A stretch of DNA of 64,000 nucleotides from a virus. The notes under the pieces are model-generated. The model did not search any database and was not told where the DNA came from. It worked only from the letters and a program-made list of their open reading frames with translations. Positions 1 to 64,000 of the stretch are shown here, piece by piece (position 1 is the stretch's first letter; each line of letters opens with the position of its first letter). The DNA is taken from positions 140,258 through 204,257 of the IMG/VR virus record IMGVR_UViG_3300044821_000131; one strand, 5' to 3'. A program made the position numbers and the translations under genes.

Positions 1-11
1 CTAAACTAATT

Positions 12-737
12 ATGCCCGACATTGATTTCTACGGCTACGAGCGCGATTACGCGGGAACTTATTTATACTCCAGCGACGTCGCTGCGATCTATTTCGACAA
101 CAATGGCGCCGGCACTCCGCAGCGAGCGGGTCTCGTTCAGAACGTGTCCGCCAGCTATCAGCACTCGGTGCTGCCCAGGTTCGAAGCCGGCAGCTCCGAG
201 CTGTACTGGGTGACCGGTCAAGCTCAAGGCAGTGTCGGCATGGGCCGCTTGGTCAGTTACGGCGGATTGCTGTCTGGAATTCAAGTCGGTCAGGGTAGTT
301 CCGATCTCCGCAACGGCATCCTTGGTGGCGTGAACATCAAGATCGGCAAACTGGCCGGTCAACTGCGTCAAGTTGCATTGCCGCAGAGTCAGCTGGTTAT
401 GACCGGTTGCGTTTTGGAGAGCTATTCCACATCGTTTACTACAGGCGCCTTGGAGGTGTCCGAAATGACGGCCATTCGAGTGGCCCTGATGAAGAAGGTT
501 GCGGCGGGCGGCAGTTCTGCCTTTGGCGGCGGTTCCGCGCTGAACGGCTCCGGTTTCGTTCCGGCTGGTGGTAACACTGGCGTTGGTGCTGGTGGGGGTC
601 TGGGCAGTGCCTTGGCGGCCGCGGCTGAGAATCAGCTTATTGCACCGGTGGCGCAAGGCGCTTCGATCTTGGCTAATCAGGTGGCGTCCAATGCCACCGG
701 CATTATCTCTTCGGGTCTGGACGCGATTGGGCTGTAA
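12..737 (+). CDS. Putative tail/baseplate structural protein, Gly/Ala-rich C-terminus
   Basis: A 241-residue protein with no signal peptide or membrane segment. The first ~165 residues look like a beta-rich structural domain; the rest (about 168-235) is Gly/Ala/Ser-rich and probably flexible or a short helix. A segment near residues 126-140 (LVMTGCVLESYS) resembles one in the protein at 6652-8316 (ILITGCTFSH), so the two may share a tail-tube or baseplate fold; this is only an impression. It sits directly upstream of the spike gene, which supports a tail role. The start is preceded by an A/T-rich leader (ACTAATT) with no Shine-Dalgarno. It is the first gene in the window and appears complete. 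Exact role unknown. Confidence 0.6.
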   Translation: MPDIDFYGYERDYAGTYLYSSDVAAIYFDNNGAGTPQRAGLVQNVSASYQHSVLPRFEAGSSELYWVTGQAQGSVGMGRLVSYGGLLSGIQVGQGSSDLRNGILGGVNIKIGKLAGQLRQVALPQSQLVMTGCVLESYSTSFTTGALEVSEMTAIRVALMKKVAAGGSSAFGGGSALNGSGFVPAGGNTGVGAGGGLGSALAAAAENQLIAPVAQGASILANQVASNATGIISSGLDAIGL

Positions 738-789
738 CTGGTTCGTTTTTAGTATTGACGTGACGGCGATTTGAGGCTTTGCTCTTTGC

Positions 790-2748
790 ATGCCGGTCGC
801 CGTCAAACTCACTCCAGGTCTATACGAAGGTATAGTCAAAGCCTACTACCCGCCCAACAACACGATCAAAGTAAAGCTGAAGGCCGACGGTGCCGTTATA
901 CCATGCATTTGGGCCGTCGGTGTAGTGTCAGCCATGGTAGGTTTCAAGACGTCTTACTACCCGCCGATGAAGACCGAGGTGGTTGTTTTCTGGCCTGGCA
1001 CCAGTCAATTCGGTTGGGTCATCGGATCCAAACCTTCGAACTCCGTTGACGCTAAACGCCAACGCCGCACCATGACCGGAGATGACGCATACAATTACGC
1101 GGCGCAGCAAACTTTTCACGTGCAGAATTCGAACAAGAACGAGGTATTCGTAGGACACAAACCTCCGGTGGATTTGGCCGAAGGTGAGATCAACATGGAG
1201 AATTGGATGGGCGTCGGTCTATCTCTGCTTCGAAATCTTTCCTCCTTACAAGCCGGAGACTTGGCTCGGATCGAATGTCATCTGCTCGACGACATGGTGC
1301 GCATCATCAGTGACACTTTTCGGCATTACACGGCCTTCGGAGATTTCAAGGTGTCGAACGATGGCGGCAAGCTCAATGTGATCTGGAATGGCACCAAGAG
1401 TGATTTCGAGGCCCTGGGCAACCAGCACGCCACGGATCTGAAAGCCAAGATGTCCTCCCCGACCAGCATCACCGAGGATTTGAATAGCATCAATCAGATG
1501 GATGATGGGCGCTGGAGATTCAGTCAGTTTCTCGGATGGTTGGGTAACTTCATAAACGTGTTCGTCACCGATCCAGTGAACAGTCTGGGACAGATCGCCG
1601 AAGGTCAATTTCGAAGCGGCAAGGCCCGTATCCACATAAATGACGACGGTGCTGTGCTGGTACAGTCAGTGACGGATATAGTGTTGGAGAAGGTCGTGCG
1701 GATACCGGTTCCGAATCAGTTGCGAAAAGAAGATGATCCGAAAGGAGATCTGTCAGACGCCGAGTTTCCAAATTCCGAGTATCTGAAAAATTGGACGCCG
1801 AGCAACACTAGCAATGTGTTCGAGATGGCCTATCAACTGCGCGAATACGCACGTTGGTTGAACAACACACACTCATTGTCCCGGTTTTATCAGATGACCC
1901 GGGATTGGGAGGTACCATCCGAAGCGCAGACTCCGACTCCCGATATCAATAGTGACGAGACTGACAAATTGGCGGTGAATGCAAGGGTATCTTCTGGCTG
2001 GCGCATCGCTTATGCCACTATCCGGATATACCGGGACGGTTCGATTCAAACGGTGGATGCTTATGGTAACGCCATAACCACCACGGCAACGGGCATTCAG
2101 ATTTCCACTCCGAAGAGCTTGTTGTTGCAGGCCGGCGCCTCCGTGAATATCGTGGCGGGCACGGATGTCAACATCTTGGCGCATAATAACGTGGGCATCA
2201 CTGCAGTAACTTCAGCCATTCGATTGAAGGCACAATCGGCTTTCATGCTGTGTTGTACCGCTGGAAATTTCGTGTACGAAGCAGCGCTAGATGCTTGGCA
2301 CAACTTCATTGGCGGCCTGTCGGTAAACAACAACGTACAAATCTCGCCTGTGGGCATCGTGAATGTCACCACGGGTCTAAATGTGCCGCTCATAAATACT
2401 GACATAATAAACACACAGAACTCAGTTATCGTAACGGGGTCTCCTGCGACCATCGTGACGATTCCAATTCCGGATATATTTCTCTTCCAGACGGCCTATG
2501 ATTCCGGAAACTTGTATCAGACCTTCACTCAACAGATGCTGGCTGACGGAGACATTCGATCCAGCGGGCAAGTCTGGCATTTCTCCGACAATGCTGTCGC
2601 CGGCAAAGGTTCACCATGGCCTGGTGCTGGTGCACAGGAGTTGACGACGAAAGCCGGCGATAAACTAAACAAGCCGTCGAGCAACAAGAAGTTCACATCG
2701 ACTCCCGCGACGATGACCCAACAAGATCCACAGATGATAACGGATTAA
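790..2748 (+). CDS. Baseplate central spike protein (gp5/gpV/VgrG-like)
   Basis: A 652-residue protein that probably forms the membrane-piercing spike under the tail tube. Residues ~5-90 look like the OB-fold that opens gp5/gpV-type spikes (VKLTPGLYEGIVKAYYPP, then VVVFWPG and GWVIGS, the usual alternation of short strands). The middle (about 110-400) is not recognised. Residues ~415-500 are a run of short strands rich in V, I, A and T (GIQISTPKSLLLQAG, VNIVAGTDVNILAHNN) typical of the triple-stranded beta-helix of spikes. No lysozyme domain is evident. The C-terminus is polar. It is followed after 3 bases by the chaperone candidate at 2752, in the same direction as all tail genes. Family-level call moderately sure. 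Confidence 0.72.
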   Translation: MPVAVKLTPGLYEGIVKAYYPPNNTIKVKLKADGAVIPCIWAVGVVSAMVGFKTSYYPPMKTEVVVFWPGTSQFGWVIGSKPSNSVDAKRQRRTMTGDDAYNYAAQQTFHVQNSNKNEVFVGHKPPVDLAEGEINMENWMGVGLSLLRNLSSLQAGDLARIECHLLDDMVRIISDTFRHYTAFGDFKVSNDGGKLNVIWNGTKSDFEALGNQHATDLKAKMSSPTSITEDLNSINQMDDGRWRFSQFLGWLGNFINVFVTDPVNSLGQIAEGQFRSGKARIHINDDGAVLVQSVTDIVLEKVVRIPVPNQLRKEDDPKGDLSDAEFPNSEYLKNWTPSNTSNVFEMAYQLREYARWLNNTHSLSRFYQMTRDWEVPSEAQTPTPDINSDETDKLAVNARVSSGWRIAYATIRIYRDGSIQTVDAYGNAITTTATGIQISTPKSLLLQAGASVNIVAGTDVNILAHNNVGITAVTSAIRLKAQSAFMLCCTAGNFVYEAALDAWHNFIGGLSVNNNVQISPVGIVNVTTGLNVPLINTDIINTQNSVIVTGSPATIVTIPIPDIFLFQTAYDSGNLYQTFTQQMLADGDIRSSGQVWHFSDNAVAGKGSPWPGAGAQELTTKAGDKLNKPSSNKKFTSTPATMTQQDPQMITD

Positions 2749-2751
2749 TTT

Positions 2752-3474
2752 ATGCTAAACAAACCTACACCACCGACAAATGTACACACAGCGCCCGGAA
2801 GTGCCGGGACTGAAACCCCGACGGTCACGGCGAAGTTCAATCAAGACGATCCCATACTTCGTCAAAAGGTGGAAGCTTTCGTGCAGGATGCCGGAGGTCG
2901 CCCCGCCGATAAAACTCCGGTAGAAGTGAAACCCAATGATGACTTCAATCTACCAAATCCGAATGACACGATGCTCACCGAAGCCTTGATCAACACTGAG
3001 CAGCAGGATGTCACCGACACCGAGAAGGCTGTCTTCGTAAAGGCTCTCCTGAACGATGAACCGGTGCGATTCTCGGTCAGCCTGTATGACGGGAAGTTCG
3101 TGGTAGATCTTCGGTCACGTTCATTGCACGAACAGCGGCGTATATTCGATGTGCTGGAGAAGGATCATAAGGACAAGCTGGTCGATGTCAACGACATGGC
3201 CTACTTCGTTACCCGTCTGCAACAGTACTGTATGGCGATCATGGTGGAACGTGTGAACGGCAAATCGTTCTCGGAGATTTCGATCCCCAGCAGCATGACC
3301 CTCGACGACACCCAAGCTCTACTTCACAAGGCCGTTGCTGCGCACGTCGAGGGTGTGCAGGGTATACGGTGGACGTCGTTAAACAATGCGCTGCGAATCT
3401 TCGAGGCAAAGTGTGCCAAGATGAACACGGAGGCAGCGAATCAGGATTTTTGGAAGCCCCGCGGGTCAGGTTAA
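2752..3474 (+). CDS. Putative tail assembly chaperone (G-like)
   Basis: A 240-residue protein with a disordered, Pro/Thr-rich first ~60 residues and then an alpha/beta domain (VTDTEKAVFVKALLNDEPV, then a segment with RSRSLHEQRRIFDVL) that resembles tail assembly chaperones of large phages. These bind the tape measure protein during tail assembly and are absent from the virion. The genomic position fits: it lies two genes before a very long tape-measure candidate and is followed by a second small gene in the -1 frame. The stop TAA overlaps the next ATG (TAATG). The leader is AT-rich without Shine-Dalgarno. Chaperone families are poorly conserved, so the call rests on motif and order together. 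Confidence 0.6.
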   Translation: MLNKPTPPTNVHTAPGSAGTETPTVTAKFNQDDPILRQKVEAFVQDAGGRPADKTPVEVKPNDDFNLPNPNDTMLTEALINTEQQDVTDTEKAVFVKALLNDEPVRFSVSLYDGKFVVDLRSRSLHEQRRIFDVLEKDHKDKLVDVNDMAYFVTRLQQYCMAIMVERVNGKSFSEISIPSSMTLDDTQALLHKAVAAHVEGVQGIRWTSLNNALRIFEAKCAKMNTEAANQDFWKPRGSG

Positions 3475-3854
3475 TGATTTTGGCGCATCTGCGTGGGCTC
3501 TTAAAGCCAGGATACAGTCAGGGTGTGGCCTCCGTAATTCGTGAAGAGCTGGTCCTACAGGCGCTCTCACAAGAGACGGAAGCGCATAATCTGCTCAGTC
3601 AGGCTCAGATGACTTCCAGTATGCTGGCGGCCTACGATCCATCACAGCGTCCGAAGATGTTGCGACAGGCTATTGATAATCTACGAATGGGCAGTTCCTT
3701 GCTTAGGATGGAGTCCTATGATAAGATCGTCCGGCAAGTTAAAGCACACAGCGTCGAGGCCAATATAGCCGCGTTTAAGTTGTTGGAACATACGAATGTG
3801 TTCGAACTGTTGAAAAAAACTTTAGATAAGGAAACACAGAATGCCGGCGTTTAA
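3474..3854 (+). CDS. Putative second tail assembly chaperone (T-like), -1 frame
   Basis: A 126-residue, mostly helical protein starting MILAHLRGLLKPG at the ATG that overlaps the previous stop. The reading frame is open further upstream to at least 3369, in the -1 frame relative to the preceding gene. This is the arrangement of lambda G/T-type chaperones, where a minority of ribosomes shift frame to make a fusion. No perfect slippery heptamer is visible near GATTTTTGGAAGCCCC (3448-3460), so simple translational coupling through TAATG is at least as likely. The end overlaps the tape-measure start by 14 bases. No enzymatic motif. Alternative: an unrelated small tail protein. Confidence 0.55.
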   Translation: MILAHLRGLLKPGYSQGVASVIREELVLQALSQETEAHNLLSQAQMTSSMLAAYDPSQRPKMLRQAIDNLRMGSSLLRMESYDKIVRQVKAHSVEANIAAFKLLEHTNVFELLKKTLDKETQNAGV

Positions 3855-6648
3855 TACACCGAACCCATACGGAAGTTATTTCAACTTTAACTCCGCCTAT
3901 GGTGGTGACCCCACGCCCTCACTATGGCGCAATCCCAATTATCCCAACATGGGTGCCCCCGTATCGCAAGGTGTAGCCTCGGCCATGGGAAGCCCTTCCG
4001 GCGGTATAAACCCGACCGAGACAGAGTTCCTCAATACCCGGCGCCGGGACATTGCCTTCCAATCCTTCATTGACCGCGCCATCAAGGAAGACCCCCGTAC
4101 CCGTACAATGGGCAATATGCTGCTGGACAGCATTTACGGTAATGACACCAGAGCGAAGACCTTGGCCATGGCGCGCGTAGGTGGCGCTGATGCCTATCAA
4201 GGCATCATTGGCACCGTGATGAACACGCCGGGTCTGAGCGGTTATTTCGGCGGGTCGGCCCGATCGTTGGCTGTTGGTTCGCTTGCAATTGGCACCAGCG
4301 GTCTGACCATGAATGGTTACGGTGTGTTTGGTGACAAGTCCATGAACCTGCGTTTTGCTGATGAGATGATGCGTCAAGTGAACAGTCGGTTTTACGCGCC
4401 CAATGGCAATCCGATACTCTCGATGACGAATGGTCTCAACCGTGATCAGATGGGTGGTGTAATGGTGCAGGCGGCGTCGCAAGGAGCCTTCACCGGTCTG
4501 GACATGGGTATGTTTCAAAAGTTGGATGCCGCCGGACGCACGTCTAAATTTATTGCCAATGGCAGCACCGTTCAGAAGATCACTGAATTCATGAAGGACA
4601 CGACCAAGGCTCTTGGTAGCCTGATCGACGTCTATGGCAACATCAGTTCGGGCGAGCTCTTACAAAAGGCTCAACAGATCACTGGTCTGGACCTGAGTCG
4701 ATTGGGAAATGCTAAGCTGATGTCGGAACGCCTGCAACGTTTGCGTGATATATCTGGATCCACTGGGATCGACGTGCAGTCGGCTTTCGATTTTTCGGCG
4801 CGGGCTGTGGATTACGGAACGGCTATCGGACTGCGACCGGAAATGGCTGGCTCCATCGGCGGATACGCCACTCGTCAGGGTTGGATGAATTATCGGGCGC
4901 GGCAGCTTAATACCAGTGGGTTCTATACGAACACGGTCAGCCCGATGGAGATGATTCAATCCAGTGTGCGGGATCAGACGGCTATGAGCCAAGATCCTCT
5001 CGGAGCCAGGTTCTACGCTTTGCAGATGGCCATAACGAACAGCGGCATGGACGCGACCAGTGCTGCTAATCTGCGTAATCGTGCTTCAGGCTTCAGTGCG
5101 AATGCGGCCGGAGTAAGTGCTTTCGATCAGATGTTCCAATCAAACTTCGGTATGTCAGCGCCTGGTCTAATTCGCGCTATGGGTGGAACTGCTGGTTTGC
5201 AACAACAATTGAGCCCAAGAGACCAAGAACTGGCAGCTGAAGCTGGGAATCGTAACCTAATGGCCCGACAAGGTCGGCTGATTGGTTACAATTTGTCTCG
5301 TGGGGGCATTATGCCGATGGGCAGCACTCGTGCTCAGATTGCTGCGATGCATGGATTGGTGACCACCTTTGACGACCAAACGATCTCGAAATTACTCGAC
5401 AGTGGTAGTTCTGCTGGCGACATCGCTGGCATCGTAGGTAAGATACTGGGACCGAATGCCTCTGGGGCTCTGAGCGACATCAACACAATTCGCGGTATGG
5501 GTGCTGGTGGGGTATTGGCCTATCACAACACGCGTTCGGCCATTCAGGCGAACGAGCTTACGAAAGGATTTCGATCTCAGGAAAGCTGGATCAAGAATGC
5601 CTACATGAACATGACGCAGATATCCACGGAGGCACGGGGGCAATTGCTTGGGGGTGGGTTCATGGCTGGCATGATGGACAAATATTCCGGCAATGATCCG
5701 ATGGGTCAATTGATGTGGCTGCAGAAGAATCGTCCTGATGTTGTGGCCGGGCTTGGCCGAGGTCAGTCGATCAGCATGGATTTTGCCAGTTTCATGAACG
5801 CAGACGGTTCGCTTAACATGGGAGCCTGGCAAAACGCCGCTAAGCAGTGGAGATCAGGTTTAGAACGCACACCGGAAGGCGCGGCGATTTCTCGTCGGTT
5901 CAAGCTTAACGGAATTGGCGGGCCAAACAATGCCAGTATACTGACCGATTTTTACAACACCGTCCGGGATCCCGGTAAACTGCAAGACTTGATGTCCGGA
6001 TTTAACATGTACGGGCTTGATAGTGGAAAAGGTGTAGCCTTCGCACGCTCTTCGGATTTGGCCCAGAAGGGTTTATATGGAGATACTGCCTCTGACATGT
6101 TGGCAGTGGCCAACGACCTGAGTCGCGCGGGTGGTTCCGAAACAGAGGTGGCTAATTTCAGAATGTACGCTGCGGCATTACAATCCGGAGGATTGATGTT
6201 CAGAGTTGGTAAGAACGGGGTTATGTCACGATCAGCTTTCGGTCGCGCGAGCGCTGACGCTATGGCCACCATGAGCAAGCAGTTCGAGACTTCCGTGATG
6301 AGTCATGTGTTGTCGGGCGGAAGCATTAGCAATACAACGCTGGTACAAATAGCCAAGCACGGTTACGCTGGTCACATGTTATCTGAGTGGCAGGATAAAG
6401 AAGACATGTTGAAATCGTTGATTAATATTGATCCCAAGAAGCATTGGTGGAATTCTGATCCGAGACAGGATCAGATCAACAGTCTGGAGAAGGCGAAGAA
6501 TTTGCTGAAGGCTGCTGGCGTGCAATCAGATTCCAAATTGGACAATGCAACTGGTGGTGGCAGAATTACCGGTAATTTAACAATTGAAGGAAGAAACGAC
6601 TTGGTGATGAAACTAAACGCGATCTTGGACGCGCCAACAACTCAATAA
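3841..6648 (+). CDS. Putative tail tape measure protein
   Basis: A 935-residue protein, rich in Gly, Ala, Met, Asn and Ser, with long helical stretches, no enzymatic motif and no signal peptide. Length, composition and position right after two chaperone-like genes suggest the tape measure, which sets tail length and is ejected with the DNA. By the usual rule of about 0.15 nm per residue it would predict a tail near 140 nm. Residues 1-60 are Pro/Asn-rich and probably extended; residues ~140-450 carry alternating helices and Gly-rich turns. No convincing transmembrane pair is seen, unlike many tape measures, so an internal virion protein is the alternative. AAGGAAA precedes the start, one of the few possible ribosome sites in this block. 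Confidence 0.6.
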   Translation: MPAFNTPNPYGSYFNFNSAYGGDPTPSLWRNPNYPNMGAPVSQGVASAMGSPSGGINPTETEFLNTRRRDIAFQSFIDRAIKEDPRTRTMGNMLLDSIYGNDTRAKTLAMARVGGADAYQGIIGTVMNTPGLSGYFGGSARSLAVGSLAIGTSGLTMNGYGVFGDKSMNLRFADEMMRQVNSRFYAPNGNPILSMTNGLNRDQMGGVMVQAASQGAFTGLDMGMFQKLDAAGRTSKFIANGSTVQKITEFMKDTTKALGSLIDVYGNISSGELLQKAQQITGLDLSRLGNAKLMSERLQRLRDISGSTGIDVQSAFDFSARAVDYGTAIGLRPEMAGSIGGYATRQGWMNYRARQLNTSGFYTNTVSPMEMIQSSVRDQTAMSQDPLGARFYALQMAITNSGMDATSAANLRNRASGFSANAAGVSAFDQMFQSNFGMSAPGLIRAMGGTAGLQQQLSPRDQELAAEAGNRNLMARQGRLIGYNLSRGGIMPMGSTRAQIAAMHGLVTTFDDQTISKLLDSGSSAGDIAGIVGKILGPNASGALSDINTIRGMGAGGVLAYHNTRSAIQANELTKGFRSQESWIKNAYMNMTQISTEARGQLLGGGFMAGMMDKYSGNDPMGQLMWLQKNRPDVVAGLGRGQSISMDFASFMNADGSLNMGAWQNAAKQWRSGLERTPEGAAISRRFKLNGIGGPNNASILTDFYNTVRDPGKLQDLMSGFNMYGLDSGKGVAFARSSDLAQKGLYGDTASDMLAVANDLSRAGGSETEVANFRMYAAALQSGGLMFRVGKNGVMSRSAFGRASADAMATMSKQFETSVMSHVLSGGSISNTTLVQIAKHGYAGHMLSEWQDKEDMLKSLINIDPKKHWWNSDPRQDQINSLEKAKNLLKAAGVQSDSKLDNATGGGRITGNLTIEGRNDLVMKLNAILDAPTTQ

Positions 6649-6651
6649 TGT

Positions 6652-8316
6652 ATGTCAAGTGCTTACAGCATGCCGGCGCTCTCAGATCTGACTGGAATGT
6701 CCACTCAGGACAAAGTTGTCTTGGCCAAGCAGATAAAGGCGGCGAACGATGCTGCGCCCCCGTTCAGTTCGCAAGCCGATAAGACTGAAAAAGATTTGGA
6801 TACGGTCTTGGATTCCGATCCGAATGTGGCGAAGCAAGTTTACGCCGACACGGCATCTACTCCTTCAGCATCTTCGAATGCCGTACAAATGGCAGCCACC
6901 AGCCCGACCCCGGCCAATCTGGATTCAAATCCCAATGCTAGGGCTTCTGATGATTTCACTGCAGCATCGGACCCTAACGTCGTGCCCCTGGATTATATCA
7001 CTGGAGACGCCGCGAAACAGGATCAATTAAATGCTATAGTGCAAGCCAATGCTCCGGTAACCGGACAGATTGATGCCACGATACCCGGAAATTTGAGTCC
7101 GCCTCCCGCATCGTCCTCGGCGTTGTTGGGTGTGACTGCACCTAATGCCAACGATGCTGCCGCAGCTGCCGCGGGTTGGGAGATTCAGCCAGCGCCGAAA
7201 GCGCCTCCACCATCGCCTACGACCGGAGTGGCTATCCTTTGTGCCCGGGGAACCACCATGGTCACGGAGCTGAATTCGAATTCGAATACCCACAACACTG
7301 GATATTACGCAATTGAGGAGTGGTCCAGGTATCCGGACACATTGCGCCAACAGAATACCAACTCGAAGCAGGTACAGAACGCCAATCTATCGAAGAGCAT
7401 ATCGACGCAGGTGAAATTGGCGCCGATACTGATCACGGGTTGTACCTTTTCGCACCGTGATGTGATCAGTCAGACGTTGTGTATGAACAACGTAAAGGTA
7501 CTCTATTCGTTCGGCCAGAATTACGGCGACGTAACCATAGCCGGTGAAATACTTCTCGGCAACTTCGGTGATTTACTATTGGCTAACAACACGGTCAAAA
7601 CTTTTGTAGATTTCTTTTGGAAATACCGTGTATCGAACTATTTGGCACCGGTTACAGTGTCCGCGGTGAACGAGAAATTTCTTACATATCTGGTTGGCAT
7701 GGATTTCGGTGACATCATTCCCGACGTTCATATCCTGCCGTTTCTACTACATGGGATTCTTTTGGACGTGTCGAGAAACAAAAAGGCGGTTATTAATCCT
7801 CCCAGTGTGGTGCTGTCGACTGCGGATATATTTAACAGTTCGATCGCTGCGGCACTGTCCAAGACCACGAGTGTGAACACATCGTTGACGGGTGTGGGAA
7901 CTACGACGTCGGCAAGCACATCGGCTGCGAACACAACCAATGCCGCGAATGCTGCTGCAGCACAAATACAGATATTCAATAAGGACAATATACCAAGTAC
8001 GTTGCCAACTAAGGAAGCCGCGGCGCTACCGTCAGCAGAAGCCGCGGCTCCGGATACCGGTGCTTGTACGGACCCTGTGGCAATTTGTGCTAAGAATGCT
8101 GGCAGTCTTACGCCGACACAGAAATCTTTTCATGATGCCTACGTTGCCGACCTTAATAAAGGTCTGAAAGATCCTCTGTCTCAAGATCGAGACTTGGCGG
8201 ACTTGGGCGACGCGGTAACCGACGAGGAATCAACTCGATATAAAGCTGTGCAAAACGAACGCGCGGTGCAGGCATCCACTATCAACACACAGGCGTCCTT
8301 ACAGGCACTACAGTGA
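6652..8316 (+). CDS. Baseplate/tail structural protein with tube-like core
   Basis: A 554-residue protein in three parts. Residues 1-180 are low-complexity (Ala, Pro, Asp, Asn, Ser), so likely disordered. Residues ~185-390 form a compact domain (TTGVAILCARGTTMV, ILITGCTFSHRDVIS, VKVLYSFGQNYGDVTIAGEI, FLTYLVGMDFGD) whose strands recall tail-tube or tube-initiator folds of gp54/gp48 type. Residues ~395-554 are again Ala/Thr/Asp-rich. Position between the tape measure and the hub fits a tube-initiator or baseplate role. The start follows the preceding TAA in AATAATGTATG. No catalytic motif. The fold assignment is a guess; the structural role is more secure. Confidence 0.55.
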   Translation: MSSAYSMPALSDLTGMSTQDKVVLAKQIKAANDAAPPFSSQADKTEKDLDTVLDSDPNVAKQVYADTASTPSASSNAVQMAATSPTPANLDSNPNARASDDFTAASDPNVVPLDYITGDAAKQDQLNAIVQANAPVTGQIDATIPGNLSPPPASSSALLGVTAPNANDAAAAAAGWEIQPAPKAPPPSPTTGVAILCARGTTMVTELNSNSNTHNTGYYAIEEWSRYPDTLRQQNTNSKQVQNANLSKSISTQVKLAPILITGCTFSHRDVISQTLCMNNVKVLYSFGQNYGDVTIAGEILLGNFGDLLLANNTVKTFVDFFWKYRVSNYLAPVTVSAVNEKFLTYLVGMDFGDIIPDVHILPFLLHGILLDVSRNKKAVINPPSVVLSTADIFNSSIAAALSKTTSVNTSLTGVGTTTSASTSAANTTNAANAAAAQIQIFNKDNIPSTLPTKEAAALPSAEAAAPDTGACTDPVAICAKNAGSLTPTQKSFHDAYVADLNKGLKDPLSQDRDLADLGDAVTDEESTRYKAVQNERAVQASTINTQASLQALQ

Positions 8317-8317
8317 T

Positions 8318-9109
8318 ATGATCAACAAATTTTTACATGCGTTGACGAACCGACAGATAATATCTGGCGATCCAATGTTCGCTAGTGATCCTACCTTCGT
8401 GCCGGCGAAGTTGACGTCGAACGACTTGGCCATCAGGTCAGCACTGTGTTTGGACTATACAACGTCTGATTACTATCTCCGGGCCTACGTAGCCTTAATG
8501 GACACTTATCCGGACATTTTGTCCGCATTGAATGACAAGGTTATCAGCTATTCCGTGAAGGATTTCCTGCCACGCGGAGTTCGGATTCAAGGAGCTACAC
8601 TGTTTAGCAATCCGGGCACCTCTGGATTCTTCTCCGATCTGCGTCCATTGTCCATGCCTGTAGGTTTATCCTACACGATCGATCTGCCTTCGGTCAGCAA
8701 CACGATCAATAATTCCATGTGTACGATCAAGCAGGTGGAAACCGGGATTGTGCGCCAAGCTTCCTGTATTCTCTCGACCGATCCCAATGACACACTGTTG
8801 CGCATCGATTGGCCAGACGGCATTCCATTCCAAGGTCCAATGCGCCTCACTCAACCATGGGTCAGCGGCGCGCACATCTATATCCAGACTGAACCCAGTC
8901 GTTTCCCTTATTATGCCGCCGTACAGGGCGTGCGACAACAACCTTATCTGTCACAGCTGTTGTCGAACTATGGCGTGTTAGAGGCTTTCAAGAACACTCA
9001 GGATAGTCGAGACCAGTTGGCTATCGTGCTGTTGGTCGTGGCTTTGAGCAATCCGGCAGTGTACAAACCGATTAATCCCGGATCGTTTACTCCGATTTCG
9101 GCTGGTTGA
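8318..9109 (+). CDS. Uncharacterised baseplate-region protein
   Basis: A 263-residue protein I do not recognise. It contains no signal peptide, membrane segment or catalytic motif. The first 80 residues are mixed helix (YLRAYVALMDTYPDILSALND), the middle is beta-rich and the last 60 helical (QLAIVLLVVALSNP). The stop TGA at 9107-9109 overlaps a TTG that could start the next gene, but the ATG at 9115 is preferred. One base separates it from the previous gene, so the two are probably cotranslated. Its location between the tube-like protein and the hub suggests a baseplate component such as a hub-wedge connector. Confidence 0.5.
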   Translation: MINKFLHALTNRQIISGDPMFASDPTFVPAKLTSNDLAIRSALCLDYTTSDYYLRAYVALMDTYPDILSALNDKVISYSVKDFLPRGVRIQGATLFSNPGTSGFFSDLRPLSMPVGLSYTIDLPSVSNTINNSMCTIKQVETGIVRQASCILSTDPNDTLLRIDWPDGIPFQGPMRLTQPWVSGAHIYIQTEPSRFPYYAAVQGVRQQPYLSQLLSNYGVLEAFKNTQDSRDQLAIVLLVVALSNPAVYKPINPGSFTPISAG

Positions 9110-9114
9110 CCACC

Positions 9115-11124
9115 ATGAGCAATCCTGTAAACAAAGTCCGCGCGCCCTCGGTCACGGCAAAGATTGGCGACGTAGTTGTGCCAGTGTTGTCGATCAGCCT
9201 GTATCACACTATCAATTCCCTGCCGTACGTCGAATTTGCTGTAGCATTGGATAACTCTCCGAATGGTAGTGGAATTGCCAGCATCGGTGGTGTCCAGATC
9301 GATATCACAAAGATCCGACAGCTGGGCAAGTTGATACAGGAAAAGATATATAACAACTTTTCGTTGCAGCCTGATGTAGAGATCGTCATCACGGACGATA
9401 CGTCGACCAATATAAATACGAATACGCTTACGTTCGTGGGCTTTCTTTGCAACCCTGAATTTCAGGCCGCTGCAGGTGGTCAATTTCAACTGGTCTTCAC
9501 CGCGCTCCACAGCATGGTTCGCCTGCAAGCCTTCAACGCTCAGATATACTACTGGTCGGCATACTACGCCACCAATCAAGATGCTTTTCAGAATGTGTTC
9601 GAGGCGTATTTCGGAACCAATTATGTCAAGGACGATAGTATTACCAATCGAACTCTGGCAGGTCTGAATGGCTTGATGAAAGATTTCACCTCGATGCGGG
9701 AGGCAGTGAACAGCCCGACTGCCGGCGTAACCTTCCAAGCCGAGAATAATTCTCCGACGTTGTTCGAGCCGGTACAGTGGAATGTCCATGTGTTAAACCA
9801 ACTGGTGCTGCCCGCCGTAAATCAGGTGTTGAGTGAAAGCTCCAAACTGACCGAGATCGAGGGTCTGACTTCAGCCAATACGGCGGCATTGTTCTCAGAC
9901 GCTCCGTTACACCGTACCATATTTGACACATTAACTGGCAGCATGAACATGCTCGATGCGTTGACGAATCTGTGTTCTCCGTTCATGTTCCAGATGAACG
10001 CCACGTGGAGTGATCATCTGTGGCTGGAGCATCTACAGACCATGGAGGTACCACAGAGCATGATTATAGCGCCCACCGAGAGTATATCATTCAATCTGTC
10101 GTCGGCCTTCGAGATACCAATCCTACAGGTTATTGTCCGAGGCCCCGGCAGTAATTTTTACGACGGCATGCCGGTCAGTCAAGGTAGTGATGTGGCACCG
10201 GTCTCTCCCTCATTATTAGTTCCCGAAGTACAGGACTCCGTGGTGTTGTCCGATCAGAGTCTACGTATCCTCGGCCGGTATCCCTCCAGTGTGCCAACGG
10301 TGCCGGCAGGCGTAAATTCCGACGTAGCTGAAGCTGTGTCACAGGCGAGTAACCTGTTGCAGTTGACCATAACGAATTCGACCGGCAATTTTGGCACCCC
10401 TACAACGAATTCCATATTGTCCAACAAGCAGTTGGCCCCGATGCCTGGGCGTTACGTATATATCGATGCACCGTCTTGGATCGCTGCGGATTTCAATCTG
10501 CTGACTCCGGATGTGACCGACGCGCTTACTACGGCGACCGATATGGCATTGGATTTGGTGGCCGGTCTGCCGTCTGATCAGGATCGTTACGCGGCCATGT
10601 CCACCGCGAAGGTGCCGTTCCTGAATTACATGGCTCGTTCCTATTTTAATGATCTGTTCCTGAACCGATCCACCGCGCGTGTAACCGTGCCGTTGGTGTT
10701 AACCCCGCAAGTTGGACGGACATACTTCTTGAAGGCTACCGGTCAGGATGCGTCCCTGTATATCGGGTATTTGCAGTCAGTAAAACATACGATCGTGGTG
10801 GGAGATCAGGCAATTGCCTCGACCGAGCTAGTATTCACTCACGTCCAGTCCCGGGATGCTACGTTGACCCCGGTTGTGCTCGGTAACGCATCCTATGGTG
10901 TCACGGCGCAACAACTGCTGGATTCTATAAACAACTCGGAGTCACGGCTGAATGCCATAGCCGCAAAGGGCACCACCTACAACGTGCTTTCGCCGGATGA
11001 CTTGGCGCAGATACAATTACAAGCCAACCAGGTGGCCCAAGGTGTATTGAACACCATAAAGAAAGTTAAGCAATCACCGACGTTTACCAATGTTGCTTCC
11101 AAAATCCGTAAATTCCTGCCATAA
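9115..11124 (+). CDS. Baseplate hub protein (gp27/gpD-like)
   Basis: A 669-residue protein that likely forms the ring joining tail tube and spike. The N-terminus (VTAKIGDVVVPVLSISLYHTI, then VEFAVAL) has the strand pattern of hub beta-barrels; later comes TLTFVGFLCNPEF, a second barrel-like segment. Residues ~430-560 (RYVYIDAPSWIA, VPFLNYMARSYFND, RTYFLKATG) fit the remainder of a gp27-type fold, ending in a helical tail (AQIQLQANQVAQGVLNTIKK). I start it at ATG 9115; a TTG nine bases upstream in frame is possible. It lies directly upstream of the sigma-like gene. Confidence is in the baseplate hub class rather than in exact homology. Confidence 0.58.
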   Translation: MSNPVNKVRAPSVTAKIGDVVVPVLSISLYHTINSLPYVEFAVALDNSPNGSGIASIGGVQIDITKIRQLGKLIQEKIYNNFSLQPDVEIVITDDTSTNINTNTLTFVGFLCNPEFQAAAGGQFQLVFTALHSMVRLQAFNAQIYYWSAYYATNQDAFQNVFEAYFGTNYVKDDSITNRTLAGLNGLMKDFTSMREAVNSPTAGVTFQAENNSPTLFEPVQWNVHVLNQLVLPAVNQVLSESSKLTEIEGLTSANTAALFSDAPLHRTIFDTLTGSMNMLDALTNLCSPFMFQMNATWSDHLWLEHLQTMEVPQSMIIAPTESISFNLSSAFEIPILQVIVRGPGSNFYDGMPVSQGSDVAPVSPSLLVPEVQDSVVLSDQSLRILGRYPSSVPTVPAGVNSDVAEAVSQASNLLQLTITNSTGNFGTPTTNSILSNKQLAPMPGRYVYIDAPSWIAADFNLLTPDVTDALTTATDMALDLVAGLPSDQDRYAAMSTAKVPFLNYMARSYFNDLFLNRSTARVTVPLVLTPQVGRTYFLKATGQDASLYIGYLQSVKHTIVVGDQAIASTELVFTHVQSRDATLTPVVLGNASYGVTAQQLLDSINNSESRLNAIAAKGTTYNVLSPDDLAQIQLQANQVAQGVLNTIKKVKQSPTFTNVASKIRKFLP

Positions 11125-11133
11125 TTCAAGCCG

Positions 11134-11835
11134 ATGACCGCAACTGACACAGACAGCGCCTACGCAGCCTACAGAGCCAACCCGGCGCCGGATACGTTAC
11201 ACGGTGTCGTCAAGACCTTGGCTCCGACGATCAATTATGCCTTGGCCTCGGTGAATGCTGTCGATGATCCTCTAGTGCGCAGCAAGGCTCAGATATACGC
11301 GGCTCAAGCTGTGGCGAAGTATGATCCGGTTTACGGCGCCAATCTGGCTACGCACGTTGGACATCAGCTTCGGCAGTTGACACGTACGGCGCGACAGTCG
11401 CGAGCTCCGGTTAAGATTCCGGAACGCGTACAGTTGGATTCCTTCAAGTTAAGTGAAGCGAAGAAAAGTTTTATGGACGAGTTCGGGCACGAACCAGATA
11501 TTCTGGAACTGGCGGACCACACCGGAATGCCGGTCAAACATATTGAAAAACTCAACCGTTATCAGTTCAGTATTCCGTCGGAAGAAGGCTACGGAGCTGA
11601 TATCGAACACGAAGGTCCAGACTTTGCTAAGGATGCACTCGAATACATTCATCATGACTCTGATCACACCGACCGAAGGATTCTCGAGTTAAAGCTGGGG
11701 TATGGAGGTCACGCTCCGCTAAATCCGCAGGAGGTCGGGGCCAAGTTGAAGCTGACGCCATCACAGCTAAGTCGTCGGTCAATGCGTCTGGCCAAACGTA
11801 TTCATGAGGTCCAGTCAGCGCTGGAGACACAATAA
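11134..11835 (+). CDS. RNA polymerase sigma-70-like factor
   Basis: A 233-residue protein with the layout of a sigma factor: residues ~25-85 resemble region 2 (RSKAQIYAAQAVAKYDPVYG, then LATHVGHQLRQLTR), a linker RAPVKIPERV resembles the start of region 3, FGHEPDILELADHTGM resembles the region 3 helix-turn-helix, and residues ~180-230 resemble region 4 (LNPQEVGAKLKLTPSQLSRR), the -35-binding helix-turn-helix. No 1.1 region. It would redirect host RNA polymerase, probably to late promoters, as T4 gp55 does. Unusually it sits between hub and wedge genes and so would be made with the structural proteins. The leader has no Shine-Dalgarno. An anti-sigma or DNA-binding role is the alternative. Confidence 0.72.
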   Translation: MTATDTDSAYAAYRANPAPDTLHGVVKTLAPTINYALASVNAVDDPLVRSKAQIYAAQAVAKYDPVYGANLATHVGHQLRQLTRTARQSRAPVKIPERVQLDSFKLSEAKKSFMDEFGHEPDILELADHTGMPVKHIEKLNRYQFSIPSEEGYGADIEHEGPDFAKDALEYIHHDSDHTDRRILELKLGYGGHAPLNPQEVGAKLKLTPSQLSRRSMRLAKRIHEVQSALETQ

Positions 11836-11836
11836 C

Positions 11837-12304
11837 ATGATTCAAACGGCTCAAGTCACGGGCGCCCGGGCGTTGCAGGCTTTGCACACGATCCGACAGT
11901 ATGTGCAGTCACACGACACCAAGTACTGGACGGCGGAAGAGATGGGTAGTCTCGATGCGTCGTCTTTGGGTTCGCTTCTGGATGATATTGATCACCGAGC
12001 GGCACAGGAGCTGTCGTCACAGCTGATGCTCGAATTGTCGGATCTGTTTTGTCTGATTCGAGACCGGGCCTACGCGAACAGATCTCGACGCTGGTTGTAC
12101 ACCAAGGCGTACAAGACGAAGATTCTGTCGGCTTACGAACTATGGGCAGCGTTCGTAAAGGAGAACCGGTCACAAGATCTAAAGAAGAATTTCTTGGATG
12201 TGGACCCGCTAGCTTTGGTGAATATCGACTTTGCTACAGCGTTGACCCTGCCCGAGAATTCAACCAAACTAACGGAAGCGTTGGCCAATTTGAACAAGTC
12301 CTGA
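11837..12304 (+). CDS. Unknown helical protein between sigma-like and gp25-like genes
   Basis: A 155-residue, largely helical protein starting MIQTAQVTGARALQ, one base after the sigma-like stop. The segment RDRAYANRSRRWLYTKAYKTK is strongly basic and could bind nucleic acid or acidic partners; the C-terminus is neutral (ATALTLPENSTKLTEALANLN). An in-frame upstream start at 11804 would extend into the sigma-like gene and is not needed. No recognised family. Context leaves two options: a small baseplate chaperone, or a partner of the sigma-like protein such as a co-activator. Nothing in the sequence decides between them. Confidence 0.55.
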   Translation: MIQTAQVTGARALQALHTIRQYVQSHDTKYWTAEEMGSLDASSLGSLLDDIDHRAAQELSSQLMLELSDLFCLIRDRAYANRSRRWLYTKAYKTKILSAYELWAAFVKENRSQDLKKNFLDVDPLALVNIDFATALTLPENSTKLTEALANLNKS

Positions 12305-12305
12305 T

Positions 12306-12710
12306 ATGCGTGGTGTAAAAATAGATTTTACCGGTGCTGCCCCAGTGTTTGATTTTTCAAACACAGTGCAAGACTTCAACACCACCGTCCAAAACTCCAT
12401 GGTCAACCTGGCCACACAGATTGGCAGCGATACCCTGTACCCGGATAAGGGTACCAATCTGTTAATGGATGCCGTACAAGGATTGATGATAAACCAGCAG
12501 TGGGCTAACAACTCTGCCAACTTCGCGGCCATCAAGACCATTGTGTTCAGTCAGAATAATGATCTACCGGGAGATCCGTTTAGTCTGCAGACACTTTCTC
12601 TGACGGCGGACGTGTTTAACATTTACAATCTTAATTTCTCGGTGACCGCCGTGTGCGTGGATGGAACAGTGGTTGGGGCCACGGCAAACATTCAAACACA
12701 AAGCTCATGA
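12306..12710 (+). CDS. Baseplate wedge protein (gp25/gpW-like)
   Basis: A 134-residue protein with the size and order of gp25, the conserved wedge subunit that starts sheath assembly. Residues ~18-60 contain a helix followed by DTLYPDKGTNLLMDAV, which matches the loop-strand-helix of gp25-like proteins where a short P-x-x-G turn is conserved. The C-terminal half is a set of beta-strands (FNIYNLNFSVTAVCVDGTVV). It is immediately followed, by an ATGA overlap, by a gp6/gpJ-like wedge gene; this pair order is standard in contractile tails. One base separates it from the upstream gene. Confidence 0.65.
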   Translation: MRGVKIDFTGAAPVFDFSNTVQDFNTTVQNSMVNLATQIGSDTLYPDKGTNLLMDAVQGLMINQQWANNSANFAAIKTIVFSQNNDLPGDPFSLQTLSLTADVFNIYNLNFSVTAVCVDGTVVGATANIQTQSS

Positions 12711-14695
12711 GCAATTTACTCAGCGACTATTTTCCGAATCTGGACCAACTATCTTTGACCCAGATCCAAACGATTCGCCAACGCATTGTCGATACCTTGG
12801 CATCCGCGTGGCCCCAGTTGGACACCAGGCCTAACTCGGTCGTCGGCGACCTGCTCGTGACTCCGAAGGCAATAGTCGACGCACAGTCGGAAGCGGCAAT
12901 GGCCATGTTGTTATCCGATCTGGATATGAGCAACGTGGCGAAAGGTATAGTCTATAACTCAGATTTCGTGACGGCATTCTTGGCCAATTTCGGTGTGACT
13001 CCTCTAAATTCGGTTCCGTCATCCGGGGTGATTGCCCTGACCTTCAGCACGAACAAAAATTATGTGCTGGATCCGAACGCGCAGATCACCCTCGGATCAA
13101 ACGTGTTTCAGCTGGATCCAAGCGCTGGAAACCCGGTAGTGATCTATAGCAACGATAGTTCGAATACTCAAAATGGAGCTAATCCTTGGGTGCTCACTCA
13201 AACTGATGTAAATCAGTATGTGGTATATCTGCCGGTGATTGGTCCTTCAGGGGCTTCGGTGGGTAACGGGGACGTGGCCACCTATACTTTGACGCAGCCT
13301 GAACTTATAAGCATCAGCGCCGCGGGCGATTTCGATTCAGGTTCGGTAGCGGAGACATTACCGCAAATGGCTGTCCGTGCACAACAGACATTTGCGGCAG
13401 CCAGTCTAAATAATCGTAGCGGGGCCATTACGTTTCTGAACCAGCGGTGGCCGCAGATGCTCGGCAGCGCAGTTACGCTCACTGGCGATCCGGAGATGCT
13501 GCGCGCGGGCGTCAATCCGTTGGGCATATCGGACGGGGCGATGGACGTGTTCGTCAAGTCGCAATCCCAATATGTGTCCGGATCATCGGTCATACAGTTG
13601 ACCTATGACGCCACCAATGGCGGATGGGTAGGTTCTTTGAATCTGCCAGTTACTGCCGCGTTCTATTCACCGGCTCAAGGCATATTTCAGACCAGCAATT
13701 TTCAAAACTCGAAGAGCCTGAACGTGGTGTATTCCGAATCGAAGCATCCCAGCGTGGACAGTGTTAGCGTGGCCTTTTCCAAATACGAGAAGCTGGGAAT
13801 CTTTATCGTTGACACCAGTCCTCAGAACTTTCAACCGTCATCGGTAAGTGCGATCAATGAAATCGCCGGCACCGGAGTCGAGTTACAGGTAATCGGAGAA
13901 TATGCCAGTTATTACTTTAACGGAGGTACTTCGCGCTCAGTTACACTTCGGCTGGAGTCACAGACGACTTTGAACGGTGCTCCGGCGATAAGCGCGAGTG
14001 TGATCGACAGTCTGACTGGAGATACTGGAACGGTATACTTCGTAGCTAACAGTTCGGTGAATCCAACCGGTGGAACGATTGTTACTGGAACCTACGACTA
14101 CGATCGACTTCTGCGCGGGCTGCAACTGACGGCGGTATCTCCGGCGGAGACCTTCAATATTGGTGATTATTTGGGTTCGACTTTCGTTTTCAGTTATACC
14201 GGACGCAGCGCTAGTTTTAACGTGAACTATCTGTACGATCCGTCATTGATTCAAGTCGACAGTGTGCTACAAGATCCAGACAATCATCCGATCGGAGTTG
14301 ATGTGATTGTGCGGTCTTTCATGCCGTGTTACATTTCGAAGATGGTGGTCAATTATCGCATCGGTTATGGCAACACATTGGATGTAGCCACCGCGCAGGC
14401 AAACATATTTAACTATATCAATTCGATCGTGCCACCGAATCTTTATGAAGAGTCGGTTATAGGCCAGATTATGCTGTCGGCTGGAGCCTTGGGTCTGACC
14501 AGCGTTTCCATCAATGGCATATACTATCCAAGTCTGGCTAGTAATTTCGTGGACAAGTCTGGGAACATAAGTGCTGTAGCGAAATTTCCGACGACCACGT
14601 TGCAGGTTCCTGCCAACGACTTGGGTGTAAGTGCAAACAATGTGACGTATATAATCAATCAAGCTACTATCCAGTTCAATGCCACCGTTGTTTAA
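12707..14695 (+). CDS. Baseplate wedge protein (gp6/gpJ-like)
   Basis: A 662-residue protein starting MSNLLSDYFPNLDQ at the ATG that overlaps the stop of the gp25-like gene; a longer start at 12653 would run through that gene and is rejected. Residues ~25-90 (WPQLDTRPNSVVGDLLVTP, then helix) resemble the N-terminus of baseplate J proteins, whose dimers join neighbouring wedges. The middle is beta-rich and probably decorated with extra domains. Residues ~560-600 (NTLDVATAQANIFNYINS) and the strands after them match the C-terminal J domain used for inter-wedge contacts. It overlaps the next gene by 17 bases. Confidence 0.68.
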   Translation: MSNLLSDYFPNLDQLSLTQIQTIRQRIVDTLASAWPQLDTRPNSVVGDLLVTPKAIVDAQSEAAMAMLLSDLDMSNVAKGIVYNSDFVTAFLANFGVTPLNSVPSSGVIALTFSTNKNYVLDPNAQITLGSNVFQLDPSAGNPVVIYSNDSSNTQNGANPWVLTQTDVNQYVVYLPVIGPSGASVGNGDVATYTLTQPELISISAAGDFDSGSVAETLPQMAVRAQQTFAAASLNNRSGAITFLNQRWPQMLGSAVTLTGDPEMLRAGVNPLGISDGAMDVFVKSQSQYVSGSSVIQLTYDATNGGWVGSLNLPVTAAFYSPAQGIFQTSNFQNSKSLNVVYSESKHPSVDSVSVAFSKYEKLGIFIVDTSPQNFQPSSVSAINEIAGTGVELQVIGEYASYYFNGGTSRSVTLRLESQTTLNGAPAISASVIDSLTGDTGTVYFVANSSVNPTGGTIVTGTYDYDRLLRGLQLTAVSPAETFNIGDYLGSTFVFSYTGRSASFNVNYLYDPSLIQVDSVLQDPDNHPIGVDVIVRSFMPCYISKMVVNYRIGYGNTLDVATAQANIFNYINSIVPPNLYEESVIGQIMLSAGALGLTSVSINGIYYPSLASNFVDKSGNISAVAKFPTTTLQVPANDLGVSANNVTYIINQATIQFNATVV

Positions 14696-16406
14696 CATTG
14701 ATGCCAACTTCTATGGAGAGTTGACGCCTTATCTTGGATCATTCTGGACGTCCAAGTTCGGACAGCCTGTCCAGGTCAACATCTTGTTGAATCTGGCGCA
14801 ACTTACTAACCAGAACGGGGCTTTCAGATCTGCCGTGGCGAATTTAAACGGAGATCTTGAAACCGCCAAACTGGAGAAGTTCGCAGTTATACCATTCGAC
14901 CCCGACTCCGTGTCAAAGTCCGGGCAGCTGATCTACGATGACCCGGACTATGCCAAGTTCTACGAAGCAGGCCAGACCGACATCGAGGCTTACAATGACG
15001 ACAGTGTACAGTATTTTGTACTGCCGGTTACCACGCATATACCGAAGGTGTTGCAGACTCCGCAGATTAAATTGTTTCTCGGAATTGATTTTTTTGCGGT
15101 AAAGGAAAGATGGTTGTTTTTCCGTCAGGATCCGCGTCTTTTATTTCCGGAATCGCAGCTTACGGCTCCGTTGGCTGAGCGTGTGAAATTCAAGCCGATT
15201 AATACTTTCCTGCTGCGAGCTGACGTGCGCGAGAATAATCAGTATCTCACCCAGTATTACCGGGGTAAACAAACACCTGGTGCTTTTAAATTGGCACTGG
15301 CCGCCGTAGCTGGTTTAAAGATCATTCATTACGATCAGAAGCTCTTGAGTGTGCGAGACTATCTCGGGACCAAAGTTTACACCTTCGAGCAAGAAACGAT
15401 TCGCGTTGAATACGAGCACACGGAACTAATCGTTGGCCAGGTCTATTCTGCAGACCAGATCATCGGCGATGGTTTGCAGATCTATTACGATCAGGGCACC
15501 GGTGATGCCTGGTGGAAACAGATAGATTGGGGTGCGGGTATTTCGTTGGATCCGATCCTTAGATCGTTCTCGGGACTGCCATTACTAAATCAGGACACAA
15601 TCGCTTACGGTGCAGGTAGCGACCTCGGATCAGTGAATGGTAGCAAGTTGCACGCTCGCATCAAATTGTCCGACGACTTCTACGGAGAAAAGGTATATTG
15701 GGATTGGGTCGCAGCACGTGAAACCAATAGTGGTTATTACGTCAACGGCCTCATTGGGTTGCCGGACGAACCATCAGCGTTTGTACCCCAACAATTTGGA
15801 CGGAATTACCCGTCCCTGCCGTCACTTGCTGTTACCATTGAGGATTGGCTTAACATCACGATCGTTCCGAGCACCGATCTGGACTACGGATTAATCACTG
15901 ACACGATCACAGAATTCGATGATTACGGTCCACTGGTGGCAACCGCTTTGCCCGGTACGAGCACCATACCTATATTCGAGAGCATATCGAACACTTTTGA
16001 ATTGCTGTTGGCGCAATATGCAGAAGCCAATGCCCTGAATCAGCAACTGGGGTGGCCTATCGAAGCACCAGACTTACAATCGTTGCCTGATCGACGGATC
16101 GTGAACGCGTTGGACTTCTTTTTCCAAGCCGTGTTGCAGAAGACCGGCATGGTGATCGTCGTGGATCGGAGTCAGATAAAGAATTTGGCCTTCTTTTACC
16201 GGTTCATGCAGCGGGAGATGCTGGCCGGGGTGGTGCCGGTTATCCTGAGTCACGGTGACGATTTGGAGATTGAATCTATGGCCGTAGGCACTACAATGAT
16301 CGTCGACGACCGCGCTGTAAACATAATGCCATCCACTCCGATTTCGCTGCTGGAGGCCGTGGATTTGACCGCGATTATGACCGATTCGGTTACACTAAAT
16401 GTATGA
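14679..16406 (+). CDS. Baseplate wedge/structural protein, family uncertain
   Basis: A 575-residue protein overlapping the gp6-like gene by 17 bases. It has no signal peptide or catalytic motif. Residues 1-60 suggest a domain that docks on the wedge (FYGELTPYLGSFWTSKFG); the middle has several aromatic-rich strands (ERWLFFRQDPRLLFP, GDAWWKQIDWG); the end is a mix of helices and strands (VNALDFFFQAVLQKTGMVIVV). Position after gp6/J-like suggests the gp7 or gpI slot, but I cannot confirm homology. The stop overlaps the next ATG in an ATGA, so translation is likely coupled. Confidence 0.55.
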   Translation: MPPLFNIDANFYGELTPYLGSFWTSKFGQPVQVNILLNLAQLTNQNGAFRSAVANLNGDLETAKLEKFAVIPFDPDSVSKSGQLIYDDPDYAKFYEAGQTDIEAYNDDSVQYFVLPVTTHIPKVLQTPQIKLFLGIDFFAVKERWLFFRQDPRLLFPESQLTAPLAERVKFKPINTFLLRADVRENNQYLTQYYRGKQTPGAFKLALAAVAGLKIIHYDQKLLSVRDYLGTKVYTFEQETIRVEYEHTELIVGQVYSADQIIGDGLQIYYDQGTGDAWWKQIDWGAGISLDPILRSFSGLPLLNQDTIAYGAGSDLGSVNGSKLHARIKLSDDFYGEKVYWDWVAARETNSGYYVNGLIGLPDEPSAFVPQQFGRNYPSLPSLAVTIEDWLNITIVPSTDLDYGLITDTITEFDDYGPLVATALPGTSTIPIFESISNTFELLLAQYAEANALNQQLGWPIEAPDLQSLPDRRIVNALDFFFQAVLQKTGMVIVVDRSQIKNLAFFYRFMQREMLAGVVPVILSHGDDLEIESMAVGTTMIVDDRAVNIMPSTPISLLEAVDLTAIMTDSVTLNV

Positions 16407-16987
16407 ACAACAACTTTAAGTTTTGGAACGAAGTTCGTATCCGCGGGCACAACCGTGACGGAACGCCGCGGGAGCAAATCGTTCATAACACGTTAACCTA
16501 CGCGGCCGCAGATATAATGATCGCGGCGCTGTTGAGGTCTGGACCGTCACAAGTGTCGTATCTGTATGCCCAACATGGTGGCTCAACGAACACGGCGCCG
16601 ATCACACTGCCGAATCCGATGCAGACGGCTACAATAACCAGCTTTACCCGAACCATAGGGGGTTACGACAACGGAGGGCTATGGATACCCATTCTGGCAG
16701 CGCCGGCTGTCGATACGACCGATGCACTTCTGTACGCTGGAAACTTGGCCACCTATTTCTTCCGCATCCCAGGCACATTGGCGTCCAATCAGTTTACAGG
16801 CAACTTCGTGGCCGGTACTAGCCTGATCTATTCGCTGGGCTTGGCCGTAGCGAAGAATGCCAATGACCGTTCAACGGACGTAGTCATTTCCGCGCTCGGC
16901 AACGGCGCGTTCACACCTTTCGTTATCTCGCCCACGGGTCAGGAAGCGATCGACTATCCGCTGCAGATCACGATTCCATCTTCTTAA
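16403..16987 (+). CDS. Small structural protein, probably baseplate or fibre attachment
   Basis: A 194-residue, beta-rich protein (ITSFTRTIGGYDNGGLWIP, STDVVISALGNGAFTPFVI) with few charged residues, beginning MNNNFKFWNEVRIRG. It is coupled by ATGA to the preceding wedge-like gene and followed after 2 bases by the large repeat protein. Such small proteins at this point in the tail order often form the fibre-attachment collar, but no family is recognised. Confidence 0.5.
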   Translation: MNNNFKFWNEVRIRGHNRDGTPREQIVHNTLTYAAADIMIAALLRSGPSQVSYLYAQHGGSTNTAPITLPNPMQTATITSFTRTIGGYDNGGLWIPILAAPAVDTTDALLYAGNLATYFFRIPGTLASNQFTGNFVAGTSLIYSLGLAVAKNANDRSTDVVISALGNGAFTPFVISPTGQEAIDYPLQITIPSS

Positions 16988-16989
16988 AT

Positions 16990-19900
16990 ATGATACAAGA
17001 TCTTAGCAAAATAAGACATGTACAGCCGAACGATCCAGTCGATGCTGGTGTAACGTCTCAGCCAACCCGGGCGATTGAGTTGCGGCTTCAAGAGTTGGAA
17101 GCGCTTGTTTATGGCACAGGCGCGGCCAATCTCAATAATCAGTTGATCCTGTACAACATGCCGATCAATACCCAATCGCCGAATCAGGTGGGCTTGTACA
17201 ACACCGTGTTCTACAATCCGAACACGAATCAATATGAGCTGGCGATTGCCGACGTGACCTTGGTTGCCGGTACATTCACGAATAACCCTTCAGCATTGGC
17301 CGTTGGTGTGGTCATTGCCATTAATGGAGGCATGGCTAACATTTTGATCGGTGGCGCCAATTCTTGGGGTGTGGGCGGGGCCAGAACCGACATGCTGAAC
17401 GCGCTGATCGTGGAAGGTGCCTCCGGGTATACGCCCGGGGTGGTGTATTATTTGAGTGCTACGGTCCCTGGCAAGGTGACTCAGTATCCTCCGTCGCTGA
17501 AGATTCAAGTACTGGTGGATTCCAATAACAATTTCATCGTCGCGCCTATCTACGCCACGCCTGACGCGATTCAAAACATTTATTCATTGCCGGTAGGTAT
17601 GCGACCGGTCGGTTCTGTGCGTACGATCCCGCCGGATCAAGATCAATCTATCGTCGTAGGATTCGATGCGCTGGAGCAGTACGACTCAGTGAACAATTTA
17701 TGGCGCCTGTCTTCCGAAGGAACTGTGGCCGCAATCTCGAACTTTGGCTATATGGTGGCCGATGCTCGTGTGACCACTGAACCCGCGAATCCAATCTATG
17801 TTCGCATCCAAGTGGACGGATCTGGACATCTCAATATCTTCAGTGCCAACAAATTAGCTGACCTGTATGATGGAGGACCAAACGTATTCAATCAGTTCAA
17901 AGGTGTATCGGCGCTGTTGGCTCTATCGTCAGGAAATCAAGGCACGGTTCGTTATTATACAGTGGTAGACAATACCAATGTCACACTCGGAACCTTGGCT
18001 TTCAAGTTCACCTCGGCCGACATCAGTCTGGTCCGGCACGTGATCTTTAAATTTCCGGATCATTTTCAAGGCTGGAAGATGGTCAATGCTCCGATTCCTC
18101 CTACCGCCGCCGCCGTCATAAACTCTTCCGGCGTGATCACGAACATAAACGTAACCGAAGGAAGTGTCGGATACACCACGCCGCCTACGGTGGTTATTGT
18201 TGATGGTTCTGGTCCTGGGTTTGGCGCTACGGCGACCGCGGTGCTCAACGAGTTTGGAATGATTACCTCGATCACCGTCAACAACGGTGGTTCTGGTTAT
18301 ATCGCGCCGGTTGTGTCTTTCGATTCAAGACTGACAAACGTTCAGGTGTTAAATGGTGGCAGCGGAGCTACTGCGACGGCCACCGTGATTGGTGGCAGCA
18401 TAACCAGTGTTACTGTGACCAATGGGGGATCCGGCTACTATGCCAATCCAACTGTAAGCATTGTCGATCCGTTGGGTGTTGGATTGGGAGCGCAACTCGC
18501 TACTGAAGTTTTGAACGGGGCGGTTATCAGTGTCGCGGTCATCAATGGCGGCTCCGGTTACAATACGTCGCCGCTACCGATCTTGAAGTTGAACAACCCA
18601 TTCAACAGCAACTACGATCCCGGTATAAACTATGCGGCACCGCTGTTGAAGTTGGTGGGACAGACGCCGACCACGAATCCCGTACTGGCGCCAAGTTTTT
18701 CAGCGGCTGGCATCGTGCGGGTCGATGTGTTGAGCTCGGGAATCGGTTATAGTCCGCTCACAACGATTACGATTACTCCGAATTTGAATGGCGCCGTCGT
18801 GCATCCAGTCGTGGATTCGGATGGACGAATCATTCGGGTGGATGTCCTAAATGCTGGATCGAACTTTTCTGCCACACCCACATTGACGATTGTCAATTAT
18901 TCCGGGTTCAATGGTAACGGTGCGAGCCTGCAGGCAGTCTTGGGGTCTTCGTTGCAGAGCGTGGTAATTTCAAACGCTGGCAAAGGTTTGACTGATCCCG
19001 CTGCCGTGTTGCTCGGCACTCCGGTACGCGCTATCGAAATCGAGGCCAGCGGCAGTGGCTACGTGTCGGCGCCGGCCGTTACAATAGATCCGCCGGACAC
19101 CGCTGGCATTCCTGTGGCAAGTGGTGGCGTTCAGGCGACGGCTGTGGCGCTCATGGGTGGAACCATTGCCCGGGTGGAGATCACCAATGCCGGCACCGGC
19201 TATTCTCAAACGTCACCGCCGGCTATAACTCTGACCGGCACTGGTGGTACTGGTGCCGCGTTATCATTGTCGGTTGGTGCAGATGGCACTATCTGGGCAG
19301 TCGAGGTCTTGAATCCTGGTTCAGGCTACACGGCATTGTCAGCTACCATCGCGGCACCGATAAGCGGCACGACGGCCACGGTTAACATCTATTTGGAAGG
19401 TGCTGGATCAGTTATTGGGTTCACCATCACGAATCCAGGAAATGGATACGTTGGGTTGCCCAACGTGGTCATCGCAGCATCGCCGACCCTCGATAATGCT
19501 CTGGCGTCGTCCAAGCTGGTTGGTGGTACGGCACAGTTTCAGGTAACGATGAGTGGCGCGGGTGGAACACGAATTCCGCAGACGTTGACTTTGTCACAGG
19601 GTAACAATTTGCAGATATGGGATTACAACGATGATTTTCCGGATATCGTTCGTCCTCTCAATGCCTGTTGGTACTACAACATGAACGCAGATCCAAATCT
19701 GAAAGCGCTCTACCCGGCCGTACCGATCGACAAAGTTTCGTTCTTGCTGAATGGCGTGGAACAGAACGTGACTACGTTTAATGAATCTACCCAACTGTTG
19801 AGTAATCCGGACGCTGACTTTGCGGTGAGCCGTCGCACATTATTGTGGACCACATTCGACACCGACGGATGCCCTTGGGATGCGTCTGTCCAACAGTATG

Positions 19901-20601
19901 CGAATGACACCGGTGCCTTGGGTCGTGACTGTCAAATACCATTGACCGGCCCGGTTGGTCTGAACATTATTTTCTGGAATCTGTGGGACCAGATGTTCAA
20001 GTACGAGCCGCAGAGGAATCAGGCTTGGATCGATTTGAACAAAGCCAGTCGCTTCTATCAGACTGGGCGTGTCGAGAGCTTGGCGGCCCTGTCACCTCTG
20101 GTCCTGATCGATACGGTGACTGGTAATTTATCCTCCAACGACGGTACGCCGATGACAGGACAGTTACTGATCACACTCGATTCGGCGGCGAACTTAACAG
20201 GCAAACCAAGCGTTCAAATTAATCTAACGAATCCCGGGGAGATTCAACCGATCTACACAAACAATACCGGTCGGCTGGTAGCGATCAGTTCGATTGTCTT
20301 GGTCATTGTTTTTCAGAACAATTCTGCGGGTTCTGGAGTTCCGGATGCTTCGTATTGTGCGAACATCACGATCGGCACCCAAGCCGGCAATTATCGGGAC
20401 ATTGTGGGATCATCGACGGCTGACGTTTATCCTACGCGGCTATTTGCCGTGAACCAGGTCAAGGAGGTATTTCCTGACCCAGATCAGCCGGCGCCGTTGA
20501 TTCAGCCGCATCAGTCGGTATATATTCAGGTTGTTCAGCCTGCTGGATCTCCGATTACGACGCAACTGGCCGTGGCAAGAATCAAAGGTGCGGTACTTTG
20601 A
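16990..20601 (+). CDS. Large tail protein with GSGY-type beta repeats
   Basis: A 1203-residue protein, probably a fibre or baseplate-extending adhesin. Residues 1-370 look like phage-fibre N-terminal domains (TRAIELRLQELEALVYGTG, GVGGARTDMLNALIVEG). Residues ~380-830 hold about a dozen degenerate units built on G-x-I-x-x-V-x-V-x-N-x-G-S-G-Y followed by x-x-x-P-x-V-x-I, for example TNGGSGYYANPTVSIVD and NPGSGYTALSATI; this repeat is common in environmental phage structural proteins. The C-terminal ~370 residues form an unidentified beta-rich domain that includes AWIDLNKASRFYQTGRVES. No catalytic residues stand out. Next gene begins 2 bases later. Confidence 0.65.
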   Translation: MIQDLSKIRHVQPNDPVDAGVTSQPTRAIELRLQELEALVYGTGAANLNNQLILYNMPINTQSPNQVGLYNTVFYNPNTNQYELAIADVTLVAGTFTNNPSALAVGVVIAINGGMANILIGGANSWGVGGARTDMLNALIVEGASGYTPGVVYYLSATVPGKVTQYPPSLKIQVLVDSNNNFIVAPIYATPDAIQNIYSLPVGMRPVGSVRTIPPDQDQSIVVGFDALEQYDSVNNLWRLSSEGTVAAISNFGYMVADARVTTEPANPIYVRIQVDGSGHLNIFSANKLADLYDGGPNVFNQFKGVSALLALSSGNQGTVRYYTVVDNTNVTLGTLAFKFTSADISLVRHVIFKFPDHFQGWKMVNAPIPPTAAAVINSSGVITNINVTEGSVGYTTPPTVVIVDGSGPGFGATATAVLNEFGMITSITVNNGGSGYIAPVVSFDSRLTNVQVLNGGSGATATATVIGGSITSVTVTNGGSGYYANPTVSIVDPLGVGLGAQLATEVLNGAVISVAVINGGSGYNTSPLPILKLNNPFNSNYDPGINYAAPLLKLVGQTPTTNPVLAPSFSAAGIVRVDVLSSGIGYSPLTTITITPNLNGAVVHPVVDSDGRIIRVDVLNAGSNFSATPTLTIVNYSGFNGNGASLQAVLGSSLQSVVISNAGKGLTDPAAVLLGTPVRAIEIEASGSGYVSAPAVTIDPPDTAGIPVASGGVQATAVALMGGTIARVEITNAGTGYSQTSPPAITLTGTGGTGAALSLSVGADGTIWAVEVLNPGSGYTALSATIAAPISGTTATVNIYLEGAGSVIGFTITNPGNGYVGLPNVVIAASPTLDNALASSKLVGGTAQFQVTMSGAGGTRIPQTLTLSQGNNLQIWDYNDDFPDIVRPLNACWYYNMNADPNLKALYPAVPIDKVSFLLNGVEQNVTTFNESTQLLSNPDADFAVSRRTLLWTTFDTDGCPWDASVQQYANDTGALGRDCQIPLTGPVGLNIIFWNLWDQMFKYEPQRNQAWIDLNKASRFYQTGRVESLAALSPLVLIDTVTGNLSSNDGTPMTGQLLITLDSAANLTGKPSVQINLTNPGEIQPIYTNNTGRLVAISSIVLVIVFQNNSAGSGVPDASYCANITIGTQAGNYRDIVGSSTADVYPTRLFAVNQVKEVFPDPDQPAPLIQPHQSVYIQVVQPAGSPITTQLAVARIKGAVL
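18130..19480 (+). repeat. GSGY protein repeats inside the large tail gene
   Basis: About twelve diverged copies of a 30-45 residue unit with the core N-G-G-S-G-Y, then P-x-V. Variants include EGSVGYTTPPTV, GGSGYIAPVV, SGIGYSPLTTI, SGSGYVSAPAV, AGTGYSQTSPPAI and PGNGYVGLPNV. DNA identity among copies is low, so they are old or actively diversified. Confidence 0.7.
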
Positions 20602-20603
20602 CC

Positions 20604-21482
20604 ATGCAAGCACAAGTACAATTGACCAGGTTTCAGGCTGATCCGGGCGCGCTGCCAGGTCAACGTCAGGGCTATCCGATCACCATACAGGCGTCGGGTA
20701 CGAATATACCGTCGGAGATTTTTGTGTATCGCGTCGGAAAGCTTGGCGACGCGTTTCCAGGGGATCAGTTCTCTTGTGTTGCCTCTGTGGTTCAACTGGA
20801 TGAGATACCAGCTATCAAGGCTGTGACACTCACCCGGGAAGTTCAGATACCGTTCTATCGTACGTCGCAAATGGAGCTTATCTGTCGCACGGCGGCGGAA
20901 GCCGATCAAGTGTGGAACATTGTGCAAGAGGATGTGGCCGCGCTGGTGGCCAATTATGAATTGGCTTACTGTCTCAAAGGGAACGTGACAGCGACGATTT
21001 CCAACGGTACGATAAGCACCAGCACAAATGATATGACACCGCCCACACGCATTCAACTTGAATACCAACCTGCCGGCACCGCCACCTACGTCAGCAGCGT
21101 GCAAGGTATTACGTCTCCCGATATCTCGTTGCCTGGATGGTTACCCGTGTCTCAGGCTTTCTCGGGCTGGTCCGTGCCTCCCGGAGCTCTTTTCTTTTAC
21201 AACATAGCACAGGACGCAAATCTGCAATCCATATGGCCACTTCCGCAACCATATTCAGGACAGGAGCTTTACCGAAATGGTGTTTTGCTTCCGTATGGCA
21301 TCGTGTACGTTATCGATCAGAACACGATCTGGTGGTTGAATTTCGATCCCACGACCATACCGAATTATGCGCGGATCGCGGGTCAGGTCGCAGACGGAAA
21401 TGCACCTTGGCCGACGGATTATGTCAGTCCGGCGAGTCCGGGTGCTGTGTCATCGCAGATCATTCTGATGGCTTTCGCATGA
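20604..21482 (+). CDS. Putative tail structural protein, beta-rich
   Basis: A 292-residue protein starting MQAQVQLTRFQADPGAL at ATG 20604; a TTG two codons upstream overlaps the preceding stop and is less likely. Beta-strand rich, with a helical segment at ~95-120 (AAEADQVWNIVQEDVAALVANYELA). The C-terminal half repeats short aromatic-rich motifs (PPGALFFYNIAQDANLQSIWPL). A related phrase, WYYNMNADPNLKALYP, occurs near the end of the preceding protein (16990-20601), followed in both cases by GVEQ- or GVLL-like strands, so the two share a domain. Role unknown; probably fibre-linked. Confidence 0.5.
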   Translation: MQAQVQLTRFQADPGALPGQRQGYPITIQASGTNIPSEIFVYRVGKLGDAFPGDQFSCVASVVQLDEIPAIKAVTLTREVQIPFYRTSQMELICRTAAEADQVWNIVQEDVAALVANYELAYCLKGNVTATISNGTISTSTNDMTPPTRIQLEYQPAGTATYVSSVQGITSPDISLPGWLPVSQAFSGWSVPPGALFFYNIAQDANLQSIWPLPQPYSGQELYRNGVLLPYGIVYVIDQNTIWWLNFDPTTIPNYARIAGQVADGNAPWPTDYVSPASPGAVSSQIILMAFA

Positions 21483-22129
21483 GATACGCAATTCCAGGTT
21501 TTCAGACGCCGGATCATCCCAAGCATGACACTCGGGTATTCGCGAAGGCTGACGGCACGGTACATTTCATGTTCATGGATGATCGTCCGCTGGATGAAAA
21601 ATTGCCGCCGTTTTTGATTTTCATCAGCATCGAACATGGACGGGAAATTGAATTGCAGGCGTTCACACAATCCACACGTTTCGTATATCAAAGAAAACAC
21701 GAGGACCGAGCCAGCAAGTCTTACTGGTTTAAACTTCGCACTGATGAGTTGATAATTCTTCCGGGTACCTATCAAGTTCGGTTTGTAGTAAAAGGTGACG
21801 AGTGGGTGAAAAAGTCATTGACCGTACGCAATCACCCGGCGTTGCCTCGCAACCCAAAACCCGGAGTAGGTGTCGGCCATCGCATGGTGTTAAGTTTCGG
21901 TGACCCGAAAGTGGTGGTAGTTCAAGGTGACATGCGGCATCAAGCTGACAACCTGCCGAAGCCTAACAATTTTGCCTACAACATGGGTACTACCTATTTC
22001 GGTAGTCCGCCTCCGAATGACTATCAGACGGGCAGTGTGGGTGACGCCTATATTCAGATTATTGGAAATGAGTTTATAGCCGAGTGGATAAAGGTTTCAG
22101 GTTATGACACAAATACAGGCTGGGAGTAA
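21479..22129 (+). CDS. Unknown protein upstream of collagen-like fibre
   Basis: A 216-residue protein beginning [17 protein letters not shown] at the ATG overlapping the previous stop (ATGA); a much longer in-frame start at 21137 would lie inside the previous gene and is a shadow. The sequence is a beta-sandwich-like mix ([44 protein letters not shown]) that could be an Ig-like or carbohydrate-binding fold. It shares a stop/start (TAATG) with the fibre gene, hinting at a fibre chaperone or attachment protein. Confidence 0.5.
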
Positions 22130-25100
22130 TGCCGCACATCTATCCATCTTCAGAATGGTTTGCAGACCAGTTGCAGTTGCAGACAACCGCTTCCGGCGTT
22201 AAACGTGTTTTAGATGTACAGGATGGAGAGCCTGGCCCGACTGGACCAACCGGTCCTACTGGTCCTGCTGGCGGCCCGACAGGTCCAACTGGTGCCGATT
22301 CTACAGTGCCAGGTCCCACGGGACCGACTGGTCCAACTGGATCTACCGGTCCCACTGGACCGACAGGACCTACAGGACCAACTGGTGCAGCATCTACCGT
22401 TGCTGGGCCAACTGGACCTACAGGGGCGCATGGGACAATTAAATTTTATGTTACACTTGACCCGGCGTATACTTCAACCGGTCATGCTGGAACAAGCATA
22501 GATCAATTTTCGTATGAGGATTTTATAGCATCGGCAAACGCTACTGAAAATAATACTTATTTGCTTGCCGGAGAGCGGACCTTAACTGATGCAGATGCTC
22601 AGTTCGTTATTAATCCATTTTCTCATATAATTACTGCACAGTATCCTTCGACTCCGTGGAGATTAAATTTAACGATATCAACATACAATCCCATAACGGA
22701 TAGTCCTCTTGAACAGGGGATTATTTTTGCTCCTACTGTGTTGGTGGGGGTTTTTGCTTTAACTGAAATGTATTTGAGCGCCTTTATTTGTATATTGTGC
22801 GACAACATTGACAAGTCAGTAATAATATCCCCGAACATAAATTTTCAGCCGGGATCACTGTCTTCGTTTTTTCAGTTAGCTGTAACTAATTCAATTATTT
22901 CCAGTTCTACCGGCTCTCCGCCTAATGCCTCTTATGGAGGTATAACGGCTTCAAATAGTATATTTACTGCGGCCTTTGCTGCTATGTCCGGTCTGATTGA
23001 TGGCGGGCAAAATACATTCAGTTGGAATGACTCTTCGGTAACTTATCCCCTTTGGAATGATGGAATTTTAGCTCATTATAATTTATACAGACGCTACGGG
23101 GTTGGGTATGTTGGAAGTTGGGCCTGCATAATAGATTCTGGTGGCGTTGGTCCAACTGGACCTACCGGCCCTACGGGACCGACTGGCGCTTCAGGAGCAG
23201 CTTCAACAGTCGCTGGTCCGACTGGACCTACGGGTCCTACAGGCGCTTCAGGAGCAGCAAGTACGGTTGCTGGCCCTACCGGTCCAACAGGTCCTACAGG
23301 CGCATCTGGAGCGGCTAGTACCGTGGCCGGACCGACTGGTCCCACCGGACCTACAGGAGCAAGTGGTGCTGCCTCTACTGTTGCTGGACCAACCGGCCCT
23401 ACGGGACCAACAGGGGCCAGTGGTGCTACTGGCCCGGGATACAAAGCGACATCGACGTCGTCTCTGGCTGTCGCTACCGGATCTAAGACATTTGTTTCGC
23501 AAACTGGGTTAGCGTATTCGGCTGGAGACCGGATGCGCGCTACAAGTAGTGGTACGCCTGCCAGTTATATGGAGGGATTGATCTCGTCATATATTACCGG
23601 TAGTTTTGTGACGACGGTTGACACGATTGGGGCGACGGGTACGTTTGCAGATTGGAATATAAATTTATCGGGCAATGTAGGATTGACCGGACCAACCGGC
23701 CCAACTGGTCCCACCGGCGTATCCGGCGCAGCGAGTACTGTAGCGGGACCTACGGGTCCGACTGGGCCGACAGGAGCTACAGGAGCAGCCTCGACTGTAG
23801 CAGGCCCTACCGGGCCGACAGGCCCAACAGGTGCGTCAGGAGCAGCGAGTACTGTGGCGGGTCCGACAGGCCCAACTGGGCCCACAGGTGCGTCAGGAGC
23901 AGCCTCGACTGTAGCAGGCCCAACTGGACCTACGGGTCCGACAGGGGCCAGTGGTGTTGCTTCCACAGTGGCTGGCCCTACCGGGCCGACAGGCCCAACA
24001 GGGGCGAGTGGGGCTGCCTCTACGGTCGCGGGTCCGACAGGTCCGACTGGACCGACAGGAGCAAGTGGAGCCGCGTCAACAGTGGCTGGACCAACTGGTC
24101 CTACCGGACCTACCGGTGCGGGTTATAAAGCCACGTCAACATCGTCACTCGCGGTCGCGACCGGATCCAAGACGTTTGCCTCGCAGACTAACCTTGCATA
24201 TTCGGCCGGCGATCGGATGCGTGCTACAAGCAGCGGCACACCCACCAGCTATATGGAAGGGGTGATCTCATCGTATGGTTCGGGAAATTTTGTGACGACG
24301 GTTGACACGATTGGAGCGACCGGTACGTTTGCAGATTGGAATATAAATCTGGCTGGTAACGTCGGTTTTACTGGACCAACAGGCCCAACTGGACCAACAG
24401 GGGCCAGTGGCGCCGCCTCGACTGTAGCAGGTCCGACTGGACCTACGGGTCCGACAGGCGCATCCGGTGCAGCAAGCACTGTAGCAGGCCCTACCGGTCC
24501 GACAGGCCCAACGGGCGCTTCAGGAGCAGCTTCAACAGTCGCTGGTCCGACTGGACCTACGGGTCCTACAGGCGCTTCAGGAGCAGCAAGTACGGTTGCT
24601 GGCCCTACCGGTCCAACAGGTCCTACAGGGGCCAGTGGTGCTGCAAGTACCGTGGCTGGTCCAACTGGACCTACGGGTCCGACCGGGGCTAGCGGAGCAA
24701 CCGGGCCGGGTTATAAAGCCACATCAACTTCGTCGTTAGCAGTCGCAACCGGGTCCAAGACATTTGCTTCGCAGACGAACCTTGCATATTCAGCTGGAGA
24801 TCGGATGCGTGCTACAAGTAGCGGCACACCCGCCAGCTATATGGAAGGGGTGATCTCGTCATACATTACAGGCAGTTTTGTAACGACGGTAGACACGATT
24901 GGGGCTACAGGCACGTTTGCAGATTGGAATATAAATTTAGCGGGCAATGTAGGATTAACCGGACCTACAGGTCCGACTGGACCGACTGGTCCCACCGGCG
25001 TATCCGGCGCAGCGAGTACTGTAGCGGGACCTACGGGTCCGACTGGGCCGACAGGAGCTACAGGAGCAGCCTCGACTGTAGCAGGCCCTACCGGGCCGAC

Positions 25101-25578
25101 AGGCCCAACCGGGGCGAGTGGGGCTGCTTCCACCGTGGCTGGACCAACTGGACCTACAGGTCCGACAGGCGCGTCAGGAGCAGCGAGTACTGTAGCGGGT
25201 CCGACAGGTCCGACAGGCCCAACGGGCGCTTCTGGTGCTGCAAGTACGGTTGCCGGACCAACCGGCCCTACGGGACCAACAGGTGCTTCTGGTGCTGCTT
25301 CAACAGTTGCTGGCCCTACCGGTCCGACAGGCCCAACGGGCGCTTCTGGTGCTGCAAGTACCGTGGCTGGCCCTACCGGGCCGACAGGTGCGTCAGGAGC
25401 AGCGAGTACTGTGGCGGGTCCGACAGGCCCAACTGGGCCGACAGGTGCGTCAGGAGCAGCAAGTACTGTTGCTGGACCAACTGGTCCTACCGGACCTACC
25501 GGTGCAACAGGGCCGACCGGCCCCGGCGGCGGCGCATCTTCAAACTCAATGGCATATCCTTGGTTTTTAGACTTATGA
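22129..25578 (+). CDS. Collagen-like tail fibre protein 1
   Basis: An 1149-residue fibre. Residues ~35-100 are G-P-T triplets; ~105-335 form a non-repetitive domain ([18 protein letters not shown] onward) that may be a globular knob or trimeriser; the remainder alternates collagen blocks with three ~83-residue modules starting [19 protein letters not shown] and ending in GNVG. The collagen blocks are built from a 19-residue unit ([10 protein letters not shown] then three G-P-T), used about 26 times, in which a four-residue STVA insert regularly breaks the G-x-y register. Trimeric collagen helices like this make long, stiff host-binding fibres. The last residues (AYPWFLDL) may be a terminal tip. 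Stop overlaps the next fibre's ATG. Confidence 0.82.
23437..23685 (+). repeat. 83-residue fibre module, copy 1
   Basis: First of three 249-base copies (others at 24121 and 24709). Encodes [15 protein letters not shown] then a small beta domain containing [16 protein letters not shown] and [11 protein letters not shown]. Copies differ mainly at synonymous sites. Confidence 0.85.
24121..24369 (+). repeat. 83-residue fibre module, copy 2
   Basis: Second copy of the 249-base module. At protein level it differs from copy 3 mostly around SSYGSGNFV versus SSYITGSFV. Confidence 0.85.
24709..24957 (+). repeat. 83-residue fibre module, copy 3
   Basis: Third copy of the 249-base module, closest to copy 2 over its first half and to copy 1 over its SSYITGSFV segment, which suggests past gene conversion between copies. 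Confidence 0.85.
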
Positions 25579-28500
25579 CAATCATACTCGACACAACCTC
25601 AAAATACATAGACGTGGTAATGACCGCACCGCCGGCCACGACCAACCCGTCGTTCTTCTCCAGCTACGCCGACAACAACGGCACGACTTTTACGGAAGGA
25701 GGCAACGATGGTGTGCTCAATGGAACTACGCTGGTAACACTGGTTGCCGCACCGGCATCGAGCACGCGCCGGACGGTAAAGAAGCTTGGAATTTATAATG
25801 CTGATACCGCGCCCGTCACAATTACAGTTGCAATAAATGACTCAGCCACTCGTCGTATTTTTGCCAAGGTTACGCTGCAACAAAATGAAACGTGGTTGGG
25901 TGATGTGCAGATGGACGCGAATGGAAACGTGAAGGGGATTGGACCTACTGGCCCTACTGGACCAACTGGTCCAACTGGACCAACTGGTCCTACAGGAGGC
26001 ACGGGTGCAGTTTCAACGGTCGCGGGTCCGACTGGTCCTACTGGTCCGACAGGTCCCACTGGTGCTGCTAGTACCGTGGCGGGACCTACTGGTCCAACTG
26101 GACCTACAGGTCCCACTGGTGCTGCTTCTACTGTTGCGGGTCCGACTGGTCCTACTGGTCCGACAGGCCCAACTGGAGCAGCAAGTACCGTAGCAGGTCC
26201 GACTGGTCCAACCGGACCTACTGGTGCAGCTAGTACCGTAGCCGGCCCAACTGGTCCGACGGGAGCCACTGGACCTACCGGGCCGACTGGATCAGCCGCA
26301 GTCGTAACTGTACAGGTCATTGCCACAGCGGGAAGTACGACCACGCTAACATCTGGAAGTCCTTATCAAACAGATTTTACGGGGACGCTTAATCAGACTT
26401 GTGTTTTACCGAATGCTACGACTTTATCAGTGGGGCAGCGTTACCAAGTAAACAACAATTCTACTGGACTGATTACAGTACAGGTAAATGGTGGAACATT
26501 CTTGGCAACCATAGCTACTGGAATGTCATGGCTAGTTACATTGTTGACCAATGGTACTACTGCTGGTACGTGGGATTTTGATTGGATAGGTAACGTCCAA
26601 GGACGCGGGACTCAAAGTATAGCCACTTCCGGTGGGAGCACACAATTGACAGCGACGAGTCATAGACAGCTTATCTTAACGGGTACGGCTACGCATACCA
26701 TAATACTTCCCGATTGTACTACGCTACCTTTCACGGATTGGTCTTTTGAAATAGACAATCAATCTCCGCTAACCATTGCTGTGCAGTATTTTGGAGGGGC
26801 GGCACTAACGCTTATTACGGGCTACGGGCAGTTAATTTTAAGCTGTAACTCTATCGCCACACAAGCAGGCACTTGGCAATATCAGACGGACCAGCAGATT
26901 TCGGCGGATATTCCGCCAACGCCACAGGTTCTCAACGGACTGGATGTTTGGGGGCATAGTTGGCTGGAGAATCCTTTAACGTCACCAACATTTTCAAGCT
27001 TGGGCACGAATAGTAACGAATTGTTTGGGCGCATATTTGCAACATCGTGTGGTATCCCAGCATCAAGATATATTCAGCACGCCCGTACAGGAGCCATGCT
27101 GGTGGGTGGAACTCGGGCCGCGACAACTGGCGGCGGTAATTTTGCAAAGATGTTGAACGAACTTGTACGTTCAAGGCAAACTCCGCCGTACGTTCGATCA
27201 GGAAATGCGCATCTTATTTGTTGGGGCATTAACGACATTGGGAATAACACGGCGGCGAATCAGGCCAATCTCAGAGTTAGCGCGCAGAACATCTTAACGG
27301 TGCTAATTTCCAAGGCACGTTCGGCAGCGATCTATAACGCCAACCCGACGGGAGCAAACCTTGCATTCGGTGCCAACTGGGTGGCCGCAACTGGTGCCAA
27401 CGATTTTACGTCGGGCTTCGCCCGTCAATGCACGGTGGTAGATTCCGCCGGATCGTCTACTATCACGTTTACAATCCCCATCGGCTATCAAGGCGAACCG
27501 ATTTGTTTCTGCTTGGGCACGCTTTCAGGCGGATCAATCGTGGTTACTTGGGGCGGTGGTGCTGGTATTACTGGCACCACAACCTTGAGCGGTATTGGTT
27601 TGGCAGCAAACGGCGTCATTCTCAAGAGGATCACAACTCTGACCAAGGCGAACGCCGGTCAAACCATAACCTGCGCGGTGACGACCATATCCGCTTCGAC
27701 GGCCTATTTTGACGGGGTATGGATTGAGGCGTTCAAGGCTGTGCCTATCTTAGTGTGTAACTGTCCTCGCCTGCCGGAGCATTTAATTACTTGGGCGAGC
27801 GGAGCAGGCGTCACTACGGGTGTCAACACCAGTTTTACCGACGCTAACGTGCAATTCTCAAACACGGGCGGTTGGTATGACGTAGGAGCCACCCTAAACG
27901 AAACCGATGCGCAAGGCGCGTTTACTGGAGCGACAAATACCATCTCATCCGTCACCAATGCAACCACGGTTGTACTGGGTACGAATGCGGCGGCGGCAAA
28001 AACAAATATCCAATACACAATCCAACGTCGAATTCGAGGTTACTCCTCAAGTCTATATTGGACAACGAATACCAATTTCACCAGCGCGACGAATCTTAGC
28101 CATGCGGCGGCGGATACGGACATCACGAATTGGAACTCGATGATAGCAACTGTCGTGGCTCAGTTCGACTCAATGGTTCAAGTTGTTGATCTGGATGCGG
28201 CTATTGGAGCAGACGCCACCGTGCCTTCAAACGTTTACACATGGTTCTCCATGGATGGAGGTCATCTCAACGCACTTGGGCACATGCGCTGCGCTCAAGC
28301 GGTTATGCTGGCTGCGATTAACTTGATTGCGCCAACAACCGATCCGCAACCATTCGCGAACCTTCAAGAGCAGTCTGTTCCGGTTTATGAGCCGGCAGAG
28401 TACCGGCGCGTGATTCGTACGGGCCAGATTTACCTGCCTGATGGAGCAATCCTTGGTCCGGTGGCAAATTTATACACAGCCGTTCTGGGAGATTGTTTTG

Positions 28501-29006
28501 CATTTCCGTTTTTTGTGACGGAAGCCGCAGAGTTTTGGACAACCGTGTTCATGGATCAGTCAAACGCTGGAACCTCGCAAATGCGTGTAGCGGTATATGA
28601 TGATGTGGGCGGTGGAAATGGGCCGCTGGGTTACCCTAGTTGCGTTCTCATCGACACAGGAGTCGTGGCCATGAACGGTTCGGCGTCGGTAACAAATATA
28701 GCCCCGGCTGGAATAGCTCGAACGATCTATCCGGGACTGAACTGGCTGGTAATCAAATGCGACGTGTTGGGTACAGCATCCACGTTTTACACCATGTTCG
28801 GCACTTCTCTACAATTACCGGGATGGAACGGAGCACACTTGGGCACATCCACAAACTTTCTTCAGCCCATAGCCTACAAGGTAACGGGCGTGGCCGCGGG
28901 TGCATTTCCGGGCGTGTTCCCGACTGGCGGATTACTTGTTGGTTGTAACGTGGGCGCAACTGGCCAGTTTGCTCCCGTTGTAGGCGTAACCCGGACTATT
29001 CAATAA
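25575..29006 (+). CDS. Collagen-like tail fibre 2 with split SGNH hydrolase domain
   Basis: An 1143-residue protein starting [14 protein letters not shown] at the ATG overlapping the stop of fibre 1; a longer upstream frame (24924) only reads fibre 1 collagen DNA out of frame. Residues ~1-120 are an attachment domain, ~122-240 collagen triplets with STVA breaks, ~240-450 beta-rich. An SGNH/GDSL-type esterase follows: block I is DVWGHSWLE (S462), block III GIND (N553), block V DGGH (D894, H897). The ~340 residues between N553 and D894 include an inserted beta-sandwich (about 590-730). Such fibre esterases remove acetyl groups from host capsule or O-antigen. Residues ~930-1143 form a beta-rich tip. 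Catalytic role inferred from motifs only. Confidence 0.78.
25938..26295 (+). repeat. Collagen-like repeat array in fibre 2
   Basis: Runs of G-P-T triplets with five STVA interruptions, the same design as fibre 1 but with four rather than three triplets per unit in most copies. Adjacent homologous arrays in two consecutive genes could recombine. Confidence 0.85.
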
Positions 29007-29010
29007 TAAC

Positions 29011-29039
29011 TTGACAGTTCTTACACCATACAATAGAAC
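29011..29039 (+). promoter_or_regulatory. Candidate promoter before the methyltransferase gene
   Basis: TTGACA at 29011-29016 and, after 17 bases, TAGAAC at 29034-29039, only seven bases before the ATG at 29046. It lies in a 39-base gap after the fibre gene. The -10 match is poor, and a transcript from it would be nearly leaderless. Confidence 0.25.
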
Positions 29040-29045
29040 CAAACC

Positions 29046-29753
29046 ATGTCTACGACCAACGATCTTATTCGCACAAAAATGGGTTTTTATGTCCTGCAAA
29101 ACGATACACATTTATCGCGCTGGATCGAAAATTCAAATCAGTTGGTGATCCCTTACAACGTGGCGGAGATCGCCAGTTACGCGCACGTTATTCCTGAAGG
29201 TGGTGTGGTAATAAACGCTGGTGCCTGTCTGGGAGATCACACCGCGGCCTATGCCCATATCGTGGGCAGCCAAGGGCATGTATACGCTTTTGAGCCTCGT
29301 CCTGATACCTTTGCAGCCCTCGAAAAGAACATGAGCGTGTTCAAAAACGTACACGTGCTCAATTGTGCACTGTCCGATACCAACGGTACTGTAAATCTAG
29401 TGTTGGACCCTAACGTAGGCGCGTCTTACACTACGTCTGCGGAGGGTGACGTGAAAATAGAGCCAGCAAAGCTGGACGACTTGTTCCTGACTACATTTAC
29501 ACGTTGCGATTTTATCCACTTGGATGCCGAAGGCTATGAACCGAGGATACTCTTAGGAGCACAAGAGTTGATCCGGAAATTCCGACCGGCATTGGTCCTT
29601 GAACTGTGCGACCACCATCTCAAACGCGCGGGATCGTCCGAAACAGAGCTTCTAAGCTTACTGAAAAAATGGGGATACATTGTATTCCCGATTCCCGGTC
29701 AGGTGTGTCCTGAGCAACGCGACGTTTTGGCGCTTCCGAGGATGGCCCAATGA
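29046..29753 (+). CDS. FkbM-family SAM-dependent methyltransferase
   Basis: A 235-residue class I methyltransferase. Residues ~52-66 hold the SAM motif (VVINAGACLGDHTAAY, G-x-x-x-G-x-x-T), then VYAFEPRPDTFAALEKN carries the acidic residue that would bind the SAM ribose, and FIHLDAEGYEPRILLGA is the FkbM signature (D-x-E-G-x-E). FkbM enzymes methylate hydroxyls on sugars and similar acceptors. It overlaps the glycosyltransferase downstream by ATGA, suggesting they act on the same glycan: either a phage-encoded decoration of virion proteins or a change of the host surface. No signal peptide, so cytoplasmic. Confidence 0.8.
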   Translation: MSTTNDLIRTKMGFYVLQNDTHLSRWIENSNQLVIPYNVAEIASYAHVIPEGGVVINAGACLGDHTAAYAHIVGSQGHVYAFEPRPDTFAALEKNMSVFKNVHVLNCALSDTNGTVNLVLDPNVGASYTTSAEGDVKIEPAKLDDLFLTTFTRCDFIHLDAEGYEPRILLGAQELIRKFRPALVLELCDHHLKRAGSSETELLSLLKKWGYIVFPIPGQVCPEQRDVLALPRMAQ

Positions 29754-30850
29754 GACTGCACCTGCTGGCGCTTCCGAATGTTCAGACGACAAAAGCTTAT
29801 TCGTTGGATGGGTTCTGTGTCGCCACCATACGCTTTGCCAAGATGATGAAAGATATTGGTCACACGGTTATCCTCTACGCTTCGGAAGAAAATGAGGCAC
29901 CGTGTGATGAACTGGTTACTGTGATCACCAAGGCTGAACAGAAGGCGCTGAGTCGTGGAGAGTATCAATACGAGGCCATGAATGAGAACTACCCGCTGTG
30001 GTCCGTGGCAAACCCACGTATCATCGAAGCAATCAGGGAGCGTAAACAGCCGCGAGATTTGCTTCTCACAATCGGCGGTGCCTCCCAAAAGGTCATAGCC
30101 GATGCCCATCCCGACTTGCCCTGTGTTGAATATTCGATCGGATACATTGCAAGTTTCGCGCCTTACCGCATCTACGAGAGCTGCGCCTGGCAACACTGGT
30201 CACACGGACAGCAGCAGAATCAGTTCGGAAGATTCTTCGACGAAGTCATACCCTATTTTTTCGACGAGCAAGAATTTATACCCCGGGTGAACAAGGAGAA
30301 TTTCACACTGTATGTGGGTCGGCTGACTCAAAATAAAGGACTTACCATCGCCTGTCGCGCGGCGAAACTAGCCGGAGTGCCACTGAAGGTTATAGGGCAT
30401 GGAGATCCTGCCTTGGTGACGGATGGCGCCGAATATCTGGGAGTCTTGCCAGACGCGGAACGAAACGATTGGATGTCCCGAGCTTCGTCTGTATTGTGCC
30501 CTACTCTGTATTTAGAACCCTTCGGCGCGGTCGCAGTTGAGGCACAGCTTTCTGGAACTCCGGTAATAAGCACCAACTTTGGTGGCTTCACGGAGACTGT
30601 CGAGCATGGCAAGACCGGATTTCGTTGCGCCTATTTGGGGCAGTTCGCACAGGCTTTAAAAGAGGTGTACAGCTTGGATCCAAACTACATACGACAACGC
30701 GCGGTGGAAAAATATTCCATGCACCGATTGAAGTACTCCTACGAACGTTACTTCGACAAGCTGTCGATGCTCTGGGATAAGGGCTGGGATACCACTTCAG
30801 TCAACGTGTCAGATTTCGCACCGTCGCCGATCGGTAGCGCGCAACCGTAG
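29750..30850 (+). CDS. Glycosyltransferase family 4-like
   Basis: A 366-residue GT-B-fold enzyme. The C-terminal nucleotide-sugar domain shows LYVGRLTQNKGL, then VIGHGDP, and the family motif EPFGAVAVEAQLSGTPVIST followed by a Gly-rich loop (NFGGFTETVEHGKTGF). The N-terminal acceptor domain begins MRLHLLALPNVQTTKAYSLD and is diverged. Donor and acceptor cannot be read from the sequence. Coupled to the FkbM-type methyltransferase. Its last 103 bases overlap, on the opposite strand, the end of the 846-residue gene; the C-terminal ~30 residues (VNVSDFAPSPIGSAQP) look unstructured, so the enzyme probably tolerates this. Confidence 0.82.
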   Translation: MRLHLLALPNVQTTKAYSLDGFCVATIRFAKMMKDIGHTVILYASEENEAPCDELVTVITKAEQKALSRGEYQYEAMNENYPLWSVANPRIIEAIRERKQPRDLLLTIGGASQKVIADAHPDLPCVEYSIGYIASFAPYRIYESCAWQHWSHGQQQNQFGRFFDEVIPYFFDEQEFIPRVNKENFTLYVGRLTQNKGLTIACRAAKLAGVPLKVIGHGDPALVTDGAEYLGVLPDAERNDWMSRASSVLCPTLYLEPFGAVAVEAQLSGTPVISTNFGGFTETVEHGKTGFRCAYLGQFAQALKEVYSLDPNYIRQRAVEKYSMHRLKYSYERYFDKLSMLWDKGWDTTSVNVSDFAPSPIGSAQP

Positions 30851-33288
30851 AACTTTCGTAGCAGTTCGAGCAGGGCCTCTGCATTCATTAGGATCTCCCG
30901 GAACTTGTACATTGAAGCAGAAGCGTGCTTTGTCACCAACTCCTTATGTACGTCTTGGCGCCGATGGCTGGACAGATTGGCGAAACTCAACACCATTGTA
31001 CCAGAGGTTGTATCCAATTTGAAATGCTTGGGCAGGTCCTCTAAGGGTATACCGGTCAGCAGGTCACGAAAAACTGGCATGTCATCATCGAAGACCTCAA
31101 ATTTCTGATATTGAGTAAAGCGCTCGATCAGCCTGCGGCCCTCAAGGATATAGTCCACCATAACCGAAGCCTGGTCATCCATCATAGGACTTACTCCGCC
31201 ACTTCCTTCGCGTACCAGTCGCAGCGTGATCTGGGTGTAGATGTTGTAGGCCACGGTGTAGATTTGATCATACAGTGGCTTGTCGATCTCTACGCTAAAC
31301 GGTAGTCCTAATTTACTGAGTGCCATGATGTAGCCGGACCGACCTTGGCATCCTTCAGGGTCATGGTATAAGCCGAATACGGGATATGCGGCAAACTCGG
31401 ATGGAACGAGACTTGTCTCTCGGCGTTTATTTGAGTTGAGATCGAATGGATGCACCTGGCCGAAAGGGAGAAATAACGCACCCAGCAGTTTAAGGCTGTT
31501 GTCATTGTTCGCCAACGAGAGCACAGGAAAGGTGCGCTTAAGGAAAAGTCGAGCGCACATCGAAGCCATCAGGGCCAGAAACGATTTTATCTGGGGCGTC
31601 ACCAGATCGGTGGAATTGGATTGGGCGAACTTCTGAAATTTATAATGATCCTGCAGGAGGCTGAAAAAAGGATGTCCAACACGCAGAGTTTCATCCAAGC
31701 CGGAGATCGAAACCTTCCATGTGGGCGTGTTAAAAATACTGCGATTCGAAGTCCAGCCGAGATGTTTGAGGCCTAGTGTACTCGCGTAATTTTGACTCTG
31801 AAAGTGAGCACTCAAACTCTGCATGATGTAGGTCCTGGCCGAAGCATCATAGATGATGGGCTGGAATGCACTCTTGCCTTGGGTGTGTACCAACACCGCG
31901 GTTCGGAGCGTAGTTAGAAGATTGGCAGCCTTTTCGGCGGATTTACGATCAAGACAGAAGGGATATTCTGTGCCATCGACCATCATGGTGCCGTAGTGAT
32001 AAAGATCGCCATTTTCTTGGAACCACACGCTGGAGAACAAGCGCAGTGTGAAGTTAGAACCGAGCACAGGCTGCGATGTTTTATTCTTTCGGTACACGTA
32101 CCCGGCGTTGGTCTCTTCCAGTTCGACGTCGGATACGAAAAACGTTTTTGGAGTAATCGTGTGTTTTTTGATTTTCTGTACTATATCGTCGCGCCCAAGA
32201 TCATGCATCCATCCGATGATGCTATCAATAACGACACGGTCGAAACGAAGATCATCCAGCACCCGACCCACCTTCGGTGTGATATCGTTCTCGATTGCGA
32301 CGGACGCTTGGAATTCAGAAACGGCAAATTCCAACCAAGTCTTACGTTTGGGTTTCTCCGATCCTTGTAGGATATCATGTTCGACCGACACGTGATAATC
32401 GACGAAGCCTCCTCTAAAGCGAGCTATCAATGAAAGGTCGTAGTCATTGCCGGCGATGAACGTGCCGGTGCGTAATTGCATTTGATGCACTTTGCTGGAA
32501 ACGTTGAAGTGCGGATGCACTACACCGAAATCGAGGTTGCCATAATAGACACCTTGCGAGAATAACTTGGCCGACTGTAACGCGTTACCGGTCACTCGTA
32601 CATCATCAGTGTCTGGGGCGATTGTGTGTAAGCCAAAGAAAGAATGACGCGCATGGTTTATATCGACTACGACAGGGCCACCGTCGTTCAGCGGATATAT
32701 CACCAACCGGGAGAATGTGTGGTAATTGCTGAAGTAGGGTAAGACGATGTAAGTATCACAGGGCTGAAATTTTTCACTGGCGCTGTAGGGTGTCAGAAGT
32801 CCATTCAGATCAAGACCTTTGGCCACATAAAGAAAACGAGCTACATGGGGAGCTCGAATATTTCGCCGCTCCAACCACATCAAAGCTTCCGGATAAAGTG
32901 GGGCACGATCGCGAAGGTTGAGATTCAGTTCGTAGAGCTTCAAGAACTGTGCTCGTTGAGATTCCAGCTGGCTAACGAAGACCACGCGAGAGGTGTCGGG
33001 TTGAACGTTTGCAGACGGCTCGACCATGTCCCCATAGCGGCTCATAACGTGGTTTACGGCAAGATCATAGCCTCCCATATGAAAAGCCAGAAAATCGAAC
33101 ACATCCCCGGCTACAAACGAACACTTAGGATCTAGGCTGATGAACTCATCGCCTACGAGCCAAATACGAGCATCGGCCAAGTGCGGGTGCTGGATATAGC
33201 TATAACCCGAGGCGTCCTTGATATTTAGGCCGAGATCGCGTACGACCCGGTAAGGTTCGACGGCCTTAAAAATGTCTTGAATACGCAT
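30748..33288 (-). CDS. Degenerate primase-helicase-like protein
   Basis: An 846-residue protein on the minus strand. Residues ~1-90 follow the pattern of DnaG zinc-binding domains (HPHLADARIWLVGDEFISLD, then GDVFDFLAFHMGGYDLAVNHV) but the metal-binding Cys are absent. Residues ~125-230 resemble the start of the DnaG polymerase domain (ALMWLERRNIRAPHVARFL, then SRLVIYPLNDGG). Residues ~495-680 resemble the helicase part of D5/DUF927-type proteins (LGLKHLGWTSNRSIFNTP, FPVLSLANNDNSLKLLGALF), but where a Walker A would be there is NNDNSLKLL. It may have lost catalysis and become a structural or regulatory factor, or be unrelated. It starts 22 bases from the divergent gene at 33311. Confidence 0.55.
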   Translation of the reverse strand: MRIQDIFKAVEPYRVVRDLGLNIKDASGYSYIQHPHLADARIWLVGDEFISLDPKCSFVAGDVFDFLAFHMGGYDLAVNHVMSRYGDMVEPSANVQPDTSRVVFVSQLESQRAQFLKLYELNLNLRDRAPLYPEALMWLERRNIRAPHVARFLYVAKGLDLNGLLTPYSASEKFQPCDTYIVLPYFSNYHTFSRLVIYPLNDGGPVVVDINHARHSFFGLHTIAPDTDDVRVTGNALQSAKLFSQGVYYGNLDFGVVHPHFNVSSKVHQMQLRTGTFIAGNDYDLSLIARFRGGFVDYHVSVEHDILQGSEKPKRKTWLEFAVSEFQASVAIENDITPKVGRVLDDLRFDRVVIDSIIGWMHDLGRDDIVQKIKKHTITPKTFFVSDVELEETNAGYVYRKNKTSQPVLGSNFTLRLFSSVWFQENGDLYHYGTMMVDGTEYPFCLDRKSAEKAANLLTTLRTAVLVHTQGKSAFQPIIYDASARTYIMQSLSAHFQSQNYASTLGLKHLGWTSNRSIFNTPTWKVSISGLDETLRVGHPFFSLLQDHYKFQKFAQSNSTDLVTPQIKSFLALMASMCARLFLKRTFPVLSLANNDNSLKLLGALFLPFGQVHPFDLNSNKRRETSLVPSEFAAYPVFGLYHDPEGCQGRSGYIMALSKLGLPFSVEIDKPLYDQIYTVAYNIYTQITLRLVREGSGGVSPMMDDQASVMVDYILEGRRLIERFTQYQKFEVFDDDMPVFRDLLTGIPLEDLPKHFKLDTTSGTMVLSFANLSSHRRQDVHKELVTKHASASMYKFREILMNAEALLELLRKFYGCALPIGDGAKSDTLTEVVSQPLSQSIDSLSK

Positions 33289-33310
33289 TGGGGTTTAATA
33301 TGATTGGTAC

Positions 33311-34372
33311 ATGGATTTTGTAAAAGACTGCTCTGGCCGACATTTGCTTCGGATCAACAACTTGGTGACCGTACCGGAATACGTCAAACAAGCCTCGATC
33401 CCAGACGACGGCCTCGGTGATCTGCCCGAACACTTGTTCGCAGATCCTGTCCGTCGTGAGTTTCCCATTGACAGCGCCGGTCATACGTATCTCAGTCAGG
33501 CTTACTGTATGTCTGCCGGAATCGATAGCAAGTCAATTCTAGGAAACATCAAATCGGCCATGTCCCGCTTTCCCGAGGTGCCGGCGGATATCGCAAAACT
33601 GGAGGCGGCCATGGATGCCAGCGTCAAATCCAGTTCTGTTGGTAATCAGCCACAGTTCGCCGTTTACGTCGATTTCGGTGCCGGCAATCCGGACTCTGAA
33701 ATCGAGTACGTGAAGTCCGGCGGCGTGAAAGGTTTCTATCCCATCAATGATGTAGACCAAGTGGTGGATTCTGCCATTCAGATCGGCAACGAGTCGCATC
33801 GCATCCCACTGGAACTCTTTGTTGAAGGTTGTCAGGCGATCTACAAATCGGCCAAAGATATGGGTTGCACCGAGCAACTACCGAAGACCATTGTTCAATA
33901 CGGCGTGGAACGCGTGCCGGATTACGAGTTCGTGAAACAACAGGCTGAGATCCGAGCGCGTGAGACGAATGACCCGATTTACATCGAACTGGCAGCTTCG
34001 GCTGAAGACGACACAGAACACGACTCCAATTTGTGGTCCGAACTCTGGGGCAAGGCCGATGCGAGTCACGGCGTCAAGTATGCTCGGCACACGTTGAACC
34101 CCTATCAGATATTTCATTCCGGCATGCCCAAATCGGCCTTTGAAGCGGCTATCAATAAATGGACACTCTTGCATGGCGCCGCCATTCCGGTTCCTGCGCT
34201 GCAGGCTCTGAAAGAGGACAGCATCAGCCGTGTGATGTCGAAGGAAGCCGCGGACAAGGTGCAGGAGGTCCTGAACAAGTCAGCCTCAGTTACCGGGGCG
34301 GAATTGGCCAACGAGTTGTCAAAGCTCGATAAACCGATCCAGTTGGCACTGTTGAAACTGGTCGCCCAGTAA
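33311..34372 (+). CDS. Unknown protein, possibly virion-associated
   Basis: A 353-residue protein opening MDFVKDCSGRHLLRINN. Residues ~35-65 read GDLPEHLFADPVRREFPIDS then HTYLSQAYC, a pattern I associate with uncharacterised proteins of large phages near head genes, though I cannot name a family. The remaining sequence is mixed alpha/beta with a helical C-terminus (AADKVQEVLNKSASVTGAELANEL). No enzymatic motif, signal peptide or membrane segment. The gene starts 22 bases from the divergent 846-residue gene and is followed one base later by 34374, with which it probably forms a transcription unit ending at the hairpins near 35035. Confidence 0.55.
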   Translation: MDFVKDCSGRHLLRINNLVTVPEYVKQASIPDDGLGDLPEHLFADPVRREFPIDSAGHTYLSQAYCMSAGIDSKSILGNIKSAMSRFPEVPADIAKLEAAMDASVKSSSVGNQPQFAVYVDFGAGNPDSEIEYVKSGGVKGFYPINDVDQVVDSAIQIGNESHRIPLELFVEGCQAIYKSAKDMGCTEQLPKTIVQYGVERVPDYEFVKQQAEIRARETNDPIYIELAASAEDDTEHDSNLWSELWGKADASHGVKYARHTLNPYQIFHSGMPKSAFEAAINKWTLLHGAAIPVPALQALKEDSISRVMSKEAADKVQEVLNKSASVTGAELANELSKLDKPIQLALLKLVAQ

Positions 34373-34373
34373 A

Positions 34374-34979
34374 ATGGCTGTCAAACCACAGGCGTTGAAT
34401 CCCAAAGGGGTTTTCCTGGCCCTCACCGATCCGAACACCTTCGCAACGGTAATCCATATAGTGCTGATTTCCCGTTACGGCGAAGAGATTTACAACGAGG
34501 ACCCAATAGAACTCTTTCTTCGGCTGGAGGAGGACTTTGGATCGAAACCCTGTGAAGAGGTCGAGAACAAGATAAATGCCATACTGCTTGCCACCAGTAC
34601 GGATCTGTTTTACGAGGACCCGCATGCGTTCACGACCATCTGCCAGACGCTCACAACCGGAGACCCGGGAATTGACATGCTGGACCCGCTTACCTTGCCC
34701 GAGGTGATGTGGGGCGTGTACGAAGTAGAGTTGAACCATGGCTCGGGCAAAATGTCCAAACATGTGGAAAAGGTTATTCAGCAGGTCGTCGAGGAAGAGT
34801 CAAACGAGGTGGATCACGAGGCCATGTTGAACGAGGATCCCTACGACTACTTGATGCACTTTTTGGAGGACCAGCGGGAAGTTCTGCAACGTCAGATGGA
34901 AGCCGTAGGATTGACCGGTACCGACCTGCCGCCAGTACAGACCTTGGCCGACCCCAAGACCCATCCTGCCCTGCAATAG
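34374..34979 (+). CDS. Unknown acidic protein
   Basis: A 201-residue acidic protein, helical, with Glu/Asp-rich patches (VVEEESNEVDHEAMLNEDP). It starts one base after the preceding stop, so the two are cotranscribed. No recognised motif. An acidic helical protein next to a possible head gene could be a scaffold or neck component, but this is a guess. It ends before a 144-base region containing two hairpins. Confidence 0.5.
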   Translation: MAVKPQALNPKGVFLALTDPNTFATVIHIVLISRYGEEIYNEDPIELFLRLEEDFGSKPCEEVENKINAILLATSTDLFYEDPHAFTTICQTLTTGDPGIDMLDPLTLPEVMWGVYEVELNHGSGKMSKHVEKVIQQVVEEESNEVDHEAMLNEDPYDYLMHFLEDQREVLQRQMEAVGLTGTDLPPVQTLADPKTHPALQ

Positions 34980-35034
34980 AGCGGTATTCTGTGTTATAAG
35001 TATTTGAACAGGATATGTTTAGATATTGACCTAT

Positions 35035-35058
35035 TTGCCCTATTTTAACCTAGGGCAA
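35035..35058 (+). terminator. Hairpin after 34374-34979 gene, possible terminator
   Basis: TTGCCCTA (35035-35042) pairs perfectly with TAGGGCAA (35051-35058) across an 8-base loop. The downstream bases TTGGGTTAGTTCTTT are only moderately T-rich, so termination may be weak or require another factor. Confidence 0.4.
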
Positions 35059-35071
35059 TTGGGTTAGTTCT

Positions 35072-35111
35072 TTGAGTGCTGCTGTCGGGTACGACTGACG
35101 GCAGCACTCAA
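35072..35111 (+). promoter_or_regulatory. Second hairpin, just upstream of a Shine-Dalgarno
   Basis: TTGAGTGCTGC (35072-35082) pairs perfectly with GCAGCACTCAA (35101-35111). Inside, GTCG and CGAC can pair around a GGTA loop. There is no T tract; instead AAGGAG (35110-35115) begins inside the 3' arm, so folding would limit access to this ribosome site. Confidence 0.45.
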
Positions 35112-35123
35112 GGAGTTACTTCC

Positions 35124-35246
35124 TTGTCAACAAACCAACAAAACAAAAACAACGGCAACCGCGCGGCCGACAACAGTGCGATAGAAAACCTATGGCTAAA
35201 GCTCAACAATCAAAATCGAGTAATCGTGCAACTGGCAAACACATAG
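35124..35246 (+). CDS. Candidate 40-residue peptide, TTG start
   Basis: A short frame with TTG start placed 8 bases after AAGGAG, the best Shine-Dalgarno in this neighbourhood. It would encode a polar peptide, Asn/Gln-rich at first and ending in NLWLKLNNQNRVIVQLANT. It overlaps the 68-residue frame at 35192 out of phase, so probably only one of them is real; the ribosome site favours this one, length favours the other. Confidence 0.35.
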   Translation: MSTNQQNKNNGNRAADNSAIENLWLKLNNQNRVIVQLANT

Positions 35247-35398
35247 TGAAGCAGGCGACTTCACCGCACTGGGTTGAACCCTGCAAATTACCCTCGTTAG
35301 CCGAAGACCTGTCAACACGGGTTTCGCTGTTCGAGTATGTAGTCGCCAACGTTCAAAACAGCTGCACATTAACCGGAATAGCAGGGTACAGCGAATAA
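35192..35398 (+). CDS. Small hypothetical protein
   Basis: A 68-residue frame starting MAKAQQSKSSNRATGKH, basic at the N-terminus, without recognised motif. It has no ribosome site of its own. It fills the space between the hairpins at 35035-35111 and the gene at 35405 and ends six bases before that gene, which fits the tight packing of the region. Competes with the TTG-initiated peptide at 35124. Confidence 0.4.
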   Translation: MAKAQQSKSSNRATGKHIVKQATSPHWVEPCKLPSLAEDLSTRVSLFEYVVANVQNSCTLTGIAGYSE

Positions 35399-35404
35399 AA
35401 TACT

Positions 35405-36010
35405 ATGCGAACAATAACCGCGGTCGTTCCCATTTCCGGAGTTCCCAAGAATGGGGTGTTCTCAGTCGAAGGCGCGGAGAGACTTAAAAATGGTCTCGTG
35501 CATATATTGATTGACGTGGGACCTACTCCGGAAGCTTGGAGAACTTGGAAAGTGAATGCCACAGTGTCAATCGCTTCACGGCTCTTGACACTACGTGCAC
35601 CAGCTACCATCAACGACATACTGTTTGAGATCTGGTCGGACGATTTGGTCAAAGCCGACGTCGGCGTCACTATCGAAGTTGAGGACTCAGTTTTCAACAA
35701 TCTGCAAAAACGGCTGGCCGTTGAAAGCAAAGTGCCAGACTGGGTGATCGGGTACTTGAATGCGTCCTTTCGTTTCAACGAGAATCCTTTAAGGTTCTTA
35801 CGCAAGATATTCGGTGGTGTATGGAAGTTCGAACACGGCAAGGACCAGGGACACTTCTCGTCGGTGTATTGGAATGATGTGAAAATTTGGTCCGGGCTTA
35901 CGAACTCGGCCGTCGTTCCGATAACGACGTCTACGATTGAGTCCGACAAGACCATGCGACGAATCGAATACACCAGCATGGGTCCGACTTTGGTTGATAA
36001 TAACCGCTGA
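35405..36010 (+). CDS. Unknown conserved-looking protein
   Basis: A 201-residue protein with a beta-rich first half (ITAVVPISGVPKNGVFSV, VHILIDVGPTPEAWRTW) and a mixed C-terminal half (DWVIGYLNASFRFNENPLRF, FSSVYWNDVKIWSG). The N-terminal strands, Pro turns and Trp could be an Ig-like or jelly-roll fold. No enzyme motif. It is followed by the clearest terminator-like hairpin in this part (36045-36071), so it likely ends a transcription unit. Confidence 0.55.
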   Translation: MRTITAVVPISGVPKNGVFSVEGAERLKNGLVHILIDVGPTPEAWRTWKVNATVSIASRLLTLRAPATINDILFEIWSDDLVKADVGVTIEVEDSVFNNLQKRLAVESKVPDWVIGYLNASFRFNENPLRFLRKIFGGVWKFEHGKDQGHFSSVYWNDVKIWSGLTNSAVVPITTSTIESDKTMRRIEYTSMGPTLVDNNR

Positions 36011-36044
36011 CATCGGATCGGACAGTTAAGATCAAACTTACAAC

Positions 36045-36071
36045 CGGCAGGAGGCTTACAACCTCCTGCCG
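36045..36071 (+). terminator. Rho-independent terminator candidate
   Basis: CGGCAGGAGG (36045-36054) pairs perfectly with CCTCCTGCCG (36062-36071) over a 7-base loop, followed by AACTTTTAATT. Stem is GC-rich, 10 bp; the T tract is short. It lies 34 bases after the stop at 36010. Confidence 0.6.
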
Positions 36072-36175
36072 AACTTTTAATTAAATGCCGAGCAGACTGG
36101 TTCTGGTTCGGCCGAGCTTCTACGCAAAGAATTTCAAATTTTTTATCTATTGGGTCTTCCAACTGAAAGGGATAC

Positions 36176-36457
36176 ATGAAGTTGACCAGAAAGCAACTCA
36201 ACAAAATTCTAAAGCACACAGACATGTTTACAGTCGATGGCATAATGCACTTGGCTACATACAAGTACATACCGAAGGACAGTTATGACCGGGCACTTGT
36301 AGGATCGCCAATAATGCCAACTCAGCGCTCTCACAACGAGAGCTTTGCTCTACGGTTATTACTTGACGCGTACGTCGTAGCAGAGAACACACTGGACGTG
36401 TGCGGAACTAAAATCAAATTTTTCACATGGCAAGAATTATCATTAGCACCAAGTTAA
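36176..36457 (+). CDS. Small hypothetical protein
   Basis: A 93-residue basic protein starting MKLTRKQLNKILKH, preceded by AAAGGGAT, one of the better ribosome sites in the window. Mixed alpha/beta with no named motif. It overlaps the next gene by 31 bases. A competing frame from 36085 lacks a ribosome site and is rejected. Start of a small-gene run that reaches 38088. Confidence 0.55.
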   Translation: MKLTRKQLNKILKHTDMFTVDGIMHLATYKYIPKDSYDRALVGSPIMPTQRSHNESFALRLLLDAYVVAENTLDVCGTKIKFFTWQELSLAPS

Positions 36458-36831
36458 AGGCTCGTCGCGCAAGCTTTATGCCGGCAGGAGTGCCGAAGTA
36501 TGTGCGATGTTATGATAATGGAGGTGAGACATGGGATCGGTACACTGTGGTGTATACGGGGAAATACAGAACGACGCTGCCTGCGCCGCTACGAAGAGAC
36601 TACGGCCCAAAGCGTTGGTTCCAATATGTCGGCATGTCGGAGTCCCCCTTTCATCCGCAGGGGTTCGGTCAACACGGGGAAAGCGTCAATCAAATAGACT
36701 TGAACAAATGGGGTTTCGCTCCGGCCATCGGTCGCAAGAACCATCTCGGCACGAGGATACCGTTTAAGAAGTTGCCCGAAGATTGTAGAAAACTCGTAAT
36801 ACAAGATTACCGAGATATTTGGTCGCTATGA
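36427..36831 (+). CDS. Conserved phage hypothetical (YDNGG/DRYTVVY type)
   Basis: A 134-residue protein with VRCYDNGGETWDRYTVVYTG near residues 26-45, then YVGMSESPFHPQGFGQHGES and PFKKLPEDCRKLVIQDYRDIW at the end. I recognise this pattern as a widespread uncharacterised phage/prophage protein of unknown function. The Asp, His and Gln residues in the conserved blocks could form a binding site. Stop overlaps the next ATG (ATGA). Confidence 0.7.
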   Translation: MARIIISTKLKARRASFMPAGVPKYVRCYDNGGETWDRYTVVYTGKYRTTLPAPLRRDYGPKRWFQYVGMSESPFHPQGFGQHGESVNQIDLNKWGFAPAIGRKNHLGTRIPFKKLPEDCRKLVIQDYRDIWSL

Positions 36832-37436
36832 AAACGTTCGTTAATAAGAAGACTGGAAATCGTTACCCGGAAAGCGGCGTGGTCTCTTGGTTCCATCCAG
36901 CTTGGAGTCAAAAATTGAGGGGGGACTCGGCGCAGGTCTCCAGCAAGGTACGTTGGGAGCATCACATTAAGCCAGGATATCCGGAATGTACGCATGGCTG
37001 GAAGACGCTAAAGAAAAAAGAGTGGTCCGAGGAAGACATTCCGGATTTGGAGGAACCCTTTACAAAAGAACAATGGCTGGCCTATGCTGACAAGTATGGA
37101 GACATGTGCGCGATGCAGTTCTTGAATACTTGCGCTTACATGAAACCACGTGAAGCATTTCGGCTGCGCCATCCACCTAAGAATGAGGAGAAGTGGTACG
37201 ATCCTGACACAACAGCTTGGTTTAAAAGAATATTTAAACGAGAACATAATGATTTTCTGGACGGTTATTTAATGTGGTACGGCAACACGTACAGCCTGGA
37301 CATACTAAAATTTGAAAATCATCTAGCCAGAGAATTTGGCTATCCGATGCACGAAGACGGCAGCATGAAAGACTTTATGATAAAAACATTCGGCGAAGCC
37401 GAGACCGACAAATTTGAACTTCTGTTTCTTACATAA
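36828..37436 (+). CDS. Unknown protein, Trp/Tyr-rich
   Basis: A 202-residue protein starting MKTFVNKKTGNRYPESG at the ATG overlapping the previous stop. Aromatic and basic; helical C-terminal half (FLDGYLMWYGNTYSLDILKFENHLAREFGYP). No family recognised. It probably belongs to the same transcript as 36176-38088. Confidence 0.55.
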   Translation: MKTFVNKKTGNRYPESGVVSWFHPAWSQKLRGDSAQVSSKVRWEHHIKPGYPECTHGWKTLKKKEWSEEDIPDLEEPFTKEQWLAYADKYGDMCAMQFLNTCAYMKPREAFRLRHPPKNEEKWYDPDTTAWFKRIFKREHNDFLDGYLMWYGNTYSLDILKFENHLAREFGYPMHEDGSMKDFMIKTFGEAETDKFELLFLT

Positions 37437-37438
37437 CA

Positions 37439-37825
37439 ATGAGCCTTAACACTGATGAGATTGAACCGGCGATTCGAGATATGCACTTTAACGGTCCTAG
37501 TACCATGCCGGGAGGAATTGACCTGCTGTGTCCCAATTGCACATCGGTCAGTTTCGGAGCATTCGAGATATGGTATTCATACAAGACGCCGGTCGCCTTT
37601 AGAATAGGTGAGAATTGGAGAGTGGTGTCACAGAACTACTGGAGTAGTACCACCGGCAGACACTTAACGTTGATTGACGGTGGATCCAAAGAGGCCAAGA
37701 AATCCAGGGTGGATGATGCCACGTTCAACCGGCTGTGGAATGAGCAATTCGGAAAAGTGGTGCCGAAGGGCCAGGTTGTACCAAAGATAGATTCGTTCAT
37801 GAGCCGAAATTTAGGGCTTGATTAA
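37439..37825 (+). CDS. DUF8033-like conserved phage protein
   Basis: A 128-residue protein. After a short N-terminus with CPNC, the block FEIWYSYKTPVAFRIGE then NYWSSTTGRHLTLIDGG is the signature of a small family found in many phages and mobile elements (here judged from memory as DUF8033). Function unknown. The two Cys could hold a metal with residues elsewhere but only one CxxC is present. Follows the previous gene by two bases. Confidence 0.65.
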   Translation: MSLNTDEIEPAIRDMHFNGPSTMPGGIDLLCPNCTSVSFGAFEIWYSYKTPVAFRIGENWRVVSQNYWSSTTGRHLTLIDGGSKEAKKSRVDDATFNRLWNEQFGKVVPKGQVVPKIDSFMSRNLGLD

Positions 37826-37854
37826 ATGAGAACCAGTCGGCTAAAGTTCGGCCG

Positions 37855-38088
37855 ATGCAGCCCCGATACCAAGTCAAGTTCATTCAGAACAAAAAGCGCG
37901 AGCGCATCTGTATCATCATTCACCGTAACGGCCACGTGGTGCTGCAATCTGCCAGCGGCTACCGCCGACTCAACAAGGCGGTGCGAAGCGTGAAGCGATT
38001 CCTGAATGCCCTGGCTAAAGGGGACTATGTGTTCGATGTAGAACGAGTTCCGCTGGGAAGACCGGTTGGAACCAAGAAGAAGCGGTAG
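37855..38088 (+). CDS. YegP/DUF1508-like protein
   Basis: A 77-residue basic protein. Residues ~15-50 (RICIIIHRNGHVVLQSASG, then YRRLNKAVRSVKRFLNAL) match the single-unit YegP repeat, a beta-beta-alpha fold of unknown function. The C-terminus is a basic tail (GRPVGTKKKR) that may bind nucleic acid. It ends 31 bases from the convergent terminase gene. The ATG lies at the edge of GTTCGGCCGA, a motif also found at 36106. Confidence 0.62.
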   Translation: MQPRYQVKFIQNKKRERICIIIHRNGHVVLQSASGYRRLNKAVRSVKRFLNALAKGDYVFDVERVPLGRPVGTKKKR

Positions 38089-38111
38089 ATCACCTATTTC
38101 CTTTAGCCATC

Positions 38112-38121
38112 AGCCGCGGCT
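38112..38121. repeat. Short palindrome between convergent genes
   Basis: AGCCGCGGCT, a 10-base perfect palindrome at the end of the terminase gene, within a larger TAGCC...GGCTA pairing. Could help terminate transcripts from either side, but no T tract follows. Confidence 0.3.
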
Positions 38122-39955
38122 ATCCTGAATACGCTCCCGGGAGATTGTAGTTGAAGTTTCCTCGTAACATCGACTCCAGCCGTAGCTTCATGCTGAGATC
38201 ACTGAACATCGGCTCGCCAATCATAATCTTGCCAAGCATGTAAGCGTAGTTGAGGGCCTGCAGCGTGTCGTTCGGACGACTGGCACTAGCGCGATAAATA
38301 AACGTGTTAGTGCCAGCGTTCCCCGCCTTCTCACCCGGCGCGCGATACATGTTGAGACAGTCCGTCAAATACTCCTCAGCGTACTCCCAAGAGAAACAGC
38401 GTATACGCTTCTGGCGTATAGCATCGAAGGTGAAAGACAATGATTCTGTTTTGTTGAGCGACCATTGATTATAGATGTGCGGTCCTTTTGGTTCAGATAT
38501 GAGGGCTGTAGCGGGACCGACGTAGTTAAAGATAAGATGTTTCTCCGGCTGAATAAATTCTCGCAATTTGCTATTGTAGACTGCGCCAACACCGAAATCT
38601 GAGGCCAAGGCAAATCCCATGTGCTGCTTCCATTCCCGTATGATGGTACCAATGATGTCGTCGTAGTTCATACCGGTAAAGCGACTCATATGCAGAATGT
38701 CAAAGAGTCCGTTTGAAGTGATACCAAGTACGACATGTACGGTCGTACTGATCTTAGTGTGAGACATAGGTTGGTAGTCACTGCCACCCCAGTCACAACC
38801 AGACACGATGTATTGATATTTTTTTGCTTGGGCGTTACGCTTGAGCAGCCCAACGTCCTTACCGAGCGTGCAGATGTCTTGTAGTTGTTGCCGAGTTATT
38901 TCACGCTCACCTTCTTCGGTTGGGACACCAAGAATTTCCTGCAGGAACTTTCGATAATCGCCTTTGTTCTTCCGCTCATAGATCTTGGACCAGCGATAAG
39001 GATTCTGGATAACGGACGGTACGATCAACTGAGGAATGTGAAAGCCATACTTCTTGGCTTCAAACGCCTGCATGTTGGAATGAAGAAATCTACCAGCGCG
39101 AACGTTCAGGAGCTTTCCACATTTGGCACAGCAAGGTCCCTCCGGTTGAATCATGTCCATCACGCCATGTTCCGGGAGTGGAATGTTCTCGTGACCGGAC
39201 GGGCAGGTCATGACCCATACGCCACCTGAAGACTCTCCGTACTTCTTCTCAAGAAACGTGTCGGTGGTGAGCGAGGTGCCGGCGTAAAAAGTGATCGGGT
39301 ATTCCGAGGCCGATTGTACCTGCTCGACTTCGATTTCCAGATCGGGATCGAAGTCCTGACTTTCATCGAATAAGATTTCATCGGAACTTTTGCCGCGTAC
39401 ATTAGACGCACTACTGAGCACGTAGGCGAGTTCGATCTTCGATCCGTTCGCAAATTCTTTCAAGTGAAGATTCTGTCGGAGTTTGTAGTCCGGCTTGTAG
39501 TCCAGCTGCGCGCGCACCATTTCTTGTAAACGGTTGGCATAGGTCTCAAGCTGTTGACTGCGAGGACTGATGTACAGACTGGAGAATCCTGGGAACAGGC
39601 GTGTCAATAGGAGTTGACGCGCGGCGAAACTTGTGGATTTACTGATCTGTCGAGACCCCCGCAACACGGTGAACCCGCCGAGATGAATATTAAAGATTTG
39701 AAACGAAAAACCGTAATCACTAAACAGGAGCGGACGGTCTTTCGGGTAGCGCGGCCAGTAAAAACCGGTTAAGAACACCATGTTGAAATTGCAGAATTTC
39801 AAGAAATCCATCAAGGCGTCATTGAACTCCCGGGCGCCGGCAGCACTTATTTTTGATCGTTCGTAGAGGCCGGACAGTTCATTGCTGCGCGTGACGAGCT
39901 GGTGCCGAAACTCACCATCAGTGCGAAGTTTATAATCGAGGTCGAGATAAGGCAT
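38120..39955 (-). CDS. terL: Terminase large subunit
   Basis: A 611-residue packaging motor on the minus strand. ATPase domain: adenine-binding region near residues 85-100, Walker A at 100-108 (GSRQISKST), Walker B at 192-198 (DEILFDE). The Walker A has Ser where Gly is normal before the Lys; T4 gp17 has SRQLGKT. A zinc-ribbon-like insert follows (C251, H255, C275/C276, C279). The RNase H-like nuclease begins at D388 (VSGCDWGGSDY) with a second acidic site near ASDFGVGAVYN. The enzyme translocates DNA into the prohead and cuts it. No small terminase was identified nearby. It is one of only two minus-strand genes, starting 49 bases from a divergent gene. Confidence 0.9.
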   Translation of the reverse strand: MPYLDLDYKLRTDGEFRHQLVTRSNELSGLYERSKISAAGAREFNDALMDFLKFCNFNMVFLTGFYWPRYPKDRPLLFSDYGFSFQIFNIHLGGFTVLRGSRQISKSTSFAARQLLLTRLFPGFSSLYISPRSQQLETYANRLQEMVRAQLDYKPDYKLRQNLHLKEFANGSKIELAYVLSSASNVRGKSSDEILFDESQDFDPDLEIEVEQVQSASEYPITFYAGTSLTTDTFLEKKYGESSGGVWVMTCPSGHENIPLPEHGVMDMIQPEGPCCAKCGKLLNVRAGRFLHSNMQAFEAKKYGFHIPQLIVPSVIQNPYRWSKIYERKNKGDYRKFLQEILGVPTEEGEREITRQQLQDICTLGKDVGLLKRNAQAKKYQYIVSGCDWGGSDYQPMSHTKISTTVHVVLGITSNGLFDILHMSRFTGMNYDDIIGTIIREWKQHMGFALASDFGVGAVYNSKLREFIQPEKHLIFNYVGPATALISEPKGPHIYNQWSLNKTESLSFTFDAIRQKRIRCFSWEYAEEYLTDCLNMYRAPGEKAGNAGTNTFIYRASASRPNDTLQALNYAYMLGKIMIGEPMFSDLSMKLRLESMLRGNFNYNLPGAYSG

Positions 39956-40004
39956 TGCCCAAATTTTTGTTGATAAATGCGAACCAGCGTGTTAAACACA
40001 TCTC

Positions 40005-40538
40005 ATGGCCGATACAGATAATGCGACCCAGTCGCCGACACCGCAAGTCCAAACTGAGACACCGGCACCCGCCTTACCTGAAACGCCAGACCCCGCCGAC
40101 CTCCGTCCGCCACCTAAAATAAACATAAGGCTTAGACGCCAATGCCCAGTGGAACCTCCGACTAATGTCACAAACGTCGTCGACGAGTCTTTGACCTCAG
40201 ACGAACTTCATGCCCGTGTCACCATCGAAATTTGGAGTCGAAACGAGAAGATCTACAGTGCACCACCCAGAAAATTTGATCATCCATACGGGGCGCGCCA
40301 AGACATGAAACAGGTGAGTTACGAAGAATTTCGAGACTGGTTGAAAGGTGTGGTCAAGACAGCGCAGACGATTTACTACGAATGGTGTGGCAAGGCACCG
40401 GTGGTTCCAACACCAGAAGTGAAGCCTCCAGCGGGCGCAGCACCACAAGATCAGTATTCACTGAGCGCTATTACCAAGAACCCACCGAATATGTCTGCCG
40501 CCGTACCGCCTGTTGTACCAGAAGCCTTACCTAAATAG
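40005..40538 (+). CDS. Unknown Pro-rich protein
   Basis: A 177-residue protein with Pro/Thr/Ala-rich tails at both ends (residues 1-45 and 130-177) and a compact middle (~60-125) with VTIEIWSRNEKIYSAPP and EEFRDWLKGVVKTAQTIYYEW. No motif recognised. Starts 49 bases from the divergent terminase; promoter unclear. Disordered ends suggest a scaffold or linker. Confidence 0.5.
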   Translation: MADTDNATQSPTPQVQTETPAPALPETPDPADLRPPPKINIRLRRQCPVEPPTNVTNVVDESLTSDELHARVTIEIWSRNEKIYSAPPRKFDHPYGARQDMKQVSYEEFRDWLKGVVKTAQTIYYEWCGKAPVVPTPEVKPPAGAAPQDQYSLSAITKNPPNMSAAVPPVVPEALPK

Positions 40539-40573
40539 TAGTTCCGACAAATAATTAACGAGCAAAATAATCA

Positions 40574-40828
40574 ATGAAAGTTTTCGTGACGAAATATGCC
40601 TTGACCCAAGGCATCACAGAAGCAGAAGTCGATCGATCGCCCTTGCATCCGGACATGGTGTGCTCAAGTGCTACAAAAACATGGGATCGGTCTTATTATC
40701 ACGGCGAGGGTAAAGAATGGCACCAGACGCGCAGTGCCGCGGTCGAACAGGCCGAGAAGCTTCGACTGAATAAAATCCGCTTGCTGAAACAGCGCATCAA
40801 ACAATTGGAGACTATGGAATTCAAATGA
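40574..40828 (+). CDS. Conserved phage hypothetical (84 aa)
   Basis: Starts MKVFVTKYALTQGI and ends with a long amphipathic helix (KIRLLKQRIKQLETMEF). The block GKEWHQTRSAAVEQAEKLR is familiar from many phage and bacterial small proteins with an N-terminal beta strand and a coiled-coil tail; function unknown. Stop overlaps the next start (ATGA). Confidence 0.65.
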   Translation: MKVFVTKYALTQGITEAEVDRSPLHPDMVCSSATKTWDRSYYHGEGKEWHQTRSAAVEQAEKLRLNKIRLLKQRIKQLETMEFK

Positions 40829-41136
40829 CAGGCAAAAAATCTGACCGCCGGTACAAAACTGATTACCGCTTCGGTCTAATAGGTTCGCAGCTAGGTCTCT
40901 TCTTCACTCTGACACTCGACGGTAAAAAGGATTTTGAGCGTGCCGTCACCACGGCGCGAGAAATGTTGAGCCAGTATAACGTTGGCAGTCTAAATCTGAG
41001 CGACACGTCTATTGGTGTCGGCTCTGGATTCCAACAGGTGGAACTTCACATCCACGAGAAAAATGTGAATCATGAACACATAATCGATTCGAAAACTTAT
41101 GTCGATAAAAGCACCGAACCTCCTGCTGTTCACTGA
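40825..41136 (+). CDS. Small hypothetical protein
   Basis: A 103-residue protein, basic at its start (MTGKKSDRRYKTDYRFG), with strand-helix pattern GLFFTLTLDG, then DFERAVTTAREMLSQYN. No family recognised. Overlaps the RNase H-like gene by 38 bases in another frame, so the C-terminus (KSTEPPAVH) is under double constraint. Confidence 0.5.
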   Translation: MTGKKSDRRYKTDYRFGLIGSQLGLFFTLTLDGKKDFERAVTTAREMLSQYNVGSLNLSDTSIGVGSGFQQVELHIHEKNVNHEHIIDSKTYVDKSTEPPAVH

Positions 41137-41647
41137 CGGCTCAGGACACGCCGACGGCTTTGGTGGTTACGCCGCCTACGTAAAGACTGCCGACGACCTG
41201 GTGAAGCATTTCTGCATGGGTTCATGTTCGGACACGAGCGTCGACAGAATGGAGTTCACGGCCTTGATCGAGGGTCTTAGGATGGCCATGGAGATGTGGA
41301 TGCGATTCCCCGAAGCTTGGGAGAATGCCATGTCTGATAATCCTGTGCTGCGAAAACCAAGAGTGCTATGGCACAGTGATCGAGAATCACTAGTGCTATC
41401 TGTGAAGAATGTGTATGCGCGCGACAATTGTCCTGATCTATGGGCAGCGTTTGCGCATTTCGAGTCTGTGATGGAGATCGAGGCCAGGCATGTGACGGAG
41501 CCATTTACGGACACGGTGTCCGAGTTTGTCGAGGTCGACCTGCAATCAAGTACTGGACGTGATATGATGAAGAACTACTATCGTCAGACGCCGTTGAGGT
41601 GTGACGAGGAGCTACTCAAAAAACGAATTAAGAAAACAAAAACATGA
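41099..41647 (+). CDS. RNase HI-like protein
   Basis: A 182-residue protein with an RNase H fold: LLFTDGSGHADGFGGYAAYV gives D13, MEFTALIEGLR gives E52, VLWHSDRESLVLSV gives D94, and ARHV with EFVEVDLQ could supply H131 and D147. These match the D-E-D-D site that cuts RNA in RNA-DNA hybrids. A role in primer removal or R-loop clearance would fit a phage with its own replication genes; a Rnh-like domain reused for another purpose is the alternative. Stop overlaps the next ATG. Confidence 0.72.
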   Translation: MSIKAPNLLLFTDGSGHADGFGGYAAYVKTADDLVKHFCMGSCSDTSVDRMEFTALIEGLRMAMEMWMRFPEAWENAMSDNPVLRKPRVLWHSDRESLVLSVKNVYARDNCPDLWAAFAHFESVMEIEARHVTEPFTDTVSEFVEVDLQSSTGRDMMKNYYRQTPLRCDEELLKKRIKKTKT

Positions 41648-41940
41648 GAAGAATCGAGTGGAAACTGGTACAGCACCGCCGACCACACCTTGGGTTTGGA
41701 GTCCATGTTACGCTACCTAATGGCGGTCAAAGTGACGAAATCGCATTCGTTTGTTGCCCAGGAAACGAAGAAGCCACGGTGGCGTATGCCAAACTGATCG
41801 TCGCGGCGCCGGAGCTGTTGGCGGCGTGCAAGGCGTTGCTGGACTGTCCGGCGATGAACTTGGACAACGTGGAGCCGGCAGACTGTGCGGCGTTTAATTG
41901 CGCCCAGGCAGTCGTTGCCAAAGTGGAAGGAAAAGTATGA
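41644..41940 (+). CDS. Conserved phage hypothetical, AAPELL-type copy 1
   Basis: A 98-residue protein ending with the helix TVAYAKLIVAAPELLAACKALL and a Cys/Asp-rich tail. This helix is the mark of a very common small phage family (HTPGPW...AAPELL) of unknown function. The N-terminal part (EWKLVQHRRPHLGFGVHV) differs from the family norm. Sits in an ATGA chain and is a likely paralogue of the next gene. Confidence 0.6.
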   Translation: MRRIEWKLVQHRRPHLGFGVHVTLPNGGQSDEIAFVCCPGNEEATVAYAKLIVAAPELLAACKALLDCPAMNLDNVEPADCAAFNCAQAVVAKVEGKV

Positions 41941-42254
41941 GCGCAAAACACACACCGGGCGATTGGTTGGTGGCCTATAACCGCAACACTGGCCGCGCAA
42001 AATTAGAAGTTTTGGGGCGCAATGGCCAGATCTGCGTTGCTGCTGAATTGGGCGATGGACCTGAAGCTGAAGCGAACGCCAAGCTGATCGCCGCCGCGCC
42101 TAAGTTGCTGAAAGCGCTTAATGCTATTATTAAAACTTGCAATGCCGGAGTTATCATCCGGTACGAAACCGAAAAACCACAATGGTCCGCGTTGGATCAC
42201 ATAGAGTCGGTTGCTCGCGGCGCCATTGCCAAAGCTGTAGGTGAAAAACCATGA
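41937..42254 (+). CDS. Conserved phage hypothetical, AAPELL-type copy 2
   Basis: A 105-residue protein beginning MSAKHTPGDWLVAYNR, with AEANAKLIAAAPKLLKALNAI near residues 42-62: a full match to the HTPGPW/AAPELL family. Start at ATG 41937 overlaps the preceding stop and follows GGAAGGAAAA, a reasonable ribosome site; an earlier frame start at 41898 lies inside the previous gene. Function unknown. Confidence 0.7.
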   Translation: MSAKHTPGDWLVAYNRNTGRAKLEVLGRNGQICVAAELGDGPEAEANAKLIAAAPKLLKALNAIIKTCNAGVIIRYETEKPQWSALDHIESVARGAIAKAVGEKP

Positions 42255-42484
42255 GTCCAAAAGACATCAAGGTTGGAAAAACCTATTACAATCGCGGACA
42301 GGGCAAAACCACACGCACCGTCTTGGAAATAGCAGACAAACACCGGCCAGAATATTGGTACGGAGAAAGGGCTCCTACCGACCCGGGAGTGTTGTATAAG
42401 CAAGGATCTCGTGAGCGAACCTTGTACCTATCCAGCTTTGCTAAATGGGCCGGAGGAGTATCATCGGAGGTAGTGACGTCATGA
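42251..42484 (+). CDS. Conserved phage hypothetical (77 aa)
   Basis: Residues ~7-30 read VGKTYYNRGQGKTTRTVLEI and the end YLSSFAKWAGG, a pattern I know from many phage genomes: probably a small beta-barrel of unknown role. The sequence GQGKTT looks like a P-loop but lacks the length and context of an ATPase. ATGA overlaps at both ends. Confidence 0.68.
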   Translation: MSPKDIKVGKTYYNRGQGKTTRTVLEIADKHRPEYWYGERAPTDPGVLYKQGSRERTLYLSSFAKWAGGVSSEVVTS

Positions 42485-42735
42485 GACCTAACTGTAGTTG
42501 CCCGGTAACCCATGACGGAGTGAACCCGGATTCAAGATACACGATTAGCCCAGAGTCTTGTGGGTTTGTTGTGCGATTCAATGGGAGGCAGATAGGCGAG
42601 TCCAAGTTTTATGCTTCGGCCGCCATACTGGCGATCGGTCACAATTCGGCCCGCAAAGGAAATAACATAATCGTTGAAAAATCTCGACAAGCACAACTCA
42701 CTCAACAGATGGGTTGTGGAAAGGAGACTATATGA
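42481..42735 (+). CDS. Small hypothetical protein (84 aa)
   Basis: Starts MRPNCSCPVTHDGVNPDSRY with two Cys near the N-terminus and a beta-rich middle (GFVVRFNGRQIGESKF), then a helix. An in-frame start at 42445 lies in the previous gene. Its last bases contain AAGGAG, the ribosome site for the next gene. Confidence 0.5.
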   Translation: MRPNCSCPVTHDGVNPDSRYTISPESCGFVVRFNGRQIGESKFYASAAILAIGHNSARKGNNIIVEKSRQAQLTQQMGCGKETI

Positions 42736-42980
42736 CTGAATTAACCACCCGCATCGGTGAATTACTGCCCAATCTGGACGCGATGGATATTGATGACATG
42801 CCAGTGATGCGGCAGGAGTTGATCGTGTTGTCGGTCGGCATCCGCGCTCTGGCCAGCTATGCCGAGGCGAAGCAAGAAGCGATGGTTTATCGGCTGGCTG
42901 GCAACATCGACTTGGCCCAGCGTATCGAAACCCACTGCGAATCACTCTATCACAAACTGCCCGATTGGGCGAAATGGTAA
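42732..42980 (+). CDS. Conserved helical phage hypothetical (82 aa)
   Basis: Starts MTELTTRIGELLPNLDAMD, preceded at 7 bases by AAGGAG, the strongest Shine-Dalgarno in the small-gene run. All helical, with GIRALASYAEAKQEAMVYRL then AQRIETHCESLYHKLP and WAKW at the end; recognisable as a common small phage family. Function unknown. Confidence 0.62.
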   Translation: MTELTTRIGELLPNLDAMDIDDMPVMRQELIVLSVGIRALASYAEAKQEAMVYRLAGNIDLAQRIETHCESLYHKLPDWAKW

Positions 42981-42989
42981 GCACAAGAT

Positions 42990-43280
42990 ATGAAACAAAT
43001 AGAGGCTACACCAGACCGTCCGTTTTTCAGTGTAGGATACCAGTACGCTCGTAATCCAAGCACGGTTTATTCTTTCAACAGTTACTTTGAAGTTACCGGG
43101 GATAAGCGTCGAGCCACGATGTCTGGAACCGACGATGCAGCCTTGGCCAAGCGGTGCGCTGATTATTGCGTAACGCAACCCGGTGTGAAATTCGCTTGGG
43201 TACATAAAACAGAGGATTGCTACAACCACAAAGAAGTCTACAAGACTGAGCGACAGAATGAGTTCAACGCAACAACCTGA
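42990..43280 (+). CDS. Small hypothetical protein (96 aa)
   Basis: Beta-rich, basic (FFSVGYQYARNPSTVYSF, VTGDKRRATMSGTDDAALAKR). No family recognised. Overlaps the next gene by 23 bases. Confidence 0.5.
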   Translation: MKQIEATPDRPFFSVGYQYARNPSTVYSFNSYFEVTGDKRRATMSGTDDAALAKRCADYCVTQPGVKFAWVHKTEDCYNHKEVYKTERQNEFNATT

Positions 43281-43710
43281 ATGGAAATTAGTGGCGCAGC
43301 TCGGCGATGTTAATCCAATCGAGCACGGTGGTTACTTCGTGTTCGAAGATCTGACCGGCGTCTATGCACCAGAAGGTGAAACGGTGCGACGCACATTTGA
43401 AGACAAATTTGAGATACATAGGTTCATACTAGAGCCCTGTACCTATATTAACGGAGTGCTGTCTGATAATAAATATCATCCGGAGACCCCGGTTTGGTTC
43501 GCTGACTCAATAGGCGCTGTTTCAAGTTGGGCCGGCGTGGTACCGGTTGAATTTATAGCCGCGCTAACCGGAGACAACATAGTGGATAAAGCCAGGGCTT
43601 GGTATGATGTTGGGTCGTACTTTGGTTTTTTCGAATTGGACTCATATCCCCTCATCATGAGCCGGGAGGAAGTGGAGGCTCGTTACGCGAAGGCAAAATA
43701 TAATCTCTAG
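43258..43710 (+). CDS. Conserved hypothetical (LGDVNPIEHGG type)
   Basis: A 150-residue protein with KLVAQLGDVNPIEHGGYFVF at residues ~10-29, then NKYHPETPVWFADSIGAVSSW and YDVGSYFGFFELDSYPLIMS. This is a family seen in phages and bacterial mobile DNA, function unknown. Residues D, H and W of the first two blocks are conserved and could form a site. Stop is TAG. Followed by a 94-base gap with no visible element. Confidence 0.65.
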   Translation: MSSTQQPEWKLVAQLGDVNPIEHGGYFVFEDLTGVYAPEGETVRRTFEDKFEIHRFILEPCTYINGVLSDNKYHPETPVWFADSIGAVSSWAGVVPVEFIAALTGDNIVDKARAWYDVGSYFGFFELDSYPLIMSREEVEARYAKAKYNL

Positions 43711-43804
43711 TCCGAACGGTCAGATTCTCACAGATTGGCAGCGGCTGGAATATTTACATTGGCGAACGCAAATTGATTATTGCAACAATCAACATAAATC
43801 TGAC

Positions 43805-44026
43805 ATGAAGCTAAATGCTAAAGTTGTAGCGACGTCCATTCTTTCTCAGCGATGGACAAAATCAACGGAAGCCAAACCCACGAAAGACAAGGCTTTTACC
43901 GTAGCGATCTTCGGCACGGGTATAGGTATTCGTCCGTGTAACGCGATCGGACGTACTGGTACAGAAGCGCATCAGGTGGCTCAACATATTATTGATCTGC
44001 ACAATGACAATTTAACGCATGAATGA
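43805..44026 (+). CDS. Small hypothetical protein (73 aa)
   Basis: Basic first third (MKLNAKVVATSILSQRW), then FTVAIFGTGIGIRPC and a helix EAHQVAQHIIDLHN. The C-terminal block recalls small phage proteins that end in a His/Asn helix; function unknown. Overlaps the next gene by 8 bases. Confidence 0.55.
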   Translation: MKLNAKVVATSILSQRWTKSTEAKPTKDKAFTVAIFGTGIGIRPCNAIGRTGTEAHQVAQHIIDLHNDNLTHE

Positions 44027-44330
44027 CAAAGACTTGGCCGAAGTTTTAAGACTGAAAGCGGTAGTTGAATTTGAAACCCCGATCGACGGACCTTGGAACG
44101 GCGGACGTAAATCCGTGTTCGAATTCAAACCGAAAGTTGATCCCACCAAAGGCAAACCAGCCATCCGTTGGGGAAGTTTCGGGGCGAATTATTGGTTCTC
44201 GCTTAATCAAGGTAAAAACCTAAAATCCCATTTGACCGGGGTTCGCCGAAAACTTCGAGGCGCTCCGAAACGAAGAATTGAATTTCAGACAATGACACCA
44301 GATGAAATCTATGCCGTCCGATACTGCTAA
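44019..44330 (+). CDS. Small hypothetical protein (103 aa)
   Basis: Basic protein with an N-terminal helix (MNDKDLAEVLRLKAVVEF) and a beta-rich remainder (ANYWFSLNQGKNLKSHLTGV). Pro/Lys-rich centre (FKPKVDPTKGKPAIRW). No family recognised. Confidence 0.48.
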   Translation: MNDKDLAEVLRLKAVVEFETPIDGPWNGGRKSVFEFKPKVDPTKGKPAIRWGSFGANYWFSLNQGKNLKSHLTGVRRKLRGAPKRRIEFQTMTPDEIYAVRYC

Positions 44331-44511
44331 ACAAAACGACACAGCCAAGGCCAGGATATTCTGGCCCGATGGCAGGATTGAACACTTCGACGATCAGCAA
44401 ATGGCTTATCGTCTTTACATCGGCCTTCCACCTAAATTTCGTTGCGCCTTTCGAGGCAAGCACGACGCGCGTCCGGTGCACCCGGGTGACATGGTGGCTG
44501 GAGTTCCGTGA
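44302..44511 (+). CDS. Small hypothetical protein (69 aa)
   Basis: Overlaps the end of the preceding gene. The first ATG (44302) or one nine bases later (44311) may be used; neither has a ribosome site. Sequence includes ARIFWPDGRIEHFDDQQMAY and a basic stretch (GLPPKFRCAFRGKHDARP). Function unknown. Confidence 0.45.
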   Translation: MKSMPSDTAKQNDTAKARIFWPDGRIEHFDDQQMAYRLYIGLPPKFRCAFRGKHDARPVHPGDMVAGVP

Positions 44512-44523
44512 AACTTTACAAAT

Positions 44524-44808
44524 ATGACTAGACAAGAATCGACGGCCGTCCAGACACTAAGTTTACCGGAATCTTGGCCTAATATATTCGCAGATGGTCG
44601 TGAAGTAAGGAAGTTTTCGAAACCGTGCTGGTACATATTAGCCGGCGAGTTTGGAGCTTTCGTGGCCAAATCCAAGTGCGGAAAATTTGAAGCCATTGCC
44701 GAACCAAGAGATTCAGGATGGCAATTCTGGCTAGTGCGTACCATCGATGGCGAGACCATACAGGAACTATTTTTGTCATCGACCATACCATATAAGCAAC
44801 GACTTTGA
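44524..44808 (+). CDS. Small hypothetical protein (94 aa)
   Basis: Mixed alpha/beta, aromatic (SKPCWYILAGEFGAFVAK, GWQFWLVRTIDGETIQEL). No family recognised. Confidence 0.48.
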   Translation: MTRQESTAVQTLSLPESWPNIFADGREVRKFSKPCWYILAGEFGAFVAKSKCGKFEAIAEPRDSGWQFWLVRTIDGETIQELFLSSTIPYKQRL

Positions 44809-44823
44809 AGCAAAGACCTAAAA

Positions 44824-45105
44824 ATGAATATGGAACAAAAACACTTTGAAAAACCTAGTCAGCTAACGGAACTCGTCCTACGCCTTGAGCGTATCGCCAA
44901 GAAAAATCGCGATGAGTTCTGTTATAATATTGAAGTCGAGCCGAAATTAAGCGGTCGCCTTCAGTATCGTTTTGTATGTAACGAGAAGGCCGAAGATCAT
45001 GGCTTCGTGGGTGGAGAAGGCGACACCTTGGAAGCCGCGGTAGAGGCGGCGACGGCAGAGATCGAAGAAGCTTGTGAAATTTGGGGCTATAAGCCAGTAC
45101 AATAA
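44824..45105 (+). CDS. Small acidic hypothetical protein (93 aa)
   Basis: Starts MNMEQKHFEKPSQLTELVL; a two-part sequence with strands in the middle (FCYNIEVEPKLSGRLQYRFV) and an acidic helix at the end (TLEAAVEAATAEIEEACEI). No named motif. Precedes the ligase by three bases. Confidence 0.5.
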   Translation: MNMEQKHFEKPSQLTELVLRLERIAKKNRDEFCYNIEVEPKLSGRLQYRFVCNEKAEDHGFVGGEGDTLEAAVEAATAEIEEACEIWGYKPVQ

Positions 45106-45108
45106 TGT

Positions 45109-47142
45109 ATGAACATTGCCACACTTTATTCCGCTATGGTCGACCGAATTAACCTGCTCGACCACGCTTACTGGGTGCAGAACGAACCTTTAGTCAGCGA
45201 CCAGCAGTATGACCGAGAAATGCAGTCACTTATAGCGTTCGAAAAGGATCACCCCGATCTCGTATCTGTCAGAAGCCCGACCCAAAGAATTGGTGGCGGA
45301 CTAGCATCTGGTTTCGTGTCCCGACCCCACGTGTTGCCTTGCCTGTCGCTGGATAACGTATTCAAGCCGTCCGATCTGGAACAAAAGATATTGGGCTGGC
45401 ACACAGAATTGGGAATACGCGAAGATATTAAGATGCAGTGCATTGTCGAGCCGAAGATCGACGGCCTGTCTCTGGATCTCAAATATAAGCACGGGGATCT
45501 GGTGCAAGCATTAACCCGAGGCAATGGCACCGAAGGTGATGACGTCACTACGAATGCCAAGACCATCCACAGTATACCGTTTTATGTGCCAGGATTCGGT
45601 AAGGACTCGGACATCCATGTTCGTGGAGAGGTGTTCCTGACTTTCGAGGATTTCAAATTGATTAACGAGCGCCAAGAAACTTTGGGACGCGAGAAGTTCG
45701 CGAATCCAAGAAACGCCGCGTCAGGTTCGATGAAACTACTGGATTCGTTCGAAGTAGCTCAGCGGCGGCTCAGCTTTATGCCGTATCACGTGTTGAACGG
45801 GTGCCATACATTAGTGCCCGTATATCAGGATGAGCTGCATGGATGGTTCAAAGACATGGGATTCAAGGCAGTGCCTTGGTTCAAGGTCGGAGACAACGTT
45901 GAAGATGTAGTGGACTGGGTAATGAAGTTTGAAGCACTACGGCCTACGATGACCTTCCCGGTTGACGGGGCAGTCATCAAACTGAACTATCGTCCTTGTT
46001 GGGACCAATTAACCAATTCGACCCGTGCTGTGCGATGGGGCTATGCCTACAAGTATGCACCTTCGGAAGTTGAAACCGTGTTGAATTCCATAACCGTTCA
46101 GGTAGGACGTACCGGGGCGTTGGCGCCAGTGGCTGAATTGGAACCTGTGGAGATCGATGGCAGCGTCATTGGTCGGGCGTCGTTACATAACTTCGATGAG
46201 ATCGACAGGCTGGACGTTCGTGTGGGCGATACAGTTGTTATAGCGAAACAGGGGGAGATTATTCCTAATGTTGTTCGGGTGGTAAAAGCGAAGCGTAACA
46301 AAAACTGTACAGTTTTTGTTCCACCAGAAGCCTGTCCAATTTGTCAGTCCCCAGTTGAGAAAAAGACACTCAGTGACGGCAAGACACAAAGCGTGGCTAT
46401 TTATTGCAACAATAAACAATGTCCGGCGATTCGCATCGGATCAATTATACACTGGGCGGCCAAGGCTCAGATGGACATTGAGGGCTTAGGAGAATCGTCC
46501 GCAGAGAGCCTCTTCAATCTGTTGCACGTCGACAGCATTGACAAGCTATATGAGCTGACCGTCAAGAGTCTTCGTGGAGTATCTGGCAATGTCTTCGGCG
46601 CCAAGGAGGCTGAGAACCTCTACAACGCGATCCAGGCCAGCAAGGACCGAGGCATGGAAGCAGTACTGGCGGGATTGGGAATCGATCACATTGGTAACAC
46701 GTTGGCCCGAAAGCTTGCTCTTCGCTACGAGGACCTGTGGGCCTTTTTGAATACCGATACTCCGGAATTGCAGAAGCAGGTAGGACCTGTAGTTTTGAAA
46801 TCGCTTGAAGACAATGACGAGTGGATACGCATTATGGTAATGAAACTTGAGAAACACGGTGTCAATTTAAAATCGAAAACGTTTAACCCTGCGGCGGCTT
46901 CTGGAGCGTTGGCCGGAAAATCGATATGCTTTACCGGAACATTAAGCATGGATCGCGATGAGGCGGCACGACTGGCAGAAGCGAAAGGAGCCAAGGTGGT
47001 CAACAGTATAAGCAAGAAACTGTCTTATTTGGTAGTGGGTGACAGCGCTGGCTCCAAGTTGGACAAGGCCAAGGCTTTGGGAACGGTACAGATCATTGGA
47101 GAAGAAGACTTCTTGAAACTAATAGGCAAAACGGATGAGTAA
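45109..47142 (+). CDS. ligA: NAD-dependent DNA ligase, full length
   Basis: A 677-residue LigA with every domain of the bacterial enzyme. Ia and adenylation domain with K116 in EPKIDGLSL (KxDG), then GDDVTTNAKTI and HVRGEVFL; OB-fold (QVGRTGALAPVAELEPV, ASLHN); zinc finger C409-x2-C412-x20-C433-x4-C438; helix-hairpin-helix region (DIEGLGESSAESLF, then LAGLGIDHIG); BRCT at ~598-677 (GKSICFTGTLSMDRDEA). It seals nicks using NAD+. Most phages carry ATP ligases or a shortened NAD ligase; a complete LigA with BRCT points to a large genome. The start has no Shine-Dalgarno (CAATAATGTATG). It leads the repair/recombination block. Confidence 0.96.
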   Translation: MNIATLYSAMVDRINLLDHAYWVQNEPLVSDQQYDREMQSLIAFEKDHPDLVSVRSPTQRIGGGLASGFVSRPHVLPCLSLDNVFKPSDLEQKILGWHTELGIREDIKMQCIVEPKIDGLSLDLKYKHGDLVQALTRGNGTEGDDVTTNAKTIHSIPFYVPGFGKDSDIHVRGEVFLTFEDFKLINERQETLGREKFANPRNAASGSMKLLDSFEVAQRRLSFMPYHVLNGCHTLVPVYQDELHGWFKDMGFKAVPWFKVGDNVEDVVDWVMKFEALRPTMTFPVDGAVIKLNYRPCWDQLTNSTRAVRWGYAYKYAPSEVETVLNSITVQVGRTGALAPVAELEPVEIDGSVIGRASLHNFDEIDRLDVRVGDTVVIAKQGEIIPNVVRVVKAKRNKNCTVFVPPEACPICQSPVEKKTLSDGKTQSVAIYCNNKQCPAIRIGSIIHWAAKAQMDIEGLGESSAESLFNLLHVDSIDKLYELTVKSLRGVSGNVFGAKEAENLYNAIQASKDRGMEAVLAGLGIDHIGNTLARKLALRYEDLWAFLNTDTPELQKQVGPVVLKSLEDNDEWIRIMVMKLEKHGVNLKSKTFNPAAASGALAGKSICFTGTLSMDRDEAARLAEAKGAKVVNSISKKLSYLVVGDSAGSKLDKAKALGTVQIIGEEDFLKLIGKTDE

Positions 47143-47626
47143 GAAACCAACCATTACTTCGGTGATAGATCCATTGTGTGAATGCGACAATTGTGGGCAT
47201 CGCTGTGGTTGTAGCAAGCTGGCTCAAATTCACAATCTGTTGGATCGACTCGACGTGGGTGGGGAGATGCCGGCAGGTGATTGTCCCAAGTGCGGATGTT
47301 TCAGTTATTTGGTCAAGCCAGAGGTTGTTGTTAGCTTCACACGTCAAGCTGGAGAAGATATTAAAAAACTTGATGGCTGCGTTACCCACTATACCAAAGA
47401 TCTTCGTGGTCTCTTGGAAGAACAGCTGGTAAAGGAGATCAATAAAAATCCTATCTTGGCACGAATGAACAAGATGCCGAGATGCTCCAGCGCAATCGAT
47501 AGATTTGGTACCTACAAAACGACGGTGGTGTTCGAAACGGACTTAGATTGGATCACCATGCAGCAAGTGCTGCAGTGGACTTATGACACATTTGGCATGA
47601 CCGGGTCGTTTGAAAAATATGAGTGA
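47135..47626 (+). CDS. Zinc-ribbon protein
   Basis: A 163-residue protein. The N-terminus has C-x-C-x2-C then HRCGCSKLAQIHNLLDRLD and GEMPAGDCPKCGCFSYLV: a known small phage/bacterial zinc ribbon in which two CxxC knuckles flank a helix. The C-terminal part is mixed and not recognised. It overlaps ligA by 8 bases and the SbcD-like gene by 8 bases, so it is embedded in the DNA-repair transcript and may bind nucleic acid or a repair protein. Confidence 0.65.
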   Translation: MSKKPTITSVIDPLCECDNCGHRCGCSKLAQIHNLLDRLDVGGEMPAGDCPKCGCFSYLVKPEVVVSFTRQAGEDIKKLDGCVTHYTKDLRGLLEEQLVKEINKNPILARMNKMPRCSSAIDRFGTYKTTVVFETDLDWITMQQVLQWTYDTFGMTGSFEKYE

Positions 47627-48794
47627 CAGACCTCACATTGAACCCAATATGAAGATTAAACTAGGATGGGTGTCCGATAGTCATCTGGGCTATTCGCAGT
47701 ACGGGTCGTCGAAACGTAGACGTGACTTCGCGTTGGGGCTGAAGAATGCAGTCGACGACATGTTGAATAATAAGGTCAATGCTATTATTCACACAGGCGA
47801 CATGTTCAACTCGAATCGGCCTTCCGCGGAAGATGTGCGGGACCTTCAACATATCCACAATCTGCTGATCGCTAAAGGAACATTCCTCTACACGATTGAC
47901 GGCAATCACGATCACACCAATCCGCCTTGGCCCGAAGTACTGATTCCCAACTCCCGGGGAGGAATCGTACTGATCAGCACCTACCCAAAGGTCGTGATCG
48001 GCGATCTAGTGCTACGCGGCTATTCTTCCATGAGCAAAGAGGCGCTGCTCAGTCGGTTCCAGGAGGATGACATGTCGGGTATCGACGTGTTACTATTGCA
48101 TCAACCGATAAAGGAATTCTGTGGGTTTCCGAGTCCAAATGCGCTCGCTATCGACGATGTCCCAGACATATTTGAGTTAACTGCAGTAGGTGATATTCAC
48201 GTGATGGATATTCGTCAACGGCCGAGCGGAGGTTGGATTGGCTATCCTGGGTCCACCGAGATGTGTAGTTCGTCTGAGTGTCCAGACAAGTATTGGATCG
48301 AGCTTAACTTCGGCGACCGTAAATTGGTGTCTTACGATCCTCACAAAATTCGTACACGACCTGTATTACACTGGTTAGTAAACACGGAGGCAGAGTTGAC
48401 GGCGAAACTGGATGAGTTTGATCGATTGGAAACGGAACTCAAGAAGACCGACCCGCGCGAACCCATGCTGTACGTGAAGTTCCCGACCAGCCTGTCCGAC
48501 GTGATCGCCCGCGTACGTCAGAAATTGGATCCAGACAAATACATCGTTGTTCTGCAACCTATATATCTGAACCCGGAATCAGCTACAGGTGTGATAAATC
48601 CGCTGGCGGTGCAGGCAGAAGACAAGGATATCAGTGTGCAGGACCTCTTGAACGCGAAGGTACCGACGGAAGATGGGCTGTATCAGATAGCGTCTCAGAT
48701 GTTGAATCCGGATATTGATGCGGGTAAGGCGTTGAAAGAGTTCGTAGAGGCACGCCTGGCCGCGATTGAGGCCAATGCAACCGAAAGTTCTTGA
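47619..48794 (+). CDS. SbcD/Mre11-like nuclease (T4 gp47-like)
   Basis: A 391-residue calcineurin-like phosphoesterase starting MSDRPHIEPNMKIKLG at 47619. Metal-binding motifs in order: D20-x-H22 (SDSHLG), HTGDMFNS, DGNHDH, LLHQP and GDIH. These are the five Mre11 motifs. With the SbcC-like protein at 49654 it forms the Mn-dependent nuclease complex that resects or opens DNA ends, as T4 gp46/47 does for recombination-dependent replication. Residues ~230-391 are a capping/C-terminal domain. The gene overlaps the zinc-ribbon gene. Two genes separate it from its partner. Confidence 0.9.
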   Translation: MSDRPHIEPNMKIKLGWVSDSHLGYSQYGSSKRRRDFALGLKNAVDDMLNNKVNAIIHTGDMFNSNRPSAEDVRDLQHIHNLLIAKGTFLYTIDGNHDHTNPPWPEVLIPNSRGGIVLISTYPKVVIGDLVLRGYSSMSKEALLSRFQEDDMSGIDVLLLHQPIKEFCGFPSPNALAIDDVPDIFELTAVGDIHVMDIRQRPSGGWIGYPGSTEMCSSSECPDKYWIELNFGDRKLVSYDPHKIRTRPVLHWLVNTEAELTAKLDEFDRLETELKKTDPREPMLYVKFPTSLSDVIARVRQKLDPDKYIVVLQPIYLNPESATGVINPLAVQAEDKDISVQDLLNAKVPTEDGLYQIASQMLNPDIDAGKALKEFVEARLAAIEANATESS

Positions 48795-49071
48795 ACACGT
48801 AGGATTCCTAAACGTATTCCTTACCGACCCAGAAATCATCGTTGAGTTGGTTGATGATGAAGACCACGACTTGGGAATGTTCGGATGCTGTTGTTGTTCG
48901 GAAAAGGAACTCATGGAGTTTGTGCTTTTCCGGGCAGCTATACAGTGCGGTTGTGGTCGTTTCGATTCTCAATTGGAGCAGGTGACTGCGGTTGTTAGAG
49001 GACTGGGTCAGGAGTGGATATTAAATTACAAGCATGAAAAACTTAAATACGAAATAGAGCGACATGTCTAA
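48775..49071 (+). CDS. Cys-rich small protein
   Basis: A 98-residue protein starting MQPKVLEHVGFLNVFLTD, in frame with ATG 48775 that lies in the end of the Mre11-like gene. It has four consecutive Cys (GCCCCSEKELMEF) and a later CGCG. Cys pairs could bind zinc or an Fe-S cluster. No known family. Its place inside the Mre11/Rad50 operon suggests a DNA-repair accessory protein, but this is only context. Confidence 0.5.
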   Translation: MQPKVLEHVGFLNVFLTDPEIIVELVDDEDHDLGMFGCCCCSEKELMEFVLFRAAIQCGCGRFDSQLEQVTAVVRGLGQEWILNYKHEKLKYEIERHV

Positions 49072-49648
49072 AAACAAACCAATGACTAATTACGACGAAT
49101 ATAGACTGAATGACGACAAGCATTGGGAGTGGCACACGACATTTATTGGCCGTCTGATGCAGCACAATTATCGTGTCTATCACATTCTGGACGGCGTATT
49201 CAAAATCGCACCGAATTTAGGTGCCATTGTTGAGATCGGTACTGGTTGTGGGGCGCTTACCACGTATCTAGGACTGTGGGGCTTACATCTAAACATCCCT
49301 GTGCTGACGGTCGATAATGTGAGATCTACAGATACGGATGCATTCCTGCAACGCCTCGGTGTGACTGTACTGGATGGCGATGTATTTTCCACAGAGGTCT
49401 ACCGAAAGATAAAAGAATTCGTTGGCCAGCGTCCCGTATTTTTATTGTGTGATGGTGGGGCTAAACAACGAGAGTTTGACACTTGGGCACGACTACTTGT
49501 ATCTGGATCATTCATAGCGGCGCACGATCTAGGTCACGAGTTTTCGGTTGAGAATATATCGGAATGGACTCGAACCCTAGTTACTCCCGTTATGGAAGAA
49601 AGGTGGAACGAGATGAATGCTCAAATTGCAATATTTAAAGTTAATTAA
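49064..49648 (+). CDS. SAM-dependent methyltransferase-like protein
   Basis: A 194-residue protein with a class I SAM site (AIVEIGTGCGALTTYLG, residues ~50-66), a second strand carrying an acidic residue (VLTVDNVRS), and a later LLCDGGAKQREFDTWARLLVSG and GSFIAAHDLG that match the CmcI-like/Methyltransf_24 pattern. Substrate unknown; small-molecule and sugar targets are typical of this group. It sits between the two nuclease subunits, five bases before the Rad50-like gene. It is distinct from the FkbM-type enzyme at 29046. Confidence 0.65.
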   Translation: MSKNKPMTNYDEYRLNDDKHWEWHTTFIGRLMQHNYRVYHILDGVFKIAPNLGAIVEIGTGCGALTTYLGLWGLHLNIPVLTVDNVRSTDTDAFLQRLGVTVLDGDVFSTEVYRKIKEFVGQRPVFLLCDGGAKQREFDTWARLLVSGSFIAAHDLGHEFSVENISEWTRTLVTPVMEERWNEMNAQIAIFKVN

Positions 49649-49653
49649 ACCGC

Positions 49654-52248
49654 ATGATAATCGAAAAACTAATTGGTGACAACTGGGGTAAACACCGGCA
49701 CTTCGAATTTGAGAGCAACGGAAGCATCGTCGGTGTCGTCGGACCAAACGGGTCTGGCAAATCAACCGTACTGGACCTGGTCGAATTCCTGATAACCGGG
49801 CAGACCCGTGATAATCTGGATTCGTATGTCCGCAATCAGCAAGGCAACGGCGGCGGCTCCATGACCTTCGTGAAGAACGGTCAACGGGGAACCATCATGC
49901 GCCAGATCGGCTCCACCAAGAAGCGCGAACTCGTTTGGGGCGATCAGACGTTGAAGTCAGTCAAAGACGTGGACAAGCTGATGTCGGAAATATTCGGTGC
50001 TGATAAAAAGGCCTTGGCTAACTCGGTGTTCGTAAATCAAGGCACACTGCAAGATATCCTTTTTAAGGACGGCGTGGATAGAAGTCGAGCGTTCCTGCAG
50101 TTGGTCAATTTATCCTTCTGCGAGGCCCGGTCGCACATGGTGAATAGCCAGATCCAAATGATTTCTGGCACTGTGGTGGATCTAACCCCAGCACGGGATG
50201 AGGCGTCTGCTGCTCGTATGGACGCCTTGGGAACCATGAATCGCAAAAACATGGAGCTGTTGGCCTGCCCGAATCATGAGGCCGAGTTGACATACCTGCA
50301 CAATCTGTCCAAGGCCAACACGGAGCTCAATCTGCTGCAGCAACAGATCGGTGAGGCCCTTGTACAGAAGCAGAGCAAGCAAGCCGAGTTGGAGGTCAAA
50401 CTGGCAGGGGCCACGTTGGACCAACGTATTGCGGAGCTGGAGGAGACGCGACAGAATTTAGAGTCGGATAGGACCAAGTCCGACGATTATGGAAAAATCT
50501 TGGCTGAGTTAACGCATTACACCAGAGTGAGAACTGAGATTGATTGCATCACCCGACGCCAGATACAGGTAATGTCTGACTTGAGTTATGTTAATGCGGA
50601 TAGCTATACGGTGCAGCAGATCGAAGGTTTCATCAAAGACCTGAATGATGACATCAAGCTGCACGACAATCGGAAATCCATAACGGAAACGATCGCAGGC
50701 ATCGAATCCAACTTGACGCACTTGCACAATCAGTTGGGAATATTTCCGGTGCCTCCGGCGAGTCAAGATCAGCTGAATAAAGTGCAGCACGATTTGCAGT
50801 TGAAACGATCGTCGGTATCACAACTGTCACAGTACACAAGACTACAGGCCAAGATCAAAGGTCGGGTGAGTGCGAAGTCCGAATGTACCGGTGATTGTCC
50901 GGAATGTGGTCTCACCCTGATGGATATAAATCAATTAAACGATGAGTATCTTCAAGGTAAGACGGCAGAGATCGAGCTTTTGACTTCCGAGATAAAGGTT
51001 CTTGAGAAGCAACAGTCGGACTGGCTATCCGCATTGGCAGAATATAACCGAAAGAAAAATAATCTTGAAGGAAGCATCGAAAGTCAGAAACAGGCGAAGT
51101 TGAGAGAGCAGCAACGTCTGGCTGACATCAAGACAAAGTTTGACTACGAGGTGGCGAAAGAAGACGTACGAGCTTGGTCTGACATCCGGGAAAAGACAAA
51201 GGAACTTTTAACTGAGCAGAGCAATCTGGATACCCAGAAAGCGACGGCTATAAAATTACTGGACACGTTCCCATTGGGAGCGTCTAACTGGGAACGACGT
51301 TACGAATTTTCCGCCGCGGGACACAGTGATCTGTCCAGCCGCACCACCCACTGGTCCAATCTGTACAATCAGCGCAATCAGCAGTTGAGTCTGTCCAACA
51401 ACTTGGCCAGCCAAATCGAAACCATAACCCATAGTCTGGCCCAGATGCAAACGCGAGTCACCGAGGCGTCGGCGATCTTTAACGCCCCGGCGCCTGGTGT
51501 ACTGTCAGAGAAGTTGCAAGATACTAGTGTGTCCATGACCCAGGTGGAATCTGAACTGTCAGCCGCGGAGCACCACCGTATAAGTCTAAAGGGAGAAGTG
51601 AAAACAGCCGTAGAGGCATATCAGGCGGCCAATGTTCGCTTTCAAGACTTGGAACAACGAATTGCCCAGAACCGAGCAAAGCTAGACCTGTTAAATGATC
51701 TGCGGCGGTTAAAAGACCTGCTGGGTAACGACGGCATACCCATGATGTTTGTGCGGCACAAGTTTGAGAAGTTGGCGCAGCATACACAGGATGGGTTGCA
51801 GCAGATGAATGCGAACTTCTATATATTCATTGACAAGGATAAGGATTTGGAGTTCCTATTCCATCGTCTGGATGAGCCGACGAAGTTCGACCTGCCGATG
51901 TGCAAGTTGTCAGGCGGTCAACGCGTTCGCCTGTGCTTGGCATTTCTGATGGCTTTGCAGAAGACGCTGATCAAAGACATAGGTCTTCTGGTGTTGGATG
52001 AGCCGCTAGGCGGATTGGACATAAATGGTGTGGAACAAGTTATTGAATTTCTGAGTTTGATGAAACAGGAATTGAAGAATGCCGAACATCAAATCTGGAT
52101 CGTGGACCACAATTTCGCGATCGAGCAAGCATTGGAAAAAGAATTGAAATTAGGACAAGAACAAAATAATCATGAACAAGAAAACGCAGATCCAGCAGAA
52201 CAAGAAGTTGTCGCCGAAAGAATTGATCACGTTCATACGGAAGCCTGA
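49654..52248 (+). CDS. SbcC/Rad50-like ATPase (T4 gp46-like)
   Basis: An 864-residue SMC-type ATPase. Walker A at 30-38 (GPNGSGKST), then long coiled-coil arms (~180-400 and ~430-690) with the zinc hook CPEC at 415-418 (preceded by C411) at the tip. The C-terminal head has LSGGQRVR at ~752, and Walker B LLVLDEPLGGLD with D782-E783. It partners the SbcD-like nuclease at 47619 to process DNA ends. The last 77 bases overlap the next small gene. The leader (AATTAAACCGC) has no ribosome site. Confidence 0.93.
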   Translation: MIIEKLIGDNWGKHRHFEFESNGSIVGVVGPNGSGKSTVLDLVEFLITGQTRDNLDSYVRNQQGNGGGSMTFVKNGQRGTIMRQIGSTKKRELVWGDQTLKSVKDVDKLMSEIFGADKKALANSVFVNQGTLQDILFKDGVDRSRAFLQLVNLSFCEARSHMVNSQIQMISGTVVDLTPARDEASAARMDALGTMNRKNMELLACPNHEAELTYLHNLSKANTELNLLQQQIGEALVQKQSKQAELEVKLAGATLDQRIAELEETRQNLESDRTKSDDYGKILAELTHYTRVRTEIDCITRRQIQVMSDLSYVNADSYTVQQIEGFIKDLNDDIKLHDNRKSITETIAGIESNLTHLHNQLGIFPVPPASQDQLNKVQHDLQLKRSSVSQLSQYTRLQAKIKGRVSAKSECTGDCPECGLTLMDINQLNDEYLQGKTAEIELLTSEIKVLEKQQSDWLSALAEYNRKKNNLEGSIESQKQAKLREQQRLADIKTKFDYEVAKEDVRAWSDIREKTKELLTEQSNLDTQKATAIKLLDTFPLGASNWERRYEFSAAGHSDLSSRTTHWSNLYNQRNQQLSLSNNLASQIETITHSLAQMQTRVTEASAIFNAPAPGVLSEKLQDTSVSMTQVESELSAAEHHRISLKGEVKTAVEAYQAANVRFQDLEQRIAQNRAKLDLLNDLRRLKDLLGNDGIPMMFVRHKFEKLAQHTQDGLQQMNANFYIFIDKDKDLEFLFHRLDEPTKFDLPMCKLSGGQRVRLCLAFLMALQKTLIKDIGLLVLDEPLGGLDINGVEQVIEFLSLMKQELKNAEHQIWIVDHNFAIEQALEKELKLGQEQNNHEQENADPAEQEVVAERIDHVHTEA

Positions 52249-52402
52249 AGTCGTTTGGTATGGACCGCACGCTTGTGAACGATGTGCTTGTAACGTCGTA
52301 AAATCATCGATTGAGTCCGGTGGTATAACGTTGGACTTCGAGTTTGATTCGCACTATCCGAATCATAAGTGGACTCAACATCAATGTGGTCAGCCGAAAT
52401 AA
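52172..52402 (+). CDS. Small basic Cys-containing protein
   Basis: A 76-residue protein starting MNKKTQIQQNKKLSPKELI in a frame overlapping the end of the Rad50-like gene by 77 bases. Contains CERCAC and a later HQCG, so a possible zinc site, and a basic N-terminus. No family recognised. Its C-terminus ends three bases before the next gene. Confidence 0.48.
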   Translation: MNKKTQIQQNKKLSPKELITFIRKPEVVWYGPHACERCACNVVKSSIESGGITLDFEFDSHYPNHKWTQHQCGQPK

Positions 52403-52405
52403 CTT

Positions 52406-52903
52406 GTGTTAATTCTAGCGCGCCTGCGTCTAAACACGCCGATGCTTGGTGATATGACGCCAGGCCGAGACGGCATAAGACGCTTTCGAAAAGAGAGTTC
52501 TATGGTTCTCGTGAACGAGCAAGCGTGGCGCGGTCAGTTTGAACAGGCGGCGCGTGACGCTCGTATGCTGGTTAACATTAATGCAATCCTGCCACCGAGA
52601 ACCATACTGCCGGCCAGCTATCACATTTACACACGGCATTACTCACAGGTAAAAACGGATTACTTCGAATCGTTCCGAAAGGGTACCATACTGACCATGA
52701 TCTTCAGGATTGAGGAAACCATGGCCAAAGCACCGACCTTAGACCAGTTCACCACACTGTTATCGCTGGTAGGTACTTGGTTAGGGCTATCGCCTTGGGG
52801 TAGTAAATTTAATTTCGGACGATTCGAAGTATTGGACACACACGTGGTTGAGGAGAAAAATAATGAACAAAGCACCATTCAAACTGATTGTCAGTCGGAC
52901 TGA
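52406..52903 (+). CDS. Conserved hypothetical (GDMTPGRDGIRRF)
   Basis: A 165-residue protein with GTG start (MLILARLRLNTPMLGDMTP) preferred because the N-terminal block, including GDMTPGRDGIRRFRKESSMV, looks conserved and continuous with the rest (LPASYHIYTRHYSQVKTDYF, RKGTILTMIFRI). Mixed alpha/beta, function unknown. Later ATG starts would cut this block. It overlaps the next gene by 41 bases. Confidence 0.55.
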   Translation: MLILARLRLNTPMLGDMTPGRDGIRRFRKESSMVLVNEQAWRGQFEQAARDARMLVNINAILPPRTILPASYHIYTRHYSQVKTDYFESFRKGTILTMIFRIEETMAKAPTLDQFTTLLSLVGTWLGLSPWGSKFNFGRFEVLDTHVVEEKNNEQSTIQTDCQSD

Positions 52904-53144
52904 AGACAACGCACGACTGCATCTACTGATTCTTACCGATACTGAAGTCTTGCTAAACTTGGCCAACGCCGCGCAAGCACAAGACCTTGCTGGACACGTC
53001 ATCGATCTTGGAAAAGATTCGGACACAGGAATAGAGTCGATCTTACTGGAGGTTAAGTCTTCGGGAACACCCAACGGTAAGACAGCCTATTTCCGCGAGG
53101 TAGCACAACACGCAGATCGTATTGTGCATGTAGACACGCTATGA
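52863..53144 (+). CDS. Small hypothetical protein (93 aa)
   Basis: Starts MNKAPFKLIVSRTEDNARL at ATG 52863, preceded by GAGGAGAAAAATA, one of the best ribosome sites in the window. A compact alpha/beta pattern (LHLLILTDTEVLLNLANAAQ). Ends by ATGA at the SF2 helicase start, so it is likely co-translated with it. Confidence 0.52.
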   Translation: MNKAPFKLIVSRTEDNARLHLLILTDTEVLLNLANAAQAQDLAGHVIDLGKDSDTGIESILLEVKSSGTPNGKTAYFREVAQHADRIVHVDTL

Positions 53145-54598
53145 TCCGAATTACTTGGTACTCCGGAGAACTTGTAGTCTCAGACTCAGACCGCGCACCT
53201 GACGACGCCTGTCCCATTGAGTCGAAGTTGTATTACACGCACAAGAGCTTGGTACAGAATGAAGAGAAGCCTTGGATCCGAGATGTGACCAAAGAGAAGG
53301 TGAGCTTGGTACGGCCGCTCATGGGACAGCCGTGTCGAACGTTTGTATGTTATCAAGGACTTCTGGATCGGGTGCTCGACGCCTGCAAGAAAAAGAGACT
53401 GGCCTACGAGTTGATCGACGCGCGGGATCCGATGCCGGCGCCGCAGGTCAAGAACATGAAGGGATTCAGGAACGGGCAGTTCACCGCGGTGATTAATTTT
53501 CTGTCACCGAACCGCTCTGGAATATTAAAATGTCCTACCCGCTGGGGAAAAACGGTTGCACTTGTTAACGTAATCCGAGCCTATCCAAATACCCCGACAA
53601 TATTGGCGGCGCCTGGTGTTGACCTGATGCGGCAGCTGGTCGACGAATTGAAGGCCGCGTTGCCCGGGAGAACCATCACGGGACTGTTCACTGGATCGAA
53701 AGACAAGAATCAGTCGCAGGACATAACCGTGTGCAGTCTGGACTCGTTGGAAAAAATAAACCCAGATCACGTGCGGCTGCTGCTGATAGACGAACCACAC
53801 GCGATCGCAACGCCCTCCCGAATGTTAAATGTGGCCAAATTTAAGCACGCGCGCATCTACGGGTTCGGTGCAACAGTTGAAGGTAGATTCGATGGTGCCG
53901 ATATAATAACGGAAGGTTTGGTTGGTCCGGTCTTGTACGAGAGAACATTTCAACAGGCTGTGGCCGATGGAGCTATCTGTCCACTTGTAGTATACATGTT
54001 GAAACTGGAGTTCCCGACGTTCGAGTGTCAGAGCCGTGATCATGCCTATCGCTACCTTGTGTACAAGAATAAAGATCTGTGTGCCATCGTTCAAGAGATA
54101 GTGGCTTCCAAGATACCTGAGGATTGGCAGACTCTAATATTTGCCGATCAACAGAAGCAGGTGGATCTGATCAATCAGTTCGTCGAGTCTGGCGTCGGAG
54201 CGGTGGCGTCGCGGATGAATACGAAGGAGCGACGGGAAATGTTTGCGGCGATGAAAGCTGGAACGATCAAGCGCTGTGTGTCCACTAGCATCTACGCACA
54301 AGGTGTAACATTTCCGGACCTGCGGGTGATCATCAATACGTCGGGCGGTGGAGGCTCTATTACGGGTACGCAGAAGCCTGGACGTCTGGCGCAGATACGG
54401 CCAGGTAAGAAAGCCGGATATCTGGTGGATTTCCTGCTGGAACCGAAGGACTGGCATTTACGCGAGAATCAGAATTACGGACCTTTGGACAAGTGGTCAT
54501 CGGTGGTGTTCGATTGTCGTAATCGAATGAAAGTATATCAAGAAAACGGCTACGATGTACGCATTGTACGTTCGGTAGATGAAATCAATTTTGAATAA
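53141..54598 (+). CDS. SF2 helicase, UvsW-like
   Basis: A 485-residue helicase. Motif I PTRWGKTV (132-139), motif II DEPH (217-220), motif III-like FGATVEGR, motif VI QKPGRLAQIRPGKK (Q411, R415, R420). The first ~115 residues, ending in MKGFRNGQFTAVINFL, are an N-terminal DNA-binding region and Q-like motif as in T4 UvsW. UvsW unwinds R-loops and branches and helps move from origin- to recombination-dependent replication. DEPH instead of DEAH is unusual. It follows the small gene at 52863 by ATGA and ends the recombination block. Confidence 0.85.
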   Translation: MIRITWYSGELVVSDSDRAPDDACPIESKLYYTHKSLVQNEEKPWIRDVTKEKVSLVRPLMGQPCRTFVCYQGLLDRVLDACKKKRLAYELIDARDPMPAPQVKNMKGFRNGQFTAVINFLSPNRSGILKCPTRWGKTVALVNVIRAYPNTPTILAAPGVDLMRQLVDELKAALPGRTITGLFTGSKDKNQSQDITVCSLDSLEKINPDHVRLLLIDEPHAIATPSRMLNVAKFKHARIYGFGATVEGRFDGADIITEGLVGPVLYERTFQQAVADGAICPLVVYMLKLEFPTFECQSRDHAYRYLVYKNKDLCAIVQEIVASKIPEDWQTLIFADQQKQVDLINQFVESGVGAVASRMNTKERREMFAAMKAGTIKRCVSTSIYAQGVTFPDLRVIINTSGGGGSITGTQKPGRLAQIRPGKKAGYLVDFLLEPKDWHLRENQNYGPLDKWSSVVFDCRNRMKVYQENGYDVRIVRSVDEINFE

Positions 54599-54600
54599 TT

Positions 54601-55077
54601 ATGGGCGATAGATTTTCGACGACTTTGGAAATAGGTGGTAAGTTGGAACGGTCGAAGTTGCATGAGTTGGTAGAAGCACTACGGTCCGATACTTACGGCC
54701 TTGACTGGGGTGATCCGGGCGCTGAGACCGAGTTCAGGGAATACATAGAACACGCATCTGAGAATACAGGCATTTTAAGTTTTCACTGCAGTGAATTGTC
54801 TCTTAGCAGTACGGCTACAACTGATTTTTGTGAAGAGAACAGACTGTCATATGTTACTTACCAAGAAGGAAAGCACGAATATGATGGCGATATAAGTTGG
54901 TGGCGTCCGGGAATGAAAATACCAAGAATTCACATGGCAGATCATGCAGGATCGAGGCCGGTTTTGGGTTTAAGTGAGCTGAAAAACTATAAGACCCGAG
55001 GTCTGACCTTGGCTGGTGTTATTAAAAACCTGCGGGCTGTTCCGCCCAAATTGCCGGTGTTTAAATTAATCCAATGA
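54601..55077 (+). CDS. Unknown protein (158 aa)
   Basis: Starts MGDRFSTTLEIGGKLERSK after an A/T-rich leader. First half looks like a ferredoxin-like alpha/beta pattern (LHELVEALRSDTYGLDW, GILSFHCSELSL); C-terminal half has AGSRPVLGLSELKNYKTRGL. No family recognised. ATGA overlap with the next gene. Confidence 0.5.
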   Translation: MGDRFSTTLEIGGKLERSKLHELVEALRSDTYGLDWGDPGAETEFREYIEHASENTGILSFHCSELSLSSTATTDFCEENRLSYVTYQEGKHEYDGDISWWRPGMKIPRIHMADHAGSRPVLGLSELKNYKTRGLTLAGVIKNLRAVPPKLPVFKLIQ

Positions 55078-55436
55078 CCACATTGTCTATAAAGGAACTT
55101 AGGCCCGACAGCATTCCGGAAGGAATGAAAGCGGTGGCCGATATCGCTACGCGGCACCTGACTGAAACTGACGGTAATCTCTTACGATGGAGTAAAACTA
55201 GCGCAAGAATTATAGGCTATGTGGGACCTACAGAATACGGATGGATGCTGGAGACAGCGCAGTACGATGAGGCTATGATGGACGCAGACTTGGGTCTCGC
55301 GGAAGACATCAAACGCAGCGGCATGTCAAAAACGTTTGTGGCCATAATGTCGGCTTTGTACAGACAGAACATCTACTATGTGTGCTTCGATACCGACGGG
55401 TACGAACTCGCCGAGTTTCCTATATTCGACTGGTAA
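55074..55436 (+). CDS. DUF5983-like protein
   Basis: A 120-residue protein whose end, YYVCFDTDGYELAEFPIFDW, matches my recollection of DUF5983, a small family in phages and plasmids without known function. The rest is mixed helix (TDGNLLRWSKTSARIIGYVG). Family assignment is tentative. Confidence 0.52.
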   Translation: MTTLSIKELRPDSIPEGMKAVADIATRHLTETDGNLLRWSKTSARIIGYVGPTEYGWMLETAQYDEAMMDADLGLAEDIKRSGMSKTFVAIMSALYRQNIYYVCFDTDGYELAEFPIFDW

Positions 55437-55438
55437 TT

Positions 55439-55603
55439 ATGACTACTGAGCAACTTGTAATGGATGCCAAATGTAGTTTGGGAAAAGCCTTGGACCTGAT
55501 ACTGGACGCAAAGTTTAACTTGGTAAAAGCGAATCATATGGCCAGCATCGATGCAGAAAAAGTGAGGGCCAAGCTGCTGTTGCTAATAAAAAAATTGAAA
55601 TGA
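55439..55603 (+). CDS. Small helical protein (54 aa)
   Basis: Starts MTTEQLVMDAKCSLGKALDL; nearly all helix, ending in a hydrophobic, Lys-tailed stretch (LLLLIKKLK). An upstream in-frame start at 55382 lies in the previous gene. Overlaps the next start. No family. Confidence 0.45.
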   Translation: MTTEQLVMDAKCSLGKALDLILDAKFNLVKANHMASIDAEKVRAKLLLLIKKLK

Positions 55604-55815
55604 GCGCTAAGGACACCGACTTTGAAATCATAAGTACATCAAAGCGAAAGCACATCGACGGATCCACATCCGGAGGTATCCAGGTAAAAGTTGATGGAAG
55701 AAAGTACAATGTGAAGTTTTCCAAGGATAGCAAAGGACACTCGGAACAGTGGGGTGCTCCAATGGAAGTGCTTATTAAGACTTACAAAACTTTCGAGCGT
55801 CTAATGGAACCATAA
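55600..55815 (+). CDS. Small basic protein (71 aa)
   Basis: Beta-rich then helical (IQVKVDGRKYNVKFSKDSKG), Lys-rich. No named family. Follows the previous gene by ATGA. Confidence 0.48.
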   Translation: MSAKDTDFEIISTSKRKHIDGSTSGGIQVKVDGRKYNVKFSKDSKGHSEQWGAPMEVLIKTYKTFERLMEP

Positions 55816-55816
55816 T

Positions 55817-56353
55817 ATGGAATTTATTAAACTTGAAGCAAATCCAAGCGATGCGCCGGGCTGCGTTAAACTCGTGGCAGAGGACGGACGATCGCGCTTG
55901 ATTCAAACGGATTGGGACTGGCCGGGAATAGCGAGAGCCTTCGGTTGGAGCACGGAACACTGTTTTCGTAAATCTACGCTATTCTTTGATCCTGAAGTTA
56001 GTACCAGTTGTTCCGGATATGATCTTACGGACGGGACAATCGATTGTCCAACCTGCAAAAAATCCGCATCGTCGTTTATCGAAGAAGCTCGGCAGTATAT
56101 TGACGACCATGATGGTGACGAGATCGAAGATCCGGGATATTTAGATGGAGTGGATGAGGTAGAACCCGAACTGACAGTTCGGGACATTACGGATGATGAG
56201 TTCGACGACATCCTCCACGACCTGGTAGCTAAGATGTCGGCCTCGACGATTCTGAGCTACGGCGACGTCTATGTGATCTTGAGGGAGGAGCTCAACAACG
56301 AGGTGCTGGAGGTTTGGGAAAGGCGGCAAAAAGATGGACCAAGAAAAGTTTGA
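55817..56353 (+). CDS. Unknown acidic protein with Cys pair
   Basis: A 178-residue protein: first third with WDWPGIARAFGWST, a possible zinc site (C65, CPTC at 77-80), then a long acidic stretch (DDHDGDEIEDPGYLDGVDEVE) and a helical C-terminus (LSYGDVYVILREELNNEVLE). Function unknown. Overlaps the next gene by 20 bases. Confidence 0.5.
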   Translation: MEFIKLEANPSDAPGCVKLVAEDGRSRLIQTDWDWPGIARAFGWSTEHCFRKSTLFFDPEVSTSCSGYDLTDGTIDCPTCKKSASSFIEEARQYIDDHDGDEIEDPGYLDGVDEVEPELTVRDITDDEFDDILHDLVAKMSASTILSYGDVYVILREELNNEVLEVWERRQKDGPRKV

Positions 56354-56531
56354 TCCGGTCTGCCTTATTCACGGTAAGCGCGCGTCCGAACACTATTGCC
56401 TCTACTGTTGCCTGTGCTTCAAACCATTGACGATCGAGGAGTGCCATGTGCTGCCGGATGGTAAGAAAGAGGACGTATGCAATGAATGCGCCGCCGAAGA
56501 GGCGCGCATCTGGAAACAACTCAAAACCTAA
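56334..56531 (+). CDS. Small Cys/His protein (65 aa), zinc-binding
   Basis: Contains CLIHGKRA, then CLYCCLCFKPL and CNECAAEEAR, so about seven Cys and two His: likely a double zinc site. Phages often carry such small zinc proteins as host-takeover factors; role unknown. Start lies in the preceding gene. Confidence 0.55.
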   Translation: MDQEKFDPVCLIHGKRASEHYCLYCCLCFKPLTIEECHVLPDGKKEDVCNECAAEEARIWKQLKT

Positions 56532-56534
56532 CAC

Positions 56535-56747
56535 ATGAAACAATACTTGGTAAGATTACCAATAACTGGAGTGGTGGAAGTATATGTCGAAGCCGAGAGC
56601 GAAGACGATGCCATAGATAACGCGTTGGAAACAGATATCACGATAGACGATATTGTCGAGTGGGACATCTGTCGGCAAATAGTACAGGGCAATGTTTTCC
56701 ACGGAAGGATGAATGCTGCTGAAGTGGTGAACGGCGAAGAGGACTAA
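56535..56747 (+). CDS. Conserved small phage protein (70 aa)
   Basis: Starts MKQYLVRLPITGVVEVYVEAES then DDAIDNALETDITIDDIVE and WDICRQIVQGNVF, a beta-alpha-beta-alpha pattern common to small phage proteins (with the ESEDDAIDNAL helix). Function unknown. Confidence 0.6.
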   Translation: MKQYLVRLPITGVVEVYVEAESEDDAIDNALETDITIDDIVEWDICRQIVQGNVFHGRMNAAEVVNGEED

Positions 56748-56752
56748 AGTTC

Positions 56753-57328
56753 ATGGACCCAGATATTCAGAACATCGCGTCCGAGATAAAAAAATACTTC
56801 TACGACTTCAAACGGCAACAAATAGGAAAAGCCTATTCCCCGTCCGAACGTATGCGTCGACCAGCCATCTGGGCCGCCGCAGCAGAGCTCTGCGTAGAGT
56901 TGAAGGCCGATCCGTTTGCCTTCGTCAAAGCCGCCTTCATGTTTAATAACGTTCCCGGTGGTCCGTACCCGACACAGATCACCGGGCGTGCTGCCGATAA
57001 ATGGTATCGTCAGTACGTGCAGCTGAACGACGCAAAAGGTCTGACGCTGCTGGAGGTAACGGAGAAGGAGGTCAAGAACGTCATGTCGCACGCGTTGCAG
57101 GTCGTCGCCAGTCAAAGTCGGCGTTCATGGAAAGATTTGTTGATGGACGCCTATGAAGTACGGCAGGATATTGTGCCGGCCTACGCCAGAATTTTCATGT
57201 TTCCGACTGATAAGGATATTTTAAACCAGTGGGGCAAATTGGCCACTGAAGAGTTAAACAGCAATCCCAAGCTGATCGAATGCGTTCAGCGTCTGGGATA
57301 CAATACGGATTTTACTAATGGCTACTGA
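56753..57328 (+). CDS. Unknown helical protein (191 aa)
   Basis: Mostly helical with aromatic patches (IKKYFYDFKRQQIGKAYSP, LCVELKADPFAFVKAAFMF) and a central FNNVPGGPYPTQITGRAADK. Basic N-terminus. No motif recognised. Overlaps the next gene by 11 bases, in which a histone-fold-like protein may be encoded. Confidence 0.5.
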   Translation: MDPDIQNIASEIKKYFYDFKRQQIGKAYSPSERMRRPAIWAAAAELCVELKADPFAFVKAAFMFNNVPGGPYPTQITGRAADKWYRQYVQLNDAKGLTLLEVTEKEVKNVMSHALQVVASQSRRSWKDLLMDAYEVRQDIVPAYARIFMFPTDKDILNQWGKLATEELNSNPKLIECVQRLGYNTDFTNGY

Positions 57329-57695
57329 AGAGTGTAATGTCCAACTGGACAAGCAGTATATCAATACCGCCGCAGTGCGCAGAAAATTGTTGTTGTTATC
57401 GAAAGAGAAACGTGCCGGCAAATTCAAGCGGGTAAGCGAACAGACGCTGCAGAACGTCAACACGGAAGTTCGTTTAATCGTCGAGCGGATACTTAGAGAA
57501 TACAAACCCGAACACTACAAGACCCAATTGATCAACCGATCAGTAATCAAGGCTTTGTTGGAGGAACGCGCCACGGACAATAGCGTTCCGAAGTTCAAGG
57601 TCACACCGGGAATGTTGGTTAACATTGACAAGCAGCTTCACACATATCTCGACGGTGTAGTTCATCGTCAACCCAGTGTTGGAAAAACGTTATGA
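57318..57695 (+). CDS. Putative histone-fold-like DNA-binding protein
   Basis: A 125-residue basic protein. Residues ~28-60 (KRAGKFKRVSEQTLQNVNTE, then VRLIVERILREYK) match the pattern of the long middle helix of histone folds (basic residue, V-S, then a heptad-like helix), and KTQLINRSVIKALLEE fits the short last helix (T-x-x-x-x-x-V-x-x-A-L). Archaeal and bacterial histones bind DNA this way. A widespread small phage family with the RAGKFxRV block exists but has no assigned role. Fold inferred by eye only; a simple helical protein remains the alternative. Confidence 0.45.
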   Translation: MATEECNVQLDKQYINTAAVRRKLLLLSKEKRAGKFKRVSEQTLQNVNTEVRLIVERILREYKPEHYKTQLINRSVIKALLEERATDNSVPKFKVTPGMLVNIDKQLHTYLDGVVHRQPSVGKTL

Positions 57696-58042
57696 GCGAA
57701 AACAAACCGTTGGTTTATCTGGCTGTACCTTATTCCCATCCCGATCCGAGTGTCAGGCAATGGCGTTTCGAACGTGTAAATTTGGCGGCGGCGAAATTGA
57801 TGCGCCAAGGCCTGAATATATTTTCACCCATCAGCCATACACATCCGATATCTGAGGCTGGGGATCTGCCGAAAGGTTGGGAATTCTGGGAGGCGTTTGA
57901 TCGGGCATATCTTACCTGTTGCAACAAATTGATCGTGCTCAAACTGGCCGGATGGCAAGAGAGCGTCGGAGTGACCAGCGAAATCGACATTGCCCGGGAG
58001 CTTGGCATCCCGGTGGAGTTTATCGAAGATGAACAAGGATGA
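57692..58042 (+). CDS. DUF1937/nucleoside-deoxyribosyltransferase-like
   Basis: A 116-residue protein with VYLAVPYSHPDPSVRQWRF, then VNLAAAKLMRQGLNIFSPIS and WEFWEAFDRAYLTC, the pattern of the small DUF1937 family related to nucleoside 2-deoxyribosyltransferases. The family may hydrolyse or move nucleoside bases. A Glu near SVGVTSEIDIARELG could be catalytic. In a phage it could act in nucleotide scavenging or host nucleotide depletion. ATGA overlap upstream. Confidence 0.68.
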   Translation: MSENKPLVYLAVPYSHPDPSVRQWRFERVNLAAAKLMRQGLNIFSPISHTHPISEAGDLPKGWEFWEAFDRAYLTCCNKLIVLKLAGWQESVGVTSEIDIARELGIPVEFIEDEQG

Positions 58043-58223
58043 ATTACTTCTGGTGACCGATCTTTATTGGGAAGCCCGAGATGCTTACGTGCCCCAAAGC
58101 GGTGATCATAAACACTTAAAGGAAGCGCTACTAGGTGTGTTGGATTTGATCTACCGCGAGGGCGCTATGGACGCGAACACTAGAGATAAAGAGTATAAAT
58201 CATTAAACGAATATTATGACTGA
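58029..58223 (+). CDS. Small acidic protein (64 aa)
   Basis: Starts MNKDELLLVTDLYWEARDAY at ATG 58029 inside the end of the DUF1937-like gene; an in-frame earlier start is a shadow. Helical, acidic. No family. Overlaps the next gene by 8 bases. Confidence 0.45.
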   Translation: MNKDELLLVTDLYWEARDAYVPQSGDHKHLKEALLGVLDLIYREGAMDANTRDKEYKSLNEYYD

Positions 58224-58662
58224 TGCAAAATTAAAAGAGCGAACGCCCTTGTCTTGGAAAGCCGTTCGTAGAGGTGATATTTATTGTGCGCCTGCCTGCG
58301 GTCGCGGATGCACTTGGAAGGAATACACCAGAGCCACAATCGAAGCCAAGGCCATAATTACCGCGATGAAGACTAAGGGGTGGCGTGCCGAAGTTACTGA
58401 GAACCTCGGATGGTATTGGTGCTTAACTAACGACTTTTGTGGCATATCGCTTCATGTACACGAACACTACGGGGTGCCTAAATATTGGTGTCTGATGGCG
58501 GGTGGAGACGTGACAAATGCCACAAGCGGCAGTTATGATTTCCATTCAGACAAAAGCTTTCGGGATCCGAATCGAGCTGTGGCGCATCAGATCAAAATAG
58601 CCACAAGGTTTTTCGAATCGCACGATCGAGCGCGTAAAAACATGTTGTCGATCTTGCCATGA
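58216..58662 (+). CDS. Conserved phage hypothetical (CAPACGRGCT type)
   Basis: A 148-residue protein with YCAPACGRGCTWKEY and VTENLGWYWCL, which I recognise as a common small phage/prophage family of unknown function. Three Cys in the first block suggest a metal site. ATGA overlap with the methyltransferase-like gene downstream. Confidence 0.65.
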   Translation: MTDAKLKERTPLSWKAVRRGDIYCAPACGRGCTWKEYTRATIEAKAIITAMKTKGWRAEVTENLGWYWCLTNDFCGISLHVHEHYGVPKYWCLMAGGDVTNATSGSYDFHSDKSFRDPNRAVAHQIKIATRFFESHDRARKNMLSILP

Positions 58663-59393
58663 GCCGGCTGAGCGTCTTGGTGGCCTGTGAAGAGAGCGGA
58701 ACGGTGCGGGACGCATTTATCGCCCGCGGCCACAATGCTTGGTCCTGTGACTTAAAGCCGTCACTGACGCCAGGACCACATCTGAAAAGTGACGTGGTGC
58801 GCTGGCTAACAGGACAGCCTAGACTTGTTTCAACACTGAAGCCAGTGCCATGGGACCTGCTTATCTGCCACCCTCCGTGCACGTATCTGTGCGGATCGGG
58901 CATGCATTGGACCACCCGCGGTCTGAGAGATCCAAAATTGACGTCCGACGCTATCGAGTTTGCTGAGACTTTGTGGAATTGCGGCATCGAAAAAATATGT
59001 CTGGAGAATCCGGTAGGCGTCCTCAGCACCCGGAGCAATCTGGGTAAGCCGTCCCAGATCATTCAACCTTACGAGTTCGGCGAAGATGCCAGCAAAAAGA
59101 CATGCCTGTGGCTGAAGAATCTTCCGATCTTGGAGTCAACCGAATATTTTGAGCCGAGGATGGTCTGCAAAGCTTGCGGTGGTCATAATGGCTATGCTGC
59201 GGCCTCCCGAGACGGATGTAGACATTGCGGAGCAGAAGCTGCGTTTTTAAGACCCAGGTGGTCCAATCAGACTGACAGCGGACAGAATAAACTTGGACCT
59301 TCGGCCAATCGAGCGGCAGCTCGAGCGCAGACCTATCGGGGAATAGCAAGAGCTATGGCGGAGCAGTGGTCGGAAGATTTAAAGAAAGTGTAG
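58659..59393 (+). CDS. Cytosine-C5 DNA methyltransferase-like protein
   Basis: A 244-residue protein. It opens LSVLVACEESGTVRDAF (SAM motif), has ICHPPCTYLC (72-74 PPC, motif IV, with C74 as catalytic Cys) and CLENPVG (116-118 ENP, motif VI). A zinc ribbon is inserted near 170-190 (CKACGG and CRHCG), and KTCLWLKNLP matches phage Dcm-like families. It is much shorter than normal C5 enzymes and lacks a clear target-recognition domain, so it may act on nucleotides or an RNA, or use a partner for recognition. Probable role: protect phage DNA from restriction. Ends the small-gene run; stop is TAG. Confidence 0.75.
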   Translation: MSRLSVLVACEESGTVRDAFIARGHNAWSCDLKPSLTPGPHLKSDVVRWLTGQPRLVSTLKPVPWDLLICHPPCTYLCGSGMHWTTRGLRDPKLTSDAIEFAETLWNCGIEKICLENPVGVLSTRSNLGKPSQIIQPYEFGEDASKKTCLWLKNLPILESTEYFEPRMVCKACGGHNGYAAASRDGCRHCGAEAAFLRPRWSNQTDSGQNKLGPSANRAAARAQTYRGIARAMAEQWSEDLKKV

Positions 59394-59403
59394 AATAAAA
59401 TAA

Positions 59404-59435
59404 TTGACACAAAACAGCATCAGGATTAGTGTCAA
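59404..59435 (+). promoter_or_regulatory. Palindromic promoter/operator candidate
   Basis: TTGACAC (59404-59410) and GTGTCAA (59429-59435) are perfect inverted repeats. TTGACA can act as -35 with TAGTGT (59427-59432) as -10 after 17 bases, so the palindrome arms overlap both elements, as an autoregulated operator would. Confidence 0.4.
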
Positions 59436-59486
59436 AACTGTCCGGCGAAAATGTGGAGTAAACAGAAGCAGATCCAATCACGATTT

Positions 59487-59583
59487 TGGTCATCGTGCGA
59501 CGCTGCCTTGCCTCTGTCTTGCCACCTTTCGCCGGGGGATGATCTAGGATCCGCAGCCAACACGATGACCATTTTATTTTTGT
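59487..59583 (+). promoter_or_regulatory. Structured leader with T-rich tract, before the DnaB-like gene
   Basis: TGGTCATCGTG (59487-59497) pairs perfectly with CACGATGACCA (59561-59571); GCTGC (59502-59506) with GCAGC (59553-59557) continues the stem inside. The 3' arm is followed at once by TTTTATTTTTGT and then the ATG at 59584. The order long stem, T tract, start codon looks like a terminator or attenuator that also hides the ribosome-loading region. Confidence 0.45.
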
Positions 59584-61104
59584 ATGGGTAGTATTACACA
59601 AGACTTTAGACGGGCACCGTTGCCTCCAGATGCGTCCGAAGTACGAAAAGACCACACCGGTATAGAGCGGGAAATCTTCTTCGGCGCCGTAGCCTCCTAC
59701 AATTTTTACAAACTTGTCCGCAATAACGTTTGCCCATACGACGCAGAAAAAAGGACATGCCGACCCGATTTTAGCATCGAGCGCTATAACATCGCGTGGG
59801 CCTTCATTGTCGCGTACTGGCAACGTTTTGAGAATATAACACTTCAGCGCGATCTAAGCATTCCCACCGAGACGCTGTGTGCCTTCGTTATTGATTGTGC
59901 CAACCGTTCCGGCTTGGTCGTGGACGTAGCCAAACAGATCACCGACGAAATCGTCGAAGAAGTCGGCTACACGGCAAATCTTACCTACGAGTCCCTGAAA
60001 GCTCTGGCCGAGAGCTCCGCGTTCAACGAGTGGCTGGAGTCCAGGCTATTGTCGCAGGTTACGGGCACCATTGCGGCGCAGAAGAACTTGGGCTATCTGA
60101 CCATGGACACGTTGGAGGAAGCCGTGGCGAAGGCCCGGAGGGCCATTACACCGGTAAAGAATGACTATTTCGTCAACGGAGCCAACTTCCTCTTCGGTAA
60201 ACGGAAAATACGTCCCAGCGTTCCCATAACGGCATTCCCAAATCTGTCCCGCGCGCTGGGCGGCGGCCTGTTCTGGGGAGAAGCCACAATGGTAGCCGGA
60301 ATCAATGCCGGAGGAAAAACGATAGTTACCATGCAGCTTGCTCGAGACTTTGCCTATCAAAGTATTAATACTGTGGTATTTACTACAGAGCGTAAACCGG
60401 AGGAATTGTTTGTTCGTTCTGTGAGTGAGTTATTGAATGTGGATATAGGCCGTCTCATGACGGTTCCGGCAACGGTGAATCAGGAAGTGGAGATAAATTA
60501 CATTCCAGATTGGGTGTGGTCCCACCCGGGAGATGCTGCGCGCTTGGAGCGAATGTACGATGTCTACAGTCAGCATTTACTGTTCATTGATTGGAGTAAG
60601 GGTCAAGGCGCTACCATAAGCGAGAGTTTTGAACAGGTTATGCAGCAGATAGAACAAACCGGATGGATGCCACAAATAGTGATATTCGACTGGATAGGTG
60701 GAGGATTAGACGTTATCGAGAATAAGGACTGGCTTCGGATGTATTACCAGTCGGCCGCAGACTGCCTGATCAATCATAGCAAACGCACGAACCGACATGT
60801 GATCATGACGGCACAATTGAACAAGGAGAAGGTCAAGCCTAGTACTAACTTTGTGGATATGAGCATGTTATCGGAATGTTTGACGATGACTAACAACTTG
60901 ACCAATTTTATTGGTATTACGGCTAAGCGGGATCAGAATCTGAAACCGGGGGCTGCGACGGTGCAGAAGTTTCAGAATCTGTGTGCGGCCAAAGCGACGC
61001 ACGGGCCAGGTGGCATCATACCGGTGGAGGCACAGTTCAATGTACAAAGGTTTATGGAACGTAACGATGCGGCTGAGAAGATGTTGAAGACTGGGGGTGG
61101 TTAA
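59584..61104 (+). CDS. DnaB-like replicative helicase
   Basis: A 506-residue RecA-fold helicase. Residues ~1-170 form a helical N-terminal domain; the core begins near 200 with Walker A at 239-246 (GINAGGKT), then TVVFTTERKPEELFVRSVSE (the DnaB H1a-like region), a Walker B-like IVIFDWIGGG (~368-377) and HVIMTAQLNKEKVKP, the sensor segment. DnaB-type enzymes unwind the fork as hexamers. A double Gly before the P-loop Lys is normal. It is transcribed from its own leader (59394-59583) and followed by a 415-base non-coding region and a winged-helix gene. No primase motif fused to it. Confidence 0.88.
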   Translation: MGSITQDFRRAPLPPDASEVRKDHTGIEREIFFGAVASYNFYKLVRNNVCPYDAEKRTCRPDFSIERYNIAWAFIVAYWQRFENITLQRDLSIPTETLCAFVIDCANRSGLVVDVAKQITDEIVEEVGYTANLTYESLKALAESSAFNEWLESRLLSQVTGTIAAQKNLGYLTMDTLEEAVAKARRAITPVKNDYFVNGANFLFGKRKIRPSVPITAFPNLSRALGGGLFWGEATMVAGINAGGKTIVTMQLARDFAYQSINTVVFTTERKPEELFVRSVSELLNVDIGRLMTVPATVNQEVEINYIPDWVWSHPGDAARLERMYDVYSQHLLFIDWSKGQGATISESFEQVMQQIEQTGWMPQIVIFDWIGGGLDVIENKDWLRMYYQSAADCLINHSKRTNRHVIMTAQLNKEKVKPSTNFVDMSMLSECLTMTNNLTNFIGITAKRDQNLKPGAATVQKFQNLCAAKATHGPGGIIPVEAQFNVQRFMERNDAAEKMLKTGGG

Positions 61105-61109
61105 AGAGG

Positions 61110-61141
61110 ACAGGCGCCACGGTGGGGGACCGGGCGCCTGT
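61110..61141 (+). terminator. Strong hairpin after the DnaB-like gene
   Basis: ACAGGCGCC (61110-61118), then a bulged A, CGGT, a 5-base GGGGG loop, ACCG and GGCGCCTGT (61133-61141): 13 base pairs with one bulge. No T tract follows (GTCGAACG), so it may be a stability hairpin or a Rho-type element rather than an intrinsic terminator. Confidence 0.45.
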
Positions 61142-61350
61142 GTCGAACGTTAGTTTGAGGACCAAAGGCGCGTCAAAATATTCGGTTATGTCAGACCGAA
61201 CTGGCGAGCACCAACAGTGTCAACGAGTCGCAAACCGGATTCGTGAACAAAATGATGACTAGCGCCATTCTGTCGCGTCAGTGTGAATATGTCGCTAGTG
61301 CGACAATTTGTCAACAGGAATTTAATACGAACGATTTTTCGAAAAATAAT

Positions 61351-61380
61351 TTGACAATGAAAATGAAGATGTCATAGTGA
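61351..61380 (+). promoter_or_regulatory. Promoter candidate upstream of the winged-helix gene
   Basis: TTGACA at 61351-61356 and, after 18 bases, TAGTGA at 61375-61380. TGACA/TGTCA (61352-61356, 61370-61374) again forms an inverted repeat across the promoter, as at 59404. A 14-base AT palindrome lies just upstream. A transcript would start near 61387, at the beginning of the interleaved repeats. Confidence 0.4.
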
Positions 61381-61384
61381 TCTC

Positions 61385-61475
61385 GCTTTAGTAAAGTGAC
61401 AACATGAATTTTGTGCCGCCCTGTTGCGTGTAACACTTCTATGTTGTTGCGTTACTAAAGCCCGCAACAGGCGGC
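61385..61475 (+). ncRNA. Bistable RNA-switch candidate in the leader
   Basis: Stem A: GCTTTAGTAA (61385-61394) with TTACTAAAGC (61452-61461), extended by ACAACAT (61399-61405) with ATGTTGT (61441-61447). Stem B: GCCGCCCTGTTGCG (61415-61428, one bulged C) with CGCAACAGGCGGC (61463-61475). Order A5, B5, A3, B3 makes the two mutually exclusive or pseudoknotted. The winged-helix gene starts 45 bases downstream. No match to a known riboswitch was recognised. Confidence 0.45.
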
Positions 61476-61519
61476 GCCCTTCTTCAATAAGGTCCACGCC
61501 GTCTTAATTTAATACAATT

Positions 61520-63025
61520 ATGATCGCCGCAATTCAAGACTTCGAGTCGACGCCCGCAACATGTCGCCAGCCAGACAAGGCTCTGCAACTGCCCCAATAT
61601 ATCATGCACGCGACCTTGCAGAGATGCTGTGACCTCCAAGGCCAAGCCACGACACAGGCATTGCACATCAGCTGCCATATCCAAGCATTCAGTAACATTG
61701 CCATACACGAGGTGGCGAAGTATGCCTGGGACCGGCGGCGCGCGGTGCGGGGGCATGGCCAACAGATGAAGCCGCGTCCGGATCGTAAGTACAGATTCAA
61801 ATTGTCCGGGGACGAAATGGCGGTCTATCGCTTCCTGATCAACGTCCATAAGCCGGACAGCCGGAACCACCTCAAGTTTCACAAGCGCTTCAATGTGTAT
61901 GGAAGTTTGGACATGACGTCGGAAGAAATTGCCCGGTATATAAAACTGGAAGTGTATTCTGTTCGCCGGGCCTTGGTGAAACTGGACGCCCTTTGGCTGC
62001 TGGATCGTGTCTTAATTGCGCTAAAGGCGGAGGATGGCCACTATGTGGGCAGCAAGACATTGCTGCATCTGAGGCTGGATCGCCACCTGCAAATGTTTCA
62101 TGAAATTAAGAAGAACCGGGGGGTAGTTACCCCCGAAGAGGATGAGCAAAATCAGGCAGCAAATATGCCGGTTTTTGATGCATCTGGAGATGATAATAAT
62201 GTCAGTTGTAATAATGATATTATGGACCCCTCCTCTTCTCGTTTGGATTCAATCGTCAAGAGTTCTGGGTCCGAAGAGGAAAAAGACAGCGCGGCGCCGC
62301 TGTGCGGCGACCCAAATCTTTTTCCAGAGGGAGTTTTGAAAATAGGGGATGCGACGTTCCAGAAGTTTACAAAGGCCATTGATGACGCATTTCCCGGGCA
62401 ACTCGAAACCCCGGAACAATTGAATCGACTTCGTTACTTGATCCTTCGGACTTCACCTAAAGACCGCATGCAATACGAGGATCTCTGTGCAGTGTTGGAA
62501 TACAACATGGCCAGTTCGGTGAAGAATCTTTTGGATTACTGGTGGGTCATTCTGCACGATCTTCGGGTTGAACAGCTTTCCGCCAAGGACGGTTACGACG
62601 CGGATCGTTATCTTAAAAATTGGAGCGCTGAGGCGTCGGAAGTTAATTTCATCGAGTCGATGAAGGACGCGGTGCAGTTTATCGCCTATCGTAGAATCTT
62701 GGAACCCGGATTAAAAACATACGACGCCGTTTTGGACAGTTACGGAAATCCATTTGGTGCCTTGGCCGCTTGTCTCGAATTGGGTTTGCACAAGAAAATC
62801 GATTACGCTTTTACTGACGAACGGCGTTTTAACCTGCTTATGGACTGGATCAAGGATCCCAGTCATGACTTCGAGTCGCTCATGTTTCGTCAGCATTATC
62901 CTTGGATAATGGAGCGTTTGGGTTTGCCGGAGGCGGATTGGAACACCAAGAAACGGCGGGTACGCAAGGCTTATGAACGGATGCTGAATCTTCGGGCACA
63001 TGCGTCGATATGGCCAAAAAATTAA
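61520..63025 (+). CDS. Winged-helix protein, candidate replication initiator
   Basis: A 501-residue protein. Residues ~85-190 contain a basic DNA-binding region (RPDRKYRFKLSGDEMAVYRF, then MTSEEIARYIKLEVYSVRRA and LVKLDALWLLDRVLIAL), an HTH with the layout of winged helices in replication initiators and regulators. Residues ~205-270 are acidic and likely disordered; the C-terminal ~230 residues are helical with no named motif. It is preceded by a palindrome-rich non-coding region and a DnaB-like helicase gene, so a role as origin-binding helicase-loader or initiator is plausible. A transcriptional regulator is the main alternative. The leader has no Shine-Dalgarno. Confidence 0.55.
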   Translation: MIAAIQDFESTPATCRQPDKALQLPQYIMHATLQRCCDLQGQATTQALHISCHIQAFSNIAIHEVAKYAWDRRRAVRGHGQQMKPRPDRKYRFKLSGDEMAVYRFLINVHKPDSRNHLKFHKRFNVYGSLDMTSEEIARYIKLEVYSVRRALVKLDALWLLDRVLIALKAEDGHYVGSKTLLHLRLDRHLQMFHEIKKNRGVVTPEEDEQNQAANMPVFDASGDDNNVSCNNDIMDPSSSRLDSIVKSSGSEEEKDSAAPLCGDPNLFPEGVLKIGDATFQKFTKAIDDAFPGQLETPEQLNRLRYLILRTSPKDRMQYEDLCAVLEYNMASSVKNLLDYWWVILHDLRVEQLSAKDGYDADRYLKNWSAEASEVNFIESMKDAVQFIAYRRILEPGLKTYDAVLDSYGNPFGALAACLELGLHKKIDYAFTDERRFNLLMDWIKDPSHDFESLMFRQHYPWIMERLGLPEADWNTKKRRVRKAYERMLNLRAHASIWPKN

Positions 63026-63342
63026 CAAGCAAATTACGTTTTCGCACGCGCAAGCATTTGGAGGAGGATTTGAACCACGGTATTTTCTTTCTCGGCCGAT
63101 CGAATGTAGAGTTCGAGTACACGGACGATTGGAGTGTAGTTTGGATATTGAGTCTGGGCGTGGTTAAGGAGTTTCGTCGGCAAGGTTTTGCCACGCAGCT
63201 TTTAACCGAAATATTTAAACGGATGCCAGAGAACGGCTACTTTAATCCCGGGTGGTTCGCTTGCAGTCGTCCGCTGAAATGTGGCTTGGTGCGTGTAATA
63301 ACGCGCCTGAGCCATAAATATAAAGTTAAAATCCATTGGTAA
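63010..63342 (+). CDS. GNAT-like acetyltransferase fragment
   Basis: A 110-residue protein overlapping the end of the winged-helix gene. Residues ~45-70 (WILSLGVVKEFRRQGFATQL, then LTEIFKRM) match GNAT motif A, the acetyl-CoA-binding R-x-x-G-x-G/A pattern (here RRQGFA). The N-terminal basic stretch replaces the usual first motif, and the C-terminal motif B is missing or diverged, so it may be a minimal GNAT or a remnant. Possible target: a host protein or tRNA. Confidence 0.55.
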   Translation: MAKKLTSKLRFRTRKHLEEDLNHGIFFLGRSNVEFEYTDDWSVVWILSLGVVKEFRRQGFATQLLTEIFKRMPENGYFNPGWFACSRPLKCGLVRVITRLSHKYKVKIHW

Positions 63343-63357
63343 TTAAAAACTGAATTT

Positions 63358-63645
63358 ATGTCAAAAACTGAACGTTTTATTAAAAAATTTCCAAAGTCAG
63401 AAGAGAACGATAATTGCCTTGCTGATTACGCCTGTCCCAAGTGCGGTTCACGTGGTGATTTCGAGGTGGAGGTTTACATTGTCGTTACCATGAGTGATAT
63501 GGGTACTGAATCTGATGGCGGCGATTCTGAGTTTACTGGTCGATACATGAAATGTTGCGCGTGTGCCCATGAAGGCAAGTCGAAGGATTTTTGGCATTTT
63601 GGGCTGGATGACGGTCTAGCGTATAAACGGCAGAATGAAGATTAG
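63358..63645 (+). CDS. Zinc-ribbon phage hypothetical (95 aa)
   Basis: CPKCGSRGDFEVEV near residues 26-39 and MKCCACAHEGKSKDF at ~70-84 give two Cys pairs for one zinc ribbon, joined by a strand-rich insert (TESDGGDSEFTGRY). This is a recurring small phage family of unknown role. Basic N-terminus (MSKTERFIKKFPK) could contact nucleic acid. Confidence 0.62.
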   Translation: MSKTERFIKKFPKSEENDNCLADYACPKCGSRGDFEVEVYIVVTMSDMGTESDGGDSEFTGRYMKCCACAHEGKSKDFWHFGLDDGLAYKRQNED

Positions 63646-63649
63646 ATTT

Positions 63650-64000
63650 ATGAACCTATATCTAAAAGATTCAGACGGTAATTGGAAATTACACAGCTAC
63701 GAAACGTTATCCGATTTGGCCGGGGAGTTTGCCAAACGTAACATAAAAATCGGCAATCGCGTGGCGATCGGCAGTGACGTGACGATCGGCAATTTCGTGA
63801 AGATCGGCGATTACGTGACGATCGGCAATCGCGTGACGATCGGCAATTTCGTGAAGATCGGCGATTACGTGACGATCGGCGATTACGTGACGATCGGCAA
63901 TCGCGTGGCGATCGGCAATCGCGTGACGATCGGCAATGGCGTGACGATCGACAATTACGTGACGATCGGCGATGACGTGACGATCGGCAATCGCGTGACG
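63650..64000 (+). CDS. Hexapeptide-repeat (left-handed beta-helix) protein, partial
   Basis: Open to the window edge; 117 codons present. The first ~33 residues (MNLYLKDSDGNWKLHSYETL and following) are a small lead domain. From 63749 the sequence is pure hexapeptide repeats, I-G-(N/D/S)-x-V-(T/A/K), 14 units in a row, the LbetaH fold used by acyltransferases, ice-nucleating or structural proteins. The missing 3' end decides whether a catalytic loop or His follows. The leader is A/T-rich (TTAGATTT) without Shine-Dalgarno. Confidence 0.75.
   Translation, partial: MNLYLKDSDGNWKLHSYETLSDLAGEFAKRNIKIGNRVAIGSDVTIGNFVKIGDYVTIGNRVTIGNFVKIGDYVTIGDYVTIGNRVAIGNRVTIGNGVTIDNYVTIGDDVTIGNRVT
63749..64000 (+). 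repeat. 18-base tandem repeat encoding hexapeptides
   Basis: Exactly 14 units of 18 bases, close to ATCGGCAATCGCGTGACG, with changes at codons 2-4 and 6. Near-perfect DNA repetition suggests recent expansion, or tight constraint. The array continues past the window end. Confidence 0.9.

Follow-up and report, generated by a model that had tools for sequence, protein, structure and literature searches.

The gap ahead of a 501-aa gene in a large virus genome holds two long inverted repeats whose arms interlock in the order A5-B5-A3-B3, which raises the question of whether they form a functional element and, if so, whether it would act as competing RNA folds, as a pseudoknot or as DNA. The stretch analysed (the window) is the final 64 kb of a 204,257-base virus record, and positions given below refer to the window unless the record is named. 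A first-pass annotation had described the repeats as a candidate bistable RNA switch in front of a winged-helix gene. All of its stem coordinates were correct when rechecked on the sequence, as were the arm order and the single base separating A3 from B3. It did not include a second instance of the crossing-stem layout, which lies 1.9 kb upstream before a helicase gene, nor a third stem (C) and a promoter-like block common to both sites. The upstream site is referred to here as leader 1 and the site ahead of the 501-aa gene as leader 2 (Table 1). The element is probably real, and the mechanism proposed for it below is a prediction.

Table 1. Positions of the two leaders, their stems and the genes that follow them.
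Feature	Position	Strand	Details
Promoter-like block, leader 1	59397..59432	+	AAAATAATTGACA-N17-TAGTGT; putative, sequence-based
Leader 1 stem A, 5' arm	59442..59471	+	CCGGCGAAA core 59442-59450, then GTGG, ACAGA, GCAG segments
Leader 1 decoy CACGAT	59479..59484	+	Pairs with 59492-59497 (3' half of B5) once A has formed; local fold
Leader 1 stem B, 5' arm	59487..59506	+	TGGTCATCGTG 59487-59497, then GCTGC 59502-59506
Leader 1 stem A, 3' arm	59508..59535	+	TTTCGCCGG core 59527-59535
Leader 1 stem B, 3' arm	59553..59571	+	GCAGC 59553-59557, CACGATGACCA 59561-59571
DnaB-like replicative helicase gene	59584..61104	+	Downstream of leader 1; PF03796 E=2.5e-6; phrog_19 E=1.6e-13
Promoter-like block, leader 2	61343..61380	+	AAAATAATTTGACA-N18-TAGTGA; TTGACA 61351-61356, TAGTGA 61375-61380; putative promoter
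Leader 2 stem A, 5' arm	61385..61406	+	Pairs with 61440-61461: 18 Watson-Crick, 3 G.U, 1 mismatch
Leader 2 stem B, 5' arm	61413..61428	+	Within apical loop of A; bulged C 61419; partner 61463-61477
Leader 2 stem A, 3' arm	61440..61461	+	Contains second TGTTGCG copy, 61445-61451
Leader 2 stem B, 3' arm	61463..61477	+	One base past A3
Leader 2 stem C	61469..61504	+	61469-61476 with 61497-61504; in MFE structure; region alone -14.2 kcal/mol
501-aa gene	61520..63025	+	ORF after leader 2; by position, a probable replication initiator

Leader 2 occupies a 415-base gap between the helicase gene and the 501-aa gene. Its stem A was correctly described as 10 plus 7 pairs, a core of GCTTTAGTAA (61385-61394) with TTACTAAAGC (61452-61461) and a second segment of ACAACAT (61399-61405) with ATGTTGT (61441-61447). 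In RNA form the gap between these segments is nearly closed (G-C, U.G and G.U), with A61395.G61451 alone failing, and G61406.U61440 is an extra pair, which brings the stem to 21 of 22 positions paired. The 13 pairs and bulged C of stem B (61415-61428 with 61463-61475) were also right and are extended by U61414.G61476 and G61413-C61477 to 15 pairs, 14 of them Watson-Crick and one G.U. Stem C shares part of B3; it can therefore form alongside A but not alongside B. The TGTTGCG copy in A3 can itself pair with B3 to give a 7-bp decoy hairpin. The ATG lies 45 bases past B3, as first noted, and is preceded by the A/U-rich sequence TCTTAATTTAATACAATT. The RNA fold of the region has a z-score of -4.9, a value reached by none of 200 shuffles. 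The only small ORFs are the tiny MNFVPPCCV and MLLRY, and a consensus scan of the leader gave no clear intrinsic terminator. The upstream part of the same gap (61258-61348) contains more palindromes and alternative pairings (ACTAGCG/CGCTAGT, TGTCGCtagtGCGACA and ATTTTTCGAAAAAT), possibly operator or origin elements.

Leader 1 lies in a 190-base gap ahead of the helicase gene. Its stem A combines a perfect 9-bp core with further Watson-Crick segments and is crossed by a stem B of 11 plus 5 perfect pairs. B3 is followed by the A/U-rich TTTTATTTTTGT and, 12 bases past its end, by the helicase ATG. Stem B with the adjoining TTTTATTTTT is a terminator candidate, but its loop would be 63 nt. The fold of the whole leader is not unusual on the + strand (z -1.3; -3.3 on the - strand). 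A 46-aa ORF (59451-59591) spans the leader and its stop overlaps the helicase start (TATGGGTAG); it may encode a leader peptide or be a small coupled gene, and if it is translated, the stems lie inside a short coding region that runs past the beginning of the helicase gene. Each leader also carries a decoy copy of half a B arm, CACGAT in leader 1 and TGTTGCG in leader 2, and these decoys could ease strand exchange.

The crossing layout is rare in this genome. A scan of the window for interleaved perfect stems of at least 9 bp returned two pairs only, one in each leader; twelve random sequences matched to the window in length and dinucleotide composition had no such pair. An energy-based scan for crossing pairs was run over both strands of the whole record (408.5 kb) with strict mismatch costs; with cheap mismatches, the results were swamped by GC-rich and repeat-coding DNA. 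Leader 2 ranked first (-27.5) and leader 1 second (-27.0), the latter scoring -22.2 (rank 12) when read on the + strand. Intergenic gaps of at least 100 bases account for 4.7% of the record, and among them the two leaders alone exceed -18.1. None of 3000 dinucleotide shuffles of either gap reached the observed value, the best being -23.6 for leader 2 and -21.5 for leader 1, and both strands of three related phage records (about 300 kb) contained no crossing pair stronger than -22.5. The observation at leader 2 is confirmed and is stronger than first stated.

The TTGACA/TAGTGA pair reported just upstream of leader 2 is present, and its pattern is shared with leader 1. TTGACA-N15-20-TAGTG occurs at two sites only in the 204-kb record, one before each leader and both preceded by AAAATAAT. 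The common block is AAAATAAT(T)TGACA-N17/18-TAGTG; otherwise, the two leaders have just 8- and 9-base words in common. The two sites thus have the shape in common but not the stem sequences, an arrangement that speaks for folding rather than for protein sites recognised by sequence. From the usual sigma-70 geometry, transcripts would be expected to start at about 59439 in leader 1 and about 61387 (61386-61388) in leader 2, in each case at the foot of stem A. A third copy of AAAATAATTTGACA (record 98022, - strand) was rejected, since it falls within an opposite-strand gene and has no stems. The block was found in 33 contigs with no comparable stems downstream (best -12.9, versus -22.2 and -27.5 here), and so it is by itself no marker of the element.

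Both leaders serve consecutive replication genes. Among the phage genes in the window are those for a terminase, an NAD ligase, an SbcCD-like protein and a helicase. No direct family or database match was found for the 501-aa protein, whose structure prediction is of low confidence (pLDDT 38), and its naming as a winged-helix protein drew no support from these searches. Its position corresponds instead to that of the lambda-O-like initiators of two relatives. These are two IMG/VR contigs with terminases 47-50% identical to the one here, and both have the gene order recombination helicase, 191-199-aa protein, DnaB-like helicase, 320-344-aa protein, primase and DNA polymerase. The matches of the 320-344-aa protein are to phage replication-initiation families, lambda-O-like ones included (best E about 4e-9). 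In our record, the primase and DNA polymerase genes lie at the start, and both ends fall within the same kind of 18-base repeat gene. The order therefore agrees with that of the relatives on a circular map, which places the 501-aa protein in the initiator position; by this position, it is probably the replication initiator. At that place neither relative has a gap, and both are without the element.

Several other features of the genome were recorded. The repeat at the two ends (window 63700-64000 and record 1-100) is an 18-base unit coding for hexapeptide-like repeats (IGNRVTIGDYVT...), and similar repeats occur near 2.8, 39.6, 47.3, 51.6 and 79 kb of the record. The genome is probably circular or permuted, with the assembly broken inside the repeat. 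Two distinct genes match terminase large subunit families (record 4817-6556 and window 38120-39955; phrog_2666 and phrog_675). Dense tandem-repeat coding at window 22285-26250, with many GGTCC/CCGACAG words, resembles collagen-like (Gly-X-Y) tail fibre repeats. Short-repeat clusters with regular spacings of 10/17, 17 and 21/26/47 bases near 64.7, 69.5 and 76 kb of the record are candidate iterons or regulatory arrays. Shine-Dalgarno sequences are nearly absent before start codons, with a weak 4-mer at best in 3 of 45 sampled window genes, which suggests that the host or phage does not rely on them.

Searches for the element elsewhere were negative. No homologue was found in the phage collection, in IMG/VR or in one scan of genome contigs, and no close relative was recovered from the searched collections with the 501-aa protein, the helicase, the terminase, DNA similarity, the exact stem pattern or the promoter block; one match in the helicase search was a chance 14-residue match and was dismissed. 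Rfam covariance models gave no match at gathering score in the 64 kb and otherwise only chance-level ones (E about 0.7). Nor did phages or IMG/VR contain a related sequence that would indicate an aptamer conserved across genomes.

Nested fold predictions give mutually exclusive stems in both leaders. Calculated alone, stems A and B are nearly equal in energy, at -30.6 and -30.8 kcal/mol in leader 2 and -34.6 and -37.4 in leader 1. The first-pass description of two competing stems in leader position behind a promoter-like site is upheld. In leader 2, fold A makes up nearly all of the predicted ensemble, and B comes out some 5 kcal/mol less stable (-57.8 versus -63.0); 'bistable' is therefore a possible term there and fits leader 1 better. 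Growing transcripts were modelled solely by equilibrium folding of prefixes, and on that basis stem A of leader 1 has a probability of 0.96 until 59566 and stem B one of 0.91-0.98 from 59572. The change falls when B3 has just been made, with the U-rich run and the ATG coming next, and is what a kinetic switch would be expected to show. In leader 2, by the same calculation, A persists; in the MFE structure, the favoured fold also includes stem C. Accessibility of the start codons differs little between the folds.

On balance, we consider it likely that the two sites are paired cis-regulatory leader RNAs with competing folds that control the helicase and initiator genes. Transcription would begin at the promoter-like block that the leaders share. 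The 5' UTR would first fold as the long hairpin A, whose apical loop would present B5 to the complementary B3 made just downstream of A. The RNA would then adopt either fold A, accompanied in leader 2 by stem C near the start codon, or fold B, which would take A apart and, in leader 2, stem C as well. This choice would set the output of the DnaB-like helicase from leader 1 and of the replication initiator from leader 2. Control would probably be translational, at the A/U-rich start region lacking a Shine-Dalgarno sequence; since such sites are nearly absent from the genes of this phage, hiding one would be an unexpected route. The signal may be one of the replication proteins, in autogenous control of the kind that T4 gp32 exerts through its own leader, or it may be the speed at which transcription and translation proceed. 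A more specific version, which we put forward tentatively, is that the leaders are matched kinetic RNA switches, with a common block, hairpin shape and kind of decoy but unrelated stems, that would deliver helicase and initiator in a fixed order or ratio.

The same layout, a loop paired with downstream sequence in both leaders, would also suit a pseudoknot in which A and B coexist as a compact knot, either bound by a replication protein in the manner of T4 gene 32 or activating initiator translation in the manner of repZ of IncI/IncB plasmids. By estimated geometry, connecting loops of about 6-9 and 11-12 nt would be barely long enough to bridge the stems of leader 2; those of leader 1 are about 15 nt each. 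The knot would nevertheless be strained in leader 2, where the stems are 15-22 bp long and A3 and B3 are a single base apart, and every nested prediction yields one stem or the other; we regard this reading as rather unlikely. Much the same can be said of a DNA-level element, namely part of a replication origin or an initiator-bound operator whose repeats are protein sites or extruded hairpins. In leader 2 the wobble pattern points to the + strand (4 G.U versus 0 A.C), in leader 1 to the - strand; because the two contradict each other and single out neither RNA strand, they leave room for such an origin or operator. The site adjoins the probable initiator gene and a 72% AT stretch (61306-61384), there are further upstream palindromes such as ATTTTTCGAAAAAT, TGTTGCG occurs four times in 61422-61561, and TGT[CT]GC, with eight copies in 61271-61567, is nowhere else in the genome so densely clustered. 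However, about one in four random genomes reaches eight copies of some degenerate 6-mer, the count is inflated by the inverted repeats themselves, and leader 1 is without either motif. There is also no GC-skew turn at leader 2, and half-sites 34-64 bp apart would be unusual for a dimeric binder.

It is very improbable that the repeats are functionless scars, interleaved quasi-palindromes left in tolerant intergenic DNA by template switching during replication. Although no conservation is demonstrated and the relatives lack the gap altogether, such an origin would require four long inverted repeats to have arisen independently and in a matching arrangement downstream of the promoter-like block that the two neighbouring genes share, and the shuffles of each leader argue against it.

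Comparison with known systems gives partial parallels for the competing-fold leaders. The supposition that no phage element of this sort had been described holds in that literature searches returned no description of this one, but it was too strong as to kind: the translational operator of T4 gene 32, the SSB gene, is a pseudoknot leader of about 28 nt followed by UUAAA/UAAA repeats that mediates autogenous repression (PMC535899). Like it, the leaders here place a structured 5' element and then an A/U-rich stretch before the start codon of a phage DNA-replication gene; unlike it, their stems are 15-22 bp, compete, and precede a helicase and a probable initiator. The repZ/repA leaders of I-complex and IncB/L/M plasmids contain a stem-loop I whose loop forms a pseudoknot with downstream sequence. 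These plasmids also have an antisense RNAI hairpin (PMC10724649). Leader 2 is similar in being a leader hairpin of a (probable) initiator gene with a loop complementary to downstream sequence. It differs in that the complementarity is much longer, the layout also stands before a helicase gene, the replicon is a phage rather than a plasmid, and a consensus scan, whose consensus may not be that of the host, found no antisense (- strand) promoter near the 3' side of the element. Attenuators and kinetic riboswitch platforms set arms 1:2 and 3:4 against 2:3, as do A plus C against B in leader 2, and the predicted replacement of an early A by B in leader 1 is of the same kind; unlike them, leader 2 has no convincing terminator, and neither a recognised aptamer nor an Rfam match was found. 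The lambda origin lies in the O gene, with iterons at the initiator gene. A repeated short motif and an AT-rich stretch at an O-like initiator gene recall that arrangement; in contrast, the repeat cluster here is not significant after correction and is absent from leader 1. By analogy, both leaders may work like structured leaders of replication genes.

To our knowledge, most examples of phage replication genes regulated by a structured leader come from T4. The phage described here is large and divergent, and its group has no studied member. If the proposed reading is true, matched leaders before the helicase and initiator genes would amount to RNA-level control of the start of replication, and switches of this type could be found by layout alone, without sequence conservation.
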